A stretch of 64,000 nucleotides of DNA from Spartobacteria bacterium (GTDB taxonomy: Bacteria; Verrucomicrobiota; Verrucomicrobiia; Chthoniobacterales; UBA10450). The translations under genes were made by a program, and so were the position numbers. Below, piece after piece: positions 1-64,000 of this stretch (positions are counted from its first letter, which is position 1; each line of letters opens with the position of its first letter). The notes under the pieces are model-generated. The model was not told the origin of the DNA and ran no database searches. It worked only from the letters and a program-made list of their open reading frames with translations. Where the stretch lies: assembly GCA_003167555.1 (NCBI GenBank), contig PMSN01000023.1:248001-312000 (forward strand), read 5' to 3'.

Positions 1-1
1 G

Positions 2-502
2 ATGGATTGGCGCGGCCAAAATGGCGCGCGCGTAAATCAGATCGGCGAAGTCATCGCGCAGATCCAAAAAAATCCAGGCAGCCGGCGCCTGATCGTGAGC
101 GCGTGGAATCCCGCGGAGATCGAAGACATGGCGCTGCCGCCGTGCCACGCGCTCTTTCAATTCTACGTGCAGAACGGCGAGCTGAGCTGCCAGCTTTATC
201 AACGCAGCGCCGATTTATTTCTCGGCGTGCCGTTCAACATTGCCTCTTATGCGCTGCTCACGATGATGGTCGCGCAAGTCTGCGAGCTGCGCCCCGGTGA
301 GTTCGTCCACACCTTCGGCGATCTGCACCTTTACCAGAATCATCTCGAACAGGCGCGCGAGCAGCTCTCCCGCAATTTCCGTCCGCTTCCGCGGATGCAG
401 CTCAATCCCACCGTGAAAAATATTCACGATTTCCGCTTCGAGGACTTCACTTTGGTGAATTACGATCCGCACCCCGCGATCAAAGCGCCCATCGCCGTAT
501 GA
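2..502 (+). CDS. thyA: Thymidylate synthase, C-terminal part (truncated by window edge)
   Basis: Motifs [33 protein letters not shown] and [16 protein letters not shown] are typical of ThyA; the N-terminus lies outside the window. Confidence 0.95.
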
Positions 503-1056
503 AATTGCCGTTCCCGGCCATTCTCGGGCTCAGTTATTTCGTCTCGGAGTTGGTGCTCGCGCTCACCCGGCGAGCACGCACAAAGGTTGTCTCGAAAGAC
601 GCGAACTCGCTTCGCGTTCTCTGGGTCGTCATTGGCGTGGGCGTGTGGCTGAGCGTCCGGGCTCAATCGCGGTGGCCGGAGGCGATGCTTCCCTCCTGGT
701 GCTTCGAAGCCGGCGTCGCGCTTTTCGTCCTCGGCATTTTCTTGCGCTGGTATTCGATCATTCATCTCGGCCGCTTCTTCACCGTCGATGTTGCGATTGC
801 CTCCGACCATCAACTCGTCAATACGGGGCCGTACAGGTTTGTCCGCCACCCGTCCTACACGGGCGCGTTGCTCGCGTTTATCGGATTCGGCCTGGTCATG
901 CGCAATTGGGCATCGCTGCTCCTCATTTCCGGGCCGATCTTTTTCGCGTTTCTCTACCGCATCAACGTGGAAGAACGCGCGCTGCTCGCAGCGCTTGGCG
1001 AGCGCTATCGCGCCTACAGCAAGAAAACGAAGCGCCTGATCCCGTTCGTTTACTAA
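499..1056 (+). CDS. Isoprenylcysteine carboxyl methyltransferase (ICMT)-family membrane methyltransferase
   Basis: C-terminal [23 protein letters not shown]...[30 protein letters not shown]; multiple TM segments. Confidence 0.85.
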
Positions 1057-1062
1057 CGCCCG

Positions 1063-3267
1063 CTAGTTGGGCCGCAAGTCGTGATTCGTGCTCGCGGTCG
1101 TCGGGCCGCGATTCAGATCGACCAGGTCGCCCAGAATATTCAGCGTCTCATCACGCTCGGGATCGATCGCCGGCTCTTTCGTGCCGTCGTCCAGGCCGAG
1201 CGAATCGGAGTCGCTATCGGACGCCGCTTCGGGCGCGACTTTGTTTCCGCCTTTTTTGTTGGCGGCCAATTTCCCTGGGAAAAGAATCGGCTGAATGTTC
1301 GGCTTGTCGACGTTGTCGAGCGTGAGACGAATCATGTGCATGTCTTCGACGTTGCGTGCAAGACGTTCCTTCGCGCGCGTTTCTTTGCGCAGCTTGTCTT
1401 CGTTCAACTCCGCCCGGCGCACGTCCTCGTTCAGCGAAATCCGGTTCTCATCGAGGCGCTTCCGGAGCCGTTCCATGTCTTCCATCACGTAATGAAATTC
1501 CGGGTCGGCCTGGACGCGCGCTTCGGAGCGCCGCTTCAGCTCGTCGATAAACAAACCGCGGCCCTCCGACCACTTCGTGAATTTAGCTTTCGGCACTTCA
1601 TCGTACGGCAGACAATTCTTTAGCGCGCCTTCGCCGAATTCAGGAAGATCGCTCAAGGTCGGCAGCACGATATCGGACGCGACCCCATGCAACTGGGTCG
1701 AGCCGCCCGCGACGCGATAAAATTTCTGGATCGTCAATTTCAGCGCGCCGTCGTCCTGCGAACGGTTGCCGAGCAGCGACGTGAACCGGCCGATCTCGAG
1801 GATCGTCTGCACGGTGCCTTTGCCGAAAGTATTCTTGTCGCCCACGATGAGCGCCCGTCCGTAATCTTGGAGCGCGGCCGCAAAAATCTCGCTGGCCGAA
1901 GCGCTCTGCCGGCTCGTCAACACGATCATCGGCCCGGAATAAGCAATGCCCGGATCGGGATCGCTCGAAACGACGATGTTTCCGTTCGAGCCTTTCGTTT
2001 GCACGATCGGTCCCGATTTCAAAAAGAGTCCGGTGAGCGCGATGGCTTCTTCGAGCGAGCCGCCGCCGTTCCAGCGCAGGTCGATGATGAGGCCGGCGAT
2101 GTTTTCTTTCTTCAAGCGCTTCAGCAGCGTGAGCACGTCCTTGGTCGTGCTCTTCTGGTGCTTGTCCATGTCGGCGTAAAACGAGGGCAGCGTGATCCAG
2201 CCCAGCCTGACTTGCTCGCCGTTTGCCTTGTCCTTGATGATGACGTCGGCGCGGGCTTCCTGGTCTTTCAGTTTAATTTCGTCGCGCACCAGCTCGATCG
2301 TCTTGCGCTTCGAAGGGTCGGGCGCGTCCGCCGGAATCACCATCAGCCGGACGTGCGTGCCTTTCTTGCCGCGAATCTGCTCGACCACTTTGTCGAGGCG
2401 CATGTCGCGCACGTCGTTAAATTCTCCGGACCCTTGCGCGACCGCCGTAATCCGGTCGCCCACTTTCAATCGCCCATCCGTCTGTGCCGGACCGCCCGGC
2501 ACGAGGCTCTCGATTTTCGCGTAACCATCTTCTGTCCGCAGCATCGCACCGATGCCGACGAGCGAGAGGCCCATGTTGATGCTGAAATTCTTCAGGTCAG
2601 CCTTGCTCAGATATTCCGAGTGCGGGTCGTAGGTCTGCGCGAGTGCGTCGAGGAAAAGTTTCACCTGCTCTTCCTGGTCCTGCTCGTGGACATTGCGGGC
2701 GAGCCGGTCGTAACGCTTCGCAACCAGTTTCGGGCCGGGCTCGATGGGATGTTCGCTCAGATTTTCCTGGAGCAGCTCGCTCACGATCCGGCCGTGCCAG
2801 ATCGAATCTGCTTCCTCCTCATCTTTCGGCCAGGGCGATTTCTGCCGGCTCATCTCGATTGTCGCGTCGTTCTTGAAATCGATCTGCTGCCCGACCAGCT
2901 CCTTGACCTTCGCCACGCGATCGTCCACCCGCTTCGTGTAGAGATCGTAAATTTCGTAGGCCGGTTTCAGATTCCCGAGGAGCACATCGTCGTCGAGCGA
3001 GGTGCCGTACTTCGCCGTCAACATGTCGACATCCTTTTGGGTGAAGAAGAGATGGCTGAAATCGAGCAGCTCGAGATAGGTGCGGAGAAATTTCTTGGAA
3101 ACCTCGTCGTTGAGCGACTGATGGGTGTAATGACCTTCCTCGAGGAGGCGGCCCACCGACACGGCCACCTGTTCAGCGTCCGATTTTGCCTGGATCGGCC
3201 CGACGGCCAGTGCGAAGGCGAAAAAAACGACAGGGAGAGCGATCAGCGAGCGGGAAATAGGCTTCAT
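1063..3267 (-). CDS. Carboxy-terminal processing (tail-specific) protease, S41 family, with PDZ domain
   Basis: Signal peptide; PDZ region (GIGAMLRTEDGYAKIESLVPGGPAQTDGRLKVGDRI); catalytic SASASEIFAAALQDYGRALIVGDKNTFGKGTVQ. Confidence 0.92.
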   Translation of the reverse strand: MKPISRSLIALPVVFFAFALAVGPIQAKSDAEQVAVSVGRLLEEGHYTHQSLNDEVSKKFLRTYLELLDFSHLFFTQKDVDMLTAKYGTSLDDDVLLGNLKPAYEIYDLYTKRVDDRVAKVKELVGQQIDFKNDATIEMSRQKSPWPKDEEEADSIWHGRIVSELLQENLSEHPIEPGPKLVAKRYDRLARNVHEQDQEEQVKLFLDALAQTYDPHSEYLSKADLKNFSINMGLSLVGIGAMLRTEDGYAKIESLVPGGPAQTDGRLKVGDRITAVAQGSGEFNDVRDMRLDKVVEQIRGKKGTHVRLMVIPADAPDPSKRKTIELVRDEIKLKDQEARADVIIKDKANGEQVRLGWITLPSFYADMDKHQKSTTKDVLTLLKRLKKENIAGLIIDLRWNGGGSLEEAIALTGLFLKSGPIVQTKGSNGNIVVSSDPDPGIAYSGPMIVLTSRQSASASEIFAAALQDYGRALIVGDKNTFGKGTVQTILEIGRFTSLLGNRSQDDGALKLTIQKFYRVAGGSTQLHGVASDIVLPTLSDLPEFGEGALKNCLPYDEVPKAKFTKWSEGRGLFIDELKRRSEARVQADPEFHYVMEDMERLRKRLDENRISLNEDVRRAELNEDKLRKETRAKERLARNVEDMHMIRLTLDNVDKPNIQPILFPGKLAANKKGGNKVAPEAASDSDSDSLGLDDGTKEPAIDPERDETLNILGDLVDLNRGPTTASTNHDLRPN

Positions 3268-3520
3268 TTTCGGAAAAAGAGGTTTCGGATAGTCGCAGAA
3301 TTCAGGCTGAACGCAAGATAACCACGAGGGAAGAGTTCATTTGTAGAGAGTGAGACAACGGCAGCGCCGGAACATTCAAAGAATGCCGGAAACCGGCGCT
3401 CCTGATGCAGCTTTCATTCCTCGACGGCGTCAGCGGGCACAGAAACAATCTCCGGCGCACATTTGTCAGCCCACGCGTGATCAACGATAACTTGCGAAAG
3501 AAATTTGCCGGCGACCAACC

Positions 3521-4135
3521 ATGCGATACGAAACTTTCTGCGGCGGGATTTTTGAAACGAACTGCTACCTGCTCGAGGCGCCCGAAGGATCGATCTTGTT
3601 CGATGCTCCCGACGGCGCCTGCGACTGGCTCGTCTCGACGGGCGCCGTTCCGAAGCTCCTGCTGTTGACGCACGGCCATTTCGATCACGTGCCGGACCTC
3701 GCGAAAATCAAGCGGCGATTCGATTGCCAGATCGGCTGTCACGCCCAGACCGCGCCGATGATTTCGGATCGCGATTTCTTTCGCAGCTTTGGCTTCGAGC
3801 TGGAAATCGAACCGGTCCAGCCGGATTTCCTGATCGAAGCTACGCCGGCCCGCGATTTTCTCGGCCTCGAGATGGAGGTGCTCGAAGTGCCCGGGCATTG
3901 TCCGGGAAGCCTCTGCTTCTTTTCGCGGAAAGATGATTTGCTGATCGGAGGCGATGTCTTATTCGCCGGCGGCGTTGGCCGCTGGGATTTGCCGCAGGGC
4001 GATGGCGACCTGCTCTTCCGCGGGATCAAGACGAAATTATTTCCCCTCGGCGACAACGTCACCGTGCTCCCCGGCCACGGCCCGTCCACCACGATCGGCG
4101 CGGAGCGGCGGACGAATCCATTCGTGCGTTCGTAG
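3521..4135 (+). CDS. MBL-fold metallo-hydrolase (glyoxalase II-like)
   Basis: LLLTHGHFDHVPDLAKI, VPGHCPGSLCFF, GGDVLF, VLPGHGPSTTIGAERRTNPF. Confidence 0.9.
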   Translation: MRYETFCGGIFETNCYLLEAPEGSILFDAPDGACDWLVSTGAVPKLLLLTHGHFDHVPDLAKIKRRFDCQIGCHAQTAPMISDRDFFRSFGFELEIEPVQPDFLIEATPARDFLGLEMEVLEVPGHCPGSLCFFSRKDDLLIGGDVLFAGGVGRWDLPQGDGDLLFRGIKTKLFPLGDNVTVLPGHGPSTTIGAERRTNPFVRS

Positions 4136-4138
4136 AAA

Positions 4139-5437
4139 CTATTGGGTAGTGGCAAGCTGAGCTTCGCGCTTTCGGATCACGTTGAGAGTCACGAGAGCGG
4201 CGAGGGCGCAGATGAGGGCGCCGATCGCCATCGTGGCGGGTGTGCCGAAAAAATCGGCCATGACGCCGGCTTCGAGGCTGCCGAGCGGGATCATTCCCCC
4301 GAAGATCAGCGTCCAGATTCCCATGACACGGCCGCGCATTTCGTCGGGGACAATGGTTTGCAGGACGGTGTTGGAAGTGGAGAAGTAGAGCACGACGCCG
4401 AACCCAACGAGCGCGAGGAGCACGACACTGAGATAGAGATTCTTGTTGAATGCGAAGAGCGCGAGAGTGACGGAGAAAATCCAGACGCCGCCGAGCGCCA
4501 TGACTCGCGTAGGCAGAATGTGACCGGCGCTGGCGACGGTGAGCGCCGCGGCGAGTGCGCCCACGCCGCTGCCGGCCATCAACAGGCCGTAACCGTTCGC
4601 GCCCAGATGCAGAACATCGCGCGCGAACGCCGGCATGAGCACGGAGTAAGACCATCCGAAAATTCCGACGACAGTGAAGAGTGAGAGAATGGTGAGCACG
4701 CGCGGATGCGTCCAGACGTAGCGGAACCCCTCCAGCGCCTGGCCGAGCGCACTCGATTCGGTCTCGACGTGCCTGTGTTCCGGCAGGCGCATCAGAAGAA
4801 GTCCCGCGATGACGGGAATGAAGCTGAGGCCGTCGAAAAGGAAACAGGTGGCGATGCCGACGTGCGCCATGAGAAGGCCCGCGATCGATGGGCCAACGAT
4901 GCGCGCGCAGTTGAACGCGGAACTGTTGAGCGAGATGGCGTTCATCAAATCCTCGCGGCTGGTCATCTCGATCACGAACGATTGCCGCGCCGGCATATCG
5001 AACGCCATCGTGATTCCGCCGAGCACGGCGAGGACGATGATGTGCCACGGCTGCACGAACTTCGCCCAGACGAGCGCGGCCATCGCGAGCGAGAGAATCA
5101 TGAAACAGATTTGAGTCGCGACGACGACGGAACGTTTCGAATAACGATCGGCGACCCAGCCGCCCCAGGTGGCGAAAAAAAGCAGCGGCGCGGAGGCGGC
5201 CGCAGCCACGATGCCGAGCAGCGCCTTCGAGCCGGTGAGTTGATAGACGAGCCAGCCTTGCGCGGTCGTGGTCATCCAGGTGCCGGTGAAAGAGATGAGT
5301 TGGCCGGAAAAATAGAGACGGAAATTCCGGTGCTTGAACGCGGAGAAAGTTTTTCGGAACGAGATGCCGCCGGTCGGCACACGCCGCGGCCGGCCGGTCA
5401 TGTCTTCCGGAATGTTCGCGGTGGAATGAGATGGCAT
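4139..5437 (-). CDS. MFS transporter (EntS/DHA3-like)
   Basis: FRLYFSGQLISFTGTWMTTTAQGWLVYQLTGS; about 12 hydrophobic segments; GGITMAFDMPARQSFVIEM. Confidence 0.88.
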   Translation of the reverse strand: MPSHSTANIPEDMTGRPRRVPTGGISFRKTFSAFKHRNFRLYFSGQLISFTGTWMTTTAQGWLVYQLTGSKALLGIVAAAASAPLLFFATWGGWVADRYSKRSVVVATQICFMILSLAMAALVWAKFVQPWHIIVLAVLGGITMAFDMPARQSFVIEMTSREDLMNAISLNSSAFNCARIVGPSIAGLLMAHVGIATCFLFDGLSFIPVIAGLLLMRLPEHRHVETESSALGQALEGFRYVWTHPRVLTILSLFTVVGIFGWSYSVLMPAFARDVLHLGANGYGLLMAGSGVGALAAALTVASAGHILPTRVMALGGVWIFSVTLALFAFNKNLYLSVVLLALVGFGVVLYFSTSNTVLQTIVPDEMRGRVMGIWTLIFGGMIPLGSLEAGVMADFFGTPATMAIGALICALAALVTLNVIRKREAQLATTQ

Positions 5438-5531
5438 CGGGTAATTCGGGCGAGCGCGTGATTGGAAAAGAAGAGACGGAACATAGCAGCGAACTTAGAA
5501 CTCCCAAAAGTGCGGGCGGCAGGATAGGAAT

Positions 5532-6293
5532 GTGGGCGCGATGTTCAGGATTTTTCTTCTGGTTCTGATTCCGTACGCGTTGGTGTTGTCGGTGCTGTTG
5601 TGGCGGCGGGCGCCCGCTCGCCGCGATGGCAAAACGGCGGCGCGCGAATCGGGAAATCCGTTGCGGGTCCTGGTCATCGGAGCGACGGGCGGGTCGGGAC
5701 GGCAGCTTGTCCAGCAAGCGCTCACGCTCGGGCATCAGGTCACGGCGTTTGTTCGCGATCCGGCGAGGTTGCAAATCGAACATGCGAATCTTCGCGTGGC
5801 GAAAGGCGACGTGCTCGATTACACCTCGGTGGAATCCGCGATGCGCGGGCAGAACGCGGTCCTGAGCGCGCTCGGCCACAGGCGCTTTTTTTATCCGAAC
5901 AGGATTCAATCGGACGGCATGCGCAATATTTTGCGCGCGATGAAAGCCTGCGATGTGCCGCGGCTCGTTTGCGAGACCGCGCTTGGCATCGGAAGCGGCG
6001 TCGGCCGGCTGGGGTTGCCCCACACGTTCTTCATCCTTCCGCTGATCCTGCCGTTCTACATGTGGGACAAACTCCGGCAGGAGGACCTCATCACCGCGAG
6101 CGACCGGGATTGGGTCATTGTGCGGCCGGGCGTGCTAACGAACGGAGCCGCGCGGGGCAGTTATCGTCACGGCCCGGAGGTCGGAAGTTATCTCTGGCCC
6201 GTCCGAATTTCGCGCGCCGATGTTGCGGACTTCATGCTGAAGCAATTGGTGGACGATAGCTACCTGGGCGCTGCGCCAAGACTCGGCTGGTAG
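5532..6293 (+). CDS. NAD(P)H-binding SDR-family oxidoreductase (atypical SDR)
   Basis: RVLVIGATGGSGRQLVQQALTLGHQVTAFVRDPARL nucleotide-binding motif. Confidence 0.88.
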   Translation: MGAMFRIFLLVLIPYALVLSVLLWRRAPARRDGKTAARESGNPLRVLVIGATGGSGRQLVQQALTLGHQVTAFVRDPARLQIEHANLRVAKGDVLDYTSVESAMRGQNAVLSALGHRRFFYPNRIQSDGMRNILRAMKACDVPRLVCETALGIGSGVGRLGLPHTFFILPLILPFYMWDKLRQEDLITASDRDWVIVRPGVLTNGAARGSYRHGPEVGSYLWPVRISRADVADFMLKQLVDDSYLGAAPRLGW

Positions 6294-6347
6294 GTTTTAG
6301 ACGCGAAAAATAATCTGATTGGCGCGGGAGCAGCTTCTTTTTGGGCC

Positions 6348-7247
6348 ATGCCCTTCTTCCGATCGAACGTCTTAGCTTCTGGCAAGGGACTGACGGTCTG
6401 TGCCGTGATCGCGATTCTCTTCGTGATTTTGCCGGAGGCGCAGGCCAAAACATCCAGGCATCGAAAGCACACCGCGTTCGCCGTCGCGCTGGAGCCGTTC
6501 TCTCTCGTGCACTCCGTGGTCCACGCCGTCGCGGCGCCCATTGTGCATAACGCTCCTCGGGTGGCGTTGGCGGCGGCGGTGCTGCCGATCAAGGTCGCCT
6601 ACTACGCGCCACGAAGACGGCAGCGCCCGCCTCGGGCGGAGCAGGTCCAGGACGCCGACGAAGAATCCGACGTGAGACCGATTCGAGTCGCCTACCAAGT
6701 CCCGGGACCGACCGCAACGGCTGCGCCCCGAGCGGACGAAGATTATGATCAGGATTACGATCGAGGGCAGGACGCGCGAAAAGAAGCGAGTCCGCAGATC
6801 GAAGGACGCGGCGATCATCCGACCGTGGCCGGCAGCAGAGCGGTCGTGCGCAACGGAATCGCTTATGCGCCCTCGCGCGCGCCGCAAAGTGTGAAGAGCG
6901 CAATCTGGGCCGCGAACACGATTCGCCGCAAACCCTACATCTGGGGCGGCGGCCACGGTTCCTTTTACGATCGTGGATACGATTGCTCGGGCTCGGTTTC
7001 GTATGCATTACATGGCGCGGGATTGCTGGCGGCGCCGTTGCCATCGAGCGATCTCATGCGTTATGGCGAACGCGGACGCGGACGATGGATCACCATTTAT
7101 TCGCGGCCCGGCCACACCTTCGCAGTTATCGCCGGCCTGCGTCTCGACACGACCGACTTGGGCCATGGCGGCGATGTCGGTCCACGCTGGTATGCGGACG
7201 GGCGCGATACCAGCAGTTACGTCGCGCGTCATCCGGCGGCGTTGTAA
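6348..7247 (+). CDS. Secreted NlpC/P60-like peptidoglycan hydrolase candidate
   Basis: Signal peptide; RRKPYIWGGGHGSFYDRGYDCSGSVSYALHGAGLL with catalytic Cys context; later GHTFAVIAGLRLDTT. Confidence 0.7.
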   Translation: MPFFRSNVLASGKGLTVCAVIAILFVILPEAQAKTSRHRKHTAFAVALEPFSLVHSVVHAVAAPIVHNAPRVALAAAVLPIKVAYYAPRRRQRPPRAEQVQDADEESDVRPIRVAYQVPGPTATAAPRADEDYDQDYDRGQDARKEASPQIEGRGDHPTVAGSRAVVRNGIAYAPSRAPQSVKSAIWAANTIRRKPYIWGGGHGSFYDRGYDCSGSVSYALHGAGLLAAPLPSSDLMRYGERGRGRWITIYSRPGHTFAVIAGLRLDTTDLGHGGDVGPRWYADGRDTSSYVARHPAAL

Positions 7248-7357
7248 GCAGAGGTTCGCCACGGCGAATCCGTCCTTCGGCGGATCGGAGGTCAGGGCAG
7301 ATTTCTGAATCCAAATCGGCCGGGAACCGCATCTCATTCAAAAGATATCCAATTCCT

Positions 7358-8020
7358 ATGAACACCATCACGATCCGGCCGTTTGCGGCGGCGAAACTTT
7401 TGACCTTTGCAGCGCTCTCCTTGGGCGGCTGCCACCTCACCGGCATCAGGGGCAATGGCCACATCGTGACCGACAACCGCCAGGTGACCGAATTCACGAG
7501 TGTGGAAGCTGAAGGCGCGTTTGATATTCAATGGGCGGCCGGCCCCGCCGCGTGCAGCATTACCACCGATGAAAATCTGCTCAGGCATGTCGAGACGAGC
7601 ATGCGTGGCGGCAAACTGCGCCTCGAATGGCACGGCCAACTCCGGCCCACCCACGGAATGAAGGTGACGCTCGCGAGCGCGTCGCTGACCAGCGCGCAGT
7701 TGACGGGCGCGGTGCGGCTCACGGCCACGAAGCTGGCCGGCAAAGGATTCTACCTCGATGGCACTGGCGCCACGCGTGTGACCCTGGACGGAAAAGTGAA
7801 GGAACTGTTGGCGACCATGACCGGCGCGAGCAAGCTCGACGCGAGCGGACTCCAGGTGGAAACAGCCGAGCTGTCGATCTCCGGCGCCGGGAAAGCCGAA
7901 GTGGCGGTGAGTGAGACGTTGAAGGTCGCGATCTCCGGCGCGGGCAAGGTGACTTACACTGGGAATCCGACCGTCGAGAAAGACGTCAGCGGCGCGGGAA
8001 GCATCCGGCGGCGCGAGTAA
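7358..8020 (+). CDS. DUF2807 (GIN domain) lipoprotein
   Basis: Lipobox ALSLGGC; GNGHIVTDNRQVTEFTSVEAEGAFDI...repetitive beta-helix pattern; start at ATG 7358 chosen over the longer ORF. Confidence 0.75.
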   Translation: MNTITIRPFAAAKLLTFAALSLGGCHLTGIRGNGHIVTDNRQVTEFTSVEAEGAFDIQWAAGPAACSITTDENLLRHVETSMRGGKLRLEWHGQLRPTHGMKVTLASASLTSAQLTGAVRLTATKLAGKGFYLDGTGATRVTLDGKVKELLATMTGASKLDASGLQVETAELSISGAGKAEVAVSETLKVAISGAGKVTYTGNPTVEKDVSGAGSIRRRE

Positions 8021-8121
8021 ATCCCCGCGCGCAATTTTCCATCTTCGCCGCCGACGTTGGGTCGAACGCGAACGTGTTGGCAGTGGCGCGTTTTCATCGG
8101 ACGGAGTAAAAAGGTTCTCGC

Positions 8122-9849
8122 ATGAACCGGATCCATCTTTCGATTTTCGCCGCGCTTCTGGCATCGGCTTTCACAGCCTTAGCGCAAAACACGCCGCCAG
8201 TCGTTTCGAGTCAGATCGCGGATTTCACGGAATACGCCGGCGCTCCGGCGCGCTCGCTCGATCTCCTGGCTGCGTTTGCCGATTCCGACGTGAGCGCGGC
8301 CGTGCGGATGACGACGGTGCTTGGAACGATTGACGTTGGATTATTCGGCCAACAGAAACCTATCACGGTCGCGAATTTTCTGAATTACGTCGACCAGGGC
8401 CGGTATTTCATCACCGATCCAACGACGCAACAGTTGGCCTCGAGTTTCATCCATCGATCCGTTCCCGGTTTCGTGATCCAGGGCGGTGGTTTTCTAGGCA
8501 CGGTAAACTCAGCAAATACGACGATTCAACCAACGGGTGTACTGACACTCGCCCCAATTCAAAACGAGCCGGGGCTTTCAAACAAACGCGGAACGATCGC
8601 GATGGCACAGTTCGGTTCCGACGCGAACAGCGCGACGAGCCAATGGTTCATCAATCTCGCGGACAATGGCGGCCCTCCCAATAATCTCGACATCCGGAAT
8701 AATAACGCCGGGCCTTACGCCGTCTTCGGCCGAGTCGTGAACAACGGCATGACGGTCGTCGATGCCATCGCCGCGCTACCCAAATTTAATGGCGGTGGCT
8801 CGTTTACCGAGCTCCCGGTGCGAAATTACATGAGTCCGAATGCGGTGAAGGTTGCGAACCTTGTCTCTATTCCCGGAATCACACGGATTTCGCCATTAAT
8901 CTTTTCCGCGATGAGTAATAACACGTCCATCGCGGACGCCACCGTGAGCGGCACTAAATTACTCGTAGCCGGCAAACAAATTGGAAGCGCAATGATCACC
9001 GTGACCGCGACCGATCTCGACGGCGCGCCGGTTTCGCAGCAGTTCACCGTGAACGTCGTCGCCGGTCCGGGCCGGCTCGTCCAACTCTCCACCCGCATGC
9101 AGGTCGGCACCGGCGACAACGCGCTCATCGGCGGATTCATCATGCGCGGGCCTTCGCCGAAGCGGCTCATGATCCGCGGGATCGGGCCGTCGAGCGGATT
9201 GAATGGCGCGCTGGCCGATCCCGTTCTGGAATTGCACGATGGCACCGGCGCGGTCATCGCCAGCAACGACAACTGGGGCGACGCGGCCAACAAGCAGGAC
9301 ATCATCGACACTGGCATCGCGCCGGCATCGCCTAACGAGTCAGCCATTCTCATCACGGTTGCCTCCGATCCGAATAACGCGAACTACACGGCGATCGTGC
9401 GAGGAGTGAACAACACAACCGGCCTCGGCCTGGTGGAAGTTTACGATCTGGACAGCGGGCCGGGCTCGACGCTGCTGAATATCTCGACGCGCGGCCAGGT
9501 CAATGTCGATCCGAATGCCTTGATCGGCGGTTTCTTTGTCGGCGGCACTGATTCGAAAAAAATTCTGGTACGGGCGATCGGGCCGTCGCTGGCGGCGTCA
9601 AATGTGCCGAACCCGCTGGCCGATCCGACCCTGGAGCTTCGCAATGGCAACGGGACGTTGATCGAACAAAACGACGATTGGGGCTCGAGTCCGGAGCACG
9701 CCGATATCCAATCAAGCGGTCTGGTTCCGACGAATCCGAAAGAATCGGCGGTGCTCCAAACGCTCGCCGCCGGCCAATACACCGCCATTGTGCGCGGCGT
9801 GAATAATGGGACCGGGGTTGGTTCAGTCGAAGTTTATCAGCTGCCGTAG
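8122..9849 (+). CDS. Secreted cyclophilin-type peptidyl-prolyl isomerase with two C-terminal tandem 'IRAIGPSL' repeat domains
   Basis: Cyclophilin motifs FIHRSVPGFVIQGGGF and NKRGTIAMAQFGSDANSATSQWFINL; two ~125-aa repeats (STRMQVGTGDNALIGGF.../STRGQVNVDPNALIGGF...). Confidence 0.85.
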   Translation: MNRIHLSIFAALLASAFTALAQNTPPVVSSQIADFTEYAGAPARSLDLLAAFADSDVSAAVRMTTVLGTIDVGLFGQQKPITVANFLNYVDQGRYFITDPTTQQLASSFIHRSVPGFVIQGGGFLGTVNSANTTIQPTGVLTLAPIQNEPGLSNKRGTIAMAQFGSDANSATSQWFINLADNGGPPNNLDIRNNNAGPYAVFGRVVNNGMTVVDAIAALPKFNGGGSFTELPVRNYMSPNAVKVANLVSIPGITRISPLIFSAMSNNTSIADATVSGTKLLVAGKQIGSAMITVTATDLDGAPVSQQFTVNVVAGPGRLVQLSTRMQVGTGDNALIGGFIMRGPSPKRLMIRGIGPSSGLNGALADPVLELHDGTGAVIASNDNWGDAANKQDIIDTGIAPASPNESAILITVASDPNNANYTAIVRGVNNTTGLGLVEVYDLDSGPGSTLLNISTRGQVNVDPNALIGGFFVGGTDSKKILVRAIGPSLAASNVPNPLADPTLELRNGNGTLIEQNDDWGSSPEHADIQSSGLVPTNPKESAVLQTLAAGQYTAIVRGVNNGTGVGSVEVYQLP

Positions 9850-9867
9850 CGGCGGGCGTTTTGCAGC

Positions 9868-10027
9868 TGTCATCCCAAGGCGCGCAGACGCCGAGGGACC
9901 TCACGCAAGCTCACGCGCGCGCTTCCGCGAAACGCCACACCGCTCATGTTCTCGGCGCTGGGCGCGCGCAAGCTGATCCGCATTGCAACTGCGAGGTCCC
10001 TCGCCGTCTGCGCGGCTCCGGATGACA
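9868..10027. repeat. Long palindromic repeat, family B copy 1
   Basis: TGTCATCCCAAGGCGCGCAGACGCCGAGGGACCTC...GAGGTCCCTCGCCGTCTGCGCGGCTCCGGATGACA. Confidence 0.9.
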
Positions 10028-10042
10028 TGGCATTGAGCGCCC

Positions 10043-10810
10043 TCAGGTTTCTTCGCACGCGCACTGTACAATCTGCGCGAAACCGCGCGGATCGAGACTC
10101 GCTCCGCCGACGAGTGCGCCGTCGATGTCGGGCTGCGTCATGAGCGTGCGCGCATTGTCCGGCTTCACACTGCCGCCATACTGAATCCGGATTTTGTCGG
10201 CCGTCGCTTCGTCGGAAATCTCTCCAAGCGTCCGGCGGATGAATGCGTGCGCTTCCTGCGCCTCCTCGGCCGACGCGGTTTTTCCGGTGCCGATCGCCCA
10301 AACCGGCTCGTAGGCGATGACGGTCTCGTGCAATTCTTTCGCGCCCAATTCTGCCAAACTGCCCCGGAGTTGTTGCCCTAATATTTTTTCCACCTCGCCG
10401 CGTTCGCGTTGCGCGAGCGTTTCGCCCACGCAAACGATCGGCCGCAACATCGTCTCATGCGCCGCGCGCACTTTGCGATTCACGATCTCATCCGTCTCGC
10501 CGAAAAGTGTCCGGCGCTCGCTGTGTCCCAGCACGACGTAGCGAACGAACAGGTCGCGCAGCATCGCGGGACTGATCTCGCCCGTGAAAGCGCCGGCGCG
10601 TTCCCAATGCATGTTCTGCGCGCCGACTTTGATGTGCTGCGCCTGGCCGAGCGCCGTGTTGACCGCGGCGATGGCGGTGAAGGGCGGCACGATCACGATC
10701 TCGACCTCGGAAGCGTCGCCGACCTCGAGGAGAAACGTCGCGACGAAGTCGGCCGCCTCGCTTTGGGTCATGTTCATCTTCCAATTCGCGGCGATGATTT
10801 TTTTGCGCAT
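10043..10810 (-). CDS. tpiA: Triosephosphate isomerase
   Basis: MRKKIIAANWKMN, VVLGHSERR, VIAYEPVWAIGTGK, IQYGGSVKPDN, VGGASL. Confidence 0.97.
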   Translation of the reverse strand: MRKKIIAANWKMNMTQSEAADFVATFLLEVGDASEVEIVIVPPFTAIAAVNTALGQAQHIKVGAQNMHWERAGAFTGEISPAMLRDLFVRYVVLGHSERRTLFGETDEIVNRKVRAAHETMLRPIVCVGETLAQRERGEVEKILGQQLRGSLAELGAKELHETVIAYEPVWAIGTGKTASAEEAQEAHAFIRRTLGEISDEATADKIRIQYGGSVKPDNARTLMTQPDIDGALVGGASLDPRGFAQIVQCACEET

Positions 10811-10827
10811 AAGATTTTTACCGGAGA

Positions 10828-12234
10828 TCAGAACTGAAAATAAATAAACGGCGCGTAGTGCGGCGGAATAAATAAGAGCACGACGGCGGCGGCGCAACCG
10901 TATCCCGCTGCGAAAGCCGGCGCGGGAATGCGTCGCCACCACTGCGCGAACCAGCCCCGCCAGTTCAGCCAATGCACGAGGGCGAGCGCGGCCACGATCC
11001 AAAGCATCCACGCGCCCAGGTCCTCGGCGCCCGGGCTGCGCAAAAGCACGAAGCTTTGCAGCGCCACGAACGCGTGAGGCAAATCGACCGCGCGGAAAAA
11101 TATCCACGCGACGCAGACCCAATAGATCGTGAGCGGCCAAGCCAGCCAACGCATGATCGCGCCCGCGCCCGGCCAGCGTTCGATCCGCCGTTGCCATTCA
11201 CGATGAACAACCAGCGCGAGTCCGTGCAACCCGCCCCAGATCACGAACGTCCACGCGCCGCCGTGCCACAATCCGCCAAGCAGCATCGTGATCATGATGT
11301 TGCGATAGACGAACCAACGCGGCCCGCGATTTCCGCCCAGCGGAATGTAAAGATAATCGCGCAGCCAGCTCGAGAGACTGATGTGCCACCGATGCCAGAA
11401 GTCCGAGATGTTTTGCGCGAAGTAAGGGAACCGAAAATTCATCGTGAGCTCGTAGCCGAGCAGCCGCGCGCAGGCGATCGCCATGTCCGTGTAGCCGGAG
11501 AAATCGCAATAAATTTGAATCGCGTAGAAGAGCACGCCAAGCCATGCGCTTGCCGCGGTGAAGTTGCCGGGCGCGGCAAAGTAGCGATCGGCGAAGGGCG
11601 AGACCGCGTCGGCGATGCACGCTTTTTTGATGAAACCGCCCAGGAAAAGAACGAGCGCACCGCGGACATCGACATCCGAAAATTTTCGGAGCGATTGGAG
11701 CTGCGGCAAGAATTGAGCTGCGCGCACGATGGGGCCGGCCACCATTTGGGGAAAGAATCCGATGAAGCAGGCGACATCGATGATGCTTGGAACTGCGCGC
11801 ATCTTCCCGCGGTAGACATCGATCGTGTAACTCATCGAATGGAACGTGTAGAAGCTCACGCCCACCGGAATGATGATGTTGAGCGTGTGCACGCTCGCGG
11901 GCAGACCGAGCCAGGCGAGAAGGACCGCGGCGGAGGAGATGAAGAAGTTGTAATACTTGAAGAACGCGATCGTGCCGAGATTCGCGCAAAGGCTGACAAT
12001 CAACCAGCCGCGGCGCGTCCGCGGATTCTCCGTCCGCGCCAGCATCATGCCCACGGCATAATCGAGCGCACTCGAGGCTATGAGCAGGAAGAGAAATTTC
12101 CAATTCCAGGCCGCGTAGAAAATGTAGCTGCAGATCAGCAGGAAAATCTTGCGCGGCCGATTTTCGCGCAGCGACCAGTAAACCGCGAAGACCGCCAGAA
12201 AGAACCAGAAGAACCTGAACTCGACGAAAAGCAT
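10828..12234 (-). CDS. MBOAT-family O-acyltransferase (AlgI-like)
   Basis: MLFVEFRFFWFFLAVF...; NFRFPYFAQNISDFWHRWHISLSSWLRDYLYIPLGGNR; GLWHGGAWTFVIWGGLHG. Confidence 0.93.
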   Translation of the reverse strand: MLFVEFRFFWFFLAVFAVYWSLRENRPRKIFLLICSYIFYAAWNWKFLFLLIASSALDYAVGMMLARTENPRTRRGWLIVSLCANLGTIAFFKYYNFFISSAAVLLAWLGLPASVHTLNIIIPVGVSFYTFHSMSYTIDVYRGKMRAVPSIIDVACFIGFFPQMVAGPIVRAAQFLPQLQSLRKFSDVDVRGALVLFLGGFIKKACIADAVSPFADRYFAAPGNFTAASAWLGVLFYAIQIYCDFSGYTDMAIACARLLGYELTMNFRFPYFAQNISDFWHRWHISLSSWLRDYLYIPLGGNRGPRWFVYRNIMITMLLGGLWHGGAWTFVIWGGLHGLALVVHREWQRRIERWPGAGAIMRWLAWPLTIYWVCVAWIFFRAVDLPHAFVALQSFVLLRSPGAEDLGAWMLWIVAALALVHWLNWRGWFAQWWRRIPAPAFAAGYGCAAAVVLLFIPPHYAPFIYFQF

Positions 12235-12241
12235 GCGGCCC

Positions 12242-13261
12242 TCAGGGTTGGCGCACGAGGCGCGCGAATTCCTGCGCAAGCAGTCGAGTGAATTGCTCGG
12301 CGCCTTCTCGCGTCAGGTGCGCGTCATCGATGCGGACTTTCGTGTCGTAAAATTCGGGATACTTGCGGCTATCGTTGAAGGAGAGCAGCGGCGCGGGTGG
12401 CGTTTGCCGGAAGCGCGCCGCTGTTTGAGAAAGAACTGGGGCGACGACGAAAACTGGAGCCGCTCCGGCCTGGCGAATCTGCGCGGCGGCACTGCGGTAG
12501 GCCTGGTCCGTGGCGGGATCGAGAAATTTCGGCCGCGCCTCGGAAACTTCCTGGGCGAGCTTCTGCCGAAAAATCGTTGCCCGCTCCGTAGACATGGCGT
12601 CCCCGGCCAGCCGATATCCGTCGTGGTTCGGGCCCAGCTCCGAATCCGCCTCGAGAAAGCGCTCGCGATCGTGAGAGGGAAAAAAGTCCGCTCCCCGGCC
12701 CACGTTCGTGAACTGCTTGCCGAAGAGCGTGAGATTCGAAACGAAGTCGCGCCGCGCGAGCCAGAGCCGCGTTATCTTGATGAACCACTGCGCGTTTCCT
12801 CGAGGATCCAGCGCCTTTTTCAGCGTCATGGCCGTGTGAGGCCAGTCATGCCAATAGACGGCGCGTTCCGTGCCGAGAATGTTGTCCCATTTCGTTTGGA
12901 TGTCGCCCATTTCGAGCACAACCCACTTCAAGTTCCGCGGTTTCGTTTTCAGGATCTGTTCGAGCACGTAGAAATTCTCCGGCGGATGCATTCCATCGAT
13001 GCCGAAGTTGAACGTCCGCGTCGGCAGTCCGTTCTCGCGCGTGACTTTGTCGAAAATTTCCGGTGAGACGGAGTAATAAAGCCGGCTGGTGCCGACAACG
13101 ACGGTGTCGAACTCGTCTTTGTGCTCGGTAAAAAAATTTAGTTTCGCGGCGACGCCCTTCGGAATCATGGGCGGAAGAAGCGCGTGAATCGCAGCGCTTG
13201 TCGCGACGAAAGCCGCCAGCGCAATCGCCACGTAGAGCAGACTCTTACCTGTTTTCGCCAC
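12242..13261 (-). CDS. Membrane-anchored SGNH-like protein, presumed partner of the MBOAT acyltransferase
   Basis: N-terminal TM; DTVVVGTSRLYYSVSPEIF; C-terminal DDAHLTREGAEQFTRLLAQEFARL resembles an SGNH D-x-x-H block; directly upstream of the MBOAT gene. Confidence 0.65.
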   Translation of the reverse strand: MAKTGKSLLYVAIALAAFVATSAAIHALLPPMIPKGVAAKLNFFTEHKDEFDTVVVGTSRLYYSVSPEIFDKVTRENGLPTRTFNFGIDGMHPPENFYVLEQILKTKPRNLKWVVLEMGDIQTKWDNILGTERAVYWHDWPHTAMTLKKALDPRGNAQWFIKITRLWLARRDFVSNLTLFGKQFTNVGRGADFFPSHDRERFLEADSELGPNHDGYRLAGDAMSTERATIFRQKLAQEVSEARPKFLDPATDQAYRSAAAQIRQAGAAPVFVVAPVLSQTAARFRQTPPAPLLSFNDSRKYPEFYDTKVRIDDAHLTREGAEQFTRLLAQEFARLVRQP

Positions 13262-13266
13262 TCATT

Positions 13267-13386
13267 CCTCCTCGTTCCCAAACTCTGTTTGGGAATGCCA
13301 TTGTCTTGAAAACTCCGTTTTCCTCAGCGGCGAAACAGAGTTTCGCGGGCAAGTGCGTTCCCAAACAGAGTTTGGGAACGAGGAGG
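13267..13386. repeat. 120-bp nested palindrome between pgk and the SGNH gene
   Basis: Perfect 29-bp arms CCTCCTCGTTCCCAAACTCTGTTTGGGAA / TTCCCAAACAGAGTTTGGGAACGAGGAGG, each itself a hairpin. Confidence 0.95.
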
Positions 13387-13429
13387 CTGAAGCAAAGCAA
13401 ATCGTCGCGCTGGATCACAGCCACGCGAT

Positions 13430-14641
13430 TTATGACCGCTCACTCAAGGCTGCAATACCGGGCAGTTCCTTCCCCTCGAGCAACTCGAGCGCCGCGCCGC
13501 CGCCGGTGGAAATGAAAGTCATTTTGTCGGCGAGCCCGGCTTGTTTCACCGCGGTGACGGAATCGCCACCGCCGATGATCGTCGTCGCCTTCGAACGAGC
13601 GAGAGCTTCCGCGATCGCGATCGTGCCGAGAGCAAAAGCCGGAATCTCGAAAATCCCCAGCGGCCCATTCCACAAAATCGTTTTCGCCTTGGCGATCTCC
13701 TCTTCGTAAAGACCGATCGTCGCGCGGCCCACATCGACCGCCTGCCACCCGTCGCTGATTCCGTGGGTCGGTGAGACGCGGCTCGTGTTCCGGGCCGTGG
13801 CGCCGGCTTCAATCCTGTCCGCTTCCAGCGCATCCACCGGGAGCAGAAACCGCACGCCTTTTTTCTTCGCCAGATCGAGCAGCTCGCGCGCAAGATCGAG
13901 CTTGTCGGCTTCGACCCGGCTGCTGCCGACCGGCACGCCTTGCGCTTTCCAAAAAGTGTTCGCCATCGCGCCGCCGATCAAAATGACATCGGCTTTTTCC
14001 ATGAGCGCCTTGAGGACGCCGATCTTGTCCGAGACTTTCGAGCCGCCCATGATCACCAGGAAAGGTTTCGCGGGTTTCTCCAACTCGCCGGAGAGATATT
14101 GGATTTCTTTCTCCATCAGGAAACCCATCGCGGATTGCTTCACGAACTTCGTGATCCCCGCCGTGCTGGCGTGCGCGCGATGCGCCGCGCCGAAGGCGTC
14201 GTTCACGTAAAGATCGCCCAGTTTTGCCAACGCCTCGGCGAACTTCGGATCGTTCGCTTCCTCGCCCGCGTGAAAGCGGACATTCTCGAGCAGCGCCACA
14301 TCCCCATCGTTCATGTGACTGATGATTTCTTCCGGGATCTTCCCGATCGTGTCGGTGCTGAAGGCGACGGGGTGATCGATCAGAGTCTGCAGATGGTCGG
14401 CCACCGGCCGGAGCGAATATTTCTCGACCGGTTTGCCCTTCGGCCGCCCGAAGTGCGCCATCAAGATCGTTTTCGCGCCCTGTTCGCGGAGGTAGTTAAT
14501 CGTCGGGAGACTTTCGCGGATGCGAGTGTCGTCGGTGATAACGACGCGGCCGTCGCGTTCGTCCGTCGGCACATTGAAGTCGACGCGGGTGAGGACGCGC
14601 TGTCCGCGCACCTCGAGATCGCGCAAGGAGAGCTTCTTCAT
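13430..14641 (-). CDS. pgk: Phosphoglycerate kinase
   Basis: TRVDFNVP, AHFGRPKGK, VMGGSKVSDKIGVL, LWNGPLGIFE, IIGGGDSVTAV, STGGGAALELLEGKELPGIAAL. Confidence 0.97.
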   Translation of the reverse strand: MKKLSLRDLEVRGQRVLTRVDFNVPTDERDGRVVITDDTRIRESLPTINYLREQGAKTILMAHFGRPKGKPVEKYSLRPVADHLQTLIDHPVAFSTDTIGKIPEEIISHMNDGDVALLENVRFHAGEEANDPKFAEALAKLGDLYVNDAFGAAHRAHASTAGITKFVKQSAMGFLMEKEIQYLSGELEKPAKPFLVIMGGSKVSDKIGVLKALMEKADVILIGGAMANTFWKAQGVPVGSSRVEADKLDLARELLDLAKKKGVRFLLPVDALEADRIEAGATARNTSRVSPTHGISDGWQAVDVGRATIGLYEEEIAKAKTILWNGPLGIFEIPAFALGTIAIAEALARSKATTIIGGGDSVTAVKQAGLADKMTFISTGGGAALELLEGKELPGIAALSERS

Positions 14642-14648
14642 ACTAAAA

Positions 14649-14743
14649 TGTCATCCCGAGCGCGGCGAAGCGAAGTCGAGGGATCCCGCCATATCGGCTG
14701 GAAGGTAACGCAACGGGATTCCTCGACTTCGCTCGGAATGACA
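14649..14743. repeat. Palindromic repeat, family A copy 1 (between gapA and pgk)
   Basis: TGTCATCCCGAGCG...GAAGTCGAGGGATCCC...GGGATTCCTCGACTTCGCTCGGAATGACA. Confidence 0.9.
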
Positions 14744-14765
14744 CGGAATTATTTCTCAGGCAGTG

Positions 14766-15767
14766 CTATTTCCCCAGCAGCTCCAGCACTTGCACGCAAC
14801 GATTGCTGTAACCCCATTCGTTGTCGTACCAGCCGACGATCTTCACGAATTTGCCCCCGTGTGTCATCGTCAGTTTGCTGTCGAAGATGCAGGAGTGCGC
14901 ATTGCCGACGATGTCGATCGAGACCAGCGGCTCCTCGCTGTATTCAAGAATGTTTTTGTAGCGCTTGCTCGCCGCCGCTTCCTTGAAAGCGTTGTTGATC
15001 GAATCCACCGTCGCATCCTTCTCGAGGATCGCGGTGAAGTCGGTCACAGAGCCATCGGGAGTGGGAACTCGAAACGCGCCGCCGTTCAGTTTCCCGTTCA
15101 GCGCGGGAATCACTTCGCCGATTGCTTTCGCTGCGCCCGTGCTCGACGGAATAATGCTGACCGCGGCCGCCCGTGCCCGCCGCAAATCTTCATGAGGAAA
15201 ATCGAGAATTTTTTGGTCGTTCGTGTAGCTGTGGATCGTGCTCATGAAACCGTTCACGATCCCGAAGTTGTCGTGCAACACCTTCGCCATCGACGCGAGA
15301 CAGTTGGTGGTGCAGCTCGCGTTTGAAATCACGAAATGTTTCTCCGCGTCGTACGCTTCGTCATTCACGCCAAGGCAGAGCGTCACGTCGGGATTCTTGG
15401 CCGGCGCGCTGATGAGGACGCGTTTCGCGCCGCCTTTGGTCAGATGCAATTCCGCTTTGTCGCGGCTGGTAAAGAAGCCGGTGGATTCCAGCACGACATC
15501 GGCGCCGAGATCTTTCCAGGGCAAATTACCTGGGTCGCGCTCTTTGAGAATCCGGATCTTGTGGCCACGGACGATGATGTTTTGCGCATCGTAGCTGATC
15601 TCGCCATCGAATTTGCCGTGGACCGAATCCCACTTGAGCAGGTGCGCGAGGGTGTGTGTGTCGGTGAGATCGTTGATGGCGGCGATGCGTTTGACGTCGC
15701 TCTGCTCCATTGCGCGCAAGACGTTGCGTCCGATTCGGCCGAAGCCGTTAATGCCGTAATTTGCCAT
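14766..15767 (-). CDS. gapA: Glyceraldehyde-3-phosphate dehydrogenase
   Basis: MANYGINGFGRIGRNVLRA, ISNASCTTNCLA, SIIPSSTGAAKAIGEVIP, WYDNEWGYSNR. Confidence 0.97.
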   Translation of the reverse strand: MANYGINGFGRIGRNVLRAMEQSDVKRIAAINDLTDTHTLAHLLKWDSVHGKFDGEISYDAQNIIVRGHKIRILKERDPGNLPWKDLGADVVLESTGFFTSRDKAELHLTKGGAKRVLISAPAKNPDVTLCLGVNDEAYDAEKHFVISNASCTTNCLASMAKVLHDNFGIVNGFMSTIHSYTNDQKILDFPHEDLRRARAAAVSIIPSSTGAAKAIGEVIPALNGKLNGGAFRVPTPDGSVTDFTAILEKDATVDSINNAFKEAAASKRYKNILEYSEEPLVSIDIVGNAHSCIFDSKLTMTHGGKFVKIVGWYDNEWGYSNRCVQVLELLGK

Positions 15768-15899
15768 AGGAAAAGGTGGTTGAGATGAGATGAGCCCTTG
15801 CGGAGCGGGTAAGTTACTAATTGCGGCGAATCGTGAACGCAACTGGGAAACTGTCACCGCCTTTGAACGGGAGCGCGGCGGGATCGTCCAAGAATTTCC

Positions 15900-16574
15900 G
15901 TGAAGATCATTTCGCTCGTCAGCGCGCTGGCCGCGTTCGTGGCGCTAGCGCCAATCCAAACCGCGAAGGCCGCGAAACGCGATCCTTCCAAAGTGATCAC
16001 GATCGTTGCGCTGGGTGACAGCCTCACCGCGGGCTACGGCCTCTCACGTAAACAAGCGTATCCCGCGCTGATCGCCGAACGAATGCGAAGCGCCGGCTAC
16101 GAATTCGAGGTGACTAATGCCGGTTGGAGCGGCGACACAACGGCGGGAGCACTGCGGCGGTTACCCGAAATTCTGCGCAGGAAGAAGCTCGATATTTTGA
16201 TCATCGAGCTGGGAATCAACGACGCCTTCCGCGGCGTGCCGATTGAAGAAATGCGGTCGAATCTTCAGGCGATCATCGATCAAACGCGCGCGCGGCATCC
16301 GGGCGTTTCCATTGTTATCGCGGGGATGCAGCTGCCACTCGCGTCGAGCGACGGGTACGTCCACGCGTTCGGCGAAATGTTCGGTGCGCTGGCGGAAAAG
16401 AATCGCGCGGCGCTAATTCCGTATCTGCTCGACGGTGTCGGCGGCGATCCTGAGTTGAACCAGCCGGATCTCGTGCATCCGAATGCGGCCGGTCAACGCA
16501 TCATGGCGGAAAATGTCTGGCGCGTGCTCGAGCCGATCTTGGGAAAGATCCGCAAGAGGCCTGCCGTGCTGTAG
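15900..16574 (+). CDS. Arylesterase / GDSL-SGNH lipase (TesA-like)
   Basis: GTG start; signal peptide; VALGDSLTAGYGL, LIIELGINDAFRG, LVHPNAAGQRIMAENVW. Confidence 0.9.
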   Translation: MKIISLVSALAAFVALAPIQTAKAAKRDPSKVITIVALGDSLTAGYGLSRKQAYPALIAERMRSAGYEFEVTNAGWSGDTTAGALRRLPEILRRKKLDILIIELGINDAFRGVPIEEMRSNLQAIIDQTRARHPGVSIVIAGMQLPLASSDGYVHAFGEMFGALAEKNRAALIPYLLDGVGGDPELNQPDLVHPNAAGQRIMAENVWRVLEPILGKIRKRPAVL

Positions 16575-16658
16575 CCGCTTCGCTATGCGAAGCGTGGGTA
16601 TGCCGCGCGAACTGGCATGCAGTGTCGCACTCGCGTCGCCCACAGGGCGACGGCTACA
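16570..16658. repeat. TGTAGCCG...CGGCTACA palindromic element, copy 1
   Basis: Contains hairpins GCTTCGCTATGCGAAGC and CGTCGCCCACAGGGCGACG; ends form an inverted repeat. Confidence 0.9.
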
Positions 16659-17706
16659 GCGGTTGCTGCTGCGTCAGGCAATGAAAGGCGCCCAGGCCCC
16701 AGATCAATTCGGTGCAATCGATGGGCACGATCCGGCGTTGCGGGAAAATTTTCGCGAGCGTCGATTCGGCAACGGTGTCGTTCGCGTCGGCAAACGTGGG
16801 CAGCAAAACGCATTCGTTCGCGATGTAGAAATTAGCGTAGCTCGCGGGCAGGCGCAGATCTTCGCGGACCATTTTGGCGGGCATCGGCAGGGTCAGCACT
16901 TCGAACGGCGCACCGTCCCACTTCATTGCGCGCAAGCGCGCGAGATTTTCCTGGAGCGGCGCGTAATTCGCGTCGTCGCGATTTTCTTCGACGACCGTGA
17001 CGACTGTGCGCTCGCTCACGAAACGCGCGAGATCGTCGACGTGCCCGTCGGTGTCGTCGCCTTCGATGCCGTCACCGAGCCAGAGAATTTCGGTGACGCC
17101 AAGATAATCGCGCAACCGCTGCTCGATCTCAGCGCGCGAGAGATCCGGATTCCGGTTCGGATTTAGCAAGCAGGCTTCGGAGGTGAGCAACGCGCCGGCG
17201 CCATTCACATCGATCGAGCCGCCTTCGAGAATCATGCGCGGATAAAAAATCGGCGCGCGGAGGACCTCGCCGACACGAGTCGGAACCACTTCATCCAGAT
17301 CGCACGGCGGATATTTGCCGCCCCACGCATTGTAATCCCAATCGACGATCGCCAGCCGTCCCGCGCCTGCGGGAGCGCGCGTCAAAAAAATCGGGCCGTG
17401 ATCGCGGCACCACGGTTCATTTGTCGGAATGCGATGAAACGTGAGTTGTTCGAGCGGAAGGCCGGATAGCACTGTGCGCGCTTCGGCTTCGTGCGCGCCG
17501 TTGCAAACGTTGATACAGACCGGCTCGGAAGTAAGAAGCGCTTCCACCATTCGCCGCAAGGTGGGCAGCACGCGATCGAACGCCCCGGGGAAGCTGATCC
17601 CTTCGCGGCGCGGCCACGAAAGCCAGGTCGCGGCGTGCGGTTCCCATTCCGCCGGCATCCGATAACCGAGCGCGGCCGGAGTTGGCTTGGTCGGGGCCAG
17701 CTTCAT
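16654..17706 (-). CDS. aguA: Agmatine deiminase (PPAD family)
   Basis: MPAEWEPHAATWLSWPRR, PWCRDHGPIFL, LEGGSIDVNGAGALLTSEACLLNPNRNP, GDDTDGHVDDLARF. Confidence 0.93.
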   Translation of the reverse strand: MKLAPTKPTPAALGYRMPAEWEPHAATWLSWPRREGISFPGAFDRVLPTLRRMVEALLTSEPVCINVCNGAHEAEARTVLSGLPLEQLTFHRIPTNEPWCRDHGPIFLTRAPAGAGRLAIVDWDYNAWGGKYPPCDLDEVVPTRVGEVLRAPIFYPRMILEGGSIDVNGAGALLTSEACLLNPNRNPDLSRAEIEQRLRDYLGVTEILWLGDGIEGDDTDGHVDDLARFVSERTVVTVVEENRDDANYAPLQENLARLRAMKWDGAPFEVLTLPMPAKMVREDLRLPASYANFYIANECVLLPTFADANDTVAESTLAKIFPQRRIVPIDCTELIWGLGAFHCLTQQQPL

Positions 17707-17766
17707 TTGTTCATCGCTTCTCCGATCACTGCGGCTAGAGTCGCGCAACCGCTTGACCCTGCAATT

Positions 17767-18033
17767 GTGATTTATCGACGTCCGCATCGCTTCGTCCAAT
17801 CGCTTGCCCTGTGCGTGGCAATCGCGACGGCGGCTCCGTCATTGGCTGGCGACAAGAAAAAGCCATTCGCTGAGATCGGCGATCTGGCCCGGGCGAAAAT
17901 GCATAACGATTCCGAGGCGCTCTGGATCGTGCAGCGGCCCAATGGATCGAGCTACCGTCTCGTGGCGAAGGGACCCGCCGAGCACGCGGTCACTATTTAT
18001 ATGTACAGCCTGCAAGCCGAAGAGGTTGATTAA
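17767..18033 (+). CDS. Small hypothetical secreted protein
   Basis: GTG start; hydrophobic leader SLALCVAIATAAPSLAGDKKKP; no recognised family. Confidence 0.4.
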   Translation: MIYRRPHRFVQSLALCVAIATAAPSLAGDKKKPFAEIGDLARAKMHNDSEALWIVQRPNGSSYRLVAKGPAEHAVTIYMYSLQAEEVD

Positions 18034-18070
18034 AAGCCTCCGAGACGCGAGTGGTAAGCGAATCAAGAAT

Positions 18071-18508
18071 ATGAAAATACAAAAATTCCTTCTCATCCTG
18101 GCGACCGTTTTCTCAATGGCAGGCCTGCGAGCCCAAGCCGAGTCGATTAATCAGACGATCGCCAGGCTCAACGCCGACGCGAAAAAGCCCGGCGGCCAAG
18201 ACGCCGTCGTAAAATCGATCTCCGCGAGTGCACACGTGCCCGCCGCGACGTTGGAAAAAGAAAAAGCCAAATCGAACCTGAGTTACGGCGAACTCTACAT
18301 CGCGCATGCCATCGCCAGCGCGTCCGGCAAGACTTTCGACGCCATCGCCGCGCTCAAGGCCAAAGGTGAGAGTTGGGACAAGATCGCGGACGAGAACAAT
18401 GTGAGTCTCGGCGGGAAAAAAGTGACGCAGAAACCGGCCGCAAAACCAAGTCCGACACCGCCCCAGAAGACATTGCGCCAGGAACAGGCTGAGCGTTTGA
18501 GTCATTAA
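18071..18508 (+). CDS. Hypothetical secreted protein
   Basis: Clear signal peptide MKIQKFLLILATVFSMAGLRAQA; no recognised family. Confidence 0.6.
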   Translation: MKIQKFLLILATVFSMAGLRAQAESINQTIARLNADAKKPGGQDAVVKSISASAHVPAATLEKEKAKSNLSYGELYIAHAIASASGKTFDAIAALKAKGESWDKIADENNVSLGGKKVTQKPAAKPSPTPPQKTLRQEQAERLSH

Positions 18509-20967
18509 CGGCGCTGTTGCGAGGCGAGCAGAGGCGGAAACTCCACCGCCGCGGGCGATGAAGTGTTGCCGATGAAATGCGCGGCGATCCGTTGCAATCC
18601 CCGCCAGCGCTCCCATTCCAACACAGGTGCGCCGACAATGTGCCGGAGCAGGCTCCGCCATTCCATCAGCGCGCGCTCGATGTCGCCGTGGCGGAGCGAC
18701 TCGTTCGTCATCCGATAACGGGCGGACGGATTCGAAACCAGCTCGCGCATCACTTCGGATGCGCCGGAGCCGTATTGGACCGGCACGCCCATTTCGAGAT
18801 AACCGGGATGATCCGCGCGACCATAAACGCGCTGGCAAAGAATGCCGAGGCGTCCGCCGAGGGGCGCGTCTTCGCCGGCGAAACGCGGGCCTGCCCGGAT
18901 GTTTGCGAGATCGAAAACGAGATCGTCGATCGGATAGGTCTCCTCTTCGAGCGCGGCGGCGATAGCGAGACCTTCGCCGGCCTGGAAAAAGGAAAACACA
19001 ATGCCGCGCCGCGTGGGCGTACCATCTGGCGCCGCCAAACCGAGTTGCCTCCAGGCGTAGGCCGGCGAGTTGGCGATGGCCGTGGTGAGATCGTGCTGCA
19101 ATTCAGAGCAGGCGCGACAAACGCGCGGGATCGCTTTGCGCTCGGGCGGCTCGAGCAGGGCGGCGCCGCGCGAATCGATAAACGCGGAAATCTGGACCGC
19201 GGAGAAATCAAGACGTGCGTAGATCGTGTCGCCGCGCGTAACGATCTCCGCGAGTTCTCCGCCGGTGATACCGGGGATTAAGGGAACGACGAACTCATTG
19301 AAGAGCGCTTTCGTCAGAGATTGTAGCGGCGGTCTCTGACCGCCGAATTCGTCGAAACTGGACACGTTTCGGCGGTCAGAGACCGCCGCTACAGAAGAGA
19401 GCTTCTTTCGTAGCCATTTCACTGGCGTGATGGCGTTGTCCCCCACGACGGTCGCGAGCGGAATTTCGCGGCCGTAGATTCCTTTGTCGCGGAGCTTGCA
19501 GAGATTGCCGAAACCTCGGCCATCGAGCATGCGTGGCACCGCTAACGCGCAGACCCACGAATCATTTTCGCGCACGAACAACCGGCCTAACGACACGTCC
19601 CCGGCCTGCGCCGGCTTCGCCTCCCATTCGTTCGCCGAATTGAGCATCTCGGTAACCGGACGCCGAACGAAACGCGCCCGTTCCGCGTCGACCCAAAGAC
19701 CGCATGGTTTTTCGCCCGTTGAAAGCGAATGCTCGGCGCCGATCGGCACTTGTTGCGTGCTGTAGAGCGAGCGATTCAATTCGACCGCGGCGGCGAATGG
19801 CTGCTCGGCGCGATCGGCCGCGCCGCGCATCACGCTGATGAGACTCGGCCAGTCGACTTGCGTCGCGCGCTTGAGCTGGCGCGGGCGCGCGTCGCCCAGC
19901 CGCGGAAGATCCGGGAGCACAAGAACGTAACCCGTCTCATCCAATCCGCGACGGCCCGCGCGGCCAAACATTTGCAACAACTCATCCGGCTGCACGTGCC
20001 GCTCGAAGTTTCCCGCTCGGTAGCGCGTGTCGGTGATGAGAACGGAGCGCATCGAAAAATTAATGCCGGCGGCGAGGCCCATCGTCGCCACGACGACATT
20101 GAGCTGGCCGGCTTTCGCGAGCGGCTCGATCAAACCGGCACGAACGGCGTAGCTCAGTCCGCTGTGATGATACGCGACGCGGTTGCGCAATAATTTCGAG
20201 AGCCGTTTGCCGGCGAGCGCTTCTTGTTCGGCGGAAAGCGAGAGCGGATCACGGAGCGATGTCGCCGACGCGATGCGCAGCGCCAGCTCTTCGCTCGCAT
20301 TGCGGCGCGGCGCGAAGACGAGCACCGGCGCAAGCTCGGCCCGCAATGCTTTCCCGATCATGCGCGGCCAGAAATCTTTCGTCTGGACGAATTGCGATTC
20401 CGGCAGAGCGCGCAGATCGATTTCCTCGAGAGGAACCGGCCGCGCGTCGTGCGAGATGAGGACGGGATCGCGCCCGATCCGCTGGAACCACGCGACGACA
20501 TCGCGCGGGTTTTGGACGCTGCCGCTGAGCAGAAGAAGTTGCGTTTCCGGCGGCGCGAGCGCGAGCGCCAATTCGTAATGCACCCCGCGAATCGGGTCGG
20601 CGATCATTTGATATTCGTCGACGACAAGAAGCTTCGGGCCGTCGCGCCGGAGAAAACGCGCGCGTTGCGTTTCCAACGTCGCGACCAGAACCTTCGCTCC
20701 GAGATTCAAAGCGAGATCGCCGGTCGCGATGCCGACGTCCCAGCCGCGCGCACGCCACTCCGCGAGCTTGTCGTTCGCGAGCGCGCGAGTCGGCACGGTA
20801 AAAATCGCCTGGCTTTTCAGCGACGGGTAAAGCAGCTCGAAGATGTAAGTTTTTCCCGAGCCGGTCGGCGCCTGCACGATCGCGTCCTTTCCATCGCGAA
20901 GCGCGCGGACGGCTTCCTGTTGCCAGAGATCGGGGACAACGAGACTGATTTCGAGCCCTGGCGGCAT
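18505..20967 (-). CDS. Ski2/Mtr4-like DEAD/DEAH superfamily 2 helicase
   Basis: Walker A QAPTGSGKTYIFELL, motif II DEYQ, LLSGSVQNP, LVFAPRRNASEE, VAYHHSGL, QMFGRAGRRGLDE. Confidence 0.88.
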   Translation of the reverse strand: MPPGLEISLVVPDLWQQEAVRALRDGKDAIVQAPTGSGKTYIFELLYPSLKSQAIFTVPTRALANDKLAEWRARGWDVGIATGDLALNLGAKVLVATLETQRARFLRRDGPKLLVVDEYQMIADPIRGVHYELALALAPPETQLLLLSGSVQNPRDVVAWFQRIGRDPVLISHDARPVPLEEIDLRALPESQFVQTKDFWPRMIGKALRAELAPVLVFAPRRNASEELALRIASATSLRDPLSLSAEQEALAGKRLSKLLRNRVAYHHSGLSYAVRAGLIEPLAKAGQLNVVVATMGLAAGINFSMRSVLITDTRYRAGNFERHVQPDELLQMFGRAGRRGLDETGYVLVLPDLPRLGDARPRQLKRATQVDWPSLISVMRGAADRAEQPFAAAVELNRSLYSTQQVPIGAEHSLSTGEKPCGLWVDAERARFVRRPVTEMLNSANEWEAKPAQAGDVSLGRLFVRENDSWVCALAVPRMLDGRGFGNLCKLRDKGIYGREIPLATVVGDNAITPVKWLRKKLSSVAAVSDRRNVSSFDEFGGQRPPLQSLTKALFNEFVVPLIPGITGGELAEIVTRGDTIYARLDFSAVQISAFIDSRGAALLEPPERKAIPRVCRACSELQHDLTTAIANSPAYAWRQLGLAAPDGTPTRRGIVFSFFQAGEGLAIAAALEEETYPIDDLVFDLANIRAGPRFAGEDAPLGGRLGILCQRVYGRADHPGYLEMGVPVQYGSGASEVMRELVSNPSARYRMTNESLRHGDIERALMEWRSLLRHIVGAPVLEWERWRGLQRIAAHFIGNTSSPAAVEFPPLLASQQRR
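19322..19393. repeat. 72-bp palindromic element inside the helicase CDS
   Basis: Perfect 25-bp arms TGTAGCGGCGGTCTCTGACCGCCGA / TCGGCGGTCAGAGACCGCCGCTACA. Confidence 0.95.
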
Positions 20968-21034
20968 CGAGCAAAGTTGATGGGATCGTCCTTCGCATCA
21001 ACCGAACAAGCTCCTTCTCGCGCGTAAAATAATC

Positions 21035-23524
21035 GTGCCTTCCAAAGCCGGCCCGCTATCTTCGGCGCTGATGAAGAAAAAGGCGCGCCGGACAGCGCGA
21101 GAAACGGCTTCCCTCCCTGTTCGCACCGCCCCGAAATCTTCACGCCGTTCTTCTGCGCCATCGGCGGCACGCCGAGATGATTCGGAAGGCCTGACGCTGT
21201 CGTCGCAGAAATCTGGCCGGCCCTTTCTCGTTTTCCTGCCAAACAGGCGGGAAAAAATTCTGGTCACGAATGCGCTCACACGCGCCGGTATTCGCGCGGA
21301 AATATTTGAGCAACTCGATCAGCTCGCCACCTGCGTCAGCGATCAGACTGGCGCGCTATTGCTCGCGGAAGAAGGGTTGGCCGGCGCGGTCGCTACGCAG
21401 TTAATGGAGCGCCTTCGCGCCCAGCCCAAGTGGTCGGACTTGCCCCTGCTCGTGGTGACTGGCCGGGCCCAAGTGCACCGGCGCATCCGCGACCTGGCCG
21501 GGGCAAGCGCGAACGTGCTGTTTCTCGCGCGGCCGTTGCGCGATTTCACGCTGATCAGCGCGGTCCGGGCGACATTGCGCGCGCGGCGAAGCCAATACGA
21601 AGTGCGCGACATAATTGAAGAACGCGACACCGTTCTCTCCAGCATTAGCGAGGCGTTCTCCGCCCTCGATCGCGATTGGCGTTACACCCACGTGAACGAC
21701 CGGGTCGCCGAGATGGCGGGTTGGCCGAAGGAAAAAATGATCGGGCAAGTGATTTGGGAAATTTTCCCCGAAGCAGTCGGGACGGAATTTTATGAGAAAG
21801 CCCAACGCGTCATGCGCACGCGCGAGCCGAGCCACGGCGAATTCTTTTATGCGCCCTGGGGCCGCTGGGTCGGTACCCGGATGTATCCGACAAAAGACGG
21901 CCTGGTCATTTTCCGGGCCGACATCACCGCGCGCAAAAGGCAGGAGCAACTCGCTCATGAGCGCGAGGCGAAGTTACGAGAGAGCCAGGAACGCTTGCAG
22001 CTCGCGACCGCAGCGGCGGACATCGGCACCTTCGACTTCTATCCGAACACCGGCGAGTTGCAGTTCTCCGATCGCACCCGGCAGATGTTCGGGATTCCGC
22101 CCGAGATGAAAGTGACCTACGAGATCTATCTCGCGGGCGTGCATCCGGACGATCGCCACATCGTCCATGAGACCGTCGCCCGGGTGCGACAGGTGGGGAG
22201 CACGGGGCGTTTCGATATCGAATACCGCACGATCGGAATTGCGGACGGCCAAGAACGATGGGTGGCCGAGCGTGGCCAAGCGCTCTTGGATTCCTCCGGA
22301 GAAGTGACGCGGTTCATCGGCACAATGCTCGAGATTACGCATAAAAAAAATGCCGAGATACTTTTGCAAAGCGCAAAAAATGCCGCCGAAGAAGCGAACC
22401 GCGCCAAAGACAAATTTCTCGCGATGCTCTCGCATGAGTTGCGCACGCCGCTCACGCCAGTGCTCATGACCATCGCATCGCTCCGGCGCCAGCCGGAATT
22501 AAGCGAAGATATGCGGCGCGATCTCGAGATGTTGCAGCGCAATGTCGAGCTCGAGGCGCTCCTCATCGACGATCTCCTGGATCTCACTCGAATCACCCAC
22601 GGGAAGCTCGAATTGCGCAGCGATGCGCTCGACATCCACAGCGCCCTCGACCAGGCGCTGAGCATTTCGGCCGGCGATCTGGCTGGGAAAAATATCAGCG
22701 TGACCCGGCGGTTCGAGGCGCGGGAACATCATTGCTGGGCCGACCCCGCGCGCTTGCAGCAGGTATTTTGGAACCTGGTGAAAAACGCCGCTAAATTCAC
22801 ACCACAAGGAGGCCGCGTGAGCGTCGCCACGCGCAACGACGAAGCCCATCACGTCGTGATCGAGATTTCCGACAACGGCGTCGGCATCGAGCCCGAATTG
22901 ATGCCGCGAATTTTCGATGCGTTTGAGCAAGGCGGCCGAACCGTCACGAGCAAATATGGCGGGCTCGGACTGGGACTCGCGATCTCGAAGCGCGTCGTCG
23001 ATCTCCACCAGGGCTCGCTCGAAGCGCGAAGCGCGGGGCCCGGACAAGGCGCGACGTTTGTCGTCACGCTCAACGCGATGGAGACGTCGCTGCTCGAGGG
23101 GCCGGTTCTGTTCTTGGAAAGCGAGCCGAGTGTTACGCGGCTTATTCAAATTCTCTTCGTCGAAGATCATGAGGACACGGCGCGCGCTTTGAGCCGGCTC
23201 CTGATGAACGATGGCTACGCCGTCAGCCACGCCAGCAGCCTGGCGCGGGCGCGCGAGCTGGCGGCCGGACAACACTTCGATCTGGTGATCAGCGACCTTG
23301 GTTTGCCCGACGGCAGCGGTCTTGATCTGATGCGGCAGTTGCTTGAGACGTGGCATTTGCCCGGCATCGCACTGAGCGGTTTCGGATCGGAAGATGATGT
23401 CGCGGCGAGCACGGCAGCGGGTTTTACGGAGCACATCACCAAGCCGGTGGATTGGGAGCGGCTGCGGAGAGCGATCGAACGTTTGACGCCGGCGAAAGAT
23501 TCAGCCGAGCGCAGCGCGGCGTAG
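21035..23524 (+). CDS. Hybrid sensor histidine kinase (N-terminal receiver-like, PAS domains, HisKA/HATPase, C-terminal REC)
   Basis: MLSHELRTPLTPVLM H-box, DNGVGIEPEL, GGLGLGLAIS, REC LFVEDHEDTARALSRLL...DLVISDLGLPDGSGLDL. Confidence 0.93.
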   Translation: MPSKAGPLSSALMKKKARRTARETASLPVRTAPKSSRRSSAPSAARRDDSEGLTLSSQKSGRPFLVFLPNRREKILVTNALTRAGIRAEIFEQLDQLATCVSDQTGALLLAEEGLAGAVATQLMERLRAQPKWSDLPLLVVTGRAQVHRRIRDLAGASANVLFLARPLRDFTLISAVRATLRARRSQYEVRDIIEERDTVLSSISEAFSALDRDWRYTHVNDRVAEMAGWPKEKMIGQVIWEIFPEAVGTEFYEKAQRVMRTREPSHGEFFYAPWGRWVGTRMYPTKDGLVIFRADITARKRQEQLAHEREAKLRESQERLQLATAAADIGTFDFYPNTGELQFSDRTRQMFGIPPEMKVTYEIYLAGVHPDDRHIVHETVARVRQVGSTGRFDIEYRTIGIADGQERWVAERGQALLDSSGEVTRFIGTMLEITHKKNAEILLQSAKNAAEEANRAKDKFLAMLSHELRTPLTPVLMTIASLRRQPELSEDMRRDLEMLQRNVELEALLIDDLLDLTRITHGKLELRSDALDIHSALDQALSISAGDLAGKNISVTRRFEAREHHCWADPARLQQVFWNLVKNAAKFTPQGGRVSVATRNDEAHHVVIEISDNGVGIEPELMPRIFDAFEQGGRTVTSKYGGLGLGLAISKRVVDLHQGSLEARSAGPGQGATFVVTLNAMETSLLEGPVLFLESEPSVTRLIQILFVEDHEDTARALSRLLMNDGYAVSHASSLARARELAAGQHFDLVISDLGLPDGSGLDLMRQLLETWHLPGIALSGFGSEDDVAASTAAGFTEHITKPVDWERLRRAIERLTPAKDSAERSAA

Positions 23525-23531
23525 TTGATTG

Positions 23532-25046
23532 TCAGTGATTGCTGCCCAGCAGCATGTCCTTGAACGAGCCGCGCATATCCGCCTGCACCTTCGCCGCCGT
23601 GACCGTTTGCGGCGGCGCGTGATAGTTGTGACACGTGATGCAATCGGAGGAGACCTTCTTTGTCTTTGGGCTGTGGCAAACGACGCAGCTTGCCTTCGCT
23701 GGCATGAGCACATCGGAGGTCTCGTGGCTCTGGCGCGCGTCGCGGTGACATTCATCGCAGCGCACACTCACATGCTTGGCGTGATTGAATCGCGCCTGCG
23801 GCATCCAATGATCGACCAGGATGGGCTTCGTGATCACGGGCGCGGCGTTGCCCGCCGCTTTCACGTCATGGCAAAAGGCGCAGCCGGCGAAGTTGGCGCG
23901 CGTCATCGCGGGCATTTCCCGTTGCGGCTTGTAGGGATCTTTTTCGAAAAAAACCGCCTGCTCCAGTTGGTCGCCGCTGTGAAATTGCTCCCGCAACTGC
24001 CTCACTTGTTGCGCCACGAAATTTTGCACTTCGCTCTCACTCGTCTTGCCTTTCTTTAGCCGCGCGTAATCGGCGTATTGCGCCGGCAACGTCCGCAGAA
24101 AAGTTCGGACGAGAGCGACGTCGCCGTGCGGAATTTTCATCTCCGGATTTTTCGCATCGAACTGAAGCGAATGACACGCCTGGCAATTCGCCGCGAAACT
24201 GATCCGCTGATAAAAACGCCCTTCGGGATCGGGCTTGTGGCAGTAATTGCAATCGAGTTTCTGGCCGCTCACCTGCGGAATGTCGCCCGCGAAATGGCGC
24301 TGATGATTGAACCGGAGCACATCGGGATCGCGCGCCTTCTCGCGCACGAGCTGAAATTCCGGATGATCGCCGTCGAAGGAAGCGAACACCTGCGTGTAAC
24401 CACGCTGCGGCCGCGGCATTTCCCAAACCACCTGCTGCGGCGGATGCGAGCGAAGATGAAAGACCGCCGGTGAAAGTTGCGTCCCCTTTTGCGCCGAGGC
24501 TTCCATCACGCCGCGATTGTTGTGACAGGAAGCACACTGCGAATCCGCGACGCGCTCCATCCGGCCCGGGCCGAGATGTTCCTGATGGCAGACGGAGCAC
24601 GAGCGGTTCTCGACCACGTTCGGCTCATGCAGATTGTATTTCTTTTTCTCCTGCTCGAAGCGCGGATTTTCCTCGTGGCATTTCTGACAGCGCAGATCGA
24701 TCGAGGTGAAATCGATGCCGCGGTGAAACCGCTCGTTCACGGCGGTTTTGAATTTCGCCAGCGTGATTTCCTGGCCGAACGCGGCGCTTTTATCATGGCA
24801 GACGGTGCACTTCGCCGCGTATTGGGCGTGGTTGCTGGAAATTTTTCCCGAGTTGAAAAATTCTTCACTCACCCGCTCGCGAAAAATCATCTTCTGGTAG
24901 ATGAGGATGCCGGCGACACCTCCGGCGAGCGCGACAAAGCTGGCGCAGAAACGCGCGACTCGCCACGGATGCTTCCGTCTGTAATAGCCGAGATTGCCTT
25001 TGTAACGTTCGGCTATCTGCTTCTGGGTCCGTGTCGGCGTAGCCAT
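23532..25046 (-). CDS. Membrane-anchored multiheme cytochrome c with 10 CXXCH motifs
   Basis: N-terminal TM then CTVCH, CQKCH, CSVCH, CASCH, CNYCH, CQACH, CAFCH, CDECH, CVVCH, CITCH. Confidence 0.93.
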   Translation of the reverse strand: MATPTRTQKQIAERYKGNLGYYRRKHPWRVARFCASFVALAGGVAGILIYQKMIFRERVSEEFFNSGKISSNHAQYAAKCTVCHDKSAAFGQEITLAKFKTAVNERFHRGIDFTSIDLRCQKCHEENPRFEQEKKKYNLHEPNVVENRSCSVCHQEHLGPGRMERVADSQCASCHNNRGVMEASAQKGTQLSPAVFHLRSHPPQQVVWEMPRPQRGYTQVFASFDGDHPEFQLVREKARDPDVLRFNHQRHFAGDIPQVSGQKLDCNYCHKPDPEGRFYQRISFAANCQACHSLQFDAKNPEMKIPHGDVALVRTFLRTLPAQYADYARLKKGKTSESEVQNFVAQQVRQLREQFHSGDQLEQAVFFEKDPYKPQREMPAMTRANFAGCAFCHDVKAAGNAAPVITKPILVDHWMPQARFNHAKHVSVRCDECHRDARQSHETSDVLMPAKASCVVCHSPKTKKVSSDCITCHNYHAPPQTVTAAKVQADMRGSFKDMLLGSNH

Positions 25047-25055
25047 GATGCGCGC

Positions 25056-26468
25056 TCAGTAATAAAAAAGTGTTACCACCGCGTGCCACATCGTCAGGAG
25101 CAGAAGAAAAAATGAAAACGGCACGTGGATGAAAAGCCAGCCATGAAGCCAGTGTTGAAGGCGCGTCTGCAAATCGAGCATGCGCCGCTCATCGCACCAA
25201 CCCTGGATTTCTTCGACGCGGCTGCGGTATCCTTCCGCGACCCGCAGTTTGATGAAGCGGAAGGTGTCGTCTGAAAAACGCGCGTTGTTAAAACGCATTC
25301 GGTCGCCGCGATGCGCTTTCAAGTATGGAAGAACCTGGCGATCGATGAACTCGACCAGCGCTGCTTCCGACGCCGGATCGCCGGGCGGCGGCGCGGGCTT
25401 CGCGGGCGCGGCGGCTGGTTTGGCGGCAGCGGGTTTTGCTGCGGCGGGCGGCGCAGGTTTCGGCGCAGGTGGTGGCGCGGGCGCCGCTGCTGGCGGAGGC
25501 GCGGGTTTTTCCGCAGGTGGGGCAGCAGGCGCGACCGGTGGAGTCGGAGCGGCTTCGTCTCCCGCAGGAACGGAAGCGCGTGCGACGGGTTCGCCCGGCG
25601 GTTCGCTTTGCACTCGCGCAGTGGGTGTGCCGATTGTTTCCGCTTTCGGCGCGGCCGGTGATGCCGCGGCATTCGCTGCGGATGGAATCGCAGGCTCAAC
25701 GGCTGGCTCCGCGGCTTTCGTGGCGGGGGCCGCAAACGTTGTTGTCGCAGCGGCGGCGACAGGCGCGGCGGTGGGCGCCGAACCCGTGGCCGATTTCGCC
25801 CGCGCCACCGGCGTACTCACACCTCCCTTGGTCGAAGCCATCACCGCCGCTCCTGCCGTCGCCGCTTTGCTTGCGCTTGCCGCCGGTGCGCCGGTGTCCG
25901 GTTTCTTCGGCGGAGCGGGCTTGAATGAGTCCCGCATCTTCTCGGCAGCGACGGCAAGTTGAGAGCGAATGTGCGGGATTTGTTCGAAAACGGTTTCCGC
26001 GGGCAGCCGCTCTTTCATCAAGCGCGGCATGAGATGCTGAAGCACGAGTCCGTAAATGCCGCTCACCATCACAATGGCAAAAAGCGCCATGAGCAGCGTC
26101 GTCATCGGGCCGCCGAGGCGAAAGCCGCTGTGCAAAATCACGAGCGGGATCGTGAGGAGCGTGAGCCAGATATGAGCGCGCAACCACCGTTGCACCGTCC
26201 CGACGCGCCAAAGCGGGATTTTTTTTCGGAGACTAAGCAATGCGGCAAAAACAAAAATCGCGAGCGAGATCGCGCCGAACGCCAGTCCGAGCGGAGTGCC
26301 GCCGACGCTGTGATGTTCCGACGCCGTTTGGATGAACGATACCGGCACGTGAATTCCCGGCGGCATCCGGTCCGGATGAAAATTCGCGACGTAGAGAAGG
26401 CAGGCCGCGACCGTCGCCAGACAAACGAACACGAACCAGGGAAAGTGCTTCCAGTTAGTGATCCGCAT
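25056..26468 (-). CDS. Cytochrome b-like integral membrane protein with long Ala/Pro-rich insert
   Basis: TM helices with paired His (RAHIWLTLLTIPLVILHSGFRLG; LQHWLHGWLFIHVPFSFFLLLLTMWHAVV); long low-complexity A/P segment; 9-nt gap to the decaheme gene. Confidence 0.75.
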   Translation of the reverse strand: MRITNWKHFPWFVFVCLATVAACLLYVANFHPDRMPPGIHVPVSFIQTASEHHSVGGTPLGLAFGAISLAIFVFAALLSLRKKIPLWRVGTVQRWLRAHIWLTLLTIPLVILHSGFRLGGPMTTLLMALFAIVMVSGIYGLVLQHLMPRLMKERLPAETVFEQIPHIRSQLAVAAEKMRDSFKPAPPKKPDTGAPAASASKAATAGAAVMASTKGGVSTPVARAKSATGSAPTAAPVAAAATTTFAAPATKAAEPAVEPAIPSAANAAASPAAPKAETIGTPTARVQSEPPGEPVARASVPAGDEAAPTPPVAPAAPPAEKPAPPPAAAPAPPPAPKPAPPAAAKPAAAKPAAAPAKPAPPPGDPASEAALVEFIDRQVLPYLKAHRGDRMRFNNARFSDDTFRFIKLRVAEGYRSRVEEIQGWCDERRMLDLQTRLQHWLHGWLFIHVPFSFFLLLLTMWHAVVTLFYY

Positions 26469-26473
26469 GGGAA

Positions 26474-26545
26474 AATTTCAGATTGAAGATTTCAGATTGA
26501 TGCGGCTTCCCAATTTGCAATCTGCATTCAGAAATCTGCAATGCT
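26474..26545. repeat. Direct/inverted repeat patch ATTTCAGATTGA between the CNB-FeS and cytochrome b genes
   Basis: ATTTCAGATTGA-AG-ATTTCAGATTGA then CAATTTGCAATCTGCATTCAGAAATCTGCAAT. Confidence 0.8.
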
Positions 26546-28225
26546 TCAGTGAGTGTGATGTGCCTGGTAATGACGCGTGGGCGACCACTGATCCTTGAGC
26601 AGCCTGTTCTGTATTTCCAGGGCATCGCCAAAAAACCGTTGCGGATCGACGCGTTTCGCGGCGTCGTGCGGGCAGGCATACACGCAGCTCGGCACCGATA
26701 ATTGTGTGCAGAGGTCGCACGTGTTCGCCTTATAAGCCGTCGTCTTTTTCTTCTCGATCTTCACCGTCGGCGGAATGTTGGGATTTCCCGATTTAACCTC
26801 GGTCTTCACCTCCTTGATCACTTCGAGCGGGTGCATGTTGATGTTCCCGTAGGGGCAAAGCTCGGCGCATTTTCCGCAGCCGATGCACCAATCCTCGATG
26901 ATGATCTCGAGGTTCTCCTTCCGGCGAATCGAACCGACCGGGCATTGCGTCATGCAAAGCGGATCGCGGCAGGAGCGGCACGCCGTCGCGACGAGAAAAT
27001 GATCGTAGCGCAAACCGTCGCGCAGCAGCCGCGAGACGCCATCGTGCGCTTTCGCGCAGGCCTGGACGCAGGCATCGCAGCGCGTGCAATTATCGAGATC
27101 GATGAGGAGAAGATTTTGCGCTTCGAACAATCCCTGGTTCAGATAATCGTCAAGCCGGAGGCCGGGCGGGATCGCTCGCGATTGGGTCGCCGCCATCCGC
27201 GCCTCGGCCACGGGCTCGATTTGCGCCCGCACGTCCGGAAATTTTTCCAGCATCAGGTTGAACTCAGCGCCTGGAATTTTCACCAGGTCCACCGCATCCA
27301 GCGCCGCGCACGTGGCGATTCGCTTGATCGAGCGCAGCAATCCGATTTCGCCGAAGTAATCGCCGCGGCTCAAATACGTCCGGACCATTTCGCCGCCGGG
27401 CATCGCTTGCGACACGCGGACCATGCCCGATCGGATTAGATAAAACGCGTCCGCTTCCTCGCCCTCCTTGCAGATGACCTGGTTCTGATTGTAGGAAACG
27501 AGTTCGACCTTTTCTTTGAGATACGCGAGGAATTCATCGCCGACCGTCGCGAAGAGCGGCACGCTCCGCAGATGCGTCTCGAGTGAGCGCTGGCGATATT
27601 TTTTGTCCAGCTCTTCCTTGAACGACGTGCCTTTGAACGTCGGCGCCTTTACTTTCGAGGTGGCCTTGGATGCGTCGGAGACCTGACGATTTCCCACGAG
27701 CATGTCGAGAATCACGCGCAGCATTTCCACCATGACGCAGGGCTCTCGCGTGATGACCGTGGCCGACCGCGGTTGAAACGTGCGGCAGGTCATCTCGCCG
27801 AAAAGTTCGCCCGGGCCGAGCTGCGCGATCGGTTTGTTCATGGGCAGATCGATGTTCGCGTCGATCCCGATAAATTTTCGTTCGTGTGCCTCCGCGCGCT
27901 TGTCCTGGCCGTCGTCGGTCAGGAAACTTTTCATACGGGCCACGCTTCGCCCGAGGAAACCGAAGGCTGGGCGAGTGCGGAGATGCGCCATCGGATTGTT
28001 GATGGAGATATCGACCGTGCCCGAGACGATGTAGTAGGCGGTCGAGCCGAACTCGCCTTCGGTGCAGACGGTTTCGCCTTTGCGGTAACGATGGAGAACT
28101 GCGGCGCCTTTGGCCCAATTGTCCAACTGGCCGCGCGAGATTTCCTTGAGCGCCGGCAAAAATTCGATCAGTTGATCGACGCCCAGCGGTTCACCCGAAG
28201 TTAGCTTCCCGGCAGTTTCGTCCAT
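26546..28225 (-). CDS. Fusion protein: two cyclic-nucleotide-binding domains plus a four-cluster [4Fe-4S] ferredoxin (DmsB/NrfC-like)
   Basis: cNMP cassette FGEMTCRTFQPRSATV and FGEIGLLRSIKRIAT; Cys clusters CTRCDACVQAC, CRSCRDPLCMTQCP, CIGCGKCAELCP, CDLCTQLSVPSCVYACP. Confidence 0.9.
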   Translation of the reverse strand: MDETAGKLTSGEPLGVDQLIEFLPALKEISRGQLDNWAKGAAVLHRYRKGETVCTEGEFGSTAYYIVSGTVDISINNPMAHLRTRPAFGFLGRSVARMKSFLTDDGQDKRAEAHERKFIGIDANIDLPMNKPIAQLGPGELFGEMTCRTFQPRSATVITREPCVMVEMLRVILDMLVGNRQVSDASKATSKVKAPTFKGTSFKEELDKKYRQRSLETHLRSVPLFATVGDEFLAYLKEKVELVSYNQNQVICKEGEEADAFYLIRSGMVRVSQAMPGGEMVRTYLSRGDYFGEIGLLRSIKRIATCAALDAVDLVKIPGAEFNLMLEKFPDVRAQIEPVAEARMAATQSRAIPPGLRLDDYLNQGLFEAQNLLLIDLDNCTRCDACVQACAKAHDGVSRLLRDGLRYDHFLVATACRSCRDPLCMTQCPVGSIRRKENLEIIIEDWCIGCGKCAELCPYGNINMHPLEVIKEVKTEVKSGNPNIPPTVKIEKKKTTAYKANTCDLCTQLSVPSCVYACPHDAAKRVDPQRFFGDALEIQNRLLKDQWSPTRHYQAHHTH

Positions 28226-28290
28226 GTCGCTGCCAGGGATGATAAGCAACCGCCCCTTTGGGGTGGAAGCATTTTAACAACGGCCATGCT

Positions 28291-28372
28291 TGTCATCCCG
28301 AGCGAAGTCGAGGGACCCCGATGAGAGTCGCTCGACGCACGGCGAGGTCCCTCGACTTCGCTCGGGATGACA
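28291..28372. repeat. Palindromic repeat, family A copy 2
   Basis: TGTCATCCCGAGCGAAGTCGAGGGACC...GGTCCCTCGACTTCGCTCGGGATGACA. Confidence 0.92.
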
Positions 28373-28377
28373 CGCGA

Positions 28378-29178
28378 TCACGCGCCTGCCGTCACCGCGC
28401 TGCCGGCAAAATGAAGCAGCTCCAAGATTTCACCACGCAACTGCAGGAACTCGCCGCTGCTCCGATCGCGCGGGCGTTCCAAATCGATCGGAATCGTGCG
28501 GTCGATTCTTCCCGGCCGCTGCGTCATGATGAGGATGCGGTCGCTCATGTAGATCGCTTCGTCGATGTCGTGGGTGACGAGAAGCATCGTGGTGCGGCGC
28601 GCCTGCCACAGACGCAACACTTCATCCTGCATCCGCATGCGCGTGAACGCATCGAGCGCGCCGAGCGGCTCGTCGAGGAGCAAGACCCTCGGATGATTGA
28701 TGAGCGCACGAGCGAGCGCGACACGCTGGGCCATGCCGCCGGAAAGATGATGCGGGTAGGCGTTCGCAAATCCGTCCAGTCCGACGAGGCGCATGAATTC
28801 GTCCACCTCATCGCGCTTTTCGTGGAGAACGTCGCGCGCGACGAGGCCCGCCTGGATGTTACGCCGGACGGTGAGCCACGGAAAAAGATTTGGATCCTGG
28901 AAGACGAGGCCGCGCTCGGCGTTCGGACCGGTGATTGGTTCCGAGCCGATCAACAGTTCGCCGGAGTCGGGAGAATCGAGGCCGGCGATGAGGCGAAGAA
29001 GCGTGGACTTTCCGCAACCGCTCGGACCCACGAGCGAAACCAATTCTCCCGCCGCCAGCGAAACGGAAACCGCGTCCAGAGCGAGCCGCCGCGTCATCGG
29101 ATTCTCTGGCGTGGGAAAACTTTTGCGGACTTCGCGGACGCGCAATGACGAAGCTTCCGTGGCGGCGACGGTTACCAC
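28378..29178 (-). CDS. ABC transporter ATP-binding protein (nitrate/sulfonate/taurine type)
   Basis: VGPSGCGKSTLLRLIAGLDSP, HHLSGGMAQRVALARALINHPRVLLLDEPLGALD, VTHDIDEAIYMSDRILIM; GTG start overlaps the permease stop. Confidence 0.92.
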   Translation of the reverse strand: MVTVAATEASSLRVREVRKSFPTPENPMTRRLALDAVSVSLAAGELVSLVGPSGCGKSTLLRLIAGLDSPDSGELLIGSEPITGPNAERGLVFQDPNLFPWLTVRRNIQAGLVARDVLHEKRDEVDEFMRLVGLDGFANAYPHHLSGGMAQRVALARALINHPRVLLLDEPLGALDAFTRMRMQDEVLRLWQARRTTMLLVTHDIDEAIYMSDRILIMTQRPGRIDRTIPIDLERPRDRSSGEFLQLRGEILELLHFAGSAVTAGA

Positions 29179-30245
29179 CTGATCATCCCCTTTTGCCACA
29201 CCAGGACGCGGTCGCGCACTTTGAAGAGCACAGTCATGATGGTTGAAAAGAAAGCGGCCATGATGATGAGCGCGGCGAAAACTTTTCCGTATTCCGCCCA
29301 ACCTTGCGCCCAGCTCACGTACCAGCCAAGACCCGATTTCACGCCCACGGTCTCGGCGACGACGAGCGTCAAGAACGATGCGCCCAGTCCCATGAAAAGC
29401 CCGATGAAAATACTCGGAATCGCGGCGGGAATCGCGACGCGAAAAATCAGATAGGCGCGCCCGGCGCCGAGGGTGCGCGCCACGTCGAGATACGAAGCGC
29501 GCGTGTTGGAAATTCCGGACGCGGTCAGCATCGTAATGGGAAACCAAACCGCGAGAGCGATCAGCCCTGCGGCGGAAAACACAGCCGAAGGCGAAACCAC
29601 CATCGCCAGCGGAATCCACGCAGTCGCGGGAATCGGACCGACGATCTTGAGCACGGGCATTCCCCAGTAGCGGACCGGCGACGACCAGCCGATGCAAATG
29701 CCGCTGATCAGTCCGGCGATGACGCCGAGCGCGTATCCGCCCAGCAGCAGGATGAGTGAGTGCCAGGTGCTGTCGAAAAGAAGCGCGCGATCGTTGATCA
29801 AGCTTTGCAGGACTCCGGCCGGACTCGGAAAGTAAGGGAGCGGAAGCCAGCGTAAACCGGAAGTAATCGCTTCCCAAACACACAGGAGTAAAACGGCGAC
29901 GGCGAGAATGGGAGACATATTTCGCATCCATCGGCGCAAACCCTGCCACCACGGCTGCGCCAGCATCATCACGATGCCCGCTCCAAGAATGAGACAAAGC
30001 AGCAGCGTGTAGGAATGCGCTTCGGTTGGCGGCTCGTTTTTCGAAACGAGAAAGTGAAGCGCGAGCGCAAGTGAAGCCGCGACCGGCAGCGCCAGCAAAG
30101 TGTGCAGACGCGCTGTCGCGACCGGTCTGCTCGCAGGCACGGCAACTTCCCGCGCCTGGTCCGCGCTCGAAGGCGTGGGCGCTTCGATCTGAGGCGAAGA
30201 AAGACTCACTTCTTCGCCGCGACGGACATCTTCGCCTTGCAGCAT
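29172..30245 (-). CDS. ABC transporter permease (SsuC/TauC-like)
   Basis: YWGMPVLKIVGPIPATAWIPLAMV...ARTLGAGRAYLIFRVAIPAAIPSIFIGLFMGLGASFLTLVVAE. Confidence 0.9.
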   Translation of the reverse strand: MLQGEDVRRGEEVSLSSPQIEAPTPSSADQAREVAVPASRPVATARLHTLLALPVAASLALALHFLVSKNEPPTEAHSYTLLLCLILGAGIVMMLAQPWWQGLRRWMRNMSPILAVAVLLLCVWEAITSGLRWLPLPYFPSPAGVLQSLINDRALLFDSTWHSLILLLGGYALGVIAGLISGICIGWSSPVRYWGMPVLKIVGPIPATAWIPLAMVVSPSAVFSAAGLIALAVWFPITMLTASGISNTRASYLDVARTLGAGRAYLIFRVAIPAAIPSIFIGLFMGLGASFLTLVVAETVGVKSGLGWYVSWAQGWAEYGKVFAALIIMAAFFSTIMTVLFKVRDRVLVWQKGMIRW

Positions 30246-31330
30246 GACTCTTCCGTATCAGCAAGAATCAGCTCCGCAAACAGGCGGATGTCCTGGTCCG
30301 GTGGGACCTGGCCTCCCGCTACTTTTTCCACCTCCAAATTTTGCAGCCATGCGTCGGAGACGCCGTCGAGATGAGCGAAAGCGCGCTGCGCGAGATTCGG
30401 AACATCGGTCGTCGGACTGAGCATGCCCGCTACTTTCATTTCCGCGGCAGCCGATTTCACCGCTTCCTCTGCGCCCGAAACGCTCGGCACATAACGGAGA
30501 TGCGAAATCGCGACTGTGTTCAGCTCCGGATTCGAAGCGAGATATTTTTTCTCGACTGACAATCGCGCCGCGGCCGCGGGATTCGCCTCGACCCACTTCG
30601 CGCCTTTGAGGAGCGCGCGAGTCGCGGCCGCCGCTCCCTTCGGATTCGCCGCCAGATACTTTCCATTCACGATCACGGCGCAGCAATATTCATCTTTGTA
30701 AGGCGCATCCGCCGCCTGGTCCGCCACGTTGCGGACTTTTCCATCGGCAATGAGAAGGCTGCCGATCGGCTCGGAATCGGCCACGGCATCGACTTCGCCT
30801 TTATCGAGCGCCAGCCCGAGTTCGCCCGCTGGGAAAACGCGCCACGAAACGTCTTTGCTCGCGTCGATCCCGTTCGCGCCGAGGACACGATTCGCAAAAA
30901 TAAACGGCGGCGTTCCCATTCCCGGCACCCCGATTCGTTTCCCGCGCAGGTCCTGCACGGTGTGGATATTTCCCTTCGTCGACGCCTGCACGCGCAGACA
31001 GCCCTTGTGAATTCCGGCGGTGAACTTCACATCGAGGCCCTGCTCGATCGGCTTGAGAAAATACATGACGAGATGATGCGTGATGTCGAAACCGCCCAGC
31101 GCGAGGACGTCCTTGTAGTTGGCCCATTCGCATTTCACCATCTCGACCTCGAGGCCTTCCTCCTTGAAAAAGCCTTTCTCCACCGCGGTGAAGATCGGCG
31201 CTTCGCAGGTCAGTCCAATGTAACCGACTCGGATTTTGTTCGAAGCGGCGCTGGTGGTCGCGTTCTTCCTGCAGCCGGCAAACAGCAGAGCGCCGAGGGC
31301 AATAGCCGTAATCAATTTGGTCGAGGTCAT
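30206..31330 (-). CDS. ABC transporter substrate-binding lipoprotein (NMT1/SsuA-like)
   Basis: Lipobox ALLFAGC; KIRVGYIGLTCEAPIFTAVEKGFFKEEGLEVEMVK; operonic with permease and ATPase. Confidence 0.9.
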   Translation of the reverse strand: MTSTKLITAIALGALLFAGCRKNATTSAASNKIRVGYIGLTCEAPIFTAVEKGFFKEEGLEVEMVKCEWANYKDVLALGGFDITHHLVMYFLKPIEQGLDVKFTAGIHKGCLRVQASTKGNIHTVQDLRGKRIGVPGMGTPPFIFANRVLGANGIDASKDVSWRVFPAGELGLALDKGEVDAVADSEPIGSLLIADGKVRNVADQAADAPYKDEYCCAVIVNGKYLAANPKGAAAATRALLKGAKWVEANPAAAARLSVEKKYLASNPELNTVAISHLRYVPSVSGAEEAVKSAAAEMKVAGMLSPTTDVPNLAQRAFAHLDGVSDAWLQNLEVEKVAGGQVPPDQDIRLFAELILADTEESCCKAKMSVAAKK

Positions 31331-31449
31331 ATCGCTCCTACGTTAGAGGTAATGGAAATAGCGCAATAGCTGCCGCCTATGGAAGCATAATCTTTAGTGG
31401 TAGCAAAGCGCCCTTATTGCATTTACGGGCCGGACAATATTCCGGCACG

Positions 31450-32361
31450 ATGCACGACCCGCTCGCGATCCGGCACCTGCGCTACTTCCTGGCGGTGGCC
31501 GAAGCCGGCAGCTTCAGCCGCGCGGCCGATCGTCTCGGGATTTCGCAGCCGAGCGTTTCCCAGCAGATGCGCGATCTCGAATCGGGCCTTCGTGTTTCGC
31601 TTTTTCAGAGACGCGGAAAACGGATCCTGCTTACACCGACCGGCCTGATTTTTCAGGAGCACGCCCGCGCCATTCTGCGTCAGCTCGAAAATTTTCTTCA
31701 GGAACTGAATAGCGAGCCGGGGCAGATGCGCGGCGCCCTGCATGTCGGCGTTGTTCCCATCCTCAATGTCGCGTTGATGCCGGATCTCCTGGGCATGTTC
31801 GCCGCGAACCATCCCGGCATCAGTCTCACCGCCGAGGAGATTTCCTCGACCGAAATCGAGACCGCCCTGGAAGAAGGCCGGATGGATGTCGGCCTCGGCT
31901 TTCTCACGCGCCACTCGCCGAACCTGCGCTACGAACGCCTCTGCACGGATGAATTTGCCCTGATCGTTTCCGAGAGTCATCCGTGGTGGAGACGGCGCGT
32001 CGTTCAGTTCTCCGAATTGCACCAACAACGGTTGCTCCAACTTTTCGACACGTTCGTCATGCGCCGAATGACGGATCAGATTTGCCTGGATCACCAAGTC
32101 CGTCCGCGCACCGTCGCGGAGCTGAATGCGATCGAGACATTGCTGCGTTCGCTCGCGCCGCTGGAGGCCGCTGCGATTATGCCAAAGATTGCGTTGCGAG
32201 GGAGGGAAGCGTTGAAGTTGAAAGCGATTCGTCTTCAAGGCAAAAAGCTCGCGCTCGAAATTGGCTTGCTTCGTCTGCGCGATTCGGGGGGCAACAGCGC
32301 CGTGGGCGAATTCTCCCGCCTCGCCAAGACCGAAGTCCCCAAGCTACTCAAGACGCTGTAG
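31450..32361 (+). CDS. LysR-family transcriptional regulator
   Basis: IRHLRYFLAVAEAGSFSRAADRLGISQPSVSQQMRDLESGL HTH; divergent from the ABC operon. Confidence 0.93.
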   Translation: MHDPLAIRHLRYFLAVAEAGSFSRAADRLGISQPSVSQQMRDLESGLRVSLFQRRGKRILLTPTGLIFQEHARAILRQLENFLQELNSEPGQMRGALHVGVVPILNVALMPDLLGMFAANHPGISLTAEEISSTEIETALEEGRMDVGLGFLTRHSPNLRYERLCTDEFALIVSESHPWWRRRVVQFSELHQQRLLQLFDTFVMRRMTDQICLDHQVRPRTVAELNAIETLLRSLAPLEAAAIMPKIALRGREALKLKAIRLQGKKLALEIGLLRLRDSGGNSAVGEFSRLAKTEVPKLLKTL

Positions 32362-32415
32362 TCGCCCCGCTCTGTCGGGGCGCTCGCGGAACGGCGACAG
32401 AGCGCCGTTGCTACA
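32357..32415. repeat. TGTAG...CTACA palindromic element between lysR and priA
   Basis: TGTAGTCGCCCCGCTCTGTCGGGGCG...CGGCGACAGAGCGCCGTTGCTACA. Confidence 0.88.
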
Positions 32416-34651
32416 GCAGCTGATACGGATCGACGTCGACGGAGGCTGAGACGTCTTCGGGCAGCGGAAGTTTGTCGAGCGTCTCGCGCACGAGGCGGCT
32501 CAGGCGCATGATCGCCTCGCCGCGCATCAAAATGTGGAACCGGAACTGCCCCTGTAATTTCTCCAGCGGCGCGGGCGAGGGCGCGCTCAGGATGAACTCG
32601 GCGGGAAGCGCTTCCTTCAAACGGCGCGCGATCGTTTCGGCGGAAAATTGCGCCCGCGTTTCGTGAGCGGAGCGCACCGTGATCAGGACCGCGTGCTTGA
32701 AGGGCGGGAAGTCGCAACGTTCCCGGAATTCGAGTTCCTGTTGGAAGTAGCCGGCAAAATCGTGGTGCCGCGCGAATTGGATTGAGGGACTGAAGGGCGT
32801 GTAGGTTTGCACGAAAACTTCGCCAGGCGTTTCGCCGCGGCCCGCGCGGCCGGCGACTTGCGTGAGCAATTGAAACGTCCGTTCGCCCGCGCGGAAATCC
32901 GGCATGTGCAACGCGAGATCGGCATTGATGATTCCGACGAGCGTGACATTCGGAAAATGCAGGCCTTTCGCGATCATTTGCGTGCCGACGAGAATGTCGA
33001 TCTTCCCGGCGCGAAAGGCGTGGAGCGTTTCGCGATACGCGTCCTTGCGCGACATCGAGTCGGCATCCATCCGGCGCACGGTGGCACTCGGAAAAAGATG
33101 CGCGACGTTCGCTTCCACTTTTTCGGTGCCGAAGCCGGCATAGATCAGCGCGTCCTGCGCACAGGCCGGACATTTTTTCGGGACGGCCGCGGTGTGCCCG
33201 CACAAGTGGCACGTCAACCGGGCCGCGCCGCGATGGAAGGTGAGCGCGACGCTACAATTCGGACAATTGCGCGCCTCGCCACACGCGCTGCACAGGAGTG
33301 AGGTCGAAAACCCGCGGCGATTGAGGAACAAAATCGTTTGCTCGTGTTTTTCGAGACGAGCGGTGATGGCGGCGCGCAATTTTTCCGAAAGAATCGCGGC
33401 GACCTTTTCCTTCCGTCGCTCGAGGCGCAGATCGACGATCCGCATCAGCGGCATCTGGCAATCGTCCACGCGCTGCGTGAGATTCAGCAGACGGTATTTT
33501 CCCTCGACCGCGTTGTAATAACTTTCCAGGGAAGGCGTCGCCGTCCCGAGCAGAACGACGCACTGTTCCATCTTCGCGCGAACGACCGCGACATCGCGCG
33601 CGTGGTAGCGCGGCGCTTCCTCCTGCTTGTAGGAAGTCTCGTGCTCCTCATCGACCACGATGAGGCCGATGTTTTCGAGCGGCGCAAAGACAGCGCTGCG
33701 GGCGCCGACCACGATCCGCGCGCGGCCGGATTGAATTTTGTGCCACTCATCGTGCCGCTCGCCCTCGGATAAATGGCTGTGCAGAACGGCAACGATGTCC
33801 TGGGCTTCAGCGAAACGGCTCTTGAAGCGCTCGACCGTTTGCGGCGTGAGCGAAATTTCCGGAACAAGGACGATTGCGGTTTTCCCGCGCACGAGTGTCG
33901 AACGGATCGCTTGCAAATAAATTTCCGTCTTCCCACTGCCGGTCACGCCGTGGAGCAGAATCGGCTTCGCGTTTTCCGGCGCGGCCAGCGCTTCCTCGAC
34001 GGCGCTCAAGGCCGCCGCTTGTTCCGGGTTCAAGGTCAGGTTCGTTGAAGCAACAAATTGCTCGTCCGCGTGGGGATCGCGCGCGACCGCCTCCTCGCGG
34101 AGCGCGACGAATCCGCGCTTCTCGAGCGCGCGCAACGTCTGGTTATCGAGCGAGGTTTGCCGGAGCAGTTCGGCGGCGGGGACAGCTTCGTGCAACTTCG
34201 CGATCGCCTCGAGCAGCTCGGCCTGCCGCGGAGCGCGCCTCCGCAATTTCTCCACATCTTCCGGCAAAATTTCTTTCGCGACGCTGACGAACAACTGCTT
34301 TTTCCAGCCGACTTCCGCCCGCCGGATCACCTGCGGCAGGAGACTCCGCATGACGGCTTCGATCGGGCAGCAATAATACGCGCTCATCCAGCGCGCCAGC
34401 TCGACGAGTTTCGCGCTCAACGCCGGCCGGTCGCCGACGAGCGCTTCGATCGGGCGGATGCCTTCGGCGGATGTTTCGTCCAGCAGCGCGACGACCGTAG
34501 CGAGCGCGGATTTTTCGCGAAACGGCACGCGCACGCGCGAACCGATCGCGACGCGTTCCGCGAAAGTTTCCGGCACGAGATAATCGAGCTCGCGATGGAT
34601 CGAGCGATCGACGATGACGCGCGCGTAACGTGGCTCAGGCGGTAAAGGCAT
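32411..34651 (-). CDS. priA: Primosomal protein N' (replication restart helicase)
   Basis: LLHGVTGSGKTEIYLQAI, VDEEHETSYKQEEAPRYHARDVAVVRA, LFLNRRGFSTSLLCSACGEARNCPNCSVALTFHRGAARLTCHLCGH, GTQMIAKGLHFPNVTLVG. Confidence 0.96.
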   Translation of the reverse strand: MPLPPEPRYARVIVDRSIHRELDYLVPETFAERVAIGSRVRVPFREKSALATVVALLDETSAEGIRPIEALVGDRPALSAKLVELARWMSAYYCCPIEAVMRSLLPQVIRRAEVGWKKQLFVSVAKEILPEDVEKLRRRAPRQAELLEAIAKLHEAVPAAELLRQTSLDNQTLRALEKRGFVALREEAVARDPHADEQFVASTNLTLNPEQAAALSAVEEALAAPENAKPILLHGVTGSGKTEIYLQAIRSTLVRGKTAIVLVPEISLTPQTVERFKSRFAEAQDIVAVLHSHLSEGERHDEWHKIQSGRARIVVGARSAVFAPLENIGLIVVDEEHETSYKQEEAPRYHARDVAVVRAKMEQCVVLLGTATPSLESYYNAVEGKYRLLNLTQRVDDCQMPLMRIVDLRLERRKEKVAAILSEKLRAAITARLEKHEQTILFLNRRGFSTSLLCSACGEARNCPNCSVALTFHRGAARLTCHLCGHTAAVPKKCPACAQDALIYAGFGTEKVEANVAHLFPSATVRRMDADSMSRKDAYRETLHAFRAGKIDILVGTQMIAKGLHFPNVTLVGIINADLALHMPDFRAGERTFQLLTQVAGRAGRGETPGEVFVQTYTPFSPSIQFARHHDFAGYFQQELEFRERCDFPPFKHAVLITVRSAHETRAQFSAETIARRLKEALPAEFILSAPSPAPLEKLQGQFRFHILMRGEAIMRLSRLVRETLDKLPLPEDVSASVDVDPYQLL

Positions 34652-34708
34652 TACCGAATTTAATTGATCGCGCGAACGATGCATTGGATTGATCATCAAT
34701 TTTAAGTT

Positions 34709-35311
34709 GTGATCCGATTCGTCTTCAAGCTGGTCATTTGCGCTCTCCTCGCCGCGGCGGCGGGCCTGGCCTGGCTCTCGATGCGCTCGGGCGATCCGCT
34801 TTACACCCTGATGGAGTGGATCAGTCCAGCGCGTTTCCAGCAACATGACGCGCTCATTCGGGCCGTGGCCGCGGAGCATCATCTCGATCCGATGCTGGTG
34901 AAAGCGGTGGTCTGGCGTGAGAGCCGTTTCGATGCGCAAAAATTCGGCACTGCCGGCGAACGCGGGCTCATGCAGGTGAGCGAGAAAGCGGCGAAGGAAT
35001 GGGCGAAGGAAAATCGGATCGATAATTTTCGCGCGGAAGAATTGTTCGATCCGAAAATCAATCTCGAAGCCGGCACGTGGTATCTGCGGCGGGCGGTGGA
35101 GCATTGGCAAAACCAGGCCGACCCGATTCCATTTGCGCTCGCGGAATACAACGCCGGCGCGAGCCGCGCGCAGCGTTGGGCCGGGGGCGACGATGCCAAA
35201 GCAATCCCGCCAAATACTTTCAAAGCCAACATCGATTTTCCCGGGACGCGCAAGTACGTGGATTCAATCATCGCGCGCTACGAATTCTACAAGCAGCGCG
35301 GCCGGATGTAG
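34709..35311 (+). CDS. Lytic transglycosylase (SLT domain)
   Basis: GTG start; DPMLVKAVVWRESRFDAQKFGTAGERGLMQVSEKAA; ALAEYNAGASRAQRW. Confidence 0.92.
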   Translation: MIRFVFKLVICALLAAAAGLAWLSMRSGDPLYTLMEWISPARFQQHDALIRAVAAEHHLDPMLVKAVVWRESRFDAQKFGTAGERGLMQVSEKAAKEWAKENRIDNFRAEELFDPKINLEAGTWYLRRAVEHWQNQADPIPFALAEYNAGASRAQRWAGGDDAKAIPPNTFKANIDFPGTRKYVDSIIARYEFYKQRGRM

Positions 35312-35336
35312 CGAGCAAGAATGGGCAGCTAACAGC

Positions 35337-35428
35337 TGTCATCCCGAGCGAAGTCGAGGGACCTCGTCGTGCGTCTAGCGACTCTCCTCGGGGTCCCTCG
35401 ACTTCTCTTCGCTCCGCTCGGGATGACA
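35337..35428. repeat. Palindromic repeat, family A copy 3 (upstream of polX)
   Basis: TGTCATCCCGAGCGAAGTCGAGGGACC...GGTCCCTCGACTTCTCTTCGCTCCGCTCGGGATGACA. Confidence 0.92.
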
Positions 35429-35457
35429 GCATCGTCGCCTTGAATAACAATGGATTG

Positions 35458-37218
35458 ATGGACAAGGCGACGATCGCGGATGTGCTGGAGAAAATCGCGA
35501 CGTTGCTCGAATTGAAGGATGAGAATCCGTTCAAGATCCGGGCTTACACGAACGCGGCCCGTTCTCTCGAAACCTTCGGCGGCAACGTCGCCGATCTGCG
35601 CGACGAAGAGACGCTCGAAAAAATCCCCGGCATCGGCAAAGCGATCGCGGCCAAGATCAAAGAGCTGGTCGAGACCGGCTCGCTGAAATTTTACGAAGAC
35701 CTGCGCGCCGAATTTCCCGCGGACATTCTCGAGCTCTTCTCCCTGCCGGGTCTCGGCGCGAAAAAGATCAAGGCGCTCTACGAAAAACTGCAGGTCAGCT
35801 CGATCGCGCAACTGCACGAAGCCTGCGTCGCCGGGCGCGTGGCGGAATTGCCGGGGTTTGGCAAGACGACGCAGGAAAAACTTTCCCGCGCGATCACCGA
35901 GCGCGAGAAGCACGCCGGATCGTTTCAGCTCGGCGCGATCGCGGGTGAAGCGGAAACATTGCAGAACGATTTGCGGGCGCATCCCGACGCGCTCCACGTC
36001 TGCATTGCCGGAAGTTACCGGCGCCGGAAGGAAATCGTGCGCGACCTCGATTTCATCGTGGCGACTTCCGCGCCGGCGGAAATCACGGCGACGTTCGTCC
36101 AGCATCCGCTCGTGGAATCGATCATCGCGCAGGGGCCGACCAAATCGAGCGTGCGTTTGCGCTCCCGCATTCAATGCGATCTGCGCGTGGTGAGCGCGAC
36201 CGAGTATCCATTCGCGCTCAATTATTTTACCGGGAGCAAAGAGCACAATGTCGTGCTGCGGAGTCGCGCGCTGCAACGCGGCTGGACGTTGAATGAATAT
36301 CGGCTCGGTCCCGTGCCCGCGATCGATGACTCAAAAAAGAAGAAGCCGACTACAAAAATTCCCGAGGTGCGCGATGAGGCCGAACTCTACCGTGCGCTCG
36401 AGCTCGATTACATCCCGCCGGAGCTGCGGGAAAACTGCGGCGAATTTGAAGCGGCGGCGGCGGGACGTCTCCCGCGCTTGATCGAGGCGGAAAATCTGCG
36501 CGGGACGTTTCATTGCCATACGACCGCGAGTGACGGTCACAACTCGCTCGAAGAAATGGCCGCGGCGGCGCAGGAGCTGGGCCTGCAATATCTCGGCATC
36601 GCCGATCACAGCCGCAGCTCGATCCAGGCGCACGGGCTCGATGCGGCGCGGCTGCGAACGCAGATCGCCGCCATTCGAAAATTGAATCGCGAGTTCGACA
36701 ACTTCCGTCTCTTCGCCGGCATCGAGTGCGACATCCTCCGTGATGGCGCGCTTGACTTCGACGACGAGCTGCTCGCGGAGCTCGATTACGTGATCGCGTC
36801 CGTGCATTCCGTCTTCGGATTGTCCGAAGCCGACATGACGCGCCGTATTATCCGCGCGATGAGCAATCCTTTCGTCACGATGCTGGCGCATCCAACCGGG
36901 CGACTGCTGCTAAAGCGCGATCCCTACGCGATCGATATTCCTGCGATCATCGACGCCGCGGCTGAGACCGGCACATGGATCGAGATCAATGCCGCGCCGA
37001 AGCGTCTCGATCTTGACTGGCGCTGGTGGCCGCTCGCGAAGGAGAAAGGAGTGAAGTGCGTGATCAACCCCGACGCGCACCGGACCGAGCGGCTCCAGGA
37101 ATTGTGGTTCGGCGTCGGCATCGCGCGCAAAGGCTGGCTGACGAAAGCGGATGTGATGAACTGCCTGCCGCTGGGGAAAATCGAAAACGCGCTCGCGACA
37201 AAGCGGTCACCGGAATAA
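35458..37218 (+). CDS. polX: DNA polymerase/3'-5' exonuclease PolX (Pol X + PHP domain)
   Basis: IPGIGKAIAAKIKELVETG, VCIAGSYRRRKEIVRDLDFIVAT, PHP domain FHCHTTASDGHNSLEEMAAAAQELGLQYLGIADHS; start ATG 35458 downstream of a repeat. Confidence 0.94.
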   Translation: MDKATIADVLEKIATLLELKDENPFKIRAYTNAARSLETFGGNVADLRDEETLEKIPGIGKAIAAKIKELVETGSLKFYEDLRAEFPADILELFSLPGLGAKKIKALYEKLQVSSIAQLHEACVAGRVAELPGFGKTTQEKLSRAITEREKHAGSFQLGAIAGEAETLQNDLRAHPDALHVCIAGSYRRRKEIVRDLDFIVATSAPAEITATFVQHPLVESIIAQGPTKSSVRLRSRIQCDLRVVSATEYPFALNYFTGSKEHNVVLRSRALQRGWTLNEYRLGPVPAIDDSKKKKPTTKIPEVRDEAELYRALELDYIPPELRENCGEFEAAAAGRLPRLIEAENLRGTFHCHTTASDGHNSLEEMAAAAQELGLQYLGIADHSRSSIQAHGLDAARLRTQIAAIRKLNREFDNFRLFAGIECDILRDGALDFDDELLAELDYVIASVHSVFGLSEADMTRRIIRAMSNPFVTMLAHPTGRLLLKRDPYAIDIPAIIDAAAETGTWIEINAAPKRLDLDWRWWPLAKEKGVKCVINPDAHRTERLQELWFGVGIARKGWLTKADVMNCLPLGKIENALATKRSPE

Positions 37219-37234
37219 ACCGCCGCGACAAAGC

Positions 37235-37393
37235 TGTCATCCCGAGCCGCGCAGACGGCGAGGGACCTCACGCACGGTCACGAGGGCGCTTCCGCGAAGC
37301 ACGGTACTTCGCCTGTGGGCGCATCGCGAAGATGCAAGCACATCGGTATTGCAACTGCGAGGTCCCTCGCCGTCTGCGCGGCTCGGGATGACA
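37235..37393. repeat. Long palindromic repeat, family B copy 2
   Basis: TGTCATCCCGAGCCGCGCAGACGGCGAGGGACCTC...GAGGTCCCTCGCCGTCTGCGCGGCTCGGGATGACA. Confidence 0.92.
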
Positions 37394-37417
37394 CACGTTT
37401 CGTGCCTGCAATTCTTA

Positions 37418-38227
37418 TCAGCCGACCTTCTCCCGCTGCGGCATGAACATCGTCAAACATTTGCAGGCGCCGCCGGCTTTGAGGAATTCGCTCATTGGCA
37501 ATGGATGGCACGTGTAGCCACGCTCGGTGAGTGTCGCGACGAGTTTCGGTGCGCCTTCCGGCAGCACGATGTCGCAATCGAGCACGATGGCGTTGCAGGA
37601 AAAATGCGCGGCTTCTTCGGGCACGACATCGATCAGGTCGCGCAGATGATCGCGGATGGCGCGCTGACCGTATTCGTCGAAGGCAGCCGGAAACCAAAAC
37701 GCGCCGCCGTCCGGCAGCGGACAGAAGCAGGTGTCGATGTGATAAAAACGCGGATCGACCAGCTCCACTGAAATCACGAGGCAACCCAGAATATCCGCGA
37801 CGGCGCGATGCGAATTGATGTCGGAACGGAATTTGTAGCCGCAGAAAAGAACATCGCCGCCGAAGAGGGCATCGCCTTCGCCTTCGAAATACAAATCCTT
37901 AGGCAGCCAAACGATTTCGTAGCCGTGCTCTTCCATCCAACTCGCGAAGTGCGGCGCCTCACCCGAGCGCTCCTCGTGCCGAAAATTACTCGGGATGAAA
38001 CGGCGGCCGACAGTGAGACCGGCGTTCGCGGTGAAAACCATATCGGGAAGTTTCGGGCGCGGAGGGACGAGCTCGATCTTGCAATCGAGTTTCGAAAGAG
38101 TGTCGAAGAGTCCTTTCCACTGCGCCTGGACCAGCGGCGTATCGGCGCCGCGGGCGCGGCTCATCCAGGGATTAATCTCGTATTCGATGCCGTAATAATC
38201 CGGCGGACAGAGGAGCAACTGGCGCAT
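37418..38227 (-). CDS. Amidinotransferase-fold arginine dihydrolase/deiminase-like enzyme (ArgZ N-domain/DDAH-like)
   Basis: PDMVFTANAGLTVGRRFIPSNFRHEER, EGEGDALFGGDVLFCGY, HIDTCFCPLPDGGAFWFP, GGACKCLTMFM (Cys nucleophile context). Confidence 0.88.
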   Translation of the reverse strand: MRQLLLCPPDYYGIEYEINPWMSRARGADTPLVQAQWKGLFDTLSKLDCKIELVPPRPKLPDMVFTANAGLTVGRRFIPSNFRHEERSGEAPHFASWMEEHGYEIVWLPKDLYFEGEGDALFGGDVLFCGYKFRSDINSHRAVADILGCLVISVELVDPRFYHIDTCFCPLPDGGAFWFPAAFDEYGQRAIRDHLRDLIDVVPEEAAHFSCNAIVLDCDIVLPEGAPKLVATLTERGYTCHPLPMSEFLKAGGACKCLTMFMPQREKVG

Positions 38228-38240
38228 ACTTGGAAACGAG

Positions 38241-39458
38241 TTAACGCGCGAGCGTGCCGGTCAGCTCGCGCAGGAACGGCTCGAGATCGGAGACCAGGCC
38301 GAGCGATTGAAAGGATCCGCGCTCCGCCAACTTGCTGACTGCGGCCGGATTCACATCGACGCATAATGTTTTCACCGTGGCTGGGAGCAAATTCGCGACT
38401 GCCATCGAGTGCAGCATCGTTCCCATCATCAACGCGGTGGTCACGCCGGTGATCTTCTCGCGCATCGCATCCTGGGCTTCGAGCGTATCGGTGATTACTT
38501 CCGGCAGCGGCCCATCATCGCGGATCGACCCGGCCAGGACAAACTCCACTCCGTGCCGCACGCAAGCAGCCATGATCCCGCTCTTGAGCGCGCCGGTTTC
38601 GACTGCGCTCGAAATGCTCCCCGCTTCCCGGATGGAGTTGATCGCGCGCATCTGGTTTTCGTGGCCTCGCTCCGCGAGTGAGCCGCGTTCCAGATTGATC
38701 CCGACCGATGTGCCGAAGAGCGCGTTTTCGATGTCGTGCAGAGCGAGCGCGTTTCCGCCGAAAAGGAGATCGACGTAGCCCCACTCGATCAACTTCACCA
38801 AATGCGGGACGGCGCCCGTATGGACGACCGCGGGACCGGCCACCACCAAAATCTTGCCGCCTACCTCACGCGCGCGTTTGAGTTCCGTCGCCATTTCGCG
38901 GATCACGCCGCTCTTCGGCTTCTCGAGCGAAATACTCGTCGACATGAATTCGAAAACATCCGTGCGCGAAGTGGAACGTTGCACCGGAACAACTTTGATC
39001 CCTTGATGACCGACCACGATTTCCATTCCGCGACTCACTTCGTGGAATTTTTTCGCGGTCGCCCGACGCGCCGCGCGATCGACTACGACCGCGCAATCCA
39101 TCAGCGCCGGGTGCACTTCGATCTCCGCGCCATCCAGCGTGACAAAAGTTTGCTGGTTCGTGGTGACGTAAAAATCCTTGGGGAAAACGCCGTCCGCAGG
39201 CGCGGGCGCCAGTTGCACGTCGGCTTTCTCGATGACCTCCGCGCCGTGCTGGCGCAACCGCAGCACGATCTCATCGAGCGCTTCATGCGTCGGTGCCGAG
39301 ACCTCGATCCGGGCGTAACTTTGATCGACACGGTTCTGGCCGATCTTGATTTCGCCGATCTTGAAATCGCCGCCCTGGGTCAGGATTTGATCGAGGACCT
39401 TCGGCAGGATCAGCGAATCGATAATGTGGCCTCGCAGGACAACGGTCTCGGAAAACAT
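38241..39458 (-). CDS. TIGR00300-family LOR/SDH-type ornithine cyclodeaminase-like protein
   Basis: FSETVVLRGHIIDSLILPKVLDQIL, AVVVD, GGKILVVAGPAVVHTGAVPHLVKLIEWGYVDLLFGGNALALHDIE. Confidence 0.87.
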   Translation of the reverse strand: MFSETVVLRGHIIDSLILPKVLDQILTQGGDFKIGEIKIGQNRVDQSYARIEVSAPTHEALDEIVLRLRQHGAEVIEKADVQLAPAPADGVFPKDFYVTTNQQTFVTLDGAEIEVHPALMDCAVVVDRAARRATAKKFHEVSRGMEIVVGHQGIKVVPVQRSTSRTDVFEFMSTSISLEKPKSGVIREMATELKRAREVGGKILVVAGPAVVHTGAVPHLVKLIEWGYVDLLFGGNALALHDIENALFGTSVGINLERGSLAERGHENQMRAINSIREAGSISSAVETGALKSGIMAACVRHGVEFVLAGSIRDDGPLPEVITDTLEAQDAMREKITGVTTALMMGTMLHSMAVANLLPATVKTLCVDVNPAAVSKLAERGSFQSLGLVSDLEPFLRELTGTLAR

Positions 39459-39562
39459 CGGGCCGGAACTTACCTCAGGCCGTCGTCGCCGCCAAACGAC
39501 GGGAGTTGCTCACAAGGCCAATCCTGTGATGGTGCCGCTTGGAGATAGAATAGTTCCCGATC

Positions 39563-39811
39563 ATGCCAGAAAACCAAACACCATCGGCGCGCGGTCAATT
39601 AGCAGCGGTGATCGAAAAGATTCGGCGGATGCTCGCGGTGAAGCCCGAATATTTTGTCTCGCATCCGTCGGAACTGAAAGTTGTCCAGGCGCTTTCCGAT
39701 TCCGAGTTGCGCGATCTCGCGCATGAACACGGCTGGCGCTTCGTCCGTCGCGTCGGCGGACGGCAGATCGAATTTTATAATGATGCTGGCGTGAGGTATC
39801 AACCGCTGTAG
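39563..39811 (+). CDS. Small hypothetical protein (82 aa)
   Basis: Coherent coding potential with a stop inside a repeat boundary; no recognised family. Confidence 0.5.
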   Translation: MPENQTPSARGQLAAVIEKIRRMLAVKPEYFVSHPSELKVVQALSDSELRDLAHEHGWRFVRRVGGRQIEFYNDAGVRYQPL

Positions 39812-39884
39812 CCGCAAATGTGGGAGGGACCTTTGTGTCCCGACTCCGGTTTCTGTCGCGGCGCTAAGGCCGCTCCCACATTCC
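39807..39884. repeat. TGTAGCCG plus AATGTGGGAG...CTCCCACATT palindromic (REP-like) element
   Basis: Outer arms AATGTGGGAG (39817-39826) and CTCCCACATT (39873-39882); internal GTCGCGGCGCTAAGGCCGC. Confidence 0.85.
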
Positions 39885-39886
39885 AA

Positions 39887-40687
39887 TTAGTCGCGGTGCG
39901 TCGAGAAAAATCCGGTGAGCGGGCTCGTGGCGGACGCGCTCGATCTCGCTTCAGCCAATCCGATCTCGTGCGCTTCGCGTCCGGCTTCGACGGCTTTGCG
40001 GAACGCGTGCGCCATCCGGCTCGGGTCGGATGCGATCGCAATCGCGGTGTTTACCAGGACGGCGTCTGCGCCCATCTCCATCGCTTCGGCGGCCTGACTC
40101 GGCGCGCCCAGGCCGGCGTCGACCACCACCGGCACAGTCGCTTGTTCGATGATGATTTCGATCTGCGCGCGCGTTTCAATTCCGCGATTGCTCCCGATCG
40201 GCGAACCGAGTGGCATGACCGTGGCCGTGCCAACATCCTGCAATCGTTTCGCCAAAACCGGATCGGCGTTGATGTAGGGCAGCACGACGAATCCTTCTTT
40301 GACGAGAATTTCGGCGGCGGCCAAAGTCTCGACCGGATCGGGCAGCAAATAACGCGCGTCGGGATGAATCTCGAGCTTCACCCATTTCGACAATCCGGCC
40401 GCGGCCGCGAGCCGGGCGAGACGCACGGCTTCGGCGGCGTTGCGCGCGCCGCTCGTGTTCGGCAAAATGAGAAAACGTTTCGGATCGATGAAATCGAGAA
40501 TGTTCGCGAACGGATCGCCGCGCCCCGAAATGTCCGCGCGGCGCAGCGCGACCGTGACGATTTCCGTTCCGCTCGCGATGAGCGCGTCGCGCATCAATTC
40601 GTTCGAGCCGAACTTGCCCGTGCCGACCAGCAGCCGCGAGGTGAATTCGCGATCGGCGATTTTCAGTTTGGATGGCTTGTCGGACAT
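39887..40687 (-). CDS. thiG: Thiazole synthase
   Basis: [91 protein letters not shown]. Confidence 0.96.
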
Positions 40688-40700
40688 TAACTGCAACAAT

Positions 40701-40711
40701 AACTAATTTGG
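40701..40711 (+). repeat. Left 11-bp direct repeat AACTAATTTGG of the putative accessory cassette
   Basis: Exact match to 43771-43781. Confidence 0.7.
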
Positions 40712-40736
40712 GCACGGACGCGAGTTGGTGTGTCTC

Positions 40737-40764
40737 TTGTCCAGCTAGGATTACATCGTAAACT
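40737..40764 (+). promoter_or_regulatory. Sigma70-like promoter candidate
   Basis: TTGTCC-N16-TAAACT just upstream of the ATG at 40777. Confidence 0.4.
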
Positions 40765-40776
40765 AGTTCAACAGTT

Positions 40777-41025
40777 ATGACTCATCTCCGGCTAAATCGA
40801 GTTGAGGTCGACATACTGAGAAGCCTGCCGACAGCGCACCGAAATAAGAGCGGTTTCGCGAATTTCATTTTTCGCCTAGGGGAGCGAGTCGATCCAAACA
40901 CTGGATCGATTACTTTGTCGCGCCCAGAGATTCAACGAATTCAGCGGTATATCAAACGATACAAAACCGGCGGTTATCAGATGATGCTGAAGAAAGCATT
41001 CAAGCGGCCGCTGAACTTGCGTTGA
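40777..41025 (+). CDS. Small hypothetical protein (82 aa) upstream of DNA methyltransferase
   Basis: ATG start; sigma70-like TTGTCC-N16-TAAACT at 40737-40764 upstream; basic C-terminus IQRYIKRYKTGGYQMMLKKAFKR. Confidence 0.6.
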   Translation: MTHLRLNRVEVDILRSLPTAHRNKSGFANFIFRLGERVDPNTGSITLSRPEIQRIQRYIKRYKTGGYQMMLKKAFKRPLNLR

Positions 41026-41100
41026 TCGTGCCTGTCGTTTTTTTTCGCGCTTTCATGCTCGGAAAGTTAGACGATAGATTTCTCTGTACAATCGACTGCT

Positions 41101-41967
41101 TTGGCACGAATCGTTTGGATGGTTCGGATCAAAGATCCACTCGGGCAGGAGCTATTTGCTTTCTTTGCGCACGATCTGCGCCTTGGTGATTGCGTTGCTG
41201 GAATGGCGCAATTGCCGGAGAGTTGCATCGACATAGCCGTGACTTCGCCGCCGTATAACCTTGGGATCAAATACGGGAAATACTCTGACAAGGAGAGTCG
41301 AGAATCGTATCTTCAATGGTGCAGTAAGTGGGCCGCAGAAATCCGACGGGTCCTAAAATCTCACGGATCGTTTTTTCTCAATATCGGATCCGCCCCCTCG
41401 AGTCCGATGTTACCGCACGAACTCGTCATGCGATTCCGCGACGTTTTCGTTCTGCAAAATGTGATTCACTGGGTGAAATCGATCACGATCGAGAATCGAG
41501 AAGGAGAGGTCAGCTCATACGGACATTTCAAGCCGATCAGCTCGAAGCGTTTTCTGAACGATTGCCATGAATACATTTTCCACTTCACGAAAACGGGTCG
41601 CGTTGAAATCGATCGGCTCGCAATCGGAGTTCCTTACCAGGACAAGAGTAACATTGCGCGTTGGTCGCACACACGAGGAAGCGATCTCCGCTGCCGCGGC
41701 AATACATGGTTTATTCCTTACGAAACAATTCAGAGTCGCGCCAAGGAACGACCGCATCCGGCGACATTCCCGGTTCAGTTGGCGGAATGGTGCATCAAGC
41801 TGCACGGCGTCACGCGCGTTGAAACGATGCTCGATCCGTTTCTAGGTATTGGAAATTCGGCAGTCGCGGCGAAGCGCTGCGGCGTGAAGAACTTTATCGG
41901 CTTCGAGATCGACGAAGAATATCTCGCCGAAGCAAAGCGACGAGTGGCCGCGGAGACAATCAATTAA
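41101..41967 (+). CDS. Site-specific DNA methyltransferase, beta-class (N4-cytosine/N6-adenine), apparently orphan
   Basis: Motif IV TSPPYNLGIKYGKY precedes motif I DPFLGIGNSAVAAKRCG; TTG start or alternative ATG at 41119. Confidence 0.93.
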   Translation: MARIVWMVRIKDPLGQELFAFFAHDLRLGDCVAGMAQLPESCIDIAVTSPPYNLGIKYGKYSDKESRESYLQWCSKWAAEIRRVLKSHGSFFLNIGSAPSSPMLPHELVMRFRDVFVLQNVIHWVKSITIENREGEVSSYGHFKPISSKRFLNDCHEYIFHFTKTGRVEIDRLAIGVPYQDKSNIARWSHTRGSDLRCRGNTWFIPYETIQSRAKERPHPATFPVQLAEWCIKLHGVTRVETMLDPFLGIGNSAVAAKRCGVKNFIGFEIDEEYLAEAKRRVAAETIN

Positions 41968-42036
41968 GCCTTACGCAACGCGCCGTAGTGTTTCGCGGCC
42001 CCCGCGCGCACCGGCGCTAAGCGCTTACCGAATCAG

Positions 42037-43650
42037 TTAATCCTTCGCTGGGTGCCGCTGCGATCTGCCAATAGCGCGAAGGCGTTCGCCACATAAGGCG
42101 CTCCATGCATTCCCGACAGAATCAAACTTCTGTAACGAACGCAGAGTGTCATGGGAGATTTTGATCGCAACGGTTTCCTCCAACACGATTGCTTCCGAGC
42201 CATCGGGAGAGCCGATATCTGAAATAATACCGACCGCCTGCTCGGTGCCAAACCCACCGGTGGAGTGCAAAACCACCGCGCCCCTTTTGGAGGGATCGAT
42301 GCGGACCCGGCCGTGAAAGACGATGAAAACTGACGAGGTGAGATCCAGCTTCGTCCCCACGGCATACTTCTCGCAGGAAGCGGGGATGGGGGTTGCGTCG
42401 TCGCCGGCACCGTTCTCCAAGGGAAAAAACTTCTTGGACTTCAATACATTTTCAAGAATGCGATTCTTGATAATATTATAAACGCTTGATGCCACCAGGG
42501 GCGCGTCGCCCAGCACTTTCGCAAAGGGATCCTTATGGAAGGCCAGGAGCAAACTGTCATCGACAGTCCGAATCGTAGCGGTGCGGGTAATGTTCGGAAT
42601 CCACAGACTGAATTCTCCAATAATCTGTCCAGGCGCGATCCGAATTAGCTTATCCTGTCCGGGCACGTCTACGACGATGGTGCCCGAGACGGGGAAAAAG
42701 CAACTGTCAGCGAGATCGCCGCATTTGCAGATAATGCTATCGGCTTTCATGAGCAGGGGCGTGGCTATTTCGATGACGCGGAAGAGGACGTCGGGGGGCA
42801 TCAAGCTAAAGAGGGAGTGCAACTGGACTGGATAGGAAGCGTTCGGTCGTTCGGTCGCCGCCCCGATCATGGCGCACAATTCCTGAACCGCTTTTCTCTC
42901 GTCCAAGTCGAGGAGAAATTTAGCCGCAGCAAGCGCCGCTATTGGTTCGCTCGACCTCATGGTGTCGTGGATAAGGAATTTGTATTCCTGGATTGTTTTC
43001 CGCCAAAGCCCCCCGATCGCTTGCCAACGCCGATCCTTCGCCTCCGCGTCTTGCAAACCAAGCTCATGCCGATTTGCGTTCATCACTTCGACGTGAACTC
43101 CATGCTTCACTGTTCGCCAGTAAACGTCGCCGAAGGCAAATTCACCCTCGCGCTGTCCTTTGATGTACAGATCGAAATACTGTTTTGAGACGAGCAGCTG
43201 GCTCGATGCGGCTACCGATAACGCACGAGCTGCCATATTGATCCCCATGCCCCAAACGTTTGTGGTCCGGCCCAATTCGCGGGCTTCCTGCACGGTCCCG
43301 GAGTGCAAGGCAAGTCTGAGCTTGAGACTCTCCCCTGTGCGGGGACGCCAATCGGGGTGCTGCATCTTTTCAATGATCGAGAAGGCGACGTCGATTGCCC
43401 GACGACAGGCATTGGAGGAAGCGAAAGTCAGATAGCCGCCATCGCCGGCCGGGCTCCAGCGATAGTCGGGTTCGCCAATGCTGTGGTAAGCCAAGGCCTC
43501 GTTAATCCATCTAATCAGATTCTCGATCGCTTGAATCTGATCGTCGTCATGGAGCATCGAAAAGGAAGAGATGTCCATTCCTAACACGGCGTGGGCACCG
43601 CCAATGTTGACACGTTGCAATGACTTGTTTTGCTTGGAGGCCTTGGTCAT
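42037..43650 (-). CDS. Class III nucleotide cyclase homology domain fused to C-terminal cyclic-nucleotide-binding domain(s)
   Basis: Cyclase motifs GMDISSFSML (metal Asp), PAGDGGYLTFAS (metal Asp), WGMGINMAARAL (Asn/Arg); CNB cassette GQIIGEFSLWIPNITRTATIRT; a second, more degenerate CNB-like segment. Confidence 0.82.
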   Translation of the reverse strand: MTKASKQNKSLQRVNIGGAHAVLGMDISSFSMLHDDDQIQAIENLIRWINEALAYHSIGEPDYRWSPAGDGGYLTFASSNACRRAIDVAFSIIEKMQHPDWRPRTGESLKLRLALHSGTVQEARELGRTTNVWGMGINMAARALSVAASSQLLVSKQYFDLYIKGQREGEFAFGDVYWRTVKHGVHVEVMNANRHELGLQDAEAKDRRWQAIGGLWRKTIQEYKFLIHDTMRSSEPIAALAAAKFLLDLDERKAVQELCAMIGAATERPNASYPVQLHSLFSLMPPDVLFRVIEIATPLLMKADSIICKCGDLADSCFFPVSGTIVVDVPGQDKLIRIAPGQIIGEFSLWIPNITRTATIRTVDDSLLLAFHKDPFAKVLGDAPLVASSVYNIIKNRILENVLKSKKFFPLENGAGDDATPIPASCEKYAVGTKLDLTSSVFIVFHGRVRIDPSKRGAVVLHSTGGFGTEQAVGIISDIGSPDGSEAIVLEETVAIKISHDTLRSLQKFDSVGNAWSALCGERLRAIGRSQRHPAKD

Positions 43651-43770
43651 GGGGAGTTCGTCGATAGCTAAATGCTGGCGGGAGCAGTTGCTCAGGCCTA
43701 GGCGAAAGTCCGCTAATAGTCGATGATATTATGAAGGAGCTTCGTAACGTTCGGCCTAGCGACAATCATG

Positions 43771-43781
43771 AACTAATTTGG
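43771..43781 (+). repeat. Right 11-bp direct repeat AACTAATTTGG of the putative accessory cassette
   Basis: Exact match to 40701-40711. Confidence 0.7.
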
Positions 43782-43815
43782 CCGGGCGAGTGGAACTGTG
43801 AACGGACCCGCGGCC

Positions 43816-44901
43816 TCAGAGTAATTGGTCGAGTCCGCCGCTGACTTTCGGAAGGGGGGGCGGCTGGGCCCTCGGTGCCTGAAATTTCTCGAGCGGCTTG
43901 ACGAGATTTCCCGGAAGCGGGCGGACGCGATCGAAAATGCGCTCGGCGATCGGTTTCGCCACGAGATAACCGACGGCGAACATTTCCATCCGCGCGTCGA
44001 GGTTATCGATGTAGTTGAGCGCCATCGCTTCCGGCGTTTTCGGGGCGACGGGCGAACCGAACTGCGGTTCGCCGTGATGCGCGCCAATCAGATGGAGCAG
44101 GTGCATCCGCACATCTTCGGATGCGGGCACGAGCGCGCTCCACGCGTTCGCATTTTCCTGCGTCTGCAGTTTTCGCCAGAGCGAATTGACCAGCTCGAGG
44201 CCGATCGAGATGTGGCCCATCAGTTCGCCGCGCTCGTCGTAGCCCATCGTGAACCCGGTCTCCGGCAAATGGTTTTCCCAAAGCTTCCCGCAGTCGTGAA
44301 ACAAAACGCCGGCAAGGAGGAGATCGAGATTCAACTGCGGATAGAGCGGCCCGACTCCCATCGCCACTCGCATCATCTGGGCCGTGTGCTCGACGAGGCC
44401 GCCGCGCCGCGCGTGATGATAGGAACGCGCGCCGGCCGTGCGCCGAAAACGTTCGCCGTGCTCCGCCAGGAATGCTTCGCCGAGTGCGCGCAAGCGTGGA
44501 TCGCCGATCTCCTTCGTCCGTTCGCCGATGTAATCCCAATCGGCTTTTTGCTTCGCGCGCAAATCCGGAGGACCAGCGAGCAAGTCCGAGATTTCCTGCG
44601 GCGCCAGCGGACGAATGTTCCATTTCCTTGCATCGAGGCCGTACTGTTGATGTTGGACGAACTCGCCCGCCAGCTCAATGAATGCGCCGGCGGTGAGCGC
44701 TTCACAAGCGCGATATGCCACATGATCGCTCCAAACCCGGAGCGTCATGCGGTCGCACGCGTCGGCGAGGCCAAGCTCGCAGTATGGCTTGCCTTCCCGC
44801 GTCGATTTCGCCGTGCTCGCATCCACCTGCACGTGGACGCGCGCGAGCACAGCGCTGCTTTGGGCGGCGCGACGAATTTCGCTGAGCGTCAGCAAATCCA
44901 T
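43816..44901 (-). CDS. OB-fold/HD-domain phosphohydrolase, YhaM-like 3'-5' exoribonuclease
   Basis: SYHHARRGGLVEHTAQMMRVA; LLLAGVLFHDCGKLWE; LHLIGAHHGEPQFGSPVAPKTPEAMALNYIDNLDARM. Confidence 0.87.
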   Translation of the reverse strand: MDLLTLSEIRRAAQSSAVLARVHVQVDASTAKSTREGKPYCELGLADACDRMTLRVWSDHVAYRACEALTAGAFIELAGEFVQHQQYGLDARKWNIRPLAPQEISDLLAGPPDLRAKQKADWDYIGERTKEIGDPRLRALGEAFLAEHGERFRRTAGARSYHHARRGGLVEHTAQMMRVAMGVGPLYPQLNLDLLLAGVLFHDCGKLWENHLPETGFTMGYDERGELMGHISIGLELVNSLWRKLQTQENANAWSALVPASEDVRMHLLHLIGAHHGEPQFGSPVAPKTPEAMALNYIDNLDARMEMFAVGYLVAKPIAERIFDRVRPLPGNLVKPLEKFQAPRAQPPPLPKVSGGLDQLL

Positions 44902-44946
44902 CTCAGTAGTACCGCCGCTCTGCTGCGGCTCAGAAGAAACCAGCGT

Positions 44947-45456
44947 TTATTTCGCAGCCTCAATCACGCCGCATGCGATGCGCGCGCCGGAGTTCCCGGA
45001 GGGATCAGTTTTCAGGTCGTCTTCTTTCTCATGAACCACAACCGATTTGCCAATGATCGAGTCCGCGCCGCTCAAACTCATTTTGCCTTTCCAATCGAGA
45101 TGCGCCTTGCCGGAAGCGTCCGCTTCAATATTGCCGAGATCGCCGGCGTGACGGTCAGCCGTCATTGGGCCGCCGTGATGTCCATGTGTCGGATTAAAAT
45201 GGGCGCCGGCCGAGGCTGCGTCGGCGGCGGAACAATCTCCTTTTTCATGAAGATGAATGCCATGCTTGCCCGGTTTCAGTCCGCTGATGTCGGCGATCAC
45301 TTGCACGTCATCGCCAGTTTTCGCGAACGTGACCGTGCCCGTTACCTGGCTGCCGGACTTCGAATCCAGTTTCGCCGTCGCTTTGGTTACGTCCTGACCG
45401 TGCGCGACCAGAGCGAGCGCGCACAACATGCCCAGGGAAATAATAAGTGTTTTCAT
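44947..45456 (-). CDS. sodC: Cu/Zn superoxide dismutase family protein
   Basis: GKHGIHLHEKGDCSAADAASAGAHFNPTHGHHGGP...AGDLGNIEAD...VHEKEDDLKTDPSGNSGARIACGVI. Confidence 0.93.
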   Translation of the reverse strand: MKTLIISLGMLCALALVAHGQDVTKATAKLDSKSGSQVTGTVTFAKTGDDVQVIADISGLKPGKHGIHLHEKGDCSAADAASAGAHFNPTHGHHGGPMTADRHAGDLGNIEADASGKAHLDWKGKMSLSGADSIIGKSVVVHEKEDDLKTDPSGNSGARIACGVIEAAK

Positions 45457-45522
45457 GACCGCCAACGTACCGCCGGGGTTCACGAAATGAAAACAATTAA
45501 TCGAGCGGCCGATCGGATCTTC

Positions 45523-45597
45523 TGTAGCCGTCGCCCTATGGGCGACGTGACCATCGGCGTCGCGCCTTCCCGCGCTTCGCACAGCGAAGCGGCTACA
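45523..45597. repeat. TGTAGCCG...CGGCTACA palindromic element, copy 2 (opposite orientation)
   Basis: Same two hairpins in reverse order: CGTCGCCCTATGGGCGACG and GCTTCGCACAGCGAAGC. Confidence 0.9.
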
Positions 45598-45605
45598 GAA
45601 GAGCA

Positions 45606-46493
45606 TTAATCGATCAACCGCTGATCGATTCCGGAGTAGGCATCCACGCGGCGATCGCGCAGGAATGGCCAATGCGTTCGATGTTCGTCCACGCGTTTCC
45701 ATTCGATCTCCGCCATGACGATCTCTTCGCGATCCATACTTCCTTGCGCGATGATTTCGCCGCTAGGCGCGATGACAAAACTTTGGCCCCAGAACTCGAT
45801 CCCGTCGCCGCCGGCCGGAGCTTCGTGACCGATGCGATTGACCGCGGCGACGTAACAACCATTCGCGATGGCGTGACTGCGCTGCATCGTTTCCCACGCG
45901 GAATATTGCGCGGCGCCGTACTTCTTTTTCTCGCGCGGATGCCAGCCGATCGCAGTGGGATAAAATAAAATCTGCGCGCCGCGCAGCGCCGTCAGCCGCG
46001 CGGATTCCGGATACCATTGGTCCCAGCAAATACAGACACCGATTTTTCCGTGCGCCGTCGGCCATGCTTGGAATCCGAGATCTCCGGGCGCGAAGTAAAA
46101 CTTCTCGTAATAAGAAGGGTCGTCCGGGATATGCATCTTGCGATATTTCCCGAGGTACTGCCCGTCCGCATCGATGATCGCCGCGGTGTTGTGGTAAACG
46201 CCCGCCGCGCGCTTCTCGAAAAGCGACGCGACAATCACCGCGCCGATCTCACGCGCGACCGTTTCCAGCTCCGCCGTGGTCGGTCCTGGAATTTCTTCGG
46301 CGAGCGCGAAGTTCGCGTGGTCCTCCGCCTGGCAGAAGTATTGCGAGCGAAACAATTCCGGCAGGCAAATGATCTGCGCACCGTCTTTGGCCGCATCACG
46401 AATACGCGCGATCGCTTTCGCCAGGTTTGCAGCCGGATCGGTCCCGCACTGCATCTGCACGAGAGCAACTTTGGCCGTTGGCGAAGAAGCCAT
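45606..46493 (-). CDS. aguB: N-carbamoylputrescine amidase (carbon-nitrogen hydrolase)
   Basis: LPELFRSQYFCQAED, YRKMHIPDDPSYYEKFYFAPGD, VCICWDQWYPESAR. Confidence 0.93.
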   Translation of the reverse strand: MASSPTAKVALVQMQCGTDPAANLAKAIARIRDAAKDGAQIICLPELFRSQYFCQAEDHANFALAEEIPGPTTAELETVAREIGAVIVASLFEKRAAGVYHNTAAIIDADGQYLGKYRKMHIPDDPSYYEKFYFAPGDLGFQAWPTAHGKIGVCICWDQWYPESARLTALRGAQILFYPTAIGWHPREKKKYGAAQYSAWETMQRSHAIANGCYVAAVNRIGHEAPAGGDGIEFWGQSFVIAPSGEIIAQGSMDREEIVMAEIEWKRVDEHRTHWPFLRDRRVDAYSGIDQRLID

Positions 46494-46500
46494 TCAGAAA

Positions 46501-46580
46501 TTAACCACAGAGCGCACGGAGATCACGGAGATCACAAAAAAGTTTCTGCCTCCGTGAGCTCCGTGTTCTCTGTGGTAAAA
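46501..46580. repeat. TTAACCACAGAG...CTCTGTGGT palindromic repeat between aguB and the PPIase gene
   Basis: TTAACCACAGAGCGCACGGAGATCACGGAG...CTCCGTGAGCTCCGTGTTCTCTGTGGTAA. Confidence 0.88.
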
Positions 46581-46582
46581 AA

Positions 46583-47194
46583 TTACTTCACTGAATCAGC
46601 CGGCACGATCTTGATGCTCTCGACGTTCATCCGCTTTTCGGGCCGGTCGCCCGGGAGAGTTTTCGTCGTGGCAATTTTTTCCAGGACGTCGTCGCCTTTG
46701 ATTAGTTTTCCGAAGGCGGTGTATTGGCCGTCGAGAAATTTCGGCGCGCCGTGACAGATGAAAAACTGGCTGCCGGCCGAATTCGGATCCTGCGAGCGGG
46801 CCATCGAAAGCACGCCGCGTTCGTGCGATTTCTTGTTAAACTCCGCGAGAATCTTGTAGCCGGGATCGCCCGTGCCCCAGCGGGACTTTTGGCTTTCGTC
46901 TTTCGTCAGAGGATCGCCGCCCTGGATCATGAATCCCTTGATGACGCGATGGAAGGCAGTTCCATCGTAGAAGCCGGCTTTCGCCAGCTTCTTGAAATTC
47001 TCTACCGTCTTCGGGGCCACGTCCGGCCAGAATTCGGCCACCATCTCGCCTTCGCTGGTCTTGATCACTGCTACTTCTTTTGTCGGTTCGTTCATAGCGG
47101 CGGTCTCTTTCTTTTCTTCCTTTTTATCTTCGCTGCGCAATGGCGTGGCGGCGAACGCCAATCCGATGACGCAACAAAGCAATGTCAGTTTCAT
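46583..47194 (-). CDS. Secreted cyclophilin-type peptidyl-prolyl isomerase
   Basis: Signal peptide; FYDGTAFHRVIKGFMIQGGDPL, RGVLSMARSQDPNSAGSQFFICHGA. Confidence 0.93.
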   Translation of the reverse strand: MKLTLLCCVIGLAFAATPLRSEDKKEEKKETAAMNEPTKEVAVIKTSEGEMVAEFWPDVAPKTVENFKKLAKAGFYDGTAFHRVIKGFMIQGGDPLTKDESQKSRWGTGDPGYKILAEFNKKSHERGVLSMARSQDPNSAGSQFFICHGAPKFLDGQYTAFGKLIKGDDVLEKIATTKTLPGDRPEKRMNVESIKIVPADSVK

Positions 47195-47305
47195 GCGTGA
47201 CCCTAGCGTTCAACGTCCCACCTTCAACTGCGAACGCCGCCCAGCGCGGCTCGACGGAGTCTCGCCCTACCAGATGCGGAACACGGCGTATCCAGCTTCT
47301 CTTCA

Positions 47306-50300
47306 TTAGGCGTTGGGCGTTGGGCGTTCGGCGTTCGGCGTTTTCCTCTCTTTCCCTGCGCCATGATATTCCTGCAGGGTCTTGACGTGCAGATTGCTCC
47401 GCTGCAATGAGCGGATGCCGTTCGCGCTCGCCTGCGCCGCGCGAATCGTCGTCATGATCGGAATCTTCTGCGCGAGCGACGCGTTCCGAATTCTCACCTC
47501 ATCTTCGCGCGGAATCTTTCCGCTCGGCGTGTTGATGATGAAATTGATTTCCCCGTTGGTGACGAGATCGAGCACGTTGGGACGGCCCTCGCGAATCTTG
47601 TGCACCTTCGTCACGGGCACATTCGCCGCCGCCAGCATCGCGGCCGTGCCGCTCGTGGCGATAATCTTGAAACCGAGGCTGACAAATTCGTGCCCGAGCG
47701 AGATCACGTTCCGTTTATCGTCGTCTTTCACGCTGATGAAAACGGTGCCCCCCTTCGGGAGCGGCGGCGGCGCGGCCATTTGGGATTTGGCGTAAGCGAG
47801 GCCGAGATCGGCGTCGATGCCCATCACTTCGCCAGTCGATTTCATTTCCGGCCCGAGCGCGATGTCGACGCCCTGGTAACGCAGGAACGGAAAGACAGCT
47901 TCCTTCACCGAGAAATGTTTCGGCACGATCTCCTCGGTGAATCCCAGTTCGCGCAGCGTTTTCCCGGTCATCACCTTCGCCGCCAGCTTCGCCAGAGGGA
48001 CGCCGATCGCCTTGCTGACGAACGGCACCGTGCGTGACGCGCGCGGATTCACTTCGAGCACGTAAACATCGTCGCCTTTGACGGCGAACTGGACGTTCAT
48101 CAGGCCGCGCACATTCAGCTCGCGCGCCATGGCCTTCGTCGCCGCGGTGATTTCCTTCACGACGGCTTTGGAAATTGAAAACGTGGGAATCACGCACGCG
48201 CTGTCGCCGCTGTGGATGCCGGCTTGCTCAATGTGCTCCATGACGGCGCCGATCACGCTCGTCTCGCCGTCCGCGATGCAATCGACGTCGATTTCGATCG
48301 CGTCTTCGAGAAAGCGGTCGACGAGAACGGGACGGTCGGAGCTGACTTCGATCGCGCTTTGCATGTAACGGCGCAGATCTTCGTCGTTGTAGACCAACTC
48401 CATGGCGCGGCCGCCGAGAACAAAAGATGGCCTAACGAGTACTGGGTAACCGATCCTTTGCGCGATCGCGACCGCTTCTTCAGCGCTCACCGCGGAGCCG
48501 CTTGGGGTCTGGCGCAAGCCGAGCTTGTCGAGCATCGCGGCGAATAATTTCCGGTCCTCCGCAATCTCAATGCTTTCCGGTTGGGTGCCGATAATCGGAA
48601 CACCCGCGGCCTGCAATCCTTCCGCCAGATTGAGCGGCGTCTGCCCTCCGAACTGGACGATGACGCCTTCGGGAAGTTCCTGGTCGTAGATATTGAGCAC
48701 GTCTTCGAGGGTGAGCGGCTCGAAGTAGAGTTTGTCGCTCGTGTCGTAATCAGTCGAAACCGTTTCCGGATTCGAGTTGACCATGATCGTTACGAATCCG
48801 AGCTCACGGAGCGCGAAGGCGGCGTGGACGCAGCAGTAATCGAATTCGATTCCCTGTCCCACGCGGTTCGGGCCGCCGCCGAGGATCATGATCTTGCGCT
48901 TGTCGCTGCGGCGCATCTCGTTCTCACTGCCGTAAGTGGAATAATAGTACGGCGTAAACGCCTCGAACTCCGCGGCGCAGGTGTCGACGAGGCGGTAGGT
49001 GGGAATCACGCCAGCCGCTTTTCGCGCCGCGCGAATCTCCGATTCGGAAGTTCCGTGCGCGACGGCCAGCTGGCGATCGGAAAACCCCAGCTTCTTCGCG
49101 CGACGCAGTTGCCGCGGATCAAAAGGGAACACAGACTTGCAGTCTGTGTTCCGGAGCTTTTGCGCTTCCTGCACGAGCTGGCGCACGTTGTGCAGAAACC
49201 AGCGATCAATCTTCGTCAGCTCGAAGACTTCATCGATCGAGAGGTCGTCCTCGAAAGCCTGCGCGATGTAGAAAATTCGCTCGGCGTTCGGGATCGCGAG
49301 CCTCAAACGCAATGCGTCGGGATCGACGCGTTTCTCGTTTCCATCGCCGCAAAGACCGAAGCGTTTAATCTCGAGCGAGCGCAACGCTTTTTGGAGCGCT
49401 TCCTTGAACGTCCGCCCGATCGCCATCGCTTCGCCCACGCTCTTCATTTGCGTCGTGAGCGTGGCGTTGGCCTGCGGAAATTTCTCGAAGGTGAAGCGCG
49501 GCACCTTCACCACGCAGTAATCGATCGTCGGTTCAAAACTCGCTGGCGTTTCGCGGGTGATGTCGTTCCGGATTTCGTCGAGTGTGTAACCGACCGCCAG
49601 TTTCGCCGCAATCTTCGCGATCGGAAAGCCGGTCGCCTTCGAGGCGAGCGCGCTCGAACGCGAGACGCGCGGATTCATCTCGATGACGACCATGCGGCCG
49701 TTCCGCGGATTCACGGCAAACTGGATATTCGAGCCGCCGGTCTCGACGCCGATCTCGCGAATGACGGCGAACGACGCGTCGCGCATCAATTGGAATTCCC
49801 GATCGGAAAGCGTTTGCGCGGGCGCGACCGTGATGGAATCGCCGGTGTGGACGCCCATCGGATCGAAATTCTCGATCGAGCAGATGACGACGCAGTTGTC
49901 CGCGCAATCGCGCATCACTTCCATCTCAAATTCTTTCCAGCCGACGAGCGACTCCTCGATCAACACTTCCGTGACCGGGGACAGATCGAGACCACGCTCG
50001 ACGATCTCGGCGAGCTCATCGCGATTGTAAGCGATGCCGCCGCCCGAGCCACCGAGCGTGAACGCCGGCCGGATGATGAGCGGAAATTTGCCGATCATGT
50101 CCGCGACGTGGCTGGCATCGGCAATGGAATGCGCGATGCCGGAGCGCGGAACATCGAGGCCGATCCGCAGCATCGCCTCCTTGAAGAGCTGGCGATCTTC
50201 GCCTTTCGCGATGGCCTGGGCATTCGCGCCGATCAACCGGACGTTGTGCCGCCCGAGCGCGCCGTTGCGGTTGAGTTCCATCGCGGCATTCAGCGCGGTC

Positions 50301-50578
50301 TGGCCGCCCATCGTCGGCAAAATCGCATCCGGCTTTTCGCGTTCGAGAATGGCCTCGATTACTTCCGGCGTGATCGGCTCGATGTAAGTGCGATCGGCAA
50401 ATTCCGGATCGGTCATGATCGTGGCCGGATTCGAATTCACGAGCACGACTTCGTAGCCTTCTTCGCGCAACGCCTTGCAAGCCTGGACGCCGGAATAGTC
50501 GAACTCGCAGCCCTGCCCGATGATGATCGGGCCCGAGCCAATCAGCAGAATTTTGTGGAGATCGTTGTTCCGCGGCAT
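47306..50578 (-). CDS. carB: Carbamoyl-phosphate synthase large subunit
   Basis: [66 protein letters not shown]; duplicated ATP-grasp halves; MGS-like C-terminal domain. Confidence 0.97.
47309..47343. repeat. Five tandem heptamers GGCGTT(G/G/C/C/T) forming the carB 3' end
   Basis: GGCGTTG GGCGTTG GGCGTTC GGCGTTC GGCGTTT. Confidence 0.93.
49126..49152. repeat. 27-nt perfect hairpin repeat inside carB
   Basis: GGAACACAGACT-TGC-AGTCTGTGTTCC; encodes RNTDCKSVF in frame. Confidence 0.9.
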
Positions 50579-50679
50579 TAGAGCGAGCGGACGATAGACG
50601 AAATCGCGCGAAGATCACGAGCTAAACGACCGGCTTATTGCAGGTGCTCCGCGACTCGCGGAGGAGACCGCTCGACTAA

Positions 50680-51012
50680 CTAGCGAACTTGTAATTCCGC
50701 CGTCCGCTTATTCGCCGCGGCGCGCCATTCTTCGAGACGCGAGCTGACGATTTGGAGCGCCGCCGGGCGACCGCGATATTTCTTCGCCGTCTTCGTCACC
50801 ATGCCGTCGTGCACGAGGTTCTGGAGTTTTTCGTAGGCACGGAGGCGGAGCATTTCATCGCCGCCACTCGCCGCATTCCGCGCGTGGAGATTCGCGTAGA
50901 CGAGGTCGTAGAGCGGCTTGAATTCGAACGAAAGTTTTTGCGATAGAATCGCGCAAAGCTCTTCCGTCATGATGTCCGGGGTGCGGCGCGTGAAACCTGA
51001 ATGATTAGCCAC
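50680..51012 (-). CDS. Hypothetical protein downstream of rpoZ
   Basis: ATG 2 nt after the rpoZ stop; coherent codon usage; alternative start MTEELCAILSQK. Confidence 0.55.
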   Translation of the reverse strand: MANHSGFTRRTPDIMTEELCAILSQKLSFEFKPLYDLVYANLHARNAASGGDEMLRLRAYEKLQNLVHDGMVTKTAKKYRGRPAALQIVSSRLEEWRAAANKRTAELQVR

Positions 51013-51014
51013 AA

Positions 51015-51284
51015 TTAAGCTGCCTTTTTCTCAGAGTGGACACCGGGAAAGGTAACGATCGGCACAAACGAGTTATCGGGCTTTATGCCGGGGGAGGCTT
51101 CGTAGGTTAATTTCCCCGCGATCACTTCGCTGAGCGCGACATCACAAAAACCCATCCCCGGCGGCGCGGCGATCAAGGGCCGGTGCCCGCGGATCAATTG
51201 CCGGACGCGTTGCCGGACAATGTTAATGAGAAGCTGCGCATTGGGAATGACGAGCGAGGCGTTTTTGAGAAGAGTGGGATGCAT
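51015..51284 (-). CDS. rpoZ: DNA-directed RNA polymerase omega subunit (Verrucomicrobia-like)
   Basis: AQLLINIVRQRVRQLIRGHRPLI...GFCDVALSEVIAGKLTYE resembles RpoZ. Confidence 0.75.
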   Translation of the reverse strand: MHPTLLKNASLVIPNAQLLINIVRQRVRQLIRGHRPLIAAPPGMGFCDVALSEVIAGKLTYEASPGIKPDNSFVPIVTFPGVHSEKKAA

Positions 51285-51430
51285 AATGTTGATGGCCTCG
51301 TTAGGTTAAATTTTTTCTCCTTATCAGCAGCCGAGCGGCTTCGAGATTGAGCGAAGGAGCGGAAGATGACCGCGGCCACTATCGTCGGTAACCGGGTTTT
51401 AGCAACCGTTAGTCCTGAGCCGATCCTCGA

Positions 51431-51886
51431 TTACGCGACTTCCGCCATGCGCTGGCGATCGAGGTAAACCTTGCAAATGCCTTTGATGCGCGTGAGCACG
51501 TAGTAAATCGTCTGGCTCCGCACGCGCACCAGCTCGGTGCCGACGATGCGCGTGACGAAATCGCCCGGCAATTCGAGGACTTCCTGCGGCGTGCGTCCAT
51601 CGAGACCTTTGCACAGAATCGCCGTCATGGCACGGGTGAGCGTCTGCACCTCGGGCCCGAGCGTCATGCGGAAATGCGCTTTGCCTTCGTCATCGACCTG
51701 GAGATAAACGCCGACCGTGTCCGCGCATTCCTCGTCCTTGCGCACATCTTCGAGGACAAATTTTTCGCCCGGCCGCGGCTCCTGTTTCCTCGCGTTGTCC
51801 GCGTAGGAAACGAGCGTCTCACGCCGCTCGGTTTCCGGCAACGATTCGAACAAGTGGATGATCTTTTCCAGCTTCGGCGGATACAT
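51431..51886 (-). CDS. sufE: SufE family Fe-S cluster assembly sulfur acceptor
   Basis: DEECADTVGVYLQVDDEGKAHFRMTLGPE aligns to the SufE C-x3-V block; start MYPPKLEK (51886) preferred because the longer start at 51901 lies in a repeat. Confidence 0.85.
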   Translation of the reverse strand: MYPPKLEKIIHLFESLPETERRETLVSYADNARKQEPRPGEKFVLEDVRKDEECADTVGVYLQVDDEGKAHFRMTLGPEVQTLTRAMTAILCKGLDGRTPQEVLELPGDFVTRIVGTELVRVRSQTIYYVLTRIKGICKVYLDRQRMAEVA

Positions 51887-51896
51887 GTTCGTTTCC

Positions 51897-51988
51897 GTCA
51901 TCCCGAGCGCAGCGCAGCGCAGTCGAGGGATCCCGTTGAATCACTCTTCGCTATCGCCACGGGATTCCTCGACTTCGCTCGGAATGAC
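51897..51988. repeat. Palindromic repeat, family A copy 4 (between sufE and the sulfurtransferase)
   Basis: GTCATCCCGAGCGCAGCGCAGCGCAGTCGAGGGATCCC...GGGATTCCTCGACTTCGCTCGGAATGAC. Confidence 0.9.
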
Positions 51989-51995
51989 AAAACCT

Positions 51996-52862
51996 TTACG
52001 CGGATTTCTCAATCGGCGCGCCGACTTTGTTTCCCCATTCCGTCCACGAACCATCGTAATTGCGCACGTGGTCGAGCCCGAGCAGATACGTGAGCACGAA
52101 CCAAGTGTGGCTCGAGCGCTCGCCGATGCGGCAATAGACAACTGTGTCGGTGCCCGACTTCAGCCCGCATCCCTCGAAATAAATCTTCGCCAGCTCATTC
52201 GCCGGCTTAAACGTGCTGTCCTCATTCGTTGCCGTTTTCCACGGCACACTTTTCGCGCCGGGAATATGTCCGCCGCGCAACACGCCTTCCTGCGGGTACT
52301 CTGCCATGTGGGTGATCTCGCCTTTGAATTCACCCGGCGAACGCACGTCGACGAGCGGTTTGCCCGCCTTGCTTTGCGCGAGCGCTTCATCCGCAAAGGC
52401 GCGGATCTCCTGGTCGAGCCGCTTCTTCGGCACGGGATAATTTGTCTGCGGATATTTGGGAACCTCGCGCGTCATCGGGCGGCCTTCCGCTTTCCATTTG
52501 TCGCGGCCGCCATTGAGGATTTTCACCTTCTCGTGGCCGAACAATCGGAAAGCCCAGAGCGCATAGCAGGCCCACCAGTTTGCTTTGTCCCCGTAGAAAA
52601 TACAGGTCGTGTCCCGCGTGATGCCGTTGCGGCTGCACAGCTCGGCGAATTTGTCCGGCGCGATGTAATCGCGGATCACCTGGTCCTGGAGATCGGTTCG
52701 CCAATCGATGTGCACAGCGCCGGGAATGTGCCCGGTGTCGTAGAGAAGGATGTCTTCGTTCGATTCCACGATGCGAAGGCCATCGTCGTTGAGATGTTTC
52801 TCGAGCCAATCCGCATCCACCAGCGCTTCAGGATGCGCGTACTGCATCGGGGCCGTTGTCAT
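51996..52862 (-). CDS. Thiosulfate/3-mercaptopyruvate sulfurtransferase (two rhodanese domains)
   Basis: [30 protein letters not shown], active site [22 protein letters not shown]. Confidence 0.94.
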
Positions 52863-52986
52863 AATGGATGGAATTTCATCCGCATTGATGCGCTCGCAAC
52901 CGATTTGAACGGGAGCGCGCCCAGGGGAGTCGTTAGGCAGCGCCAGGAATGTTGAGTGAACCAAGCGAAGACCTATACTTCTTCCA

Positions 52987-53658
52987 ATGCGGATTCTCCT
53001 GATCGAAGACGAAATGAAGACCGCGGCGTTTCTCGCGAAAGGCCTGCGTGAAGGCGGCTTTGCCATCGAGGTAGCAAGGGATGGTGAAACCGGACTGGAA
53101 CTCGCTTTGGCGACGCGACCCGATCTTCTCATCGTGGATGTGATGCTGCCAAAGAAAGACGGCTGGGCCGTCGTCGAGGAACTGCGGGCTGGCGGCGTTC
53201 ACACGCCGATTCTTTTTCTGACTGCGCGCGATAGCGTGCACGATCGCGTGAAAGGACTCGAGCTGGGCGCTGACGACTATCTCGTGAAGCCGTTTGCCTT
53301 TTCGGAATTGCTCGCGCGCGTGCGCTCGTTGCTGCGGCGCTCCTCGGCCCGGCACGCGGAGCAATTGCGGGTCGCGGATTTGGAGATCGACACGCGGCGG
53401 CACAAGGCGATTCGCTCCGGCGTTGCCCTGAATCTCACCGCGAAAGAATTCCTTCTCCTGGCTCAGCTCGCGCGTTCTCCGGGCGAGGTCGTGTCCCGGC
53501 CGGAAATTGCGGAACACGTCTGGGACATTAATTTCCGCACAGACACGAACGCGGTGGATGTGATGGTGCGGCGGTTGCGCGCCAAGGTGGACGATCCATT
53601 CGCAATCAAACTCATCCACACGGTCCGCGGCGCCGGTTATGTTCTCAAAGCCGACTGA
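52987..53658 (+). CDS. OmpR-family response regulator (CusR-like)
   Basis: [36 protein letters not shown]; winged-helix [20 protein letters not shown]. Confidence 0.94.
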
Positions 53659-55030
53659 GCCGCGCTCGATCGCATCCCAATTGGTCCTGCGTTTCACGCC
53701 GGCCGCGGCGTTCCTGCTCTTCTGCGCGCTGGGCGTGCTTTACTGGATCGTCGTTCAGCACGCCTTCGAAGAAGACAACGATGTTCTGGCCGATAAGATC
53801 GTGGCGTTGCGCGCGGACATGAACAAGAGCGACGGCCCTCAAATTCTGGATCGTGAATTGAAGAATGTGCGGGCCGGAGAGCGCATCGCTTACTGGGTGC
53901 GGATGATGGATCCTGGCGGCAGGCTTTTGGCGGAGACGCCAGGGATGAATGATTCGTTGCCGCCGGGGATTTTTCCGGCGGCTCAAAGTTCGTCGGACTG
54001 GAAGTCGAAGGATTATCGGAGGGACAGGCAATTATATTCTCTCGTGGCCGTGACCGAGGAAGTGGGCGGCCAACCTTACACGCTCCAGGTCGCGCAAGAC
54101 CGTTCCTCCGACGAGCGCTTCATGAAGGAGTTTGGCACATTGCTCGTGGTCGTGCTGGCCTTCAGCATCGTGGCCTCGGCTGTGATTGCGCGCAGGGTGG
54201 CGAAGGACGGTTTGCAGCCTCTTGCCGCGATGACGCAATCATTGAAGCGCATTGGTCCGCAGCGTCTGCATGAACGAATCCCGCTGGACGGTTGGCCGCG
54301 CGAGCTCCAACCGCTGGCCGTCGCCTTCGACGACATGCTGGACCGGCTCGAAGATTCCTTCACCCGTCTCTCGCAATTCTCGGCCGATCTCGCGCACGAA
54401 CTCCGCACACCCATCGCCAACATCCGCGGCGAAGCGGAAGTCACGCTCACCCGGCCTCGAAGCCCGGATGAATACCGGGAAGTGATCGAATCGACGGTGG
54501 CGGAATGCGAACGGCTCTCGGGGATCGTCGATAACCTGCTCTTCCTTGCACGCGCCGAAGCTGCTGAGGGAAATGTGCAGCGCACATCCTTCGATGGACG
54601 CGCCGCGCTGGAAAAAATCACGGCGTTCTATGAAGCCATCGCGGAAGAGCAAGACGTGACTCTGACTTGCGCCGGTGAAGGCGAGGTTCGCGCCGACCCA
54701 ATGCTGTTCGGACGGGCCGTGAGCAATCTCGTGGAAAACGCGCTGCGCTTCACGCCGGCCGGCGGGACGATCCTGGTTTCGATCGCCCTCCGCGCCGCGC
54801 ATTTTGAAATCGCGGTGAAAGATACCGGCTGCGGAATAGCCGCGGAACATCTTCCGCGCGTGTTCGATCGCCTTTATCGCGCCGATTCATCGCGCAGCTC
54901 TCAAGGCGCCGGCCTGGGCCTGGCGTTGGTGAAATCGATCACCCATCTGCATGGCGGGTCCGCGAAGATCGAGAGCGAAGTCGGACGCGGCACCACCGTG
55001 ACGCTGACTTTTCCTGACGGAGTGGATTGA
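53639..55030 (+). CDS. Sensor histidine kinase (heavy-metal CusS-like, HAMP)
   Basis: FSADLAHELRTPIANIRGEAEV H-box; NLVENALRF; GAGLGLALVKSITHLHGG; overlaps the response regulator by 20 nt. Confidence 0.94.
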   Translation: MFSKPTEPRSIASQLVLRFTPAAAFLLFCALGVLYWIVVQHAFEEDNDVLADKIVALRADMNKSDGPQILDRELKNVRAGERIAYWVRMMDPGGRLLAETPGMNDSLPPGIFPAAQSSSDWKSKDYRRDRQLYSLVAVTEEVGGQPYTLQVAQDRSSDERFMKEFGTLLVVVLAFSIVASAVIARRVAKDGLQPLAAMTQSLKRIGPQRLHERIPLDGWPRELQPLAVAFDDMLDRLEDSFTRLSQFSADLAHELRTPIANIRGEAEVTLTRPRSPDEYREVIESTVAECERLSGIVDNLLFLARAEAAEGNVQRTSFDGRAALEKITAFYEAIAEEQDVTLTCAGEGEVRADPMLFGRAVSNLVENALRFTPAGGTILVSIALRAAHFEIAVKDTGCGIAAEHLPRVFDRLYRADSSRSSQGAGLGLALVKSITHLHGGSAKIESEVGRGTTVTLTFPDGVD

Positions 55031-55087
55031 GAGATCGGTCCACAAAATTGCCTTGCCCTAAAGATTACAAATTTGTAATGCGAGGTC

Positions 55088-56068
55088 ATGCAACCACGAC
55101 GCGCTCCGCGAAACAGACTGATCCCTGCGGCATTGTCATTGGGACTTCTCAGCTGCCTGGCCCTCCATCCATCATCGGCCCACGCCCAAGTCGCGACGAG
55201 CGAACGTCTCGTGGTGACGGGCGAAGAGGTGCCGAGCGCTTACGGCGCGACCCCCAGTTTTTCACGCAGCCGCTTCTCAAATCTCGTCAACGCCTATGTT
55301 TTGCCACCCGGGGCCGTCTTCGCCGGATTGATTTACCAGGGCGACGCCCTTCGCTTCAATCGCCCCGATCACACCTTTACGCAGGAAGTAGAAATCGGTC
55401 TCCCGTATCGATTTGGCATCGCGTTTGAAAACGGCGTCGAAGCATTTCGGGGAAACAGTCAAGAGCGAACGTTCAGTGTAGAGGCGCGCTATGCTCTGGC
55501 GGATTGGAACAAGATTCCGCTCAACCCGACGATCTTCGTCGAGTACAAATTCGGCATTGGCCATATTCTGCATGACGAAGGTCCGCCCGCACCACTGGAG
55601 AAAGGTGAAGCGCAGGCGTTTCTCGATGAAAAGAAACCTCTTCCGGACGCAGTTGAAGTAAGGCTGCTCCTCGCGCAGGACTTTGGCGAAAACGTTGAGT
55701 GGGCCCTGAATGCCTTTTTCGAACAGGAAGTCGGTGGAGATCGCGGCCGGGAAGTCGGCTTCGCTCAGAGTGTGATGTTCCCGATTATTCTGCCGCATGA
55801 ACGGCTCAAGGTCGGCGCGGAAATGCAGTTCACCTCATTTACCGATGCTGGAATCCGGGAGGGCGGAGAAGATCCTTCCTATCGGGTGGTGGTGGGTCCA
55901 ACGATCGCGTGGAAGCCATCGACGAACACGCGTCTGGATATCTCGCCGCTGTTTGGCGTGACCCACGACGCACCGAGAGCGTCCGTCTTCATTGTCTTTT
56001 CCATGTTGTTCGGTCCTGGCGGCGAGCGCCCCGAGGCGGAAGCGCCCGCGTCAACGCGGAACCGCTGA
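55088..56068 (+). CDS. Hypothetical secreted/outer-membrane protein
   Basis: Signal peptide SLGLLSCLALHPSSAHAQ; beta-rich repeats typical of outer-membrane proteins; directly downstream of the two-component pair. Confidence 0.7.
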   Translation: MQPRRAPRNRLIPAALSLGLLSCLALHPSSAHAQVATSERLVVTGEEVPSAYGATPSFSRSRFSNLVNAYVLPPGAVFAGLIYQGDALRFNRPDHTFTQEVEIGLPYRFGIAFENGVEAFRGNSQERTFSVEARYALADWNKIPLNPTIFVEYKFGIGHILHDEGPPAPLEKGEAQAFLDEKKPLPDAVEVRLLLAQDFGENVEWALNAFFEQEVGGDRGREVGFAQSVMFPIILPHERLKVGAEMQFTSFTDAGIREGGEDPSYRVVVGPTIAWKPSTNTRLDISPLFGVTHDAPRASVFIVFSMLFGPGGERPEAEAPASTRNR

Positions 56069-56138
56069 GCAACTTGGGCTGCTCGAGACTCACTGGCACT
56101 TGCACCGCGTCCAATTCCGTACATTCGTACGGACGCGC

Positions 56139-56312
56139 ATGAAAATATTTCTAGTGCTCGTTGCTTCAGTCGCTGCGCTGGCCCTGGGCGGGTGCGCCGA
56201 TCAGTCGCTGATTTCGGATGAGGAATATAAAGCGGTGAAGGGTCCCGCGCCAAACTCACCGGACCCGATGGGTTACATCCCGCAACCGAGCAACCGGCCG
56301 CCGGGGTTCTAG
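56139..56312 (+). CDS. Small lipoprotein
   Basis: MKIFLVLVASVAALALGGCADQ lipobox; 57 aa. Confidence 0.65.
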   Translation: MKIFLVLVASVAALALGGCADQSLISDEEYKAVKGPAPNSPDPMGYIPQPSNRPPGF

Positions 56313-56341
56313 ATTTCTGCGAGTCGTTAGGCCGGCGGCTC

Positions 56342-56761
56342 CTATTCGATATCCAGCTCGCGCACCTTTTTCTGCGCCCGGATCGTTTCCACCTGGTTCC
56401 GTAATTTATCCGCGAGCGCGACCTTCGTGGGAATGCCCTCCAGCACAATCACCGGCGACGACAGGTCGGAAGTATTAACCACGATGTTCTCCAAGCCGAG
56501 CATGCGATAGATGAAGGGCTGGCGGACTTCGATGTCTTTGACGCGATAAAGCTCGAGCGTCTCTGTCACCTTGCTGAAAATTCCTTCCGTCATTTTCACG
56601 CGCTCGGTCGTCAGCTCGAAGATGTTGTTTTTCGTTTGGAGATATCGGGTAAGCGCGATGAAGATGGGCACGATGAGCCAGCAAAACAGTCCGGCCAGAA
56701 TGAAGAGCCCCAGGTTTTTCAGTTGCGATGATGTCCCACGCCAGATGGTTTCTTCCGCCAT
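56342..56761 (-). CDS. PH domain (bPH2/DUF304) membrane protein
   Basis: NNIFELTTERVKMTEGIFSKVTETLELYRVKDIEVRQPFIYRMLGLENIVVNTSD. Confidence 0.85.
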   Translation of the reverse strand: MAEETIWRGTSSQLKNLGLFILAGLFCWLIVPIFIALTRYLQTKNNIFELTTERVKMTEGIFSKVTETLELYRVKDIEVRQPFIYRMLGLENIVVNTSDLSSPVIVLEGIPTKVALADKLRNQVETIRAQKKVRELDIE

Positions 56762-56833
56762 GGCGGCAGTTTTAACAGACTGGCAGCGCAGCACAAGCGC
56801 GACGGCAGGGCGCTCGGGGGGATTAACCCAATA

Positions 56834-57775
56834 ATGATCACGCAAGCCTTCGTTCTCGCCGCCGGCCTGGGCACGCGCCTCCGTCCGTTGACGGAGGATT
56901 TGCCAAAGCCGCTCATTCCGATTTTTCAAAAACCGCTCCTCACTTTCGCGCTCGATCATCTTCTCGGCGTCGGAATCGAATCTTTCGTCATCAACACCCA
57001 CCATCTTCCCGCGCCGTTCGAAAAGTTTTTCGCGGGAGGCGCCTACGAGGGCCGCCGCGTCACGCTGGTCCACGAGCCGGAGATTCTCGGAACAGGCGGC
57101 GGCATCAAGAACATCGAACATCATCTCCGCGCCGAGCCGTTCCTCGTCTACAGCGGCGACGTCCTGACGGACATCGATCTGAAGCCATTGCTCGATGAAC
57201 ATCTCCGCGCTGGAAACGATGTGACACTCGCATTGCGCGAGACGGATCACGGCGCGGACGTGGCGCTCGATGGCAGCCGCGTCGTGGACATCGAAAATCG
57301 CTACGGCTATGCGGGCCGTTATGACTTCGCGGGCATTTCTCTCTGGACGCCGGCGATCTTCCAGCGAATTTCGCCCGGCCAGAGTGTTTCGTTCATCCCG
57401 ATTCTGGGCGAATGGATCGGAGCCGGCGGCAAGATCGGCGGCGTGGTTTTGAATGAGCGCCAGTGGTTCAACATCGGTTCACGCGCGGAATATCTGAAAG
57501 TCCACAGCTTCATCGAGGAGAAGCGCTGGAAGCCGGATTATGTGAAGACGCCCGGCTGGCCGATGCGCATCGCCCCGGATGCGGTCGTCGATTCGAGCGC
57601 GCGACTTGCAGGCTTTTATTCCATCGGCACGGGCTGTTGTGTCGGGGCGGACGCGATCGTGGAGAACACAATTCTCTGGCCTGGCGCACAAATCGCTTCC
57701 CGATCCTGCCTGCGCAATTGTATCGTCCGCTCCCACCGAAAAGCAGAAGGCCAGCTCAGTGACATCGACATCTAG
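56834..57775 (+). CDS. Sugar-phosphate nucleotidyltransferase (MurU-like)
   Basis: QAFVLAAGLGTRLRPLTEDLPKPLIPIFQKPLL; LVYSGDVLTDIDL. Confidence 0.9.
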   Translation: MITQAFVLAAGLGTRLRPLTEDLPKPLIPIFQKPLLTFALDHLLGVGIESFVINTHHLPAPFEKFFAGGAYEGRRVTLVHEPEILGTGGGIKNIEHHLRAEPFLVYSGDVLTDIDLKPLLDEHLRAGNDVTLALRETDHGADVALDGSRVVDIENRYGYAGRYDFAGISLWTPAIFQRISPGQSVSFIPILGEWIGAGGKIGGVVLNERQWFNIGSRAEYLKVHSFIEEKRWKPDYVKTPGWPMRIAPDAVVDSSARLAGFYSIGTGCCVGADAIVENTILWPGAQIASRSCLRNCIVRSHRKAEGQLSDIDI

Positions 57776-58772
57776 AACGCCCAAGACCGATCAGTTGCTT
57801 CGGCAGACGCGGATTCATTTCCCGCGCTTCGAGGAAGCCAAGGTCAAAATCACGCCGATCGAGAAAGGCGGCTCGGACCGGAAATTCTACCGCGTCCGCT
57901 GTGCGCCGGACCAGGCGATCATTCTGGTGAAGTACGGCTTCGAGCGCGAAGAGAACCGGCATTACGTCAGGATCGCGGAGTTCCTCGCCGAGCACCGCAT
58001 TCGCGCGCCCAGGATTTATTTTCACGATGCCGCGGAAGGCTTGATTTGGATCGAAGATCTCGGAGAAAACGATCTTTGGAGCTATCGCGGGGAAAGCTGG
58101 CTCGTGCGTCGGGCCTTCTACGAGTCTGCGCTCGATGAAATCGTGAAACTGCATTGTCTCCCCGAAGAGACTGGGCGTGCGATTCAGAAAAATCTTCCGG
58201 CCGCGTTTGATGCAGCGCTCTATCGCTGGGAACAAAACTATTTCTTCAAAAACTGTCTCGGTGGTTATTTTGGCGTGAAGAAGAAAGTTCTGGCGGAATT
58301 GAACGCTCTGCCGGCCTTGAGCGAAATTGCCGAGCGTTTGGCCTCGCGGCCGCGAGTACTCGTGCACCGGGATTTTCAATCCCAGAACATCATCGTGCGC
58401 AACGGCCAGGCGCATCTGATCGACTTTCAGGGAATGCGACCCGGTCTGGCCGAATACGATCTCGCCTCGCTGCTTTTCGATCCGTACGTCAGCTTCTCGC
58501 GCGCGGAGTGTGAGGAGTTGCTGGCCGAATATGAAGGAAAGCGCGCGACCGCCTGCGATCCCGTTTCGCCGCAGTTCCGGGAAATCTTTCGCTTGTGCGG
58601 CATTCAACGGCTGATGCAAGCGCTCGGCTTCTACGGTTTCGCCGCGTTGGTCAAAGGCAACAAGACATTCCTCGATTACGTTCCGGCGGCGATGACCTCG
58701 TTGCGCGCGCTGGTCGGCGAGCTGGATGATCTGAAAAACTTGAGCGCGGTTTTGGATGGCGTTGCGCAATAG
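57759..58772 (+). CDS. Aminoglycoside-phosphotransferase-fold sugar kinase (AmgK-like)
   Basis: LVHRDFQSQNIIVRNGQAHLIDFQGMRPGLAEYDLASLLFDPYV; GTG start overlaps the nucleotidyltransferase gene. Confidence 0.88.
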   Translation: MTSTSRTPKTDQLLRQTRIHFPRFEEAKVKITPIEKGGSDRKFYRVRCAPDQAIILVKYGFEREENRHYVRIAEFLAEHRIRAPRIYFHDAAEGLIWIEDLGENDLWSYRGESWLVRRAFYESALDEIVKLHCLPEETGRAIQKNLPAAFDAALYRWEQNYFFKNCLGGYFGVKKKVLAELNALPALSEIAERLASRPRVLVHRDFQSQNIIVRNGQAHLIDFQGMRPGLAEYDLASLLFDPYVSFSRAECEELLAEYEGKRATACDPVSPQFREIFRLCGIQRLMQALGFYGFAALVKGNKTFLDYVPAAMTSLRALVGELDDLKNLSAVLDGVAQ

Positions 58773-59646
58773 CGATCCGCTGCCGCGCGCCATCGCCTGG
58801 GGCGCGGTGATTCTTTCCAGCGCGCTGCCCACGATCATCTGGCGCGAATCGGGACACGCCAGATCGCCCTGGCCGGCTTTGACCCAATGCGCGTTGCTGA
58901 TCATTGCGGCGATCGGCGTTCTGCCCTCTCCGCGCCTGCGAGTTCTGACGCGTTTTCTTTTCGCACTCGCTGCGTTGCGGCTTGGTTGGTACGTCGTCGC
59001 GCCGCGGCTTGAGGCGACTGTTTTCGTTCACAGTTTGTTACAGAGCGCGAATTGGGGAACGCGCCTGCTCATCGACCGGACGTTGCCTCTGGCCGGCGCG
59101 CTCCTCATGAGTCTGACCTTGATCGGCAGCGGAATCACCCGGCGCGATTTGTTTTTGTGCCGCGGAGATCTCGCGGCGCCAGCCCAGCCCATTCCTTTTC
59201 TTTGGCCGCGAAAACCAATCCCGTGGACAGTCTTCGGTCCGGTCTTGCTCGTCGTTTTCGGAATCGTGCTCCCGCTCTTTTTGTATTTCACCGTTCATCC
59301 GGATTTCAGCGCCGCCGGACGCATCCTGCATTTTTCTCCCTGGATTCTGGGCGTCGCCGCGCTCAACGCCGCCAACGAAGAGTTTCAATTCCGCAACGTC
59401 CTTCTGGCGCATTTGCGCAACGTCGTCACTCCGGGCGAGGCCGTTCTCCTCACCGCGGTCTTGTTTGGGCTCGGCCATTTTTACGGCCAGCCGTCCGGGC
59501 CGATTGGCGTGTTGTTGGCGGGATTTGCCGGATGGATTTGGGCCCGGAGCATGATCGAGACGCGCGGCTCCGCCTGGGCCTTCCTCATTCACATGGTACA
59601 GGACATTGTCATCTTCTCCTTCCTCGCGGTCGGCGCGCCGAAATGA
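58756..59646 (+). CDS. CPBP-family intramembrane glutamic endopeptidase
   Basis: NEEFQFRNVLLAHL (EExxxR), VLFGLGHFYGQP, HMVQDIVIF. Confidence 0.85.
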   Translation: MALRNSDPLPRAIAWGAVILSSALPTIIWRESGHARSPWPALTQCALLIIAAIGVLPSPRLRVLTRFLFALAALRLGWYVVAPRLEATVFVHSLLQSANWGTRLLIDRTLPLAGALLMSLTLIGSGITRRDLFLCRGDLAAPAQPIPFLWPRKPIPWTVFGPVLLVVFGIVLPLFLYFTVHPDFSAAGRILHFSPWILGVAALNAANEEFQFRNVLLAHLRNVVTPGEAVLLTAVLFGLGHFYGQPSGPIGVLLAGFAGWIWARSMIETRGSAWAFLIHMVQDIVIFSFLAVGAPK

Positions 59647-59676
59647 TGTGATGGCAGCCGTCAGCCCCGCGTTATT

Positions 59677-59696
59677 AGTCAAAGCTCTCTTTGATT
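59677..59696. promoter_or_regulatory. Operator-like inverted repeat AGTCAA-N8-TTGATT upstream of the ArsR/SufR-like regulator
   Basis: AGTCAAAGCTCTCTTTGATT; right half overlaps a -35 (TTGATT) spaced 16 nt from TATACT (59713-59718). Confidence 0.7.
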
Positions 59697-59724
59697 TATT
59701 CCGGCGCGCCTCTATACTGCGACC

Positions 59725-60354
59725 GTGAAACACTCCGGCTGGCGCCAACGAATCCTCAAGAGCACTCGGGGCCAGATTCTCCAGTTGCTCCGGACCGGAG
59801 ATCAAACCGTGAACGACCTCGCGGCTGCGTTGAAGCTGACCGACAACGCGATCCGCGCTCATCTTCTCAGCCTGGAGCGGGACGGACTCGTTCACCAATC
59901 CGGCACCCAGCCCGGGGTCCGCAAGCCGCACGCCACCTACGCCCTCACGGCCGACGCCGAGCAGATTTTCCCAAAGGCGTACGGCCCGCTCGTTGATCTC
60001 ATCCTCACGGTGTTCTCCCGAAAGCTAACGCCGAGTGAATTGAAAACCGGCATGCGGGAAGTGGGTCGCAAGGTAGCCGAAGAGCATTTGGGCGAGGTGA
60101 AAGGCAAGACCCGGCAGCAACGAATCAACGCCGCGCTTCGCATCCTCTCGGACCTCGGTGGCGCGGCCCGCTTTGAGAAGAGCGAAGGCAAACATTTTAT
60201 TCGCGGCCACGGCTGCCCGCTGGCCGCTGCCACAGGCCGCCATCCGGAAGCGTGTCTCATCGCGGAATCACTTCTCAGCCAGATAATCGGTGCGCCGGTG
60301 AAGGAACGCTGCGTCCATCAGCCGGTGCCGTCCTGCTGTTTCGAAATCGGCTGA
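59725..60354 (+). CDS. ArsR/SufR-like winged-helix regulator with C-terminal Cys cluster
   Basis: GTG start; LKSTRGQILQLLRTGDQTVNDLAAALKLTDNAIRAHLLSLERDGLV; GCPLAAATGRHPEACLIAESLLSQIIGAPVKERCVHQPVPSCC. Confidence 0.82.
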   Translation: MKHSGWRQRILKSTRGQILQLLRTGDQTVNDLAAALKLTDNAIRAHLLSLERDGLVHQSGTQPGVRKPHATYALTADAEQIFPKAYGPLVDLILTVFSRKLTPSELKTGMREVGRKVAEEHLGEVKGKTRQQRINAALRILSDLGGAARFEKSEGKHFIRGHGCPLAAATGRHPEACLIAESLLSQIIGAPVKERCVHQPVPSCCFEIG

Positions 60355-60395
60355 CGTCGTCAGCCCTTCATGAGTGGAAAATCCGCGTATTAATA

Positions 60396-60415
60396 AGTCA
60401 ATAAACATATTGACT
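60396..60415. promoter_or_regulatory. Operator-like perfect inverted repeat AGTCAATA-AACA-TATTGACT upstream of the DoxX-like gene
   Basis: Perfect 8-bp arms; same AGTCAA-N8-TTGAYT geometry as 59677-59696. Confidence 0.75.
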
Positions 60416-60452
60416 ATCTAGGATTGCGCGCCCAAATTCCCGATTCACCACC

Positions 60453-60875
60453 ATGAATACAACCTCGCATCCATCAAACGTTCCGGCTCTCGACGCCAGC
60501 GCGGCGTCGCCTGCCTATCAAGCATTCCGCCTTCTTCATCTCGGTTTTGTCGCAGCGCCGATCCTCGCCGGCCTCGACAAGTTTTTTCACCTCCTCGTGA
60601 ACTGGGATCAGTACGTGCCCTCGGTCGTCGCGCGGATTTCGCCGATCGGCGTCCACCAGCTCATGATGATCGTCGGCGTCATTGAGATCGTCGCCGGCAT
60701 CGGTGTCGCGCTTAAGCCGCGTCTCTTTGCCTATGTAGTCGCGGGTTGGCTCGTCCTCATCATAACCAACCTGCTTCTCATCCCGGGCTACTTCGACGTC
60801 GCCCTCCGCGATTTTGGCCTGTTCCTGGCCGCGCTGGCGCTGGCTCGTCTCAGCCGGCAATTTTCACGCGCCTGA
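60453..60875 (+). CDS. DoxX-like small integral membrane protein
   Basis: Four hydrophobic segments; [19 protein letters not shown]...[15 protein letters not shown] pattern. Confidence 0.7.
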
Positions 60876-60903
60876 GTTCTCATTCCTCGTCACGCACTCC
60901 AAA

Positions 60904-61863
60904 ATGAATCAGCTCGAACAAATCAAGAAGTTCACGACCGTCGTCGCGGATACTGGGGACTTCGAATCGATCCGTCAGTTCGCGCCGACGGATGCGACGA
61001 CGAATCCGAGTCTGATTTACGCGGCCACGCAAAAAGAAAATTACAGTCACTTCCTCGACGAAGTGCTGACCGATCGCGAAAGCTCCGGGCTCACGGGAGC
61101 GGCGCAGATCGACGATATCATTGAGCATCTGCTGGTCCGCTTCGGCACCGCGATCCTGGAGATTGTGCCGGGACGCGTCTCCACGGAGACCGACGCACGC
61201 TTCTCCTTCGACGTGGCAGGCTCGATCGAGAAAGCGCGGCGTCTGGTGAAGCTCTACAAAGAACAGGGCATCGTCCGCGAGCGCGTGCTAATCAAAATTG
61301 CGTCCACGTGGGAAGGCATCGCAGCGGCAGAGCAACTGCACAAGGAGGGCATCAAGTGCAACATGACGCTGCTCTTCTCTCTCCCGCAGGCGGTGCGGGC
61401 CGCGGAAGCGAAGGTGCAACTCATCTCTCCGTTCGTCGGACGCATCTACGATTGGTTCAAAGCGGCCAACAAGCGCGATTACTCCGGCGCGGAAGATCCC
61501 GGCGTGCACTCCGTGCGCGAGATTTACACCTACTACAAAAAGTTCGGTTACGAGACCGAAGTGATGGGCGCCAGTTTCCGCAACACCGGCCAGATCCTCG
61601 AGCTCGCCGGTTGCGACCTTCTCACCATCAGTCCCGAATTGATGCAGGAGCTTTCCGAATCGGGCGAAGCAGTCGAGCGAAAGCTGAGTCCCGAACAAGC
61701 GAAGAGCGCGAACGTGAAGCGGCTCAATCTCGATGAGAAGAAGTTCCGGTTCCTCCTCAACGAAGACGCCATGGCCACGGAGAAAACCGCGGAAGGCATC
61801 CGGAAATTCGCGGCCGACATCGTGAAGCTGGAGAAGCTCGTCGCCAGCAAACTCCACCGGTAG
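60904..61863 (+). CDS. tal: Transaldolase
   Basis: [100 protein letters not shown]. Confidence 0.97.
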
Positions 61864-61890
61864 CGGCGGTCTCTGACCGCCAGATTCGTT
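61861..61890. repeat. Partial copy of the TGTAGCGGCGGTCTCTGACCGCC element, downstream of transaldolase
   Basis: TAGCGGCGGTCTCTGACCGCCAGATTCGTTG; near-identical to the left arm and loop at 19322. Confidence 0.85.
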
Positions 61891-61895
61891 GTGCG

Positions 61896-63998
61896 CTATT
61901 TCTTCGCGGTCATCCCGAGTTGCGCGAAGAGAAACGAATAGACGTCCGAGAGCTGCTTGATCCGCTCGCTCAGCGCGGTGCCGATTCCATGACCAGCGCT
62001 CGAGCTGGTTCGCAGCAAAATCGGCTTGTCGGATTTATTCGCCTCCTCCAGACGCGCGATCATTTTTCTCGAATGATACGGCGCGACGCGTCCGTCGTTC
62101 GCCCCCGTCAACATCAGGATCGCGGGATATTTCGTGCCGTCGACGACGTGATGATAAGGCGAGTAAGCGTAGAGCGCCTTGAACTGCTCCGGGTCCTTCA
62201 CCGTCCCGAACTCGGTCACGTTGAACGCGCCGTTCGGCGCCAGCTCGACGCGCAGCATGTCGTAAATGCCCACCGATGACACGACCGCACGCATCAGCTC
62301 GGGATGTTGCGTGATGAGCGCGCCCATGAGCAGGCCGCCGTTGCTCCCGCCCTGGAACGCGAGCTTCTGCGGGTTCGTCCATTTTTGCTTGATCAAGTAT
62401 TCCGCGGCCGCCGCGAAATCATCGAACACGTTCTGCTTCTTCGTCAGGTTTCCGGCCTTGTGCCACTCTTCGCCGAACTCGCCGCCGCCGCGGATGTTCG
62501 CCACGACATAAACGCCGCCGCGATCGAACCAGAGGCGTCGCACGAAATCAAAGTTCGGCGACATGCTGACGCCGTAGCCGCCGTACCCGTAAAGCAGCGT
62601 CGGATTCTGCCCGTCCAGTTTCGTCCCTTTCTTGCGCACGATGTTGAGCGGAATCCTAGTGCCGTCCTTCGAAGTCGCGGACTCGCGTGTCACTTCGATG
62701 TCGTCGAACGAAACGGGCGAAGTCCCGGCCAGCGCCGTCTTGACCGGTTCAGGTTTCCCCTCGACGCAATGGAACCAGCTCGACGGCTCGGTGTAATTGG
62801 CCGCGCGAAAGAGCAGCGAATTATCCTCGAGCGCCAGCATTCCCTGCACGGCGGAGATTTTTGGAATCGGGATGAGTTGCTCGCCTTTGCCGTCCAGGCC
62901 GAAGCGCCGGATTTGCGACGGACCGCCGAGCAAATCCTCGACGTAAAGCGCCTTCGCCGTCGGCACCATTCCTTCGATGACCGCGTCGCTCGCCGGCACG
63001 ATCGCCGTCGCGCTCGCCAGCTCCGGTTTATCGAGCGGCATCCGGAGAATCTTGCCGTGCGGCGCATTTTCTCGCGAAAGCAGATAGAGCGCGTTATCGC
63101 GCCCGATCCGCGCCTGCTTCACCTGATCGCTGAACTGCGTGAGCTGTTTCCAGTTTCCATCGGCCCCGAGCAGATACTGCGCGACCTCGCCGCCGTCGCC
63201 ATTCCTGACCTCGGCGATGATTATTTTTCCGTCGCGCGACGACTCCAGCGCGATCTCGGCGATCCGCGGAAAGTCTTTGCCGGCCGAATAAGTGTCGTTC
63301 GCATCCGGCGTCCCGAGTTTATGAAAATAAATCTGCTGATAAAAATTCAGATCGCTGTCGGGCCGCTCGCCCTTTCTCGGGTAACGCGTGTAGTAAACGC
63401 CCGAGCCATCCGCATTCCACGCCGCGCTCCCGGCGGCCGTCGCATATTGCACGTGCGCGATCGTGTCCGGCAGCGCCTTCCCCGTCGCCACCTCGTAGAA
63501 ATGCAGCGACCCATCTTCGCTGCCGCCCTGCGAAAGCGAAACCGCCACCATCTTCCCATCGGCCGACGGCACAAACCAATCGATCGTCGTCAGGCCCTTG
63601 GCGTCCATCGCATTCGGATCGAGCAGCACCTTCTCCGATTTCAGATCGTCGGCCGAGGCGAGCGTCACCAGCATCGGTTGCTGTTTCGGCGGCTGGAATT
63701 TCATCGCGAACAAAACCCCTGGGCGCGAGACGAGCGATGAATAACTCGGTGAAGTTTTTGCGAACCACTCCGTCAATGTTTTCTCCACCGCCGCCCGATC
63801 CGACAGCTTGTCGAGATAAGCGCGCGTCCGCGCATTCCGCGCCTCCGACCACACTTTGACTTCCGCCGCGTCGTCCTGCTCGAGCCATTGATACGGATCT
63901 TCCACTTTGACGCCCTGGTAGTCATCCGTCACCGACTTCTTCGGCGTCTTCACATCCGGCTCGGCCGCCGGCGCGCTGTTGAACGACAGCGCGAGCAA
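61896..63998 (-). CDS. Prolyl oligopeptidase (S9 family), N-terminus truncated by window edge
   Basis: DPYQWLEQ; GYGGYGVSMSPNF; FQGGSNGGLLMGALITQHPEL; GANDGRVAPYHSRKM; SSAGHGIGTALSERI. Confidence 0.93.
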   Translation of the reverse strand: MLALSFNSAPAAEPDVKTPKKSVTDDYQGVKVEDPYQWLEQDDAAEVKVWSEARNARTRAYLDKLSDRAAVEKTLTEWFAKTSPSYSSLVSRPGVLFAMKFQPPKQQPMLVTLASADDLKSEKVLLDPNAMDAKGLTTIDWFVPSADGKMVAVSLSQGGSEDGSLHFYEVATGKALPDTIAHVQYATAAGSAAWNADGSGVYYTRYPRKGERPDSDLNFYQQIYFHKLGTPDANDTYSAGKDFPRIAEIALESSRDGKIIIAEVRNGDGGEVAQYLLGADGNWKQLTQFSDQVKQARIGRDNALYLLSRENAPHGKILRMPLDKPELASATAIVPASDAVIEGMVPTAKALYVEDLLGGPSQIRRFGLDGKGEQLIPIPKISAVQGMLALEDNSLLFRAANYTEPSSWFHCVEGKPEPVKTALAGTSPVSFDDIEVTRESATSKDGTRIPLNIVRKKGTKLDGQNPTLLYGYGGYGVSMSPNFDFVRRLWFDRGGVYVVANIRGGGEFGEEWHKAGNLTKKQNVFDDFAAAAEYLIKQKWTNPQKLAFQGGSNGGLLMGALITQHPELMRAVVSSVGIYDMLRVELAPNGAFNVTEFGTVKDPEQFKALYAYSPYHHVVDGTKYPAILMLTGANDGRVAPYHSRKMIARLEEANKSDKPILLRTSSSAGHGIGTALSERIKQLSDVYSFLFAQLGMTAKK

Positions 63999-64000
63999 AG

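Follow-up and report, generated by a model that had tools for sequence, protein, structure and literature searches.

Most of what is known about extracellular electron transfer comes from Geobacter and Shewanella, and the inner-membrane entry points described for it are quinol oxidases. The Pcc/Mtr conduits of these genera comprise an inner-membrane entry protein of the CymA, CbcL or ImcH type, periplasmic multiheme cytochromes, an outer-membrane barrel and a large multiheme cytochrome; we know of no CNB fusion that forms part of them. In the Verrucomicrobiota, a porin-multiheme system of Opitutus terrae and Ca. Udaeobacter copiosus, in which an eight-heme periplasmic cytochrome adjoins the porin, has been proposed to carry out extracellular electron transfer (PMC5615132). 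The Geobacter extHIJKLMNOPQS cluster, associated with selenite and tellurite, encodes a porin, a b-type cytochrome, a Rieske protein as its Fe-S part, and 10-heme and 4-heme cytochromes, and no CNB protein is listed for it (PMC5877670). Such second-messenger control as we found in the literature (e.g. PMC8835794, PMC12285248) works through gene expression or riboswitches.

Here we analyse a three-gene operon in a 64,000-nucleotide stretch of contig PMSN01000023.1 from a soil Spartobacteria bacterium (the window), encoding a CNB-ferredoxin fusion (CNB-Fd), a membrane cytochrome b and an anchored decaheme cytochrome c. This trio seems to be one half, that of the inner membrane, of an electron conduit from the cell interior to the surface that is widespread and apparently new to the literature; a search of open-access papers found no published description of a CNB-ferredoxin in an electron-transfer cluster. 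Like the Pcc/Mtr conduits, the system combines an inner-membrane entry, periplasmic multihemes, a predicted outer-membrane barrel and a large multiheme cytochrome. By contrast, electrons would enter it through an Fe-S protein of the cytosol together with a b-cytochrome of FRD-like type, with NAD(P)H modules alongside, its outer cytochrome is an LVIVD-repeat protein, and its predicted barrel matches no Pfam or NCBIfam family, those of the MtrB/PioB type included, for which reason MtrCAB-type membership was rejected.

With the verrucomicrobial system, reported in hosts close to the lineages found here, it shares the phylum, a (here predicted) porin gene beside multihemes and a proposed role in extracellular electron transfer; that paper mentions no 4Fe-4S or cyclic-nucleotide protein (PMC5615132). 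The ext cluster has a similar parts list, and our LVIVD cytochrome resembles ExtM locally (E 7e-18 over ~50 residues, 64 bits against a family cut-off of 800). The barrel, decaheme, tetraheme and cytochrome b match neither ExtI nor the other named Ext families, and no component exceeds the NCBIfam cut-offs of the Geobacter ext operon. The two systems are analogous to ours, and the verrucomicrobial one may be identical with it.

Results

The operon runs on the minus strand from CNB-Fd through the cytochrome b to the decaheme cytochrome, with the following features:

26546..28225, minus strand: CNB-CNB-4x[4Fe-4S] ferredoxin fusion, 559 aa, ATG at 28225
27755..27802, minus strand: CNB1 phosphate-binding cassette FGEMTCRTFQPRSATV, residues 142-157 (E144, R153)
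27308..27355, minus strand: CNB2 phosphate-binding cassette FGEIGLLRSIKRIATC, residues 291-306 (E293, R302)
26672..27088, minus strand: ferredoxin part, four Cys clusters from C380 to C518 (16 Cys)
25056..26468, minus strand: FRD-like membrane cytochrome b, 470 aa, ~5 predicted membrane helices
26127..26195, minus strand: helix with the first HX13H pair (H99, H113), both His in 79/79 homologues
25380..25922, minus strand: lineage-specific Pro/Ala-rich linker inside the cytochrome b, short or absent in other orthologues
25083..25154, minus strand: C-terminal helix with the second HX13H pair (H448, H462) and conserved H442
23532..25046, minus strand: decaheme cytochrome c with N-terminal membrane anchor, 504 aa, ten CXXCH

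The coordinates agree with the first-pass annotation, which had described three co-directional, tightly packed genes: the gap is 77 nt between CNB-Fd and the cytochrome b and 9 nt between the latter and the decaheme cytochrome. Its remark that no catalytic subunit adjoins the trio also holds within this window. An in-frame TTG at 28249 is an alternative start for CNB-Fd. A promoter scan of the operon returned no sigma-70-like site, and terminator-like sites there were not more numerous than in shuffled sequence. The system's remaining parts are encoded elsewhere in this genome, on two further contigs, so that the full set is split over three.

CNB-Fd matches PF00027 (2e-34) as well as several Fer4 models, and has relatives in several phyla; its best Foldseek matches are the regulatory tandem CNBs of PKA/PKG (E down to 9e-18). 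Two CNB domains had been noted at the outset, at least one of them with an intact cassette (that of CNB1), and the CNB2 cassette proves to be intact as well. The cassette Glu and Arg are kept almost throughout: E144 and R153 occur in all 79 homologues in which the column is filled, with zero entropy in a 63-row alignment, E293 and R302 occur in 81/81, and few positions of the CNB domains are as well conserved as these Glu and Arg residues. Opitutales-type relatives have a degenerate or lost CNB2 cassette, retain the Glu and Arg of CNB1, and still possess the operon. The ferredoxin part, annotated beforehand as DmsB/NrfC-like with four Cys clusters, carries all 16 Cys in the four four-Cys [4Fe-4S] motifs of HycB/NrfC/DmsB-like 4x[4Fe-4S] ferredoxins; HycB3/HycB4 chains and HydN are among its matches, and 15 of the 16 Cys are present in 81/81 homologues (C506 in 78/81). 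An AF2 model rendered the CNB domains well and the ferredoxin part poorly (mean pLDDT 71), and we consequently claim no domain arrangement for the fusion. CNB-Fd shares the CNB fold and intact cassette Glu/Arg with CRP, PKA/PKG R, SthK and mycobacterial Pat, and the tandem with PKA/PKG; its effector, however, is an iron-sulfur electron carrier, where those proteins have a DNA-binding, kinase, channel or acetyltransferase domain.

The second protein has the transmembrane helices and multiple His expected of the multi-His membrane protein first proposed; it matches nothing in Pfam, nothing in NCBIfam above the cut-off and, by sequence, nothing in the PDB. In the second pair, H448 is found in 73/73 and H462 in 72/72 rows with filled columns, accompanied by H442 in 72/73. 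Two HX13H pairs on two helices also characterise the FRD/NOX/STEAP transmembrane cytochromes b, and by analogy the pairs are expected to hold two stacked b-hemes. Unlike those proteins, this cytochrome belongs to no detectable sequence family and has no fused flavin domain; its redox partner would be the separate CNB-Fd. For a compact orthologue, structure prediction gave a helical membrane protein with a mean pLDDT of 91. Foldseek returned no significant match for the cytochrome b, and structure comparison with VIA-align gave values within noise for helical proteins (STEAP1 Z 7.2, SpNOX Z 5.7).

The third protein has exactly ten CXXCH motifs behind a single N-terminal transmembrane segment, just as initially described; shuffled sequences average 0.005 such motifs, and all ten are invariant across ten orthologues. 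Its Pfam matches are PF14522, PF22113 and PF14537. The NapC/NirT domain PF03264 is missing from them, and an entry of the CymA/NapC quinol oxidase type was rejected on that ground.

The trio occurs together in Verrucomicrobiota, Acidobacteriota, Planctomycetota and Rokubacteria, and the decaheme gene follows in the order CNB-Fd, cytochrome b, 10-heme cytochrome c in 66/67 loci with room for it, which rules out that three unrelated genes stand together by chance. The order seems broken at locus L128 (labelled Actinobacteria), whose contig has the appearance of a rearrangement or a chimera. The first-pass annotation had read the genes as an electron conduit in one operon and named neighbourhood conservation as a check; with the trio co-conserved over several phyla, and forming part of a larger inner-membrane, periplasmic and outer-membrane set, that reading survives.

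Beyond the trio, the larger set comprises a tetraheme cytochrome of the c554 Pfam family, a barrel predicted for the outer membrane, and a decaheme LVIVD cytochrome of ~1,300 aa. Of 39 relatives, the 18 with CNB-Fd all have the tetraheme and the others all lack it. The LVIVD cytochrome is found in 17/18 relatives with CNB-Fd versus 0/21 without, in 23/26 operon-bearing genomes reached via cross-phylum loci, and, among 199 Acidobacteriota, in 10/13 CNB-Fd genomes versus 10/186 others; these co-occurrence tests, that of the tetraheme included, take no account of shared ancestry. The genes for all parts, the trio included, lie together in a single cluster in Opitutales-type genomes, in Acidobacteriota and in Planctomycetota. 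Across phyla, the gene beside that of the LVIVD decaheme encodes a protein of ~600-830 aa, its C-terminal residue aromatic in nearly all complete copies, which is predicted from sequence to be an outer-membrane beta-barrel.

NAD(P)H oxidoreductases of three types adjoin the module, depending on lineage: HoxEFU-like, FAD/[2Fe-2S] and NDH-2-CNB. HoxEF (PF01257, PF01512, PF10589) together with HoxU stands beside CNB-Fd in 44/80 related loci, in the Acidobacteriota and Rokubacteria versions, and wherever CNB-Fd carries a HoxU domain, HoxEF is its neighbour (44 with both, 31 with neither, 3 at contig ends). These HoxEF and HoxU domains are those of the NADH-oxidising HoxEFU/NuoEFG modules, except that HoxU is here fused to CNB-Fd and not to hydrogenase or complex I partners. 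In Opitutales-type clusters a FAD/NAD/[2Fe-2S] reductase takes the place of the Hox module at the same position, and the Rokubacteria locus L098 has an additional NDH-2-CNB fusion. The window's operon lacks the HoxEFU module, and this genome has no dedicated diaphorase beside the operon, only a 32%-identical NuoF relative that is probably complex I-type. The earlier statement that donor and acceptor were unknown is answered in part, by the NAD(P)H modules of other lineages and by the predicted barrel and large multiheme cytochrome on the exit side.

Discussion

We propose that the operon provides the components in the cytoplasm and inner membrane for a cyclic-nucleotide-controlled, trans-envelope, porin-cytochrome-like electron exit conduit, a reading whose chances we consider evenly balanced. 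Electrons would enter the 4x[4Fe-4S] domain of CNB-Fd from NAD(P)H or, in lineages such as the window's with no NADH module built into the operon, from a ferredoxin-type carrier. They would then cross the membrane through the two stacked b-hemes of the HX13H cytochrome to the anchored periplasmic decaheme, and the unlinked tetraheme and the predicted barrel with its LVIVD decaheme, presumably surface-located, would carry them to an acceptor on the outer membrane or further out. Most tentatively, the tandem CNB may bind a cyclic nucleotide and thereby adjust docking or electron entry, in which case a second messenger would open or close the exit route. Invariance of the cassette residues makes the label 'cNMP-gated' plausible, and the genome contains 7 class III cyclase-type matches. 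The broader claim, of a multi-phylum class of conduits that electrons enter in the cytosol through a ferredoxin under allosteric control by cyclic nucleotides, with export gated at the protein level by a second messenger and with NAD(P)H or ferredoxin, and not the quinone pool, as the direct source of electrons, we hold with a little less than even confidence.

The same conduit could operate without cyclic-nucleotide gating, its control being transcriptional and its CNB domains serving as structural or docking scaffolds or binding other ligands. Persistence of the operon in Opitutales-type relatives despite the lost CNB2 cassette would fit this account, and a precedent exists in the family 2B encapsulin shell protein, itself among the CNB-Fd matches, whose CNB has to our knowledge no known ligand. 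Yet even those relatives keep the CNB1 Glu and Arg, and the invariance of Glu and Arg in both cassettes over 79-81 homologues, at some of the best conserved CNB positions, speaks against it; we consider gating-free operation unlikely. A detoxification or soluble-acceptor reductase chain in the periplasm (e.g. for oxyanions like selenite or tellurite, or for nitrogen oxides), with the LVIVD or c554-like cytochrome as catalyst and the barrel as an ordinary substrate porin, would account for the similar parts of the Geobacter selenite/tellurite operon (PMC5877670), the local ExtM match, far under the family cut-off, and the c554 family membership of the tetraheme. It sits poorly with the lack of matches to ExtI and other named Ext families, and of any recognised catalytic reductase, and we think it improbable.

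Electrons might also flow inward, with Fe(II), reduced humics or another donor outside the cell or in the periplasm supplying them to NAD(P)+ or ferredoxin. The components are reversible in principle, Hox-type diaphorases run in both directions, and iron-oxidiser conduits have similar parts lists. Reduction of NAD+ (about -320 mV) from multiheme donors would nevertheless be uphill without an energy-coupling device, none of which is seen beside the operon, and enzymes of the NDH-2 and FAD/[2Fe-2S] reductase types, as found beside the module, normally oxidise NAD(P)H; an inward conduit strikes us as very improbable.

Under the proposed outward reading, the module, which occurs in abundant and mostly uncultured soil phyla, would let reducing power leave the cell. 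CNB-Fd, the HX13H cytochrome b and the barrel-LVIVD pair provide marker genes with which it can be sought in metagenomes. If the CNB domains gate the conduit, they would constitute a protein-level switch on an electron wire.

The CNB-ferredoxin operon and its flanks

Three co-directional genes, separated by gaps of 77 nt (genes 1 and 2) and 9 nt (genes 2 and 3), make up the operon, over the span reported by the first-pass annotation. They and their convergent neighbour are as follows:

26546-28225, minus strand: CNB-Fd (gene 1), 559 aa, ATG at 28225
25056-26468, minus strand: cytochrome b (gene 2), ORF
23532-25046, minus strand: decaheme cytochrome c (gene 3), ORF
21035-23524, plus strand: PAS-PAS hybrid histidine kinase with receiver domain, downstream of the operon and convergent with it, 7-nt gap

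A Pfam match (PF00027, 2e-34) and four Cys clusters bear out the initial reading of the first protein as two CNB domains fused to a ferredoxin. The second, earlier described as a multi-His membrane protein, found no match in a Pfam search; orthologue alignment revealed two invariant HX13H pairs (H99/H113 and H448/H462), the pattern of diheme FRD/NOX-type membrane cytochromes b, and the predicted structure of a compact orthologue is a helical membrane protein (mean pLDDT 91), both of which uphold that description. Within cytochrome b lies a Pro/Ala-rich linker of ~180 residues (window 25380-25922, minus strand), which is long in this Verrucomicrobiota family only and almost missing from other orthologues. 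The third protein has the single N-terminal TM segment and ten CXXCH motifs noted before, and all ten motifs are invariant across ten orthologues.

An ORF comparable to the histidine-kinase gene in size and orientation occurs in several congeners. Upstream of the operon is an SsuABC-like transporter, and between the two lies a perfect inverted repeat (window 28294-28369; CATCCCGAGCGAAGTCGAGGGACC), with further copies at 35340 (exact) and at 14717 and 51963 (3 mismatches); it looks like a REP-like genome repeat.

Conservation of the trio

The first-pass annotation had named a lack of co-conservation as one result that would count against it; the trio proved to be co-conserved across phyla. Congeners share its gene order, as do further genera and families of the order. 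A scan at one genome per species returned 310 CNB-Fd relatives, the best 80 of which belong to Verrucomicrobiota, Acidobacteriota, Rokubacteria and Planctomycetota, with a small number of contigs that bear a Wallbacteria or Actinobacteria label. Among the 67 loci that extend 3 kb or more past CNB-Fd, 66 carry the decaheme gene within 2.5 kb on the same strand, and among the 73 that extend 1.5 kb or more, cytochrome b is directly 3' in 66; five of the seven remaining loci reflect predicted ORFs overlapping beyond the set limit. The distribution is patchy: CNB-Fd or a diverged relative occurs in 13/199 Acidobacteriota and 42/246 Planctomycetota.

A larger gene set

In Acidobacteriota a c554-like tetraheme gene is divergent from the operon. 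Its homologue is present in 18 of the 39 nearest relatives, precisely those that have CNB-Fd; the copy in the window's own genome is on a different contig (G000:C26:89245-90363), adjoining a ResB-like cytochrome c biogenesis gene. A second companion is a cytochrome of ~1,300 aa with LVIVD repeats and usually ten heme motifs (CXXCH, one or two at times CX4CH). It was found in 17/18 CNB-Fd-bearing near relatives versus 0/21 others, in 23/26 operon-bearing genomes reached via cross-phylum loci, and in Acidobacteriota in 10/13 CNB-Fd-bearing genomes versus 10/186 others. Fisher p-values for co-occurrence (1.6e-11, 3.5e-10 and 2e-9) ignore shared ancestry and describe association alone.

Adjoining the LVIVD cytochrome is a 600-830-aa protein that Pfam and NCBIfam searches left unmatched. 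Because nearly all complete copies end in an aromatic residue (LTLTY, FQF, LTF or similar), we predict it to be an outer-membrane beta-barrel. Contig C23 of the window's genome carries its barrel and LVIVD genes. Opitutales-type genomes (a presumed affiliation), one of them single-contig, have a single cluster that unites the genes for tetraheme, CNB-Fd, cytochrome b, decaheme, barrel and LVIVD cytochrome, and similar full clusters were found in Acidobacteriota and Planctomycetota. An exported protein with two HbpS/GlcG-like domains (PF03928) also adjoins the barrel-LVIVD pair in several phyla (loci L176 15583-17943, L214 10200-11867 and L219 14327-15859).

Possible electron input

The first-pass annotation had named no donor. 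The window's operon has no NAD(P)H oxidoreductase module, but in other lineages such enzymes adjoin the core. CNB-Fd of Acidobacteriota and Rokubacteria has an N-terminal HoxU-like domain, with HoxEF (PF01257, PF01512, PF10589) directly upstream; domain and HoxEF are both present in 44 loci and both absent from 31, and 3 loci are cut by contig ends. Mapped onto the CNB-Fd tree, presence of HoxU calls for three or more changes on branches with good support, so the Hox module has been gained or lost while the remaining genes persisted. Opitutales-type clusters instead carry, at the HoxEF position, a reductase of ~430 aa (FAD/NAD-binding/[2Fe-2S]). Since unrelated NAD(P)H oxidoreductases thus stand beside one conserved core, NAD(P)H probably feeds CNB-Fd, neighbourhood being the best available sign.

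Two CysJ-like FAD/NADPH-binding proteins are encoded in tandem next to the LVIVD cytochrome in the window's genome (L176 5765-6973 and 7009-8166); they are kept in about half of related loci and are a possible NADPH input. A type II NADH dehydrogenase with a C-terminal CNB fusion, a second CNB-redox fusion tied to the system, is encoded directly 3' of the decaheme gene in a Rokubacteria locus (L098 13148-14752); at locus L131 (2207-3850) one is encoded a few kb 5' of the cluster.

Predicted cyclic-nucleotide binding

The phosphate-cassette residues E144/R153 (CNB1) and E293/R302 (CNB2) are present in 79/79 and 81/81 homologues with those columns filled, have zero entropy in a 63-row alignment, and are kept in a second HoxU-bearing subfamily (~38% identical). 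In Opitutales-type relatives (e.g. L236 3957-5693) CNB1 keeps FGE...PR and the CNB2 cassette is lost. The window's genome has seven class III cyclase-type matches, one inside the window:

42037-43650, minus strand: class III cyclase-type and CNB fusion, 537 aa, ~14 kb from the operon

Its cyclase domain is weak, scoring 21.7 bits where the PF00211 cut-off is 21.9, and its CNB domain is clear (PF00027, 1e-14); it is a possible maker or sensor of cyclic nucleotides. Together, cassette retention and the cyclase-type matches make nucleotide binding a likely function of CNB1 and a plausible one of CNB2. A truncated second copy of the CNB1 region, ~60-70% identical, occurs at L033 8319-8987 (C18:77312-77809 of the window's genome); its tail resembles hemerythrin by eye, and no ferredoxin, cytochrome b or decaheme follows.

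Comparison with known systems and proposed mechanism

Three known systems come closest: the Pcc/Mtr conduits; a porin-multiheme system proposed for Verrucomicrobiota, whose periplasmic cytochrome has eight hemes (PMC5615132) and with which the outer-membrane half may partly overlap; and the Geobacter extHIJKLMNOPQS cluster, which has a similar parts list and whose ExtM has a short segment in common with the LVIVD cytochrome (PMC5877670). A survey of the quinol-oxidising entry proteins CymA, CbcL and ImcH (PMC6295460) names no 4Fe-4S or cyclic-nucleotide component, and in the open-access literature we found neither the CNB-ferredoxin nor its cytochrome b described, nor the linkage between them. 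We file the system as a putative trans-envelope electron conduit by kind, and not as an Mtr/Pcc family member by sequence.

Beyond gene content, linkage, co-occurrence and ligand residues, which are observed directly, we infer a topology, an electron order and an outward direction, the last because thermodynamics makes it the easier course for NADH and because the enzymes adjoining the operon agree with it. NAD(P)H or ferredoxin would reduce CNB-Fd in the cytosol, which would pass electrons to the two b-hemes of cytochrome b in the inner membrane and on to the anchored periplasmic decaheme; from there they would reach an acceptor through the tetraheme and/or the barrel with its LVIVD decaheme at the outer membrane. 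More speculatively, cyclic nucleotides may gate this electron transfer.
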